The position numbers and the translations under genes were made by a program. A stretch of DNA of 35,431 nucleotides from NCBI GenBank assembly GCA_015490875.1, contig WFWZ01000378.1, positions 1 to 35,431 of the forward strand, written 5' to 3'. Below are positions 1 through 35,431 of this stretch, one piece after another; the stretch's first letter is position 1; every line of letters begins with the position of its first letter. Origin of the DNA: Planctomycetaceae bacterium (lineage in GTDB: Bacteria; Planctomycetota; Planctomycetia; Pirellulales; Pirellulaceae). The notes under the pieces are model-generated. The model was not told the DNA's origin and searched no databases. It saw nothing but the letters and a program-made list of their open reading frames with translations.

Positions 1-76
1 GCCGCTGGACTGGGAGCGTCCGCATTGTGCGGCGGCGGCGACAGCCGCACTTCACGGCGAGCTTTTGGACGCAGTC

Positions 77-123
77 GCCCGCTCGTGACTTGCTATCTTG
101 CAAGCTGGTTGGGCGTTTTTTTT
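77..123 (+). terminator. Terminator-like hairpin with T tract
   Basis: An inner stem CTTGC (89-93) / GCAAG (100-104) with a 6-nt loop lies inside an outer GCCC (77-80) / GGGC (111-114) pairing. Eight consecutive T residues follow at 116-123. The arrangement fits an intrinsic terminator on the plus strand for a gene left of the window. The stem has an unpaired interior loop, so it is weaker than a classical terminator. Confidence 0.35.
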
Positions 124-144
124 GACTCGGTTTTTGCCGCCTCC

Positions 145-176
145 TTGTTCCGTTTCGGTGTAAACCGGCTTAAAAT
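145..176 (+). promoter_or_regulatory. Weak promoter candidate for the giant-protein operon
   Basis: TAAAAT (171-176) resembles a -10 hexamer. The best -35 candidate, TTGTTC (145-150), has a long 20-bp spacer. A better -35 sequence, TTGACT at 122-127, is too far away to pair with it. This is the only A+T-rich spot in the leader, hence the low-confidence call. Confidence 0.22.
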
Positions 177-506
177 AGAAGTCGGGTGGTCCCGAAGCCG
201 GAGGAGGACGTCGCCGCGTGCATCGACGGGGTGTGGGCCACCGGAAAGTTGGCAGCGTCTTCGACGGAGTCGAGAGGGTTGCTTGGACTCATCGAAGCCG
301 TCTCGTCGGCCGCACCTTGGGGACTCGTCTTGGCGGCGGACGAACGGAACAGAGAACGTGGGTTGGCGCGCGGCCGGTAGCTCCTCGCGAAGTCGTGGAG
401 GGTCTATCGGCATTGGTGGGACTTCCGGGTGACTGGGGGTTCCGATCGGCACGCTGGGCCACCGAGGCAGGGGAGATCCCCGGCACCAGGGAGTTTGGTA
501 AGCGAC

Positions 507-3500
507 GTGAGCCAGGGCGGGTCGAAATTGGTCGTCTTTGTGGGGCTGGCGCTGATGTGTGCCGGCGGAGGGATCCGTCTGGCTGCTCAAGATCCGCCCT
601 CTTCCCCACCGTCTTCGGTTCCTCAGGTTCGAGCGTTACCGTTTCCGGTCTATTTGAAGCGGAACGAGGATGGGGAGTTGGTCCTGGTCCCCGACTTTTC
701 TCTTGAGGAGTACCTTCGGCTGTTTGACAAGGCGGTCGGAGGCGAGGGCCCTCGGCCGAAGGGGTACGGGATCCGGGAGCTGGAGGTGCGAGGTGAAGTA
801 CTTCAGAGAGCGGCCCGCCTGAAGGTGCGTGTGGTGATCGAGCGTCCAGCGGCGGTGGGAGAAGCCGAGAATTCAAAGCGTTGGTTGTCCGTGCCTTTGC
901 GTATGGGACAAGCGGCGATGGTCGAGTCGCCGACATTCCAGGGTGAAGGACGCAAGTTCGTGACGTATGACTTGGAACGCCGCACGTATCTGCTCTGGTT
1001 CGCCGCGCCGCCAGGCACCCGTCATGAAGTGGAGGGTACCTTCGTCGTCCCCGTCGTTTCGACGGAGGGGGGAGGTTCCCTGAGCGTGGCACTCCCCGAA
1101 GCTACGATCAGCCGATGGCACGTCGACGTGCCGGGGCGGCTCGCAGAGGTTACGCTGCAAGGCGGAACGGGGGGAGTCGTCTCGTTGGGGGCATATCGCG
1201 ACGGAAAAACCCAGACGCAAGGGGAGGGCCTTCGAGGGGACACGAAGATTGTATGGAAACGAGTCCATGAGACCAAAGCGGCTCGGACCGGAATCGACGT
1301 CGACGGAACGATCCGGATCGACATCTCGGGGCCTCGCCAAGTGACGAGCGAAGCCCATTTCGCGGTGCGGCCGGTGGAGGGGGAGCTCTCTGAAGTCGAA
1401 CTTCGTTTGCCGCCGGGGATGGCATTTCGTCCGGTGGCGGACGCGTTTTTTGAGTACACGATTCGGGAACGGAATGGGAAGGAAGGGCACCTGGTCGCCG
1501 TCCGGCCTCGCGGGGATCGCCCGCCCGAAGGAGAATGGCAGGTGCGAGTGAGTTGCGAGTGGGCGGGAGACGAGAGTGGCGACGCGAGCGCCGCGTGGCA
1601 GCCGGCACGCTTTGAGATCGTCGGGGCGGTGCGTCACCGAGGCGTGATTCACTGTACGGTCCACGGGCAATGGTCGGTGATCCCCGAGGTGGGGCCTCGC
1701 GTGGTACGCATCCCCGACCGCCCCCTCAGCTTTCGCTACTATGCCCAACCGCCTGAATTGACGTTGACCGTCCGGCGACGGTTGGCTCGCGGCCGTGTTC
1801 AACCCGACCATCGGGTCCGCGTCTACCGTGACCGACTCGAATTGCGCTCAAGGTTACACTACCGCTTCGCGGGTGTTCCTCCGGCCCGACTTCCCATTCG
1901 CGGTGGCGACTGGGAGTTGGTTGATGTCCAACTCGATGGCGAACCACTCCCCGAGGCTCCACAGGTGTCGGCAGGGGGGCAGGTTGAGATTGCACTTCCG
2001 GCAGACGGCGGAGCTGCCACGGGCGTCGAACTTGAGTTGACGTGGAAGAAACCGCTGGGCGAAGCTCAGCGAGAGGGTCGGGATCCCGTCGTCTTCGTGG
2101 TGCCTCGACCGGAACCGCCCCCGGAAGGCGCCGTTTTTGTGGCTCCCGGGGAGTTGCGAGTCGAGACGGCGTCCGACGTGCAGCTGGTGCCGCTGGCGGC
2201 CGAGCTGCGTGGCTTGGCATTGGATGCGACCCGTGGCGGGGGGGAGTCGGAGGCGAGTGCCGAGGTGATTCGGCTGCGTGAGCAAGGGGGCGGAGACTTG
2301 GGACGCTTCGCCGGCATGCTGTTGGTCCATGATCGCCAAGTGGAGGTCGACGAGGAGGTGGCCGTGTCGGGCCAAGGACCGCGGCTGGAGTGGACTCAGT
2401 TTCTGAGTTACCACGTTCGGTATCAGCCTGGCATTCGGTTGCGCTTGGCGGTGCCTCCCGTCTTGTCCGACGACGACCTGGGGCGACTCGAATGCATGGT
2501 GTGGCAAGACGCGGAGGGTCGACCGGCGTGGGGATCGGGTGAGGCGCGTTTGGACGTCGCTCGCGTCGCGGCTCCCGCGGAAGGTTGGCCGGACGGATGG
2601 CGCGTGATCGAGATCGTGTTGCCACGGGTCGAGCTTGGGCACTTTGTGATCGGGTTGCGCCTGGAACTACCTGCTCCCGACGACCCCGATCGTTCGGGGA
2701 CCTGGGAGGTCCCTTGGTGCGTGCCGGTCGACGTCGATGAGACGCAAGCGCGACGGCGAGGGGCGGTGCTGGCGGTGCAGCTAGGAGGACGTTCTTGCTC
2801 GGTGCTTCCGGTCGAGCAGTGGCAGCCGGTCCCGGATGGGGATGGACTTCAACAGTTCGAGACTTCCTTGCCGGTGGTGGACGGTCACGTGACGATTCAG
2901 TTCGCTTCGGCTGCTTCTGGAGATTCCGCCGATGTTGGGATCGAGCGTCAATGGGTGCAAACGTGGCTGACACAGACTCGTCGCCGAGATCGGGTGGTCT
3001 GGCGGGTCGTGAGTCAGCGACGCGAACTGCGAGTCGAACTACCTCAAGGCGTGGATGCCAAGGAAGCTGACGTACATTGGGTGATCAATGGAGAAGCCCG
3101 GTCGGCCCCGCATCGTCGGTCGGGGCGGATATGGGAGGTCCCTTTGGCGCAGGAAGATCTGGGGCGTCCGCTCGTCGTCGAGGTGTGGTATAGCTTTCCC
3201 GGTCGCCCTCCCACCGGTCGGCTTGAGTTGACCTGTGCCCAGCTCGTCGGGGCCCATGCCCCTTCGCGAAGCTACTGGCAGGTCATCACTCCGTTGCGCG
3301 AGCACCTATGGAAGGTCGGCGGTGACTGGGTGGCCGAATTGCGCTGGGAACGATGGGGAGAGTTGTTATGGCGGCGTGTCTGGCCTGCGCAGCCATCGCT
3401 GGAAAGCTGGGTGGGTGGATCTCACCAGGCACCGCTTCCTGCCACCGTGCACGCATACACGTTTTCGTCACTGGGAGCACCACAGAAGTTGCCATTGGTT

Positions 3501-3872
3501 ACGGTACGCCGAGCCTGGATGGTGGGCGGAGCGTCCGGAGTTGTGCTCCTGATCGGGTGGCTGATTACCTCTGTGACATGGATGCGTCATCCACGCACGT
3601 TGGCGCTTCTCGGGACCGCGCTCATCGCCGTTTCGTTGCTGATTCCCTTGCTTGCTTTCGAGCTGGCACAGGCCGCCCTGGTCGGCGTTGCCGCCTGCTG
3701 GTTGGCTTGGGCGATCGACTGGCTGATCCGTCGTCCTCAAGCGCGACGGCCCAGCAGCGTGATCTTGGAACCACCTTCCGGCCAGAGCCGGGTTGTCCCG
3801 GTCGAATCGCCGGGGACTACCTTGACCGCGCCCGCGATGGCTCGCGAGTCCTCTGTCGAATCGTTAGGGTGA
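507..3872 (+). CDS. Giant exported membrane-anchored protein, planctomycete type
   Basis: This is a protein of about 1121 residues with no enzymatic motif that I recognise. Starting at GTG 507 places a signal peptide at the very N terminus (KLVVFVGLALMCAGG, then cleavage near LAAQ). A GTG at 429 is also in frame but would add an improbable 26-residue n-region; neither start has an ideal ribosome-binding site. The body is beta-rich and full of Val, Arg, Glu and Trp. It includes a VPLRMGQAAM segment and a later LSVALPEATISRWHVDVPG segment. Three hydrophobic helices near residues 1025-1085 precede a Pro/Ser-rich tail. The protein should therefore be secreted across the inner membrane with most of its mass outside. 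The next gene starts 4 bp after this stop, so the two are probably translated together. Function is unknown; an envelope or cell-surface role is inferred. Confidence 0.85.
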   Translation: MSQGGSKLVVFVGLALMCAGGGIRLAAQDPPSSPPSSVPQVRALPFPVYLKRNEDGELVLVPDFSLEEYLRLFDKAVGGEGPRPKGYGIRELEVRGEVLQRAARLKVRVVIERPAAVGEAENSKRWLSVPLRMGQAAMVESPTFQGEGRKFVTYDLERRTYLLWFAAPPGTRHEVEGTFVVPVVSTEGGGSLSVALPEATISRWHVDVPGRLAEVTLQGGTGGVVSLGAYRDGKTQTQGEGLRGDTKIVWKRVHETKAARTGIDVDGTIRIDISGPRQVTSEAHFAVRPVEGELSEVELRLPPGMAFRPVADAFFEYTIRERNGKEGHLVAVRPRGDRPPEGEWQVRVSCEWAGDESGDASAAWQPARFEIVGAVRHRGVIHCTVHGQWSVIPEVGPRVVRIPDRPLSFRYYAQPPELTLTVRRRLARGRVQPDHRVRVYRDRLELRSRLHYRFAGVPPARLPIRGGDWELVDVQLDGEPLPEAPQVSAGGQVEIALPADGGAATGVELELTWKKPLGEAQREGRDPVVFVVPRPEPPPEGAVFVAPGELRVETASDVQLVPLAAELRGLALDATRGGGESEASAEVIRLREQGGGDLGRFAGMLLVHDRQVEVDEEVAVSGQGPRLEWTQFLSYHVRYQPGIRLRLAVPPVLSDDDLGRLECMVWQDAEGRPAWGSGEARLDVARVAAPAEGWPDGWRVIEIVLPRVELGHFVIGLRLELPAPDDPDRSGTWEVPWCVPVDVDETQARRRGAVLAVQLGGRSCSVLPVEQWQPVPDGDGLQQFETSLPVVDGHVTIQFASAASGDSADVGIERQWVQTWLTQTRRRDRVVWRVVSQRRELRVELPQGVDAKEADVHWVINGEARSAPHRRSGRIWEVPLAQEDLGRPLVVEVWYSFPGRPPTGRLELTCAQLVGAHAPSRSYWQVITPLREHLWKVGGDWVAELRWERWGELLWRRVWPAQPSLESWVGGSHQAPLPATVHAYTFSSLGAPQKLPLVTVRRAWMVGGASGVVLLIGWLITSVTWMRHPRTLALLGTALIAVSLLIPLLAFELAQAALVGVAACWLAWAIDWLIRRPQARRPSSVILEPPSGQSRVVPVESPGTTLTAPAMARESSVESLG

Positions 3873-3876
3873 GTCG

Positions 3877-6800
3877 ATGTGTGGCGCGACCGACCGACCA
3901 AACGCCAACAGCCTCCTCCGAACTCTCGCGGTGCTGGGAGTGCTCTTGGGGATGGCGGATGGCATCGCTTGGGGACAGCAAGGCCAGTCGGAGGCTCCGT
4001 CGCAACTCAAATACTTTCGGCTGCTCGTTCCGAGGAAAGAGGTGGCGAAGGTTGCGACTCGCCACCTCCCGATGGAACGCGACGTGCTGCAAGCCAAGTT
4101 GAAGGCGTGGTCCGAGCGGCAGGCCGAGGCCGGAGTTCCCGTCGTGCGACTCGAGAAGGCCGACTATCGGTTTCATTTCGACGGTCGGGATCTTGTGGGC
4201 GAAGCGCGATGGACATTCGCCGCCGAAGGCGCCATGCCGGCTTGGGTTCCGCTGCAGCCGATGCGACTGGCGCTGCGCCAGTGCACGTGGGAGACCGGTG
4301 GCGCCCCGGGAGCGCCCGAGATGGCGCTGGCCGGAGTGAACGACCGCGGGGAATTCGGGGTGGTGGTGGACCGAGCCGGAGTGGTCGTGGCGAGCGCCTC
4401 GGTCGCCGGCGAGGTTCTCGGGGAAGAGATGATCCGATATCACCTCGAGCTGCCCGCTTGCCCGGCCACCAGCGTGGAAGTGGCGTTGCCGAGCGGGTGG
4501 CAGGTTCGCAACGCACCGTCCGAACTTGTCTCGCAAATGGATGCGGCTCGAGCGCTCGGTTTCAACGAGCCGGGAACTGAGGGGGGAGACCCCACGCCCC
4601 GAGGGGTCGGCGAGCGGCCATGGCGCACATCGAAGTGGCGGACGGCCGGCGGTCCACTCGAGATCGTTCTCGAGCGGACCGATGACGTGTCGGGCGGGGC
4701 CATCGCTTCCTTCGAGCAGAAGTCGCTCTATGCTTTGACGCTGGGGGGCATCGAATGGCAAACCGAGTGGTCCTTGCGAGTGGATCGCCCCAGTCTGCGT
4801 ACAACCATCCTACGTGTTCCCGACAGTGTCTCGGTACTGGAAGTCAAAAGTGGTGCCACCAACTTGTCATGGGTCTGGCGTCAGGAAAACGAGACGAATG
4901 GACGGCAACTGCTCATCCACTGGCCCGACCACTCTGCCGGTTTGCGCCGGTTGCAGGTTTCGGGAATCGCCCCGTTACCTTTAGGCAAGCACACCACGCT
5001 GCCGATCCTCCAACTCGTGGCATCCGGCTGGCAGCAGCATCTCCTCACCGTGCAGCTCGATCCGCGACTTCAGCTGAGTCACCTCGCCACGCAAGGATGC
5101 GTTCGAGCGGCGGAGGTGGATGGGGGACGAGCGACGGAGACATTCGAACGACTTCCCTTTGTCGCGGAATCGGAGGAAGGAACGGTCGAATTTGCCGTGG
5201 CTCTCCGCGAAGTAAAACTCGAGGCAGACGCGGCGACCCACCTGCTCATTCGGCGCACCGGCCTGCAGGGAACGTTCCGAGTGAGGGTGGAGGCGACGGA
5301 AGGCGAGGTCGATACACTGCCGCTCGAAGTCGCCGCACCGTGGCGTGTCGATTCGATCGATTGCGATCCCCCTGAGCGACTTGAGGCGGCAGAGGTCGTT
5401 GTGAACGACGGGAAACGTTGGCGAGCCACGTTGCGGCTTCGAGAGCCGATCACGCGTGGCTCCCCTTTGGAGATCACCCTGCATGCCCATCATCCTCCTG
5501 CAGAAAAACTTGCGGCTGCGACCTTTCGGCCATTGTTGCTCGAGAGTGCCTCGACACGCCGTTGGGTGGCCGTCGACTGGGAGGAGGGGTTGGCTTTGCA
5601 ACTGATCGGCGACAGCGAGGTGCAACGCGTGTCCCGATCGGATTTCACCGCCGCTCAGGAAGCACTCCTGCCGGCGCCGCGCTACGGTCTCATTTTCCGC
5701 GATGATCACGGTGCCGACCGTTTCGAAATGCATGTGGCTCCCGGCACGCCTCGGTACGAGGCGACCACGCTGGTGGAAGCGACGGCACGGCCGGGCATCC
5801 TGGAAGAACATTTTCGCATCCAGTGCCGGCCGACCGATGCGTCCATGTCGCGATTACGACTCCGCGTGAGTTCCTCGACAGGAGCGGCCATCGCTTGGCG
5901 CGTCGTGTCCCCATCGGATGTCACGCTCACCGCTCGCCATCTGGAAGCGGAGCCTTCGGGAGACAAGTCTTCGGACATGCCGCGGACTGAAGAATGGGAA
6001 CTCCTGTTTGGACGCGACGTTTCCGAGGTAGTCGTTTTAGAAGGGACGCTCGAGCGGCCGCTCGAGGGCCCCTGTCTGGCCACGTTAGTCTATTTGCCGC
6101 ATGCCGTTTCGCAGCAGGCTCAGTGGGCGTTGCATGCCGAGGAGGGCGTGCGCGTCGGGATCCAGCCGACAGCGGTCCGATCGATCCCGCTTCCGCCAGC
6201 CGAGGGCTCGCATCGCTCACTCGTGGCCTGGTTCGGTTACAGCGGAGCAGGAGAAGCGAAAATCGCACTAAGGCCTCTGCCCGACCCGCAACCGGTCGTC
6301 TGTTGGGCGGCCCGTTCGCAGACGCTGTCGTCATTCGACTTGAATGGAGCAGCGCGCCACCAAACCCGCTTCTTTTTGGTCAATCAGGGTCGACCGACCG
6401 TGCAACTCCGTTTGCCCAAGAACGCGAAAGTCGGAACGCTGGGAATACGCATCCATGGCAAAGCCGCTGATTGGCGTTGGGGCGAAGAGGCCGACAAGAT
6501 TATCGTGGCGTTGCCGCAAGAGGCCCGCGGTGCCGTCCTGGATGTCGATCTGAGGACAGGGGGGCCGAGGGCTCGATGGTGGGCAAGACTCCAGCCGGTG
6601 GTACCGGAAATCGATGTCCCCGTGTTAGCGCATCGGTGGTGCGTCTCCCTTCCGGGGGCCTGGTGCCTGACGATTCCAACAAGCCAGCGACGCCCGCGCT
6701 CGGAGGGAACATCTGCACGAATTGGCGGTCCGCGTTGGCCGTCGTCCGATCTGCAACCAGCATCGCTGGAGACACTTCAGGCTGCACTCGATCGCTTGGT

Positions 6801-9800
6801 TTCTCAGGAACGACTGGAAGAACCGACTTGGGGAGAGTGGCTTGAGGCAGCGGCGCGTATCATGGGCGCAGGTACCGACCGATCGGTGTGGGTTGCCGAG
6901 CCGAGCTTGCGCATGCGCGGACTCGTGGCGGCCACTCCGCTATGGAAGGCCGGTGAGGGACCACGTCGAGCATCTGAGTTGCTCCGGGAGTACTCCCTGA
7001 CCTGGTTGGTCTTTCCCGAGGGACACGTGTTAGGGCCAGCCGAGTGGTCCGATTGGACAGAGACTGGTACGGCCAGCATGGCGACGTGGGTGCCTCTGGA
7101 GGCGTGGACTGCCGAGCCGCCGGTTGCCGCACTCCCTTGGGAGCGGACCGATCTGGGGGGGCCTACCGGGGACTCGGGGGAAGGCCGCGTGGTGACCGGC
7201 GCATCGGTGTGGGGTGTCCATCGTGGGGTGTGGGCGGCAGGACATGTTGCCCTTTGGGCGCTGCTGGCGTCGGGGATTGTCTGGACGAGCCGCGGACGCT
7301 GGCTGGTGTGGTGGTTTTGGACGGTCGGCGCAGCTCTTTGGGCGGCTCTTTGGCCGGTCTTGTGGGGACCTTGGGGGCTGCTCCCTCTGGCAGCCGCGTT
7401 GGCCGGAGGCGCCTGGATGGCGGTCCTGTCGAGTCGATCGCCGCTCGAGGAGGCCGATGCTCCCACCGGCAGCACCGTGGCTGCAAAAGCTGTTGCGATG
7501 GCGGGTTGGGTGGTGCTTGCCGGGATGGTCTTGTGGCGAGGCTCGATCGTTGTCGGGGCGGATGGAGTGCCTTCCGCGTGGGCCATCGTCGTTCCCGTCG
7601 ACGACCAGGGAAAACCGGTGGGTGAGTATGACTATGTTCCGCGGGCACTCTACGAATTACTGGTCCGAGACTCGCAGCGTCCGTTGAAGGCACCACGGGG
7701 ATGGATGGTGGAGCGAGCGGTTCACCACGCGAGCGGCTTTCAGCGCGGGGGCGTGGCTCAATTGGGCAACTGGCTTTCGGAGTATTGGTTTCATGTGATC
7801 GACGCGCAGCGCGAGGTGACGATTCCGGTACCGCCGCTACCTGTTAAGCGCGTGGTGGCCGAGTCGGGTGGTGTGCCAGTGGACCTTCGGTGGCAAGTGA
7901 TCGGCGACCAGGTTCACTTCCGTTTTCCGTCGGCGGGAGAAGTCACCGTGCGGGTCGAGTGTGGTGCCGAAGCGGCGGGGGAGGTAAGCGGGACGTGGGA
8001 CGTACGCGTGTTGCCGGCCGCCCGAAGCCTCCTGCGGCTCGCATGGTCAATGGACTCGAGCTGGTCGGTCGACGGAGCCATAGGGCGCCTGCAGCCATCG
8101 GCGGACGGAACCGGCCTCGAGGCCGACCTCGGGAGCACGGATCGAGTGGTGTTGCGAGGAAGCGTTCCGAAACGGGACGACCTGGCTTCGGCAGAACCGA
8201 TACCGGTGCGCGACCGATGGTGGCTCCACATTCATCCCGATTCGGTGGTCGTCGAATACCTCCTGGAGTCTGAGGAGGGCCTTCCCGAGCAGTTTCATCT
8301 CGATGTGGACGCCTCGCTGCAACCTCTGGTCCTGCGAAGCGGCGGTTACTCGGTCACCCTGGAAAAACGGGATGCCACCACGGCTCGAGTAGGACTTTCG
8401 CTACGGGGAGGGGCAGAACGACCGAACAAGGTGGCGTTGAGATTCTTGTGGCGAGGTCGGCAAGGAGTTGGCCGATTCCGGCTCCCCCACATCGTCCCTC
8501 GTGGCATGGAAGTCACCGAGCGCACGGCTGCTGTCGATGCTGACGCATCGTTGTCACTCACGTTTCTCGAGGCTTCGGGAACGGACGTCGATCCGGCCGT
8601 GTTCGCTCAGGCATGGGGCAGTGCGGACGTGGCTCCTCCGCGACGCGTGTTGCGCGGAACTCCCGCGAGTCTCTCCTTCGAGGCGGCAACTCGCTTGGAA
8701 CCTCCGTCTCCCCACGTAACGCCCATCTGGTCGGTACACGTCAGCGACGGGCGGCTGGAATGGACGCTCGAACTCGATTGGCAAGTGGCGCACGGGCGGG
8801 TCTGGCGCCATCTCCTTCAGATGTCTCCGGGAGCCGTTGTCCAGAGGGTCATCTGGAGGGACCGGAGCGACTCCAAACCCCTTCCGTTTGTCCACGAAAA
8901 AGACGGCAGTCTGTCGATCTGGATGCCTGGGGCCGTGCCGGCTCGCTACACGATGCGCATCGATGGATTCACACTCTGGCGTCGCGCGAAACATGGGCGC
9001 CGAGTTCCCCTGCCTCACGCCCGTTTCCCCCATGCCTCGGTGGCGTCCACCGTCTATCGTTTATGGCGAGACGACGAAGTGCTGGTTGTGCCCGGCGGTA
9101 TGGAACCCTTGAAGGGAACGCTTGAACCCGCTTGGGAAGAGAAACCGAACGGCTCGTGGTGGATCGGAAGTTACCGAACGACCGAAGGTGCTCGAGGATC
9201 GTTGGCCGTTCGTCCCAACCGTCCTCGCGTCCGCGGCTGGCTGGTCACTCATCCTTTTCGTGAGAACGAAGGATGGTATCTGGAAATCGTCTACGGCGTG
9301 ACGCTGATCAACGCGGGCGCGGCGCAACTCGATTCCCTCCGCCTGGACGTACCGGCGACGTGGAAACGGATGGAACAGCTGAGCGACGGAGTGCACGCGG
9401 AGTTCCAAGCGGCGCCCGATGCGGCGCGACAACGTCTTGTGTTGACGCCTCGCGAACCGATCTCGCACGCACGGATAGCACGTTTCGTCGTGCCATTGGC
9501 GTTCGATGAATCGGAGCGAATGACGCTTCCAGAAGTGGTTCCACTCGATGACGCCAACATCCAACGTTACGTCGTGCTGCCGCGGCGCATTGGGGAGGCT
9601 CGCTTGAGCTGGATTACGCAGGGGGTCTTCCGCCGCAGTCTTCCGTCTTGGGTAGCCCAGCAATGGAAGCCGCCCGCCGAAGCGACCGTCTTCCGGGTCG
9701 TGCGAGGAAGTCGGCCCACGGTGGTGCTCGACCGGGTCCGCCAGCGACAAGGCAAAGCGGAAGTGTGGCTGGCCGACCTCCTGGCCCTGCGAGACCGTCG

Positions 9801-10803
9801 CGGAACAGCGTGGCTGGTGGGGCGGTACGATTTGATCAGCTCGGATCGACCGGGCGTCGAGCTCCATTTGCCGCGCGGCGCTACGCTCGTCGCCGCGCAG
9901 CTGGACGACCGTCCGGCTCGAATCTCCCTTTCCGAACCGGGGCGGTGGTGGGTTGAACTGGCCGCGACGTCTCTCCCCCAACGGCTCGAAGTGATCTGCC
10001 GTTGGAACGGTGACGGGCTCCCCCGTGAAGCGCCACGGCTTGAACGTTTCCGAGTTCGGCGTACCCTCTGGACCGCGCTCGATTTCCAGACCGATTCGCA
10101 CATCACTGTGAATGCCCCCTTGAAACAACTCGCGATTTCACAAGCCGACCGACTCCGCTTCCAGAATACGGTCCAGCTTCTCGATCAGGCGGTGACCCAA
10201 GGGTGGCAAGGGTCGCCCGAAACGATCCACGCCTGGTACCGGCTCTGGTTGGAACGTCTCGCCTGCATCGAGGCTCGCCAGGTGCACTTGGCCATCGCTC
10301 GGCGGAAGCAACCGCAACCTGGACAGATCGAGCGCGCACTCCAGGCGGCCCATTTCGAGACTGCCCGGCAGGTTTGGGACGAGATGCAGCACCGCCGCCC
10401 GGCCGCCGGATGGCTGGCCGGTTGGCTGGAAGCATCGAGGACATCCTCGGCCGCCGTGTCGGTGGTGAGCCGGGGATGGAAGTCGCACGCGCCTTGGGTG
10501 GTGACGCCGCACGCGACGCGTCGAGCTCCTTGGTGGGTGGCGATGGCCGTTTTGCTGGTCGGCCTTGCTGGGGCGCGCTGGGTGGGGCGGCAGGCAGTCG
10601 AGCGTGTCTTGAACCGCCCCAGTGTGTGGGCCTGGCTCGCCGGACTGGTCCTCTATGCGTTCACCGGTGCTGCCGTTTCGAGTCTCGCCCTGCTGGCCGT
10701 AGCCATATTCCTCACGTGGCACTACCGCGAACGGCCACGACATCCGAGGCGTCCAAGTTCAGAGGAGAGCCGCTCGCGAGCCTCGGCGGCGCCCGCCTCC
10801 TGA
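3877..10803 (+). CDS. Very large (2308 aa) exported protein with two membrane-anchored units
   Basis: The N terminus is a signal peptide (LLRTLAVLGVLLGMADGIAWGQ). A first beta-rich ectodomain runs to about residue 1110. A cluster of about four hydrophobic helices follows at roughly 1115-1230 (for example WALLASGIVW and WVVLAGMVLW). A second ectodomain opens with VPVDDQGKPVGEYDYVPRALYELL-like sequence near 1237, reminiscent of the start of the upstream protein (RNEDGELVLVPDFSLEEYLRLF). A second helix cluster near 2215-2290 ends in a basic tail. I read this as two copies of an ectodomain-plus-anchor unit in one chain. No catalytic motif was recognised. The start ATG lies 4 bp after the previous stop, with GGTGAG just upstream, which suggests translational coupling. 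Long uncharacterised signal-peptide proteins of this kind are common in planctomycetes; an envelope role is inferred. Confidence 0.85.
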   Translation: MCGATDRPNANSLLRTLAVLGVLLGMADGIAWGQQGQSEAPSQLKYFRLLVPRKEVAKVATRHLPMERDVLQAKLKAWSERQAEAGVPVVRLEKADYRFHFDGRDLVGEARWTFAAEGAMPAWVPLQPMRLALRQCTWETGGAPGAPEMALAGVNDRGEFGVVVDRAGVVVASASVAGEVLGEEMIRYHLELPACPATSVEVALPSGWQVRNAPSELVSQMDAARALGFNEPGTEGGDPTPRGVGERPWRTSKWRTAGGPLEIVLERTDDVSGGAIASFEQKSLYALTLGGIEWQTEWSLRVDRPSLRTTILRVPDSVSVLEVKSGATNLSWVWRQENETNGRQLLIHWPDHSAGLRRLQVSGIAPLPLGKHTTLPILQLVASGWQQHLLTVQLDPRLQLSHLATQGCVRAAEVDGGRATETFERLPFVAESEEGTVEFAVALREVKLEADAATHLLIRRTGLQGTFRVRVEATEGEVDTLPLEVAAPWRVDSIDCDPPERLEAAEVVVNDGKRWRATLRLREPITRGSPLEITLHAHHPPAEKLAAATFRPLLLESASTRRWVAVDWEEGLALQLIGDSEVQRVSRSDFTAAQEALLPAPRYGLIFRDDHGADRFEMHVAPGTPRYEATTLVEATARPGILEEHFRIQCRPTDASMSRLRLRVSSSTGAAIAWRVVSPSDVTLTARHLEAEPSGDKSSDMPRTEEWELLFGRDVSEVVVLEGTLERPLEGPCLATLVYLPHAVSQQAQWALHAEEGVRVGIQPTAVRSIPLPPAEGSHRSLVAWFGYSGAGEAKIALRPLPDPQPVVCWAARSQTLSSFDLNGAARHQTRFFLVNQGRPTVQLRLPKNAKVGTLGIRIHGKAADWRWGEEADKIIVALPQEARGAVLDVDLRTGGPRARWWARLQPVVPEIDVPVLAHRWCVSLPGAWCLTIPTSQRRPRSEGTSARIGGPRWPSSDLQPASLETLQAALDRLVSQERLEEPTWGEWLEAAARIMGAGTDRSVWVAEPSLRMRGLVAATPLWKAGEGPRRASELLREYSLTWLVFPEGHVLGPAEWSDWTETGTASMATWVPLEAWTAEPPVAALPWERTDLGGPTGDSGEGRVVTGASVWGVHRGVWAAGHVALWALLASGIVWTSRGRWLVWWFWTVGAALWAALWPVLWGPWGLLPLAAALAGGAWMAVLSSRSPLEEADAPTGSTVAAKAVAMAGWVVLAGMVLWRGSIVVGADGVPSAWAIVVPVDDQGKPVGEYDYVPRALYELLVRDSQRPLKAPRGWMVERAVHHASGFQRGGVAQLGNWLSEYWFHVIDAQREVTIPVPPLPVKRVVAESGGVPVDLRWQVIGDQVHFRFPSAGEVTVRVECGAEAAGEVSGTWDVRVLPAARSLLRLAWSMDSSWSVDGAIGRLQPSADGTGLEADLGSTDRVVLRGSVPKRDDLASAEPIPVRDRWWLHIHPDSVVVEYLLESEEGLPEQFHLDVDASLQPLVLRSGGYSVTLEKRDATTARVGLSLRGGAERPNKVALRFLWRGRQGVGRFRLPHIVPRGMEVTERTAAVDADASLSLTFLEASGTDVDPAVFAQAWGSADVAPPRRVLRGTPASLSFEAATRLEPPSPHVTPIWSVHVSDGRLEWTLELDWQVAHGRVWRHLLQMSPGAVVQRVIWRDRSDSKPLPFVHEKDGSLSIWMPGAVPARYTMRIDGFTLWRRAKHGRRVPLPHARFPHASVASTVYRLWRDDEVLVVPGGMEPLKGTLEPAWEEKPNGSWWIGSYRTTEGARGSLAVRPNRPRVRGWLVTHPFRENEGWYLEIVYGVTLINAGAAQLDSLRLDVPATWKRMEQLSDGVHAEFQAAPDAARQRLVLTPREPISHARIARFVVPLAFDESERMTLPEVVPLDDANIQRYVVLPRRIGEARLSWITQGVFRRSLPSWVAQQWKPPAEATVFRVVRGSRPTVVLDRVRQRQGKAEVWLADLLALRDRRGTAWLVGRYDLISSDRPGVELHLPRGATLVAAQLDDRPARISLSEPGRWWVELAATSLPQRLEVICRWNGDGLPREAPRLERFRVRRTLWTALDFQTDSHITVNAPLKQLAISQADRLRFQNTVQLLDQAVTQGWQGSPETIHAWYRLWLERLACIEARQVHLAIARRKQPQPGQIERALQAAHFETARQVWDEMQHRRPAAGWLAGWLEASRTSSAAVSVVSRGWKSHAPWVVTPHATRRAPWWVAMAVLLVGLAGARWVGRQAVERVLNRPSVWAWLAGLVLYAFTGAAVSSLALLAVAIFLTWHYRERPRHPRRPSSEESRSRASAAPAS

Positions 10804-10943
10804 CGCCATGCAAATGAGTGGACACGGAGCGCCACTTGAGGTCCGATATCGCCCTTCGTCGTCGCGACGCTGGAACCGGCCGCCCTGCTGTACTACCATA
10901 AGTCCTTCACCATGGAACTAGATGGTCTGCGAGGGTCCCGGCG

Positions 10944-11993
10944 ATGTTATGTGGTTTGACGACAAGATGGCGTCGCGCAAGCGACTTGGACGCGACACAG
11001 GCAGGTAGTGGCGTATTCGATCCAGTCAAGAGGTGCAGACGCGCCACGGTGGCTTGCATCATCGCGAGCTTGGTTTGGGGATGGGGCGCCCCATCATCCT
11101 CTTGGAGTGCCGAGTTCGAACTGCGGCGCGTCGACGACGGGGTGGACGTCTATGTGGACGGCCAGTTGATGACGCGCTACCTCAAGAAGTCCGGCGCCAA
11201 ACCGATTCTCTTTCCGCTGATCGGACCGACGGGTAAAGAGATGACACGAGGCTACCCGATGCGTCCGGTGGGTCCCAAAGAAAAGAAAGATCACATACAT
11301 CACCGGTCGCTCTGGTTCACTCATGGTGACGTCAACGGGATCAGTTTTTGGCACGAGAACGAAAACCATGGGACGATTGAGCATCGAAAGTTCCTCGAGG
11401 TGCATGGCGGGAAAACGGGAAAGATCGTCGCGACGAACGACTGGATCGCCCCGGACGGAAAACGTGTTTGTCAGGACCGACGTACGTTCGTCTTTCACGC
11501 CGAACCGAAGCGACGTTGGTTCGATGTGGAGATCGTCGTGACAGCCAGTGATGGGGAAGTCGTTTTCGGCGACACGAAGGAAGGATCGTTTGGCGTGCGC
11601 GTCGCCGGCTCGATGCGGGCTGAATTGCCCGACGGTGGGACGATCATCAACAGCCGGGGAGTCAAGAATAAGGAGGCGTGGGGGAAGCAGGCCGAGTGGG
11701 TCGACTACTATGGGCCGGTCCAAGGGGAGACGGTGGGATTGGCCATCCTCAACCATCCGTCCAGTTTTCGCTTTCCAACCTACTGGCACGTCCGGACCTA
11801 CGGGCTTTTCGCGGCCAATCCTTTTGGGCTGCACCATTTCCTGCGGGATCCCAAGGCTGACGGTTCGCACCGCTTAAAGCCGGGCGAATCCTTCACGCTC
11901 CGCTATCGCGTAGTGCTGCATGTAGGCGACGAAAAGGAGGGAGGGATCCCCGAGATGTATCGAGCGTATGCCGCGGGAAGCGGAAAGCCCTAA
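10944..11993 (+). CDS. Exported DUF6807 (PmoA-family) protein
   Basis: This 349-residue protein carries the His-rich core typical of DUF6807 proteins: a KDHIHHRSLWFTHGDVNG segment near residues 113-130, followed by SFWHE. These proteins are often labelled methane oxygenase PmoA in databases, but no monooxygenase activity is implied. A hydrophobic stretch (VACIIASLVWGWGAPSSSWSA) follows a basic region, so export is likely, although the n-region before it is long. GAGGG about 8 nt upstream supports ATG 10944. In planctomycetes and other Bacteroidetes-like degraders, the family often sits among sugar-oxidation and polysaccharide genes; a role in carbohydrate metabolism is inferred. The G-rich tract immediately after the stop is described separately. 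Confidence 0.85.
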   Translation: MLCGLTTRWRRASDLDATQAGSGVFDPVKRCRRATVACIIASLVWGWGAPSSSWSAEFELRRVDDGVDVYVDGQLMTRYLKKSGAKPILFPLIGPTGKEMTRGYPMRPVGPKEKKDHIHHRSLWFTHGDVNGISFWHENENHGTIEHRKFLEVHGGKTGKIVATNDWIAPDGKRVCQDRRTFVFHAEPKRRWFDVEIVVTASDGEVVFGDTKEGSFGVRVAGSMRAELPDGGTIINSRGVKNKEAWGKQAEWVDYYGPVQGETVGLAILNHPSSFRFPTYWHVRTYGLFAANPFGLHHFLRDPKADGSHRLKPGESFTLRYRVVLHVGDEKEGGIPEMYRAYAAGSGKP

Positions 11994-11996
11994 GCA

Positions 11997-12019
11997 GGGA
12001 TTGGGGCGGGGCAGGGGGG
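11997..12019 (+). other. G-quadruplex-type G tract after the DUF6807 stop
   Basis: Four G runs (3, 4, 4 and 6 G) are separated by 3, 1 and 2 bases, beginning 3 bases after the TAA of the preceding gene. This fits the usual G3+N1-7 quadruplex pattern on the coding strand, so it would also be present in the mRNA 3' end. Role unknown. Confidence 0.6.
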
Positions 12020-12078
12020 ACGCTAGATGCATAGCCCGTTCTGTTGTGAGGCTCGTGACTTGATCTAAAGGAGACGCC

Positions 12079-13005
12079 ATGCCGATCGATCTTGCCTGCC
12101 CTTCTTGTCGTCGCGCTCTTCAGGTACCCGACTACGCGGCCGGCAAGAAGGCTCGTTGCCCCGCTTGCGGCGAGGTGATTCCCGTCCCGGCGCTCCAGCG
12201 GACCGTGAACCCCTATGCCGCACCGTCGGCGCAGACGATGGCGCCGCCGGAAGACCAGGAATTCTCGCAGCCCCAGGGACCGCTTGATATCGGACGTGTC
12301 TGGAACGAAGGCTGGGCTGCCTGGTCGAGAAATCTCGGTGTCCTCGTTGGGGCAGCTGTGATCTTTTTGATCATCTCTGTGGCGGTGGGAATCGGAATGT
12401 ACATCGCCATGCTTGTCACGATGACCATCCCGGTGCAGCAGGGCGATCTTACTCCTTTTATCGCCTTCATCGCGATCCTGGTTGTCGGCAGTCTCCTATC
12501 GTGGCTCGTCCATAGCTACCTCATGATCGGATTGATCCGGATGGGACTCGATGCCAGCCGCGGGCGCCCCGTCATGTTTGGCCGGTTGTTTTCCGGCGGA
12601 GACGTGTTGGTTGGATGGTTCGGCTATTTCATTGTTTTTCAAATCATGACCATCCTTGGTACGTATGCCTGTCTTTTTCCCGGCCTGGCACTAGCCGCGT
12701 TGTTCTGGCCCGGACTGTGTGCCATCGCCGACCGGCGAGTCAAGGCACTCGAGGCGTTCGGATACTCGCTGCGTCTGGTCCGAGGCAACTTCTGGAGTTC
12801 AGTCCTATTGCTGCTCGTGCTACTGGGCGTGCACTTGCTCGGCTCGCTCGCTTGTGGCGTCGGCGTACTCTTTTCCATTCCGCTGCAGGTCGTTCTGGTC
12901 GCCACCGCGTACCGCCACATGGCGGGCGACCCGAAGCCTCAACACGCTACGAACGTGCTTGATCCCATGAGCGGTCAAGGTGCAGGCGGAGCAGACTTCG
13001 CATGA
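12079..13005 (+). CDS. Zinc-ribbon multi-spanning membrane protein
   Basis: The first 35 residues form a zinc ribbon with two CPxC knuckles, CPSC (C7, C10) and CPAC (C27, C30), of the MJ0042-like type seen in many planctomycete proteins. A Pro/Ala-rich linker follows, then about five to six hydrophobic helices (for example VLVGAAVIFLIISVAVGIGM and ILVVGSLLSWLVHSYLMIGL). The membrane part resembles DUF4013/glycerophosphoryl-diester-phosphodiesterase-type membrane domains in pattern, but I cannot assign a family. AAGGAG just upstream of ATG 12079 gives a strong start. The ribbon is expected to face the cytoplasm. Its stop overlaps the next start as ATGA, so translational coupling is likely. Confidence 0.85.
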   Translation: MPIDLACPSCRRALQVPDYAAGKKARCPACGEVIPVPALQRTVNPYAAPSAQTMAPPEDQEFSQPQGPLDIGRVWNEGWAAWSRNLGVLVGAAVIFLIISVAVGIGMYIAMLVTMTIPVQQGDLTPFIAFIAILVVGSLLSWLVHSYLMIGLIRMGLDASRGRPVMFGRLFSGGDVLVGWFGYFIVFQIMTILGTYACLFPGLALAALFWPGLCAIADRRVKALEAFGYSLRLVRGNFWSSVLLLLVLLGVHLLGSLACGVGVLFSIPLQVVLVATAYRHMAGDPKPQHATNVLDPMSGQGAGGADFA

Positions 13006-13901
13006 GTTCTGACAGGCTACGGCTGGTTCGGTATCGACTCGAGGAACCCTCGGCGCACGCCGATGAGGTTCGCGTCGGCCTTTGGGAGGACGATCGCGTC
13101 GTCCCACTCGAATCGACCGACTCACGAGCGACGACGTTGCAGCGACTTTTAGAAGAGCCGGACCTCGCGAGCGTCGTCCGGGAGTTGGCTCGGCCGGACC
13201 GCGCCGTGGCACTCGAATCGGTGCGTCTGCTCGCACCCATCGACAACCAGGAAGTTTGGGCGGCCGGCGTCACCTACATCCGCAGTCAGGCGGCTCGCAT
13301 GGAGGAATCGGAAGCGGCCGCCGATTGTTATGAGCGGGTCTATCGATCGCCGCGCCCGGAACTTTTTTTCAAGGCGACACCCCACCGAGTCGTCGGCCCC
13401 GGGGAACCGGTTCGGGTGCGAAGCGATTCCCACTGGAGCGTTCCCGAGCCCGAAATCACGCTCGTGCTGAACTCGCGGCTTGGATTGGTCGGCTTCACGG
13501 TGGGCAACGACATGAGCGCTCGCGACATCGAAGGCGAAAATCCACTCTATCTACCGCAAGCCAAAGTCTACTTGGGTTGCTGTGCGTTGGGGCCCTGCGT
13601 GACGCTGGCTGAGACCATGCCGCCCCGTGAGTCCATCGGGGTGCGCATGGTGATTCAGCGGCATGGAGACTCTGTGTTCGAGGGCACGACGGACGCTGGC
13701 AGGATGGCCAGGAGTTTTGAAGACCTGATCGGCTGGCTCGCCAGGGAAAATGCCTTCCCTCACGGCGTCTTTCTGCTCACCGGCACGGGGATCGTACCAC
13801 CGAGCGACTTCACCCTGGAGGACGGCGATCACGTATCGATCGAGGTCGATGGCGTCGGCGAGCTTTCCAACCCCGTGCGCCATGGCGCGGTCGAGGCGTG
13901 A
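13002..13901 (+). CDS. Fumarylacetoacetate hydrolase (FAH) family protein
   Basis: This 299-residue protein has the C-terminal FAH fold. The divalent-metal site can be read as E149 and E151 in PEPEI, and D170 in VGNDMSARDIEGEN, followed by a KVYLGCCALGPCV segment. Family members hydrolyse or decarboxylate 2-oxo or acylpyruvate-type acids, or dehydrate sugar acids such as 2-keto-3-deoxy-L-fuconate; the substrate cannot be told from sequence. It is probably cytosolic, as no signal peptide is seen. The first ATG overlaps the upstream TGA by 4 bp, coupling it to a membrane zinc-ribbon gene with no obvious metabolic link. The nearby DUF6807 gene makes a sugar-acid substrate conceivable. Confidence 0.9.
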   Translation: MSSDRLRLVRYRLEEPSAHADEVRVGLWEDDRVVPLESTDSRATTLQRLLEEPDLASVVRELARPDRAVALESVRLLAPIDNQEVWAAGVTYIRSQAARMEESEAAADCYERVYRSPRPELFFKATPHRVVGPGEPVRVRSDSHWSVPEPEITLVLNSRLGLVGFTVGNDMSARDIEGENPLYLPQAKVYLGCCALGPCVTLAETMPPRESIGVRMVIQRHGDSVFEGTTDAGRMARSFEDLIGWLARENAFPHGVFLLTGTGIVPPSDFTLEDGDHVSIEVDGVGELSNPVRHGAVEA

Positions 13902-13986
13902 CCAACTGGGACTCGTGACGCGGATCGTACCGCCCCGCAGCGAGTCGGTCATTTCGTGGCCGCTGTCCTGCGCTCTGCAACAGGTG

Positions 13987-14015
13987 TTGGTGGTTGGGAT
14001 CGCGGCAGTCATAAT
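13987..14015 (+). promoter_or_regulatory. Candidate promoter for the TPR protein gene
   Basis: TTGGTG (13987-13992) and CATAAT (14010-14015) are separated by 17 bp, matching sigma-70-type spacing. The -10 hexamer matches 5 of 6 positions, while the -35 matches only the TTG. It lies 112 bp upstream of the GTG/ATG start pair of the TPR gene, within the 226-bp gap after the FAH gene. Confidence 0.35.
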
Positions 14016-14130
14016 GGATTCGCCGCGCGAGGCCGTCGGTGGCGCGGGGAGATCACCCGGCTTGTTCCCTCGGTGGGAACTCCCTGCTACCCCAAGGGGA
14101 CTCCATAACCAGCAAAGGAGAGACAGCGTG

Positions 14131-15669
14131 ATGGCACGATGGTATCGTTCGTGGGTCTGGGCGATGAGCCTTTTGGCTGTGGCAACGGCGGCAGTGGCTC
14201 AGGAAGGGCAGGCCGACCTCGACAAGGCGACCGACTTGAAGTTGCAGGCGAAATCGCTCCGCGATCTCCAGCAGGTGATCCAACTCTGCGAGTCTGCCCT
14301 GAAGAAGGGGCTTGATGCCGATAGCAAGCAGTTCGCCGAAGAGCTGTTGGCGGCGACCCGGTTTCAGCGCGCCGAGCGCATTGCCGAAGCGATCGAGCAC
14401 TCGCGTCCAAGTCGACAGTGGAATGCCCTGCGCCGCATGGCTCTAGCCGACCTCGACCAGGTACTCAAGTATGACAAAGACTACGCCGAAGCTTACCTGC
14501 TCAAAGCGAGATTGCTCACGCTTCCCGGCGGCGATCCCCAAGAAGCCCGGAAAGCGGCCGATGAAGCCCTCAAACGCCTCGACGATCCGCGCGGCAAGGC
14601 TCGCGCTCATCTCGTTCGCAGTCGCACGTTCAAAGACGCCAAGAAGGCGATCCCCGACGTGCAAGAGGCACTCAAGCTGGATCCGGAGAACGAAGAGGCG
14701 ATGCGGATGTGGGCCGGACTTCTCATGGCGACGGAACGAATCGACGAAGCCATTGCCGAAATGGAGAAGTTCCTGAAGAAGGAACCCGGTGACTTGGGCG
14801 TGCGTTTGACGCTCGTCGAAGCGCTGATGAAGCAAGAGCAGTACGACAAGGCGATCGAACAACTCAACCAGATTCTCGAGGCGAATCCGGATGATCCGAA
14901 CTTGCTGCTCATGCGAGCTCGAGCGCATTACTTGCGAGAAGATCCCGCCTCGGCACGTAAGGACATTGAAAAGATCCTGAAGGTGGCTCCCGAGGAACCT
15001 GCTGTACTGTTACTGAAAAGTGCCGTGGCGGCGGCCGAAAAAAAGTATGGCGAAGCGATCGCCGACCTCGAGAAAGTCCTGAAGCAAGCCCCCGGTGAAA
15101 TCCCGTGGAAGATCCAGCTCGGCTACTACCACCTTGCCGCCGATCGGCCTCGGCACGCCATCGAGATCTTCACGGAAGTGCTGAAACAGGATCCTGGCAA
15201 CGCCGATGCCTTGAGGGCTCGGGGGGATGCCTATCTTTCGGTCGGTAAGCACCGGGAAGCCATCGCCGACTTCGAAGAAGCACTCAAGAAAAAATCCGAC
15301 GATCCGGGCCTGTTGAACAATCTTGCCTGGGTGCTGGCCACCTCTCCTGATGACGAGTTGCGGGATGGCAAACGAGCGTTGGAACTGGCGACGAAGGCCT
15401 GTGAATTGACCGACTACAAGCAAGCTCACATTCTCAGTACCTTGGCGTCCGCTTACGCCGAACTGGGCGATTTCGAGAAAGCTCGCGAGTGGTCCGAAAA
15501 AGCGGTCGCCGCTGCGGACAAAGAGAGCGAGCAATATGAACACCTGGTCAATGAGCTGGAATCGTACAAGCAGAACAAACCTTGGCGCGAAAAGCAGAAC
15601 GTAGAAGAAAAACCGCTGCCGGGAGAGAAAGGATCCTCGGAAGAGAAGGATCACGAAGACGGAAACTAA
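14131..15669 (+). CDS. Exported tetratricopeptide-repeat (TPR) protein
   Basis: The frame is open much further upstream, but AAGGAG at 14115-14120 and a signal peptide (WVWAMSLLAVATAAVAQ) fix the start at ATG 14131 or the adjacent GTG 14128. The mature protein, about 490 residues, is almost wholly helical TPR-type repeats. Examples are YAEAYLLKARLLTL, AIEQLNQILEANPDDPNLLL, AIADLEKVLKQAPGE and AIEIFTEVLKQDPGNADALR; I count roughly eight to ten units. The C-terminal 40 residues are charged and Lys/Glu-rich. It is probably a periplasmic scaffold for protein-protein contacts; no partner can be named. The 3' neighbour begins 105 bp on. Confidence 0.9.
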   Translation: MARWYRSWVWAMSLLAVATAAVAQEGQADLDKATDLKLQAKSLRDLQQVIQLCESALKKGLDADSKQFAEELLAATRFQRAERIAEAIEHSRPSRQWNALRRMALADLDQVLKYDKDYAEAYLLKARLLTLPGGDPQEARKAADEALKRLDDPRGKARAHLVRSRTFKDAKKAIPDVQEALKLDPENEEAMRMWAGLLMATERIDEAIAEMEKFLKKEPGDLGVRLTLVEALMKQEQYDKAIEQLNQILEANPDDPNLLLMRARAHYLREDPASARKDIEKILKVAPEEPAVLLLKSAVAAAEKKYGEAIADLEKVLKQAPGEIPWKIQLGYYHLAADRPRHAIEIFTEVLKQDPGNADALRARGDAYLSVGKHREAIADFEEALKKKSDDPGLLNNLAWVLATSPDDELRDGKRALELATKACELTDYKQAHILSTLASAYAELGDFEKAREWSEKAVAAADKESEQYEHLVNELESYKQNKPWREKQNVEEKPLPGEKGSSEEKDHEDGN

Positions 15670-15774
15670 AACGCGGCGAGCATGGGGAACCCGCGGTTTG
15701 TCGTTGCATCGTCCCAGTCGCGGCGCCGGTGCTGGCGCACGAGTTGGGTGCTCGGCCGAAGGAGTGACACCGAA

Positions 15775-16344
15775 ATGGAAGGCCTGAATCGACAGGCGGC
15801 ATGGGAACTGGTGTGCGAATACACCAAGAGCGAATCGCTTCGGCGGCACATGTTGGCGGTCGAGGCGGCGATGCGAGCATACGCGGAGAAGTTCGGGGAA
15901 GATGTCGAGAAGTGGGGCATCGTCGGACTCTTGCACGACTTCGACTATGAACGCTGGCCCAATCCGCCCGATCACCCGCTCAAGGGAGCAGCCATCTTGG
16001 AAGCGGCCGGCTACCCCCAAGATGTCATCTACGCCATCAAGTCTCATGCGGACTACCTCGAAGACTGCCCCCGCATCTCGAAACTCGATAAGACGCTTTA
16101 CGCATGCGACGAATTAGCCGGATTCATCATGGCGGTCGCGATGGTGCGTCCCGAGCGGCTGGAAGGGATGAAAGCCAAGAGTGTCCGGAAAAAGATGAAA
16201 CAAAAGGCCTTCGCCGCGGCGGTGAATCGTGATGACATCGTGCGCGGAGCCGAGGACTTGGGTGTGGAACTCAACGAACACATTCAGTTCGTGATCGATG
16301 CCATGCGGCCGATTTCGGCGGAACTAGGGCTGGTGCCCGCCTGA
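15775..16344 (+). CDS. HD-domain hydrolase
   Basis: AAGGAG at 15759-15764 supports ATG 15775, giving 189 residues. HD-superfamily metal ligands are visible as H25, then H54-D55 in LLHDFDY, H91 in KSHAD and D112 in CDELAGF. This arrangement fits small HDIG-type cytosolic phosphohydrolases, including those annotated as predicted hydrolases acting on nucleotides or other phosphate compounds. The substrate is unknown. It is followed after 9 bp by a PAP2 phosphatase gene, so the two are probably cotranscribed. Confidence 0.87.
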   Translation: MEGLNRQAAWELVCEYTKSESLRRHMLAVEAAMRAYAEKFGEDVEKWGIVGLLHDFDYERWPNPPDHPLKGAAILEAAGYPQDVIYAIKSHADYLEDCPRISKLDKTLYACDELAGFIMAVAMVRPERLEGMKAKSVRKKMKQKAFAAAVNRDDIVRGAEDLGVELNEHIQFVIDAMRPISAELGLVPA

Positions 16345-16353
16345 GAGCTGGTT

Positions 16354-17061
16354 GTGGATAAGGTGCAGGAAGCAACGACCTCGACCACCGACGGCGCGGT
16401 CGCATCGGCGCCGGAAAACAGAAATCTGGTTCGCCGGGCGTGGTGGATGGCTGGAGCCACTGCCCTCCTCTCGATCGCTTCGTTCTGGATCGACAAGGAG
16501 GTCGTCTCGGCAATGACGCTCGAAGCGCTTCCCGGCGATCTGGCCAAAGCGATCATGTTGAGCGAGGCTTTCGCGCACGTGTTCGGGGGCGCCGCCATTT
16601 TGCTCGCCGTCTGGTTGCTCGACAAAGCAGCTCCACAGCGGCTACCCCTACTGCTGGCTGCGACGATCGGGAGCGGCCTCCCGGTCCACCTGCTCAAGCG
16701 AACCATGGCACGGCTTCGCCCTTCAGCTTGGAATTTCGAAGGTCCGATCGGGAAGACGTTCCTCGGCTGGTTTCCTTGGCGCGACCGAGGGTGGGAGGCT
16801 TTGGGAGACGCCGCCATCCAGTCGTTCCCTTCCGCCCACACGGCGCTCGCGGTCTCCCTCGCGTGGGGACTTTCCTACTGGTACCCGCGCGGCCGGTGGC
16901 TGTTCGCCACGTTGGCCGTTCTCGCCTCGGTGCAACGCATTGCGGTGCATGCTCACTACCCGAGCGACGTGGCGGCTGGAGCCGCCATAGGCACACTGAT
17001 GTTCGCCCTGTGCGCAGATCCCCGCTGTTTGGGACGATGGCTCCTGCCCTCGGCACGCTGA
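16354..17061 (+). CDS. PAP2-superfamily membrane phosphatase
   Basis: This 235-residue protein has about five hydrophobic segments and all three PAP2 (phosphatidic acid phosphatase type 2) motifs. Motif 1 is K115xxxxxxRP (R122), motif 2 is PSAH (S160, H162) and motif 3 is R195xxxxxHxxxD (H201, D205). Such enzymes dephosphorylate lipid phosphates such as undecaprenyl pyrophosphate or phosphatidic acid at the membrane. The start is a GTG preceded by a modest GAGAG. The first 27 residues are polar and presumably cytoplasmic. The gene follows the HD hydrolase by 9 bp. Confidence 0.9.
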   Translation: MDKVQEATTSTTDGAVASAPENRNLVRRAWWMAGATALLSIASFWIDKEVVSAMTLEALPGDLAKAIMLSEAFAHVFGGAAILLAVWLLDKAAPQRLPLLLAATIGSGLPVHLLKRTMARLRPSAWNFEGPIGKTFLGWFPWRDRGWEALGDAAIQSFPSAHTALAVSLAWGLSYWYPRGRWLFATLAVLASVQRIAVHAHYPSDVAAGAAIGTLMFALCADPRCLGRWLLPSAR

Positions 17062-17208
17062 CGGTATGGACGGACCGGGGACTTGCCTCAAGCCACACCG
17101 TTCGCCAAACTGCCGACATCTCCAGGCAATCGTCCATACGGTCGTCGTGGGGTCCCAGCCGGACAGCGCACGTCGTTCCGTGTTTCTTTGGGAGGAGGGT
17201 TTGCGTCG

Positions 17209-19290
17209 ATGGTCGCTTTTTCAGATCGGATGGGTCGAATTCGACGAGATCTCATGGGGCGGGTCATGGGAACCGTATTCATGAGTACTCTCTGCTTTGT
17301 CGCCGCAGCCGCTTCCTGGGGAGTCGCTCAAGAGCCCCTCAAGTCGGGCATCGATCACGAGCTGTTGGATCCGAAGATCGCTCCCGGCGACGACTTCTTC
17401 GACTACGTCAACCGCAAGTGGATCGAAAAGACCGAGATTCCTCCGGATAAGTCGGATTACGGGTCATTCACGATTCTGCAAGAGCAAGCGATCGCAGCAC
17501 TCAAAGAAATCATGGAGACGATGTCGCAACTGCCCGATCGCAAACCGGGCAGCGACGAGCAGAAAGTGGGCGACTTCTATCTCGCGTTCATGAACACAGA
17601 GCGTCTCGAGGAACTCGGAACCAAACCGATCCAGCCGCTGTTGCAACAAGTGCGCGAGATCCAAAGCAAGCAGGACCTGGCGGCGCTCTTGGGGCGTCTC
17701 CCCCGGCAAGGTGTTGGAGGTGTCTTCGCTTGCTTCGTGAATGCCGACGCACGAGCTTCCGACGAGAACATCGTCTACATCACGCAATCGGGCCTGACGC
17801 TTCCCGACCGCGACTATTACCTCAAGGACCAGCCGCGCGAAAAGCAGATTCGTGAAAAGTTCCACGCCTACATAATGGCACTGATGAAGGAAGCCGGTGT
17901 CGATGACCCCGAGCGGATCGCGGACCGAGTGCTGGATTTGGAAACGCGGATTGCACGCATCCAATGGAGTCGCGTCGAAAACCGCAACCCGCTCAAGACC
18001 TACAACAAGAAGACGGCCGAAGAAGTCGCCTCGCTGCTGAAAGGCTTCGACTGGCCCCTCTTTGCCAAAGAAGCCGGGTTCGCTGGCGAGAAGCAGTTCA
18101 TTGTGCGCCAACCCAGTTTTCTCGAGGGTGTGCGAGTCTTGTTCGCGGAGGTGCCGTTGGATGTATGGAAGGACTATCTGCTGTTCCACGTCACCGACGA
18201 GTATGCGTCACTGCTCAATCATGCGATCGACGAGTTGCATTTCGACTTTCACCGGAGGACGCTTTCGGGAGTGGCCGAGCCGAGTCCTCGGTGGAAGCGG
18301 GCCGTGGGAGCTGCGAATGCCGCCATGGGGGAACTCGTGGGGAAACTCTACGTTCGCGAACACTTCAAGCCGGAAGCCAAAGCGAGGATGAAGAATCTCG
18401 TCGCCTATCTCAAGACGGCGATGGGTGTCCGAATCCGACAACTCGAATGGATGAGCGATGCGACGAAGGAACGCGCCCTCGAGAAGCTCGCGAAGATCCG
18501 CACCAAGATCGGCTATCCGGACAAGTGGAAAGACTACAGCAAGCTCGAGATTCGTCCAGACGATCTCGTGGGGAATATGATGCGGGCAGCCGATGTCGCT
18601 TATCAACGGATGATCGACAAACTCGGCAAACCGGTCGACAAAGACGAGTGGCACATGACGCCTCAGACCGTCAACGCCTATTACAATCCCCTCGTCAATG
18701 AGATCGTCTTCCCGGCAGCCATCTTGCAGCCGCCCTTCTTCCACATGGACGCCGATGACGCAGTGAACTACGGGGGCATCGGAGCCGTGATCGGGCACGA
18801 ACTGAGCCACGGATTCGACGACAGCGGCAGCCGCTTCGACGGCGATGGAAACCTCAACAACTGGTGGACGCCCGAGGACCGAGCTGAGTTCGAAGCAAGG
18901 GCGCGACAATTGGTGGAGCAGTATTCATCTTATGAGCCGCTGCCCGGAATGAAGATCAATGGCAAGCTGACGCTCGGCGAGAACATCGGCGACCTCGGTG
19001 GTGTGAACGTGGCGTACACGGCCTACCAGTTGATGCTCGAAGGCGAAACACCGCCGGTGATCGATGGATTCACTGGTCCACAGCGTTTCTTCCTGGGATA
19101 TGCGCAGATCTGGCGGCGGAAGTACCGGCCCGAGGAACTCCGCCGGCGACTCTTCGTCGATCCTCACTCCCCGGCCAAGTTCCGCGTCAACGGAATCGTG
19201 CGCAATATCGACGCCTTCTATGAGGTGTTCGAGGTGCGCCCCGGGCAAAAACTCTACTTGCCACCGGAACAACGCGTGAAGATCTGGTAG
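17209..19290 (+). CDS. M13-family zinc metallopeptidase (PepO/neprilysin type)
   Basis: The frame is open upstream, but GGAGGAGG at 17191-17198 selects ATG 17209, giving 693 residues, which is usual for M13. The N terminus is a signal peptide (VFMSTLCFVAAAASWGVAQ). Zinc ligands are H530 and H534 in GHELSHGFDD. The third ligand is E591 in the ENIGDLGG motif, whose D595 also matches the family, and the substrate-backbone motif NAYYNP lies upstream. The C terminus RVKIW matches the family's usual terminal Trp, although the terminal Cys of neprilysin is absent. It should act as a periplasmic or envelope oligopeptidase. Its stop lies 6 bp from the stop of the convergent DUF1080 gene. Confidence 0.95.
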   Translation: MVAFSDRMGRIRRDLMGRVMGTVFMSTLCFVAAAASWGVAQEPLKSGIDHELLDPKIAPGDDFFDYVNRKWIEKTEIPPDKSDYGSFTILQEQAIAALKEIMETMSQLPDRKPGSDEQKVGDFYLAFMNTERLEELGTKPIQPLLQQVREIQSKQDLAALLGRLPRQGVGGVFACFVNADARASDENIVYITQSGLTLPDRDYYLKDQPREKQIREKFHAYIMALMKEAGVDDPERIADRVLDLETRIARIQWSRVENRNPLKTYNKKTAEEVASLLKGFDWPLFAKEAGFAGEKQFIVRQPSFLEGVRVLFAEVPLDVWKDYLLFHVTDEYASLLNHAIDELHFDFHRRTLSGVAEPSPRWKRAVGAANAAMGELVGKLYVREHFKPEAKARMKNLVAYLKTAMGVRIRQLEWMSDATKERALEKLAKIRTKIGYPDKWKDYSKLEIRPDDLVGNMMRAADVAYQRMIDKLGKPVDKDEWHMTPQTVNAYYNPLVNEIVFPAAILQPPFFHMDADDAVNYGGIGAVIGHELSHGFDDSGSRFDGDGNLNNWWTPEDRAEFEARARQLVEQYSSYEPLPGMKINGKLTLGENIGDLGGVNVAYTAYQLMLEGETPPVIDGFTGPQRFFLGYAQIWRRKYRPEELRRRLFVDPHSPAKFRVNGIVRNIDAFYEVFEVRPGQKLYLPPEQRVKIW

Positions 19291-19296
19291 AACCGA

Positions 19297-20142
19297 TCAC
19301 GGCAACGGCGTCAGTTCCACCTTGCGAAAGTCGATCGGATGGCTTTCGGACTGGAGTGAGATCGTACCGCCGCTCAGCATTGTGGGGACGCGGTCGGCGA
19401 TGCGGCGAGCATCGGGGTCGTCGAGGTCGAGCTGAGGCTGGGTGTACTCGAGAACAACCTTGCCGTTCACGTAATGCCGTATCCGCTCGTTGCCACGCAC
19501 TTCCACCTCGACCGTCACCCACTCGTCGCCTCGAAAAGTCGGAGACGTCGAGTTGGTGCAGTGTCGCTTGAGCAACTTGCCATTCATCACGACGTGTGTT
19601 CCCGGTGTGCAGAGATTGGCGGTAGGGCGTCGTCCGTTCGCGCGGCCGCCGAGAAGCTGTACCTCGATCGAAACGGGAAACTTCTGGTCGACGGCCATCG
19701 TGGCGGGATCCTGCCCATGAATCATGATGCCGCTGTTGCGAAACGCCCAACCGGGACCTCCCTCGATCTGCTCGCCCACGAACCGGTACTCGACGCGCAG
19801 CCGGTACCGTGAAAACGGCTTTTCGAAGAACAAATGGCCGAACCGCTCATCGAAACGGTCGTACTGGTCGTAGCGAACCTTCAGGAGTCCGTCTTCGACG
19901 CGAAACGTGCGACCGAAGTTCTCACCCAGGCGATAACCGCGGATCTTGGGAATCCACCCTTGAAGGTCCCGGCCGTTGAACAGGCGGATCACCTCAGAAG
20001 AGGCGGGGGCAGCCGCTGCGCTGCGGCGGAAGGAACTTCCCGCGACGGCGGAAACGGTGGCACCGGCCGCAGCGAAGAATGAGCGTCGCGACAGCGAAGT
20101 CGACGCGGGAACGGAGCGGGGATGGAGTGGCGGGCGGTGCAT
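19297..20142 (-). CDS. Tat-exported DUF1080 (3-keto-disaccharide hydrolase-like) protein
   Basis: AGGAG 9 nt upstream supports ATG 20142 (281 residues) over the longer open frame. A twin-arginine signal SRRSFFAAAG (residues 18-27) is followed by a hydrophobic stretch and an Ala-rich cleavage region. The mature part has the DUF1080 lectin-like fold hallmarks: LFNGRDLQGW at the start, FRNSGIMIHGQ, a PVSIEVQLLGG strand, and HYVNGKVVLEY near the end. Members are concanavalin-A-like and some hydrolyse 3-keto-glycosides; activity here is inferred. It converges on the M13 peptidase gene and is divergent from the S9 peptidase gene. Confidence 0.92.
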   Translation of the reverse strand: MHRPPLHPRSVPASTSLSRRSFFAAAGATVSAVAGSSFRRSAAAAPASSEVIRLFNGRDLQGWIPKIRGYRLGENFGRTFRVEDGLLKVRYDQYDRFDERFGHLFFEKPFSRYRLRVEYRFVGEQIEGGPGWAFRNSGIMIHGQDPATMAVDQKFPVSIEVQLLGGRANGRRPTANLCTPGTHVVMNGKLLKRHCTNSTSPTFRGDEWVTVEVEVRGNERIRHYVNGKVVLEYTQPQLDLDDPDARRIADRVPTMLSGGTISLQSESHPIDFRKVELTPLP

Positions 20143-20178
20143 CGGCAAGGACTCCTGGGGATGAACGAGGGACGATGA

Positions 20179-20207
20179 TGTTTTCCAACCGATTCTGTCA
20201 CTATAAT
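20179..20207 (+). promoter_or_regulatory. Candidate promoter in the divergent intergenic region
   Basis: A consensus TATAAT occurs at 20202-20207. The -35 position at 17-bp spacing reads TGTTTT (20179-20184). It would serve the S9 peptidase gene with a leader of about 210 nt. The overlapping complementary sequence reads TATAGT on the minus strand, so the same site could be a -10 for the DUF1080 gene, but no matching -35 is evident there. Confidence 0.4.
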
Positions 20208-20423
20208 CGCACCGCGGGAGGCCGAACATGGCCGAGTCGCGACGGACGAGGAGGACCCAGGTAAGCTAAACTGGCGAGGGACCGTCGTCTTCACACGGAG
20301 AGCCCGGCATTGGCCGTTGACCAAGGCGGCTGATCCTCGCGTCTGTCCATCAACCTATCACCGAATCGGCAGCGTTCGAGACAACTTCTTGTTCTTGACT
20401 TCACATCACCGGGAAACAGCACC

Positions 20424-22502
20424 ATGATTCGACTTCGAGCATCGATTGCAGCGATCTGCCTGGCGATGGCCCTACCGGTTGCCCTGTCGACGGCGGCAGA
20501 CCGGATGACTCCGGAACTCTTGTGGAAGCTCGGACGATTGGGTGACACCGCCATTTCGCCCGACGGCCATTCCATCGCGTTTGTGGTCCGCCACTACGAG
20601 CTTGCGAAGAACAAGGGACGAAGCCAGCTCTTTCTGATTAAGGATTCGAGTCAACCCCAGAAGCTGCTTGAGGCCGACTCGATTGGGAGCCTCCAGTGGG
20701 TAGAGCTGGCAGGGCGTGCTCGCCTTTTCTACACCGCACCGGCCGGCAAGGAAAAGCGGTCGCAAGTGTGGATGCTCACGCCCGGTTCGGGAACGCCGCG
20801 GCAACTGACGCATCTGGAGCACTCCGTTTCCAACTTGAAAGTCGCACCGACGGGAGATCGGATCGCCTTCACGATGCGAGTCAAGATGGATCCGACCGTT
20901 TCCGACATCTATCCTGACCTTCCCAAAGCCGACGCTCGGATCATCGACGGACTGATGTATCGCCACTGGAATCGGTGGCATGACTACCGGTACTCGCACG
21001 TGCACGTGGCCGAGTTGACCCCAGACGGAAAGGTGGGAACGCCCGTCGATCTCATGAAGGGGCTGCGAGCCAACTGTCCGGTTCCTCCCTTCGGAGGCGC
21101 CAGTGAATTCGCATGGTCGCCCGATGGAAGGCAACTCGCGCTGACCATGAAACTCGTCAACAACTGGGCTGAGTCCACTGATACGGATATCTACCTCGTC
21201 GACTTGAAGGATCCTTCACGCCGCAAGTGCATCACGCCGGGCATGAACGGCTACGACAACAACCCAGTTTACTCGCCCGATGGACGGTATCTCGCGTTTC
21301 ATTCGATGGCGCGAGCCGGCTTCGAATCGGACCGCAATCGGATCATGCTCTACGATCGCTCGAGCGGGAAGATTCGCGAATTGACCCGGGGATTGGACCA
21401 GAATGCCAACCACGCCCATTGGCTCCCCGACAGCCGGGGGTTGATCTTCGTGTCCGAATGGCGAGGCACCAATCAACTGTTTCGAATCCTCGTCCGGGAT
21501 GGGCGTACCGAGCAAATCACGACGGGGCGATACAATTGGGATCTGGTCGGCTTCCTTCCCGAAGGAAGACTGCTCGTGCAGCGTCAAAGCATGTTGCGAC
21601 CTTGGGAGTTGTACGTACTCGATGCCGACTCTCGGACGGCCACTCAGCAGGTGACGCACATCAACGATGCGATTTATGCGAGTCTAGAATTGCCGCAGAT
21701 CCGCGAGCGGTGGATTCGGTCGAGTGATGGTGCGTTGGTCCACAACTGGGTCATCTATCCGCCCGATTTCGACGCGAATCGCAAGTGGCCGATGCTGACC
21801 TATTTCCAGGGTGGTCCCCAGGGACAGATCGGCCAGTGGTTTTCCTACCGATGGAACTTCCATCTCATGGCGGCCAACGGCTACGTCGTCCTGGCGGTGA
21901 ATCGTCGTGGTCTTCCCGGATTCGGAAGAAAATGGAACGATGAGATCAGTGGCGATTGGGGCGGTCAGGCGATGCAAGACATTTTGGCGGCCACCGACGA
22001 CATGATGTCCGAATCGTATATCGACCGGCGGCGCGTCGCCGGGATCGGCGCGAGCTTCGGTGGATACACTGGGTATTGGATGATGGGGCACCACGAGGAC
22101 CGGTTCTGCACGATCATCGCGCACGCCGGCGTGTTCAATCTCGAGTCGATGTACGGTTCGACCGAGGAATTGTTCTTCGTGAACTGGGACCTGGGAGGAC
22201 CGTACTGGAAGAATCCGCAGGTGCAGCGTAAGTACAACCAGTTCTCCCCGCACCGCTTCGTCGGGAACTGGAAGACGCCGCTGTTGGTCATTCATGGCGA
22301 GAAGGATTTCCGAGTGCCGGTAACACAGGGGATGGAAGCCTTTACGGCGGCTCAAGTGCGAGGCATCCCCTCTCGTTTCCTCTACTTCCCCAATGAAGGC
22401 CACTGGGTCCTTTCGCCGCAGAACGGGGTCTTGTGGCATCGCATCTTCTTCGATTGGTTGTCCCGCTATTGCCGGGAGGATCGGTCGGCCGACCGGAAAT
22501 GA
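20424..22502 (+). CDS. S9-family serine peptidase (prolyl oligopeptidase / acylaminoacyl-peptidase type)
   Basis: This 692-residue protein has a signal peptide ([24 protein letters not shown]-like). An N-terminal beta-propeller region contains [24 protein letters not shown] and [11 protein letters not shown] blades. The C-terminal alpha/beta-hydrolase domain holds the catalytic triad: S544 in GASFGGY, D628 in HGEKDFRVP and H660 in NEGHWV. Such enzymes cleave small peptides that enter the propeller funnel, here most likely in the periplasm. No strong ribosome-binding site precedes ATG 20424. An ABC transporter ATPase gene starts 16 bp after the stop. Confidence 0.93.
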
Positions 22503-22518
22503 GTCTGCTGCGCCGCCG

Positions 22519-23274
22519 ATGATTCGAGTCGTCGAGATCACACGTTACTTCGATGTGGGAGCTCGATCGATTTGCGCCGTCGATCACGTCAGCTTCGACG
22601 TCGGGGCGGGGGAGGTGTACGGGCTGCTCGGACCCAATGGCGCGGGAAAGACGACCACACTGCGCATGATTCTGGGACTGCTGCGTCCGAGTGGCGGTTA
22701 TGCCGAAGTAGGCCAGTGGCGAGCCGATGAAGCGCCTCAAGCGGTCAAACGTTCCCTGGGACTGTCATCAGCCGGCACGGGCGTTTACCCCTGGTTGACC
22801 GCCCGCGAGTTGCTCGAGTACTTCGGCGAACTGTACGGTTGCGATCCCGAATGGACGCAGGGTCGGATCGCCGAGTTGGCCCGTTTGTTCGGAATCGAAG
22901 AGCTGCTCGAACGGCGATGTGGGACCTTCAGCACGGGTCAGAAGCAGCGCGTCAGTTTGGCTCGAGCCCTCATGCACGATCCGCCCGCCATGCTGCTCGA
23001 CGAACCGACACGGGGGCTCGATATCGTCGGTAGTAAGGTCATCTTCGACTACGTGTCCCACTTGCGAGACCAGGGAAAGGCGGTGATTGTTTGCACGCAT
23101 CGTCTGGATGAGGCACAACGGTTGTGCGATCGGTTCGGCCTGCTGAACGAGGGTCGGCTGGTCTTGCAAGGAACGCTTGAAGAACTGCAAGACCAGACGG
23201 GGTGCCATTCGTTGACGGAGATCTTCTTGACGTTGTTGGCGCAGTCGACAGAGGAGAGTGTCGATGGACGGTAG
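22519..23274 (+). CDS. ABC transporter ATP-binding protein, NatA-like
   Basis: From ATG 22519 this is a 251-residue nucleotide-binding subunit. It has Walker [10 protein letters not shown] (38-46), signature FSTGQKQR (137-144), Walker B AMLLDEP (157-163) and H-loop His194 in CTHRLDE. The Q-loop position reads SSAGTGVYP and lacks the usual Gln, as in many NatA-type export ATPases. It overlaps the permease-CPBP gene by 11 bp, so the two are coupled and form one exporter. The start lacks a clear ribosome-binding site and may depend on the upstream S9 gene. Substrate unknown; Na+ or drug/peptide export is the usual annotation. Confidence 0.92.
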
Positions 23275-25402
23275 TCGCACGCCGCCACCTCGATCGCACG
23301 CGCGCTGGACGCGACTGGCTCAGAAGGAGCTGCGTGAGACGCTCCGGGATCGACGTACACTCGTGACACTCGTCCTGATGCCGCTTCTGGTTTATCCGTT
23401 GCTGTCGATCACCTTCAACCGTTTTCTCACAGCCATGCGGCCGGCCGAAGGCCAAATGTGGGTCATCGCCGTGCAGCCGTCCGAGGCCGTCGATGCCGTC
23501 CAGGAATTGCTCGAAGAGGGCGAGCGACTCGTGTTGCAACGACGACGCAGCGACGGTGTTGTAGGTCCTCCGCATCCTCGCGTGAGTCTCAACGCGGTGG
23601 CCGATGCACGAACTGCCGTACGGGAACTCGAAGCGACGGTCGGCATCGAGGTCACACCGCCGGCCGTGCCGACCGGGCCGCCTCGTTGGAATCTGCTCTA
23701 CCGCGACGGCGAATCGACGAGTGCCGCAGCTTTGTCATTCGTGGAGCGTCGTTTGGCTGCCGTGAATGAGCAATCGTGGAGGACACGTCTGCAGCGACTG
23801 GGCATTCCGGACCGGCCTGTCGTGGCGAGCCGCCCGGTGGCTCTGGCCCGCCCTCGTACCACGACGCTGTCACTTGCTATGCTCGTGCCGCTGATCTTGA
23901 TTCTCATGACAATTACCGGCGCCGTCTATCCAGCGATCGACCTGACCGCGGGGGAGCGTGAGCGGGGAACGCTTGAAATGTTGATCGCCTCGCCCGCCCC
24001 CGCGTATCAACTCCTCTTGGCCAAATACGTAGCGGTCGTGACGGTCGCCGTCTTGACGGCGCTGGTCAACCTTGCGGCGATGGGGATGACGTTGACGGTG
24101 TCGGGACTGGGACGCGCTTTGTTTGGAACGAGCGGGCCGTCGCCGATGGGAGTAGCGCTGGTCGTGGCGTTGACGTTCTTGTTCGCTGCCTTCTTCAGCG
24201 CTTTGCTGCTGGCGATCACTGGCATGGCCAGGAGCTTCAAGGAGGCTCAAGCTTACCTCATTCCCGTCATGCTTCTGGCGATTTCCCCTGGCATGATGAC
24301 GATGATGCCGCAGTTGCAACTCAATGGATGGCTATCGGTCGTCCCACTTGTGAACACGGCGCTGCTGGCACGCGAAGCGTTGTCGGGGGAAGCGGAGATC
24401 TTTTGGATTGCCGTCGTCGTCGTCACCGACATCCTTTATGCGGTGGGCGCCTTGGCGATCGCGGCGCGTGTTTTCGGAGCGGAAGCGGGAATCGCGGTGA
24501 CGCACGGTCAGTGGCGAGACTTGTGGCGCCGCCCCTCCCGAGCGTCAGACCAGCCAGCCTGGTCCCATGGCCTTGTGGTGCTCGCCGGCGCTTTCTTGAT
24601 GCAGTATCTTTTCGGCAACGTAGCCATCCTGACCAGCGGACACTCCATTCACCGGCTTTTATGGGCCAATGCTGGAGTCACGCTGGTCGTCTTCGCCGCG
24701 TGGCCCACCGTGCTGGCACTCCATCGCCGCATCCGCCTCCGTACCACGTTCGCGCTGGAAAGACCTCCCTGGTTTGCGTTTGTAGGCGCCGTGCTCCTGG
24801 GCGTTTCCCTTTGGCCCTGGGCCTATGAACTGTATCGACTTGCCGAAGCGGTCGGAATGGCACCGCTGGGGCAGTCACGGCTGCGTCAGATGGAGCAACT
24901 GATGGAGGGACTCAAGACGGTATCGCCCTGGGTGATTTTCGTAGCGTTGGCCGTCGTACCGGCGTTAGCCGAAGAGTGGTTTTTTCGCGGGTTCGTGTTG
25001 AGCTGGCTTCGAGCGCGGTTGAAGGTCGGCACGGGCGTGCTGGTCAGCGCCCTGCTCTTTGGGGCCTTCCATGTCTTCTCGCCCACGATGCTTTCTCCCG
25101 AACGATTTCTGCCAACCACGTTGCTGGGGCTGGTGCTCGGATGGCTCTGTGTGCGAACGCGGAGTCTCTGGCCGGGGGTGGTCGTGCATCTGGTGCACAA
25201 CGGCTTGTTACCGTGGATCGTCTTACACCAGCGACAGTGGGAATGGTTATGGGATCAGGGCAGTGGAGAGGGAACGCCCCCGATCGCTCCGCTTTGGCTT
25301 GGCGTCGCCCTGATGTGCAATCTGGTGGGTCTTGCGTTGATCTTCCTCTGGACACGCGGACGCCGACCACGTCGAGCACCCGATGCCTCGAGAGTCTCCT
25401 GA
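23264..25402 (+). CDS. NatB-type ABC permease fused to a CPBP intramembrane protease
   Basis: GAGGAG at 23251-23256 places the start at ATG 23264 (712 residues). Residues up to about 430 are an ABC-2/NatB permease: a cytoplasmic [17 protein letters not shown] start, one helix, a large extracytoplasmic loop, then several helices including [18 protein letters not shown]. The C-terminal part is a CPBP (Abi/CAAX-like) protease domain with all motifs: E570-E571 in EEWFFRG, H603 in FGAFH, and H642xxxN646 in HLVHN. The fusion architecture occurs in planctomycetes. The protease may process the exported cargo or act on the transporter; this is inference. It ends an operon, with a terminator 48 bp downstream. 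Confidence 0.93.
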
Positions 25403-25449
25403 AGCTCACTGACCCGGTGGGCTCTATGGACCTCTTGCGTCGTATGCGT

Positions 25450-25470
25450 CCCATACGTCGTATGGGTTTT
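25450..25470 (+). terminator. Intrinsic terminator of the transporter operon
   Basis: CCCATA (25450-25455) and TATGGG (25461-25466) flank the loop CGTCG, followed by TTTTAT. The whole 17-nt core is a perfect inverted repeat, CCCATACG-T-CGTATGGG. It sits 48 bp after the permease stop, on the strand of the operon. The stem is short and partly A+T, so it may be moderate in strength. The remaining 215 bp to the convergent gene shows nothing else I can name. Confidence 0.55.
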
Positions 25471-25684
25471 ATCCGGCACGGCGAGCGGCAACGTAAGTGC
25501 CAGTATCACAGCATGCGCGAAATAGCTACGACGGAGCGAGCCATTCCAATCCCATTCCTACGTGCGTCGACTGGACTCATGTTCGAAGCTGGATTGGTAC
25601 CGCACATACCTTTCCTGTCCCTTCTGATTCGACGCCGGGATCAGAAGCAACAGGAAGTCTCGCACGCGGGCAATGACAGCCCCG

Positions 25685-28561
25685 TTACGGATTGATCTGT
25701 GCCCTCCAAAATCTCCCGCGCATGCCGTTCTTTTCGCAATAGTAGGCTCCATGCGTCGTGCCGATGACCGCCTTTTCGGGGTCGGTCGGATGCGCCAAAG
25801 CCTTGAGAACGTATTCGTCTTTGGCCATTGGGGGAAAGTGAGCGTCGAACGGCCTCTTCATGTAGAACATGCGCCCGGTGTTCGCGTCGACATTCCACAT
25901 CTTGCAGGCATACATCATGTGCTGGCGAACGCTCTGATATTCCATATCGAACGCGGTCACCGGCTGATCGTACAGCGTCTCTTGCGCCTTGCTCACGGCG
26001 TACGCTTCGGGCGCGTACATTTGCAGGAATCGGCTGCCCCCGTTGACCGTCTCATAAATGCCGCGCGTCGTCGCAATGTAGAACCAGCGGTATTTGTCAC
26101 GTAATTGAAACCGCATATCGAGCACCGGCGCCGGTACGCCCATGGCCACACAGCGTTTTTGATCCAGATCCCAAACATAGACAGAGGATTCACCTTGCGT
26201 TTTGTCGCCGCCGCTGATCAGGGAAGGACCTCCGGGCGATGTGACCGCAGTATACAGTTGTCGCCGCCGGTCTCTCGGACGGGCGTCGGGATTGAAGCAG
26301 ACGAACGAAATCCTTTTGCCATCGTGGCCCAGCAACGACCAGGATTTTCCGCGGTCCTCACTGACGTACAAGCCATTGCCTGCGATCACCATGCGATTCG
26401 TGTGTTTGTCGAGAGCCACGATCTCTCCGAGCATGACGTCCTCGGGCTGCGAGGAAAAGGTGACAGGGCAGGCCAGCCGCTGCCAGGAAGCGCCCCCATC
26501 CGCGGAATAGAGCAATTTACTTTCCCCGTTTTCCACCTCGGCACAATACCACTCATTCGCGTTGTTTGGGGCGACGGCCAAGGAGCGGATGACGCCGTCA
26601 GCTTTCTCTTCAGACTGACCGGGGTGCGGCGTCCACGTTTTCCCGAAGTCCCGGGAGATCCACAAGCCATGCATGGTGCGAGCAAGAATCGTATCGCCCT
26701 CGACATGGATCAGTCCCATAATCGCTCGGTCTGTCCATTCGATCTTGAGGGGGAGCGACTTGGGTTCCAAGGCCGGATCGAATTTGGACTGGAATTCAGT
26801 GCCGTCCAACCGCGCGGTCAGGTAGGGAGAGCCAATGGCCAGACTCGTTTCGAACCGGAAACCAACCCGACAGACCTTTGTTGTGGAACGGGACCGATCG
26901 TACAACTCATTCGCCTTATGCCAGTGCTTACCATCGTGAGAATAGTACGTGAAGAAGGTCCGACCTCGTCTTGCCAAACAGATCCAGGAAGGGTTGGCCG
27001 GTTCATCCTTGGTCGTCAGCGGATGCCCCATGTACTTTCCACCGGAAAAGTCGCGCTGGTGTGTTGGCGGGCAGAGTCCGTGAGTGGTCGTCGCAAAAAT
27101 GCCAAAGGGTGAACCGTGGACTGCCAGAGCGACATAGGCGCGGCGAGCGCCGTGTACCGTCACTTTGATCAAGGGCGGTTCCTGCGGCTCGATGGCAAGC
27201 GTCAATGCCTCGGCCAGGGAGCGGACATCGCTCTGGTGTTCGTAATACGTGTAATGCAAACCCGCAACCGTATCACCTGTCACCGGGGAAGCCACTGGCG
27301 GTGCGACCATTTCGATCAGCCGGGTGGGGCGTGAACGAGCCCGTTGGTCGAAAATGCTGCGCAACACCAGAGTGACGAGAGGATTCCGCACTTGGGTATC
27401 GAGCAATATGCTGTGTTGAAAACTCGTGGGTGCATTATGAGTTTCGAGGATTTCACCGGCATTCGATGCGTCCGCGATTTCGACGCGAGCCTCCACGTGC
27501 GGCGGGGATCCGTCGGCCATTTCCCAATGGATCAGCAACTGGTTACCGCATCGCCGCACGCGCATCTGGCTGATCTGGAAAGGATCGAACCGAGGCTGTT
27601 GCGGCTGGGTGAATCGATACGTATGCGGCTTGCCATCGGTCGGTACATTGTGGTCGGGGAGCAAATCTTCCTGCTGCGCATGGGTCACGACCTGGACATG
27701 GTCGGCGGGATGATCCTGGATACGCCACAACGCGACGTGGGAACTTGTGGGCTTGTGGGTTCGAACCGTCACGGTATTCAGACTGCGCCAACCTTTACCA
27801 TCGACCAGGCCGTACGAATGGCGACGATGGAATTCGTGCACTTGATTTCGCGTCGTTATCTGTTCGATGAATCCACCCAGTGAGGACAGGCCGCGCGAGA
27901 GAACCGGCAACTGGAAGGTCGCCATGTGATGCCACCGGTTGGCCTTCAAGTCCTTGATCCAAAGACCGAAATAGCTGATCTTTCGCGGGTTGTGCTCCGG
28001 TTTCCAGATCTTATAGACGATCGTGTACCATTCGTTCGGTTTCATCAGCGGAATGGGCCCGGAGGCCCCGCCGGTCGCCCCTTCGCCGCCGGTGGAACTA
28101 CTGAAGATGGTCGGTCCGGTGTACAGACACTGGACCTGTCCCTTCATGTGCCCTCTCCAAAAAGCATTGTTCAGAACGTTCTTCTGCCACGCGCCCTTCA
28201 TCACAATCCCTGAGTAAAAAGGGGCGCCGTTTTCATAACTCGTGTAGAGAAATGTAAAGTACGTACCGTTCGAAAACTTGGGGAAGCGGATATCCTCGAC
28301 GAAAGTCGCGACATACTCGCCCTTTTCGAGAGGCCCGCGGCCGTAGGACTGGGCGCGAGCGGCGAGTGGAAAAAGGGCCAGACCGAGGCCCATCGTGCCG
28401 ATGCCCAACAGCATGAAAGAGATCGCGAAATGCGTTCCTTTCGCGGGCGCCGAGTCGACCATCGTCCGAATCCCGGTGTCGCGGTGCCGAGCTGCCGGGC
28501 GGCACCCATCGGCGCGGCCGCCACTGGCCCGGGTCGCGATGAAACTCACGATATGACGCAT
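25685..28561 (-). CDS. Exported multidomain protein: DUF3472-like region plus Asp-box beta-propeller
   Basis: This 958-residue protein has a long basic n-region, a hydrophobic core (LLGIGTMGLGLALFPLAARAQ) and therefore probably a signal peptide; an internal ATG at residue 34 is an alternative start. The first 300 residues resemble DUF3472, with FTFLYTSYENGAPFYSGIV, GGEGATGGAS and FGLWIKDLK. A middle part carries a lectin-like or glucanase-like stretch (FFTYYSHDGKHWHKANELYD). The last 330 residues contain Asp-box blades (SRDFGKTW, SADGGASW, SEDRGKSW), as in sialidase and sortilin-like propellers. GGGAG lies 8 nt before ATG 28561. The helix-hairpin-helix gene ends 42 bp upstream, so the two are probably an operon. 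Carbohydrate binding is inferred; no catalytic residues were identified. Confidence 0.85.
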   Translation of the reverse strand: MRHIVSFIATRASGGRADGCRPAARHRDTGIRTMVDSAPAKGTHFAISFMLLGIGTMGLGLALFPLAARAQSYGRGPLEKGEYVATFVEDIRFPKFSNGTYFTFLYTSYENGAPFYSGIVMKGAWQKNVLNNAFWRGHMKGQVQCLYTGPTIFSSSTGGEGATGGASGPIPLMKPNEWYTIVYKIWKPEHNPRKISYFGLWIKDLKANRWHHMATFQLPVLSRGLSSLGGFIEQITTRNQVHEFHRRHSYGLVDGKGWRSLNTVTVRTHKPTSSHVALWRIQDHPADHVQVVTHAQQEDLLPDHNVPTDGKPHTYRFTQPQQPRFDPFQISQMRVRRCGNQLLIHWEMADGSPPHVEARVEIADASNAGEILETHNAPTSFQHSILLDTQVRNPLVTLVLRSIFDQRARSRPTRLIEMVAPPVASPVTGDTVAGLHYTYYEHQSDVRSLAEALTLAIEPQEPPLIKVTVHGARRAYVALAVHGSPFGIFATTTHGLCPPTHQRDFSGGKYMGHPLTTKDEPANPSWICLARRGRTFFTYYSHDGKHWHKANELYDRSRSTTKVCRVGFRFETSLAIGSPYLTARLDGTEFQSKFDPALEPKSLPLKIEWTDRAIMGLIHVEGDTILARTMHGLWISRDFGKTWTPHPGQSEEKADGVIRSLAVAPNNANEWYCAEVENGESKLLYSADGGASWQRLACPVTFSSQPEDVMLGEIVALDKHTNRMVIAGNGLYVSEDRGKSWSLLGHDGKRISFVCFNPDARPRDRRRQLYTAVTSPGGPSLISGGDKTQGESSVYVWDLDQKRCVAMGVPAPVLDMRFQLRDKYRWFYIATTRGIYETVNGGSRFLQMYAPEAYAVSKAQETLYDQPVTAFDMEYQSVRQHMMYACKMWNVDANTGRMFYMKRPFDAHFPPMAKDEYVLKALAHPTDPEKAVIGTTHGAYYCEKNGMRGRFWRAQINP

Positions 28562-28603
28562 GGGTACCGCTCCCGTGGATGAAATGTCTATCGGATGAAA
28601 TCT

Positions 28604-28900
28604 CTATCGCCCGGTCGACTCCGCTTCGAGTTTCTTTTTTCGCTCCGATGTGAATTCCCACCACGGCCTTCCCGGCTCGCCCGCCATGAATCGGACGGCG
28701 GAAATGAACACGTCGATCACACAAGGATCGTGACGAACTCCAGTCGTCTCGCATAACGCGTCATACATTTCGTAGGGATCTCTTCCCAGGAGATCCAGCG
28801 GCGACGAAACGCCAATCAATCGCAGGTTTGCCGAAATCGACGGACCGACATTGGGAATCTGCTGCAAGTGCGTGATTTCAGTTCTTCTAGAGGCTGTCAT
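28604..28900 (-). CDS. Cdd1-type helix-hairpin-helix protein
   Basis: This 98-residue protein matches my recollection of the Cdd1 (pathogenicity locus) family: IPNVGPSISANLRLIGVSS, then GRDPYEMYDALC, GVRHDPCVIDVFISAVRF and PWWEFTSERKK at the end. The first half forms a helix-hairpin-helix with the GP hairpin, which usually contacts DNA or protein non-specifically. The family's role is unknown. GGGGA lies about 8 nt before the ATG. It precedes the 958-residue exported protein gene by 42 bp on the same strand, an odd pairing of a cytosolic protein with an exported one. Confidence 0.85.
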   Translation of the reverse strand: MTASRRTEITHLQQIPNVGPSISANLRLIGVSSPLDLLGRDPYEMYDALCETTGVRHDPCVIDVFISAVRFMAGEPGRPWWEFTSERKKKLEAESTGR

Positions 28901-29110
28901 GGTTGATTTCCCCGATCGTTCACCGGCCTATCTCGGCTTCATTGGTGCGCTGCGAGACCATCGTACCACAGGACGGCGTGCCGCATGATGGTTTCACCGG
29001 AGCCGGGGGGCCTTGTCTGGTATGAGACGGGTTGCGGCAAGGACGCAAATGGAGGCGGCCGCCTGGACTCGCAACTTGTCTCAGTCCTCGTCCCGGGCGT
29101 CCAACTTTCT

Positions 29111-29132
29111 CGAAGGGCCACAGGGTCCTTCG
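29111..29132. repeat. Stable intergenic hairpin
   Basis: CGAAGGGCC (29111-29119) pairs with GGTCCTTCG (29124-29132) around the tetraloop ACAG. This gives nine pairs, one of them G-T. No T tract follows on either strand, so it is not an ordinary intrinsic terminator. It could be an RNA element or a REP-like unit; only one copy is seen in this window. Confidence 0.45.
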
Positions 29133-29413
29133 TAACCCATTGTTCTGCAAAATGTTACGCGATTTCGGCACCAGCATGCCAGGCTAGACCCCACTCGGGC
29201 TCGATCGAATATCCCCGTATTCGACACAAGGTATGCGTAACATGGCGGTGCGGACGCCGGGTTGGCCAGCTCGAACAACGTGGGGCGCAACTGGTGACTC
29301 TACATCCGCGAACCAGACCGATGGTCCCGCTTCACACGGGATAGTCATGCCTTCGTCAAGGTTTCGGCGAAGCACCGGCCCTTGGACCAAACGGACGGTA
29401 CACAGTGCCGGAA

Positions 29414-29442
29414 TTGGCCCGCCGCCGCGGTCAAGGTAGAAT
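29414..29442 (+). promoter_or_regulatory. Promoter of the toxin-antitoxin operon
   Basis: TTGGCC (29414-29419) and TAGAAT (29437-29442) are exactly 17 bp apart. The predicted transcription start, near 29449, would lie downstream of the first ATG (29445). This argues that the antitoxin actually begins at GTG 29502. Confidence 0.45.
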
Positions 29443-29501
29443 GAATGCTGAATGAAGAAACGTGGACCAAAGCATGGCGATGCATTTGGGAGAACCAACC
29501 A

Positions 29502-29741
29502 GTGGCAATCACACTCCCGCCCGACGTACAGCAAATGGTTGCGGCCATGTTGGCGAGCGGTCGATACGAAAGTGAAGAAGAGGTTTTGCGCGACGCTCTA
29601 CGAGCGCTGGTGGAACAGGACGAAGACTTGGACGCGGTCCGCGAGGCGCTCGCCGAATGGAAAGACGGGGATCCCGGTATGCCGCTCGCTGAGGCATTCG
29701 AGGCGATTCGTTCTCGCGCGGACGCCAAGGGCAGCACGTGA
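29502..29741 (+). CDS. ParD-type antitoxin
   Basis: A 79-residue protein from GTG 29502, preceded by GGGAG with 9-nt spacing. It starts VAITLPPDVQQMVAAMLASGR, a ribbon-helix-helix strand and helix typical of ParD/CC2985-like antitoxins, followed by YESEEEVLRDALRALVEQ and an acidic, more disordered C terminus that would wrap the toxin. The longer frame from 29445 adds residues that look non-native. The RHH part would bind the operon's own promoter to autoregulate. The stop overlaps the toxin ATG (TGATG). Confidence 0.85.
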   Translation: MAITLPPDVQQMVAAMLASGRYESEEEVLRDALRALVEQDEDLDAVREALAEWKDGDPGMPLAEAFEAIRSRADAKGST

Positions 29742-30088
29742 TGTACCGTGTAGTCCTCCAGCGGTTGGCTGTGGCGGATCTGCAGGAGGCTTACGAGTGG
29801 GCTGCGCGGCGGGCGCCCCGTACAGCGGAACGCTGGCTGAGGCGATTTGAAGAGGCGCTTCAAACTCTTGACCGGAATCCGCAGCGTTGTCCGCTTGCAA
29901 GAGAGCACGGGAAAGTCGAGGGCGAGTTGCGAGAATTCCTCTTTGGAAAGCCGCCTTCTGTGTTTCGCGTGGTGTTCACAATTGATCAAGATACGGTGCG
30001 TATTCTTCGTATTCGACGTGCTCAGCGACGGTTTCTGACGAAGCAGCAGATCGATCAGGCGATGGATCGGAGTGCCGAAACCGAATAG
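29741..30088 (+). CDS. RelE/ParE-superfamily toxin
   Basis: A 115-residue basic protein beginning YRVVLQRLAVADLQEAYEWAA, followed by ERWLRRFEEALQTLDRNPQRCPLA and FRVVFTIDQDTVRILRIRRAQRRF. This is the standard layout of ParE/RelE toxins: an N-terminal beta-strand and two helices, then a beta-sheet with a strand ending in R-x-x-R/A. It is translationally coupled to the antitoxin. By family, ParE poisons gyrase and RelE cleaves mRNA on the ribosome; which applies here cannot be told. The C terminus has about ten extra residues. Confidence 0.87.
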   Translation: MYRVVLQRLAVADLQEAYEWAARRAPRTAERWLRRFEEALQTLDRNPQRCPLAREHGKVEGELREFLFGKPPSVFRVVFTIDQDTVRILRIRRAQRRFLTKQQIDQAMDRSAETE

Positions 30089-30295
30089 GGCACATCGACC
30101 GGCTGGTGCATCACAGCGTCGTCATCGAACTCAACGTTCCGAGTTATCGACTCGAGACGGCCAAGCGTGCAACCCAGAAGACCAGCGAATCGGACTGACG
30201 GTCCCCGACCTATCAACCGGCCCGGGAATCCTAATTGTCGCCGAACAACGGCTGCCAGAATGCCTCACTGAACGCTGAGCCGCACCGTTCAGGGA

Positions 30296-30901
30296 TCACC
30301 CTCGAGCAACCGCCCAGGCGGCAGCGATCACCGCGAAAAAGTAGGCCACCACAATCGGAGTACGGCGCATCCATCGTCGCACCCGAGGCCGGCGGAAGAC
30401 GCGCGCAGGTATGGGGCCCAAACCTTGTCGTCGGAGATCGAACGAGTAGATGTGCATGACGGCGCTCGTAATCCAACCCGCAAGCAGAATGTAATGAGGT
30501 ACAAGGAGCGGCCACGCAAGCAGACTGGGAGACGGGTCTTTGCCCAATGCAGGCCAAACAAACCATCCATAAGCAAGCTGAACGCAGAATGCCCACAGTT
30601 CGGAAGCAATTGCTATCACGTAAGAACAAGCTAACGGCGGAGACGTGTCACGCGGTGCTGGCGAATACGGCTTACATGCAACACAGCCCAACTCCCAGAA
30701 CCGGAAGTTGACGTACAACTCCGAAGCAAGTATTGCAACGGCCCCCACGCACACGTAGGGCATAGGAAAGGGAGCGAATTCCGCCATCGAGTCGCGAATG
30801 GACCTTGCTGCTGCTACGAAAATTGCCCCATAAACAGTATAGTAACCCAATGGCCAAAGAATGTAGTCCACATAGTCCGTATAGTCCGGTCGAGAGCCCA
30901 T
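30296..30901 (-). CDS. Multi-spanning membrane protein, candidate RHS immunity protein
   Basis: This is an unrecognised protein of 201 residues from ATG 30901, chosen because CTCC (GGAG on the minus strand) lies 8 nt upstream of it but only 2 nt from the ATG at 30907. It has about five hydrophobic helices (for example VCVGAVAILASELYV, YVIAIASELWAF, LLVPHYILLAGWITSAV, IVVAYFFAVIAAAWAV). A basic segment (RRPRVRRWMRR) before the last helix suggests a cytoplasmic loop. It starts 66 bp downstream of the RHS gene on the same strand, the position where immunity genes follow polymorphic toxins. It is also more A+T-rich than the neighbours (30/60 GC in 30841-30900). Function is inferred from position only. 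Confidence 0.65.
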   Translation of the reverse strand: MGSRPDYTDYVDYILWPLGYYTVYGAIFVAAARSIRDSMAEFAPFPMPYVCVGAVAILASELYVNFRFWELGCVACKPYSPAPRDTSPPLACSYVIAIASELWAFCVQLAYGWFVWPALGKDPSPSLLAWPLLVPHYILLAGWITSAVMHIYSFDLRRQGLGPIPARVFRRPRVRRWMRRTPIVVAYFFAVIAAAWAVARG

Positions 30902-30967
30902 GATCATCGCTCCATAGGATCTCGGTTTGCCGCCATAGGCCCTTTTTGACGATTGCAGAATGCTGTT

Positions 30968-32740
30968 CTAATCTTCGGTCAGGGGCACGACAACGTAATA
31001 GTAGAGACCAGCGCCTGAGACTACAGCAGCTGCAGGATCTAGCACATTCGCCCCGAATTCATGTCGCTGGAAGGTCAGTAGCTGTTCCGGAGAGGCAGGC
31101 AGCAGACGGCCGGCTCTGAAATCGTATGCCCCGGGTCTGATTGTCACGTGCTGCCCACCCAGAGCCTTCAGTGTCCGAAACGGACCGTGGAATCGTACCA
31201 ATTGGAACTCGTCCAACGCTGCCCCTGATATTACTTTCGTTTGACTCGGGTCAAAGGGGGTCCAACGTCCAGTCCGAATGACTCGCAGTGGCGTTTTCAT
31301 CGGACCGTGCTTGAATGCCCAACCACCGGGTGCCGACGAATACGGAGATGCCCATAGCCGGCCTGTACCAGGCCGTGACGCATTCGCCTCGGAAAACCCG
31401 TAGTGATACAACACCTTGGGACGGCGATTGACAACTTCGCTTATCTTCTCGTAACACGACATTCCCGATTTTCCGCACGGCACCTTCTTGAGGACGAATG
31501 ACCCGGTTCGTCTCATCGCTGCCCCGGCAAGATCGCCACCGACATTTCCGACGCCGGCCCGAACGAAATTCTCTTTGAACGATCGATTCTCGCCTCCTGG
31601 CACATATGTTTCATACGCTGCATCGAGCGTCGTTCGAAGCGCAAGCTTCCCCGTGTAGATTGCCACTTTCGTGGCTATCCTCGCTTCGCTCGCACCAGGA
31701 ATCACACCAGCGGTTGACTCGATGACGAAGTTCCTGCCGAGTGACCGAGTGTAACTGAAACTCTTGTCTCCTGTAGCCTTTGCTATGCCGTATTCGATAG
31801 TCGTCTCAACGACCGATTCCGCAGCTTTCCACGCGAGGTACGTACCTATTGCCGCGAGCGTAGCACAAAAGAGGAACCTGCCAGAAGGGTCTGTAAGTAT
31901 AAGGGGGTCGTTGGAGACGTAAGCGTAGATATTGACGTCCCCACTGCCATAACCAGCAGGATCACGCGTGGCAAAGCAACCGACGTTCCAAAGGTAGACA
32001 CGCTGCCGAAACAGATGATATCGCTCCGGTTCCCACCGTTGCCCCGTGAAAAGCACCTCCCACCCGAAGCTACTCCCCGACTGCTCCACAAAGCCCGGCG
32101 TGAGGAATAACGGTTCGCCATAAGCCGTGTAGGCATACCGCTCCTGCACGTCGCCGTCTTCGTCCGTGACACTCGTCACGTTCCAGTTGCCGTCTTGCAG
32201 CGCGTAAAGCCGCTCGTCCAGCGTGCCGCTTCCGCTCGTGTCGCGGTCGCGGAGGACGCAGTCGTCGATATACCTGAGCCCCCACACGAATTGCCGGTTG
32301 GGACTCGTCGACGAGTCGACTCGCTCTTCCAAGACCTGCCACGCCGACGTGTAGTAGAAGTGACGGGTTTCTGTCAGAACGCCGGCCGAATAGTCCTTCC
32401 TCACCACGCGGAAGTTACGGCCGTCGTATTGGTTTTCTTCAGCCGTGCGGTTTGCCGCCGCGGCGACTGTGTTCTCGCGCCAGATCCGGTTCGAAGCTCG
32501 ATCGTAGCCGTACTTGATCCGGTCGACGTCCTTGGCGGCGCCGTAGTCGTACCAGTACGAGTCCTTGACTCGGCCGAATCGGTCCGATCGTGATTTGGAA
32601 TGGAAGGTGACCACGGCAACTCTTGGATACGCGGGATGAGTGGCGGCCTGCCCCGCGGACGGTTTTCTCAGTATAGCGGACGTCGGTGATTGGCGGCAAC
32701 GAGAATCGGGTGAGGTCGAGCGGCGGGACTGGTCTGCCAC
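30968..32740 (-). CDS. RHS-repeat tail protein with divergent C-terminal domain (5'-truncated)
   Basis: The first 55 residues look non-native and lack a ribosome-binding site. RHS sequence begins near DRFGRVKDSYWYDYG, close to nt 32580. YD-type motifs follow (YGYDRASNRIWREN, YTAYGEPLF), then the RHS core end ATRDPAGYGSGDVNIYAYVSNDP and DPSGR near residue 285. Full-length RHS proteins carry a shell of over 1000 residues upstream; here it is missing, so the gene is an orphan tail or a remnant. The last 300 residues are a helical linker and a C-terminal domain starting LYHYGFSEANAS with GRLWASPYSS. This faintly recalls HYD1-type ADP-ribosyltransferases, but the fit is uncertain. GC falls from 37/60 (32161-32220) to 28/60 (31741-31800) across the core/C-terminal boundary, as expected for an acquired toxin tip. 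Confidence 0.75.
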   Translation of the reverse strand: MADQSRRSTSPDSRCRQSPTSAILRKPSAGQAATHPAYPRVAVVTFHSKSRSDRFGRVKDSYWYDYGAAKDVDRIKYGYDRASNRIWRENTVAAAANRTAEENQYDGRNFRVVRKDYSAGVLTETRHFYYTSAWQVLEERVDSSTSPNRQFVWGLRYIDDCVLRDRDTSGSGTLDERLYALQDGNWNVTSVTDEDGDVQERYAYTAYGEPLFLTPGFVEQSGSSFGWEVLFTGQRWEPERYHLFRQRVYLWNVGCFATRDPAGYGSGDVNIYAYVSNDPLILTDPSGRFLFCATLAAIGTYLAWKAAESVVETTIEYGIAKATGDKSFSYTRSLGRNFVIESTAGVIPGASEARIATKVAIYTGKLALRTTLDAAYETYVPGGENRSFKENFVRAGVGNVGGDLAGAAMRRTGSFVLKKVPCGKSGMSCYEKISEVVNRRPKVLYHYGFSEANASRPGTGRLWASPYSSAPGGWAFKHGPMKTPLRVIRTGRWTPFDPSQTKVISGAALDEFQLVRFHGPFRTLKALGGQHVTIRPGAYDFRAGRLLPASPEQLLTFQRHEFGANVLDPAAAVVSGAGLYYYVVVPLTED

Positions 32741-32789
32741 CTTGATTACAAGGACGATCTTGGTGGCTGCGAAATGCCAGCTTCTGCGT

Positions 32790-33152
32790 TCAGATGCGTC
32801 GCTCCTCGCAGCCCCTGATCAGGCTGGAGAGCATCTTGACGATTGCTTCGAGCTGATCGCATAACCCCGCATGCGTCGTTGTGTCGATGAGTCCTCGGCG
32901 GCGAGCGAGTTCGAGCAGCGGAACGCACTCCTGCGCCGAACCGCGGGCGATGCCGAAAAAGTTCTTTCGGTCGGCTTTCGTGAAGCGGCCGTTGCCTTCG
33001 GCAATGTTGGCAGAGATGGAGAGCGAGGCACGGTTTAGTTGATCGACGAGAAAACCGTAACCTCGAGGAAACCCTTCCGTGATGTTGCAAACCGCCTCGG
33101 CGAAGTCGACAGCCTTTTGATAGACGTGGAGCTTCTCGAAGGCAAATGGCAC
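32790..33152 (-). CDS. Four-helix bundle (S23 / 23S rRNA-intervening-sequence type) protein
   Basis: GGAGG 7 nt upstream supports a GTG start at 33152, giving 120 residues (MPFAFEKLHVYQKAVDFAE). The pattern FEKLHVYQKAVDFAEAV, then RASLSISANIAEGNGR and FFGIARGSAQECVPLLELA, is that of the S23 four-helix-bundle family. The family was named for genes inside 23S rRNA intervening sequences, but it is also common as free-standing genes in planctomycetes and Bacteroidetes. Its function is unknown. No rRNA sequence surrounds it here. It lies 49 bp upstream of the RHS remnant and downstream of hairpin-rich DNA. Confidence 0.88.
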   Translation of the reverse strand: MPFAFEKLHVYQKAVDFAEAVCNITEGFPRGYGFLVDQLNRASLSISANIAEGNGRFTKADRKNFFGIARGSAQECVPLLELARRRGLIDTTTHAGLCDQLEAIVKMLSSLIRGCEERRI

Positions 33153-33193
33153 GGTGGGACCTCCGTGGGGCGACCAGTGCGTATCGGTTCGCA

Positions 33194-33246
33194 AAAGGAG
33201 AGAGGAGACCAGGCGTCCCGGTGGTCAAGGCTCTCCTCTCTCCTTT
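33194..33246. repeat. Purine/pyrimidine inverted repeat, 15 bp
   Basis: AAAGGAGAGAGGAGA (33194-33208) is an exact inverted copy of 33232-33246, with a 23-nt loop. One arm is all purine and the other all pyrimidine, so the pair could form a hairpin or a triplex-type structure. It lies about 40 bp upstream of the S23 start. Confidence 0.7.
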
Positions 33247-33378
33247 CGACTCTCTATTCCTGTGGAGCTTCGAACAGAAAGTAGAGAGTCGACCGCAGCC
33301 GAGAGGAGAAAGGGTGAGCTCTTCTCAACTGGATCGCCTTTCTCCTTTCTCCTCTCGACTGCTCTATTGCCGCGGAGC
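33232..33378. repeat. Imperfect direct repeat pair flanking an inverted copy
   Basis: 33232-33268 and 33341-33378 align over about 37 bp with few differences and one extra base (both end GGAGC). Between them, 33282-33291 is an inverted copy of 33247-33256, and 33300-33313 is an inverted copy of 33344-33357. The set looks like the worn relic of a short mobile or palindromic repeat family. Confidence 0.55.
33300..33357. repeat. 14-bp perfect inverted repeat
   Basis: CGAGAGGAGAAAGG (33300-33313) matches the reverse complement at 33344-33357 exactly, with a 30-nt loop. Confidence 0.7.
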
Positions 33379-33500
33379 GGCAATGGAGGCGGGGGGCGTC
33401 CGAAGTCGCCGCCATATCTGTTGGAAACAAAGGACTTACGAAAATGATGGATTCCGTTATCTGACACGAAATCTGACATTTGCGGTCGTTTTGTCTTGAG

Positions 33501-33520
33501 TGGAGGCAGTGCGGCCTCCA
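33501..33520. repeat. 7-bp hairpin
   Basis: TGGAGGC (33501-33507) and GCCTCCA (33514-33520) pair around AGTGCG. No T tract follows on either strand, so a terminator role is not supported. Confidence 0.35.
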
Positions 33521-33567
33521 ACCCTTCTCTTGTGACGACACTTGGTTTCTGACATACCGTCATGACA

Positions 33568-34014
33568 CTACGATTCGAACCGCTCCCACCGTCCGTCATT
33601 GCCGTTGCCGCTCAGATCGATGACTCGATCCCCATCGACGTTCTGGCCATCATAAATCAGCACGGTATTTGACTGGCTCTTGTCGGCATCTTTGGCGAAG
33701 CGTTCCTCGGGCGTGAAGTCGGCCTTGTATCGCTCGCCGTGGGAAATCCGCAGGCAGCGGATCTTGCCGAGGAAGAACTCACGGGGATGGTTCTCACCGG
33801 CGTTGCCGATGACGAAGTGAGTGCCGCCCGAGATCTCCGTGGGTGGCCCGGTGTGGACCAGCTTTCCGTTGAAGTAAAGTCGGGTCTCCTGCTTGGAGAA
33901 CACAGCGGCGATGTGCGACCACTTACGGATCGGAACCACCTGATTCGATTTCACCAGTCCGTCGATCCGTTCGGCGGTCAGCATGACGCCGCAGACTCCG
34001 ACGCTGATTCCCCA
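33568..34014 (-). pseudogene. 5'-truncated LamG/ConA-like lectin domain fragment
   Basis: The last 138 residues read like the end of a concanavalin-A-like (LamG/laminin-G-like) domain: RKWSHIAAVFSKQETRLYFNGKLVHTG, HFVIGNAG, FLGKIRCLRISHGERY, and a closing LSGNGNDGRW. The recognisable homology continues upstream of the first ATG (33984) for about ten more codons (ISVGVCGV) and is cut by an in-frame TAG at 34015-34017. A full domain would need roughly 60-80 residues more at the N terminus, and no signal peptide remains. It is best described as a remnant of a larger exported protein gene. A short functional protein starting at 33984 is possible but less likely. Confidence 0.6.
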
Positions 34015-34070
34015 CTAACACCCGCTTGGCTGCACTGTCGGACCAACCACCCAGGAGCGGAGGACCATCA

Positions 34071-34388
34071 GTGGGAGCACCGATTTCAATCAACGTCGAG
34101 TATCTCGCCATGCAGCCGGGTCTGAGCAACGGCGTCGGCGTGGCGATCACGACGTTCCGGCCCGTCAAGCAGCCCGGCTGGGGCTCGATCAACGTGAACA
34201 TCAAGCGTGCCGCCCTCGAACGCCTGCGGGACGACATCGACCGGGTATTGGCTCAATCGAAGCTGCTCAACAACGAAGCGACGATGGCCGATGCCGAGAA
34301 CGAGCGAGTTGAGGTCGGAATAGACGTGCTGAGGAAACTCGGCGTGACAGATCACGAATATCTCGGAACGGTGGAGGACGAGTCATGA
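34071..34388 (+). CDS. Unknown protein, first gene of an unrecognised operon
   Basis: GTG 34071 has GGAGG 7 nt upstream and is preferred over the longer frame from 34026. The 105-residue product has an N-terminal beta-like half (SINVEYLAMQPGLSNGVGVAITTF, WGSINVNI) and a helical, charged C-terminal half (KRAALERLRDDIDRVLAQSKLL). I do not recognise the family. No signal peptide or membrane segment is seen, so it is probably cytosolic. It overlaps the next start as ATGA (4 bp), so the two are coupled. It diverges from the broken lectin gene. Confidence 0.6.
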   Translation: MGAPISINVEYLAMQPGLSNGVGVAITTFRPVKQPGWGSINVNIKRAALERLRDDIDRVLAQSKLLNNEATMADAENERVEVGIDVLRKLGVTDHEYLGTVEDES

Positions 34389-34798
34389 CTAACGTACCTG
34401 TCCTACAAGCAACGCCTGCATTCGGTCTCCATGAGAATACGATGGGAAAGGCGGCGATCCGCTTCTGCATCCAGAACCTCGTCAACGAGACGGTCTGGAC
34501 CGGACACGGTTTCACGTCGGATTGGTCCAAGGCTCTACTCTATGCCAGTCCCAATGAAGCGTGCAAAGACATGCGGGAGATCATGATGCAGTTCTATGAC
34601 GGTGCGCCCGTCACGGTTTACGAAGCGCCGGTGCGTATCGAAGTCTTCGGCGAGGCTGACATGCTTCGGGTGGCGCAATGGCTGAGCAAAGCGTCCGTGT
34701 TGAAGCTGAGAACCGACGATTACGGAAACGGTCCCGATGGATCGCTGGTGCTGCCAGTCATTCACTGGGCAGAAATGGTGAAGGTGAGCCATGAGTAA
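34385..34798 (+). CDS. Unknown protein, second gene of the operon
   Basis: A 137-residue protein of unknown family, overlapping the upstream gene by 4 bp. It has mixed alpha/beta pattern, with a helix (EACKDMREIMMQFYDG), a strand (APVTVYEAPVRIEVFG) and a second helix (EADMLRVAQWLSKASVL). No signal peptide, membrane helix or known catalytic motif is seen. Two cysteines (28 and 60) are apart and do not form a metal knuckle. The stop lies inside the next gene's possible start region. Confidence 0.6.
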   Translation: MTNVPVLQATPAFGLHENTMGKAAIRFCIQNLVNETVWTGHGFTSDWSKALLYASPNEACKDMREIMMQFYDGAPVTVYEAPVRIEVFGEADMLRVAQWLSKASVLKLRTDDYGNGPDGSLVLPVIHWAEMVKVSHE

Positions 34799-34808
34799 GG
34801 AGACTCCA

Positions 34809-35261
34809 ATGGAATTCAAGACATGGCTGGAACGTGTTGAAGCGATGCCATTTGATGAAGAAACCAAGGAGCGGATGTTGCAAGAGGCACCCCGCACCGG
34901 GTTCAAGGGACCATTTCCACCGGGGCTTGAGTTTCTGAACGGTCGCTACGTCGATCTGGGATTCGAAAACCTTGGGCTTGACCAGCAACAGCAACATCAA
35001 CTCGGTCGAGCCTTGGTGGGGACCGGCGTTACCGTCCCCGGTACGCAGTACCGTTTGCGGTTCGTCTACATCGGTGCGGTGATTGAGCCGGTTGATGGCA
35101 CCGAGACTGCGACCCTGCCGACTTGGTGGAAGGAAGCGGTTCTTGTCACGAACGACCAGTTCGTTCCCCTCTGGGTTGGCAAACGAGTTCGACCGGACCA
35201 GATTGTGGGTTTCGACCTTCACGACTATCGTGACGTGGGTGAAGGACTGGTGCCACCGTGA
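34809..35261 (+). CDS. Unknown protein, third gene of the operon
   Basis: ATG 34809 has AAGGAG with 6-nt spacing; ATG 34791 (overlapping the upstream stop) is the alternative and gives six more residues. The 150-residue product begins with a charged helix (FKTWLERVEAMPFDEETKERMLQEA). A region rich in Gly and aromatics follows (LEFLNGRYVDLGFENLGLDQQQQHQLGRAL), then beta-like strands (YRLRFVYIGAVI, AVLVTNDQFVPLWVG). No family recognised. The pattern of small, coupled, mutually unrelated soluble genes recalls immunity or polymorphic accessory loci, but this is only an impression. Confidence 0.6.
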   Translation: MEFKTWLERVEAMPFDEETKERMLQEAPRTGFKGPFPPGLEFLNGRYVDLGFENLGLDQQQQHQLGRALVGTGVTVPGTQYRLRFVYIGAVIEPVDGTETATLPTWWKEAVLVTNDQFVPLWVGKRVRPDQIVGFDLHDYRDVGEGLVPP

Positions 35262-35349
35262 GAAAGGGAGACGAGCAAAGCTGAAATGGAAGGCGTCGAT
35301 CAGTTCTTTAAGTTGAACGAGTAGAAAGCGTTTCAGAAAGGAACACCCC

Positions 35350-35431
35350 ATGAGAGGTGGAAGAACATCCGGCACTGAGATTTTCATCCGGGCATATATC
35401 GTAGTGTTCCTGATCTCGATGGTGCTTGCAG
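35350..35431 (+). CDS. Start of a fourth gene (partial), probably exported or membrane
   Basis: AAAGGA 6-8 nt upstream of ATG 35350 marks a start. The 27 visible residues include a hydrophobic stretch (AYIVVFLISMVLA) after a basic, Gly-rich beginning, which looks like a signal peptide or first membrane helix. The gene runs off the right end of the window. The gap from the previous stop is 88 bp. Confidence 0.55.
   Translation, partial: MRGGRTSGTEIFIRAYIVVFLISMVLA

Follow-up and report, generated by a model that had tools for sequence, protein, structure and literature searches.

Ribophorin I, or Ost1, is a subunit of the eukaryotic and Asgard oligosaccharyltransferase. On the exported side of the membrane it carries two tandem beta-domains that resemble the N-terminal domain of the M1 aminopeptidases (ERAP1, LTA4H and PepN), with one transmembrane helix directly after them. 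The subunit is non-catalytic and binds a glycosylated peptide (PMC7226087).

The window analysed here is a 35,431-nucleotide stretch of DNA from a Planctomycetaceae bacterium (contig WFWZ01000378.1), in which two adjacent genes, A and B, form one operon that encodes exported proteins totalling more than 3,400 residues, in three units, A, B1 and B2. Tandem M1-type beta-domains followed at once by membrane helices are also found in A. The units nevertheless differ from ribophorin I in having five such domains and about three helices each, in lacking a sequence match to it and in being arranged as a three-unit operon; they share the fold of their single repeats (in A and B2) with the M1 aminopeptidases but lack the catalytic peptidase domain, and their domains stand in tandem. 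The fold itself is already known, and the likeness to ribophorin I adds a bacterial case to a fold that is most familiar from the eukaryotic translocon. None of the libraries and papers searched was found to describe the family, its operon of three units, how widely it is spread or the internal signal peptide: the literature search returned no paper on the family, and the locus tags of the P. limnophila essential-gene paper (PMC10632474) could not be linked to A or B.

Layout of the operon and homology of its units

Gene A opens with a GTG start codon at 507 and encodes 1121 aa, and gene B follows after 4 bp and encodes 2308 aa (Table 1). Each product starts with a signal peptide and finishes in a membrane cluster, as had been proposed in a preliminary description of this DNA, and the second membrane cluster which that description placed in the middle of the larger protein was located, spanning in all about residues 1117-1241 of B. 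An identical layout of signal peptides and membrane clusters was found for A and B in 19 other genomes.

Table 1. Features of the A-B operon and its upstream flank; coordinates are those of the window.
Feature	Coordinates	Strand	Support or remark
Inositol-monophosphatase-family gene, C-terminal tail cut by contig start	2..88	+	frame reads PLDWERPHCAAAATAALHGELLDAVARS, then stop
Gene A = unit 1 (signal peptide, five beta-domains, ~three-helix membrane anchor, cytoplasmic tail)	507..3872	+	
Opening motif of unit A, RNEDGELVLVPDFSLEEYLRLF	660..725	+	
A, five tandem beta-domains	744..3512	+	AlphaFold model; M1 N-terminal-domain/Ost1 matches; HHalign between repeats
A domain borders: residues 80-256, 257-427, 428-606, 607-803, 804-1002			
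C-terminal transmembrane anchor of A (residues 1002-1073)	3510..3725	+	membrane prediction and model
Gene B = fused units B1 and B2	3877..10803	+	
B1 ectodomain (unit 2)	3982..7191	+	HHalign to A 99.8%, to B2 99.9%
Middle transmembrane cluster, anchor of B1	7225..7431	+	
Internal signal-peptide-like segment before B2, AKAVAMAGWVVLAGMVLWRGSIVVGA	7483..7560	+	candidate site VGA-DG (cut after VGA)
Opening motif of B2, DDQGKPVGEYDYVPRALYELL	7600..7662	+	
B2 (unit 3), five beta-domains	7696..10107	+	model; domain 3 matches ERAP1/LTA4H N-terminal domain, Z 13.8
C-terminal transmembrane anchor of B2 (residues 2219-2284)	10531..10728	+	membrane prediction and model

The three units were compared by local HHalign of alignments built from 20 genomes. 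All pairs matched over ~800-830 columns (A and B1: 99.8%, E 2.6e-28; A and B2: 99.7%, E 1.5e-25; B1 and B2: 99.9%, E 4.9e-32; these are single-pair rather than database E-values), and column-reversed controls gave no match. A, B1 and B2 are homologous. The match of A to B2 begins at residue 56 of A, inside the opening that had been singled out earlier as parallel to that of B2, and at position 7 of B2. An opening of the type V-[FLY]-[LVI]-P-Y-x-E-[FY]-x-x-L stands at the unit start in 8/25 sequences of A, 3/25 of B1 and 9/25 of B2, far above the 0.05-0.08 predicted from shuffles, and by both measures the parallel is real. Within the units, shifted self-alignments revealed repeats of ~160-175 residues. 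When the five domains of each unit were compared by HHalign, in most comparisons the first and the last found their best match in the domain at the same position, and domains 2-4 resembled each other.

The last two units are fused in most genomes, but in two genomes of other classes the three units are encoded by three consecutive genes, of 1128, 1237 and 1138 aa (L135) and of 1202, 1419 and 1470 aa (L136). These genes open with signal-peptide-like segments and close with membrane segments. Taken in order, they match the profiles of A, B1 and B2 best, the third gene of L136 tying between A and B2. In a tree of the units, A, B1 and B2 fall mostly into separate clusters within each of two operon types (described below), which argues that the three kinds of unit are old; many branches are long and the details of the tree are unsure. 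The HHalign matches, the separate genes and the tree together bear out the earlier suggestion of three related ectodomain-plus-anchor units encoded as one single and one fused double.

Fold of the units and family searches

The fold evidence covers the models of A and B2. The AlphaFold model of A was built from 13 rows (mean pLDDT 69, pTM 0.38) and that of B2 from 12 rows (mean pLDDT 74, pTM 0.44); with pLDDT and pTM at these levels the models do not give the overall shape. Both consist of a string of beta-domains followed by membrane helices. Three segments, A 82-253, A 804-1002 and B2 367-537, match the M1 N-terminal beta-domain with Z 12-13.8 and rmsd 3.1-3.3 over ~156-160 residues, where models without a clear match typically reach a best Z of 7-8. 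For residues 609-1002 of A the match is to the pair of lumenal domains that stand in tandem in Ost1/ribophorin I (Z 14.4 over 296 aligned residues), the rmsd of 15 being due to a different orientation of the domains. The remaining domains of A and B2 were assigned by repeat homology and secondary structure, without a fold match of their own. Profile comparison of the unit domains with M1 N-terminal domains gave weak matches that were in register, the best at 55% (B2 domain 5) as against at most 14% for reversed controls, and a profile search against PDB sequences returned nothing useful. As judged from the models, A and B2 share one fold type, so that the strong profile similarity of the units, whose absence would have counted against their kinship, is accompanied by fold correspondence in the two units modelled.

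Neither A nor B has a match in Pfam or NCBIfam, enzymatic families included, and when the sequences in the three alignments were scanned against Pfam, matches were scattered and confined to one or two members. No peptidase family, and thus no catalytic thermolysin-like domain, was recognised in these scans; outside the matched domains, the modelled A and B2 consist of further beta-domains and membrane helices. The M1 N-terminal family PF17900 has no match in the window's own genome, the ribophorin I family of Pfam none in the window proteins or in the alignment members, and no outer-membrane or peptidoglycan-binding domain was recognised in A or B. A role as oligosaccharyltransferase partner was considered and rejected, as no STT3/PglB protein (PF02516) scored above the cut-off in 32 genomes, the window's own included.

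Spread, operon types and neighbouring genes

Searches for A were carried out across the Planctomycetota, the profile search of genome contigs being based on a 5-row alignment. Matches were found in 53/60 relatives, 123/148 genomes of the class and 76 of the 199 genomes in a phylum-wide sample, and a broader profile found matches in 9 of 21 genomes drawn from those that had earlier been negative or weak. The system is absent from the nearly complete genomes G059, G167, G171, G185, G125, G093, G145 and G132, and is therefore dispensable in places and no universal structural necessity. In each of the 50 loci examined B lies directly downstream of A, and the two genes usually overlap by 4 bp.

Two operon types can be told apart. 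In type I, to which the window belongs, B is about 2100-2500 aa long; in type II it is about 2590-2720 aa, and in the tree this type falls together with the form that other classes of the phylum carry. The window's genome carries both, its type II operon (locus L107, G000:C94:1-12553) being likewise an A-B pair, divergent from that of the window but homologous to it throughout. The preliminary description had likened these proteins to large planctomycete paralogues; they are indeed large and related, but for the most part they form conserved orthologous operons of two types, spread across the class and the phylum, rather than a loose set. The system is retained by most genomes of the class, matches no described family and offers a concrete target for gene removal. 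On one contig (L152:1394-16721), A, a fused B and the start of a further A-like gene stand in tandem, an arrangement that suggests duplicated operons.

A check of the neighbourhood in other genomes, called for earlier, showed the A-B pair to be kept and an inositol-monophosphatase-family (IMPase) gene often to lie upstream. The PLDWERPHCAAAATAALHGELLDAVARS tail at the start of the window resembles the C-terminal ends of the PF00459 proteins that relatives encode upstream of A; such a gene precedes A in 16/20 loci of the Pirellulales and in the majority of type I loci from elsewhere, often at a distance of 100-400 bp. The type II operons examined showed none next to them; for L107, which is one of these, the sequence upstream stops at the contig end. 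More than half of the Pirellulales loci have, beside the IMPase gene, a divergent gene for 230-316 aa of unknown family, e.g. L068:2183-3025 (minus strand), which has no Pfam match. Beyond these two genes no conserved neighbours of A-B were found.

The B1-B2 junction and a possible role in the envelope

Fused B proteins have an extra signal-peptide-like segment after the anchor helices of B1 and before B2. Relatives carry canonical AxA-Q forms at this junction, with the cut before Q; in L141, for instance, RGLAGLLLLAALLGAPSSARA is followed by QEAP, with the candidate cut between the two. A -3/-1 cleavage site follows the internal segment in 44/56 B proteins, compared with 48/141 C-terminal helices (Fisher p = 1.4e-8), 79/168 earlier middle helices and 51/68 true N-terminal signal peptides. 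Since this segment is kept in fused B, the protein may be a two-unit precursor, which signal peptidase may cut at the junction to leave three separate mature chains; an internal signal peptide of this kind predicts an unusual cleavage of a bacterial precursor. In the B of the window itself this segment is weak; the automatic site test chose a later hydrophobic stretch and so counted it as negative, and cleavage of B is accordingly put forward here as a hypothesis. Whether or not B is cleaved, three anchor helices followed by a fourth would leave B2 outside.

The planctomycete periplasm is unusual and enlarged, the membranes are folded, and few structural proteins are known. We propose that A, B1 and B2 are co-produced from a single operon, with translational coupling as the probable means, and that each consists of a signal peptide, about five tandem domains of M1-N-terminal/ribophorin-I type and, at the C-terminus, some three bundled transmembrane helices. 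B would have arisen by fusion of the second and third units with the signal peptide of the third retained as a fourth helix, so that all three ectodomains would lie outside the inner membrane. The units probably assemble into a non-enzymatic, heteromeric scaffold or strut, whose three arms, anchored in the inner membrane, would reach into the enlarged periplasm and link that membrane to the wall, to the outer membrane or to a client complex. A scaffold is favoured by the lack of an enzyme domain and of a variable repertoire, by the strong coupling of the operon and by a fold known from non-catalytic membrane subunits. Taken whole, the proposal is tentative, although we put it close to an even call. 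A wider version, that of a phylum-wide envelope machine of some fifteen ribophorin-I-like domains, made as three giants from two genes through a polyprotein cut at its internal signal peptide, seems possible but somewhat doubtful.

The same fold and end architecture, two such domains and then a membrane helix as in Ost1/ribophorin I, could also point to platforms beside the Sec translocon that hold or chaperone exported proteins or glycans, and the peptide binding of Ost1 would fit such a role. However, fold likeness alone does not give function, and the lack of an STT3 protein in the genomes searched places any ribophorin-like platform outside an oligosaccharyltransferase; we consider this reading unlikely. 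The tandem beta-domain arrays are also typical of adhesins, and Foldseek matches include integrin alpha chains and a pilus adhesin, as might be expected of adhesins or coat proteins facing outward from the cell surface. The integrin matches, with TM-scores of only about 0.1 and rmsd above 20, were set aside as generic matches between beta-arrays; the helix bundles are of the inner-membrane type, there is no surface-sorting signal and each type has a single conserved operon rather than a variable, expanded family, all of which makes an outward-facing coat improbable.

In a signalling or ligand-sensing complex, an envelope ligand would be bound by the ectodomains and reported by the tail of A, and the inositol-phosphatase-like enzyme encoded upstream would belong to the same pathway. 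In A the cytoplasmic tail is conserved and bears an ST-x-TAP motif, and the recurrence of the PF00459 gene agrees with this view, but the tail contains no known signalling domain, and both the wide gaps before A and the type II loci described above speak against it; we hold this reading to be distinctly unlikely.

Three other genes of the window may be mentioned. The gene at 23258-25402 (plus strand), which adjoins an ATP-binding gene, encodes an ABC-2 type permease fused to a CAAX-protease domain (Rce1-like, PF02517), and that at 25685-28561 (minus strand) a 958-aa protein with DUF3472 and BNR/sortilin-like repeats. The 590-aa protein encoded at 30968-32740 (minus strand) has no Pfam match at E 0.001; its RHS/YD-repeat-like sequence (e.g. 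GYGSGDVNIYAYVSNDPLILTDPSG) is possibly a polymorphic RHS tail.
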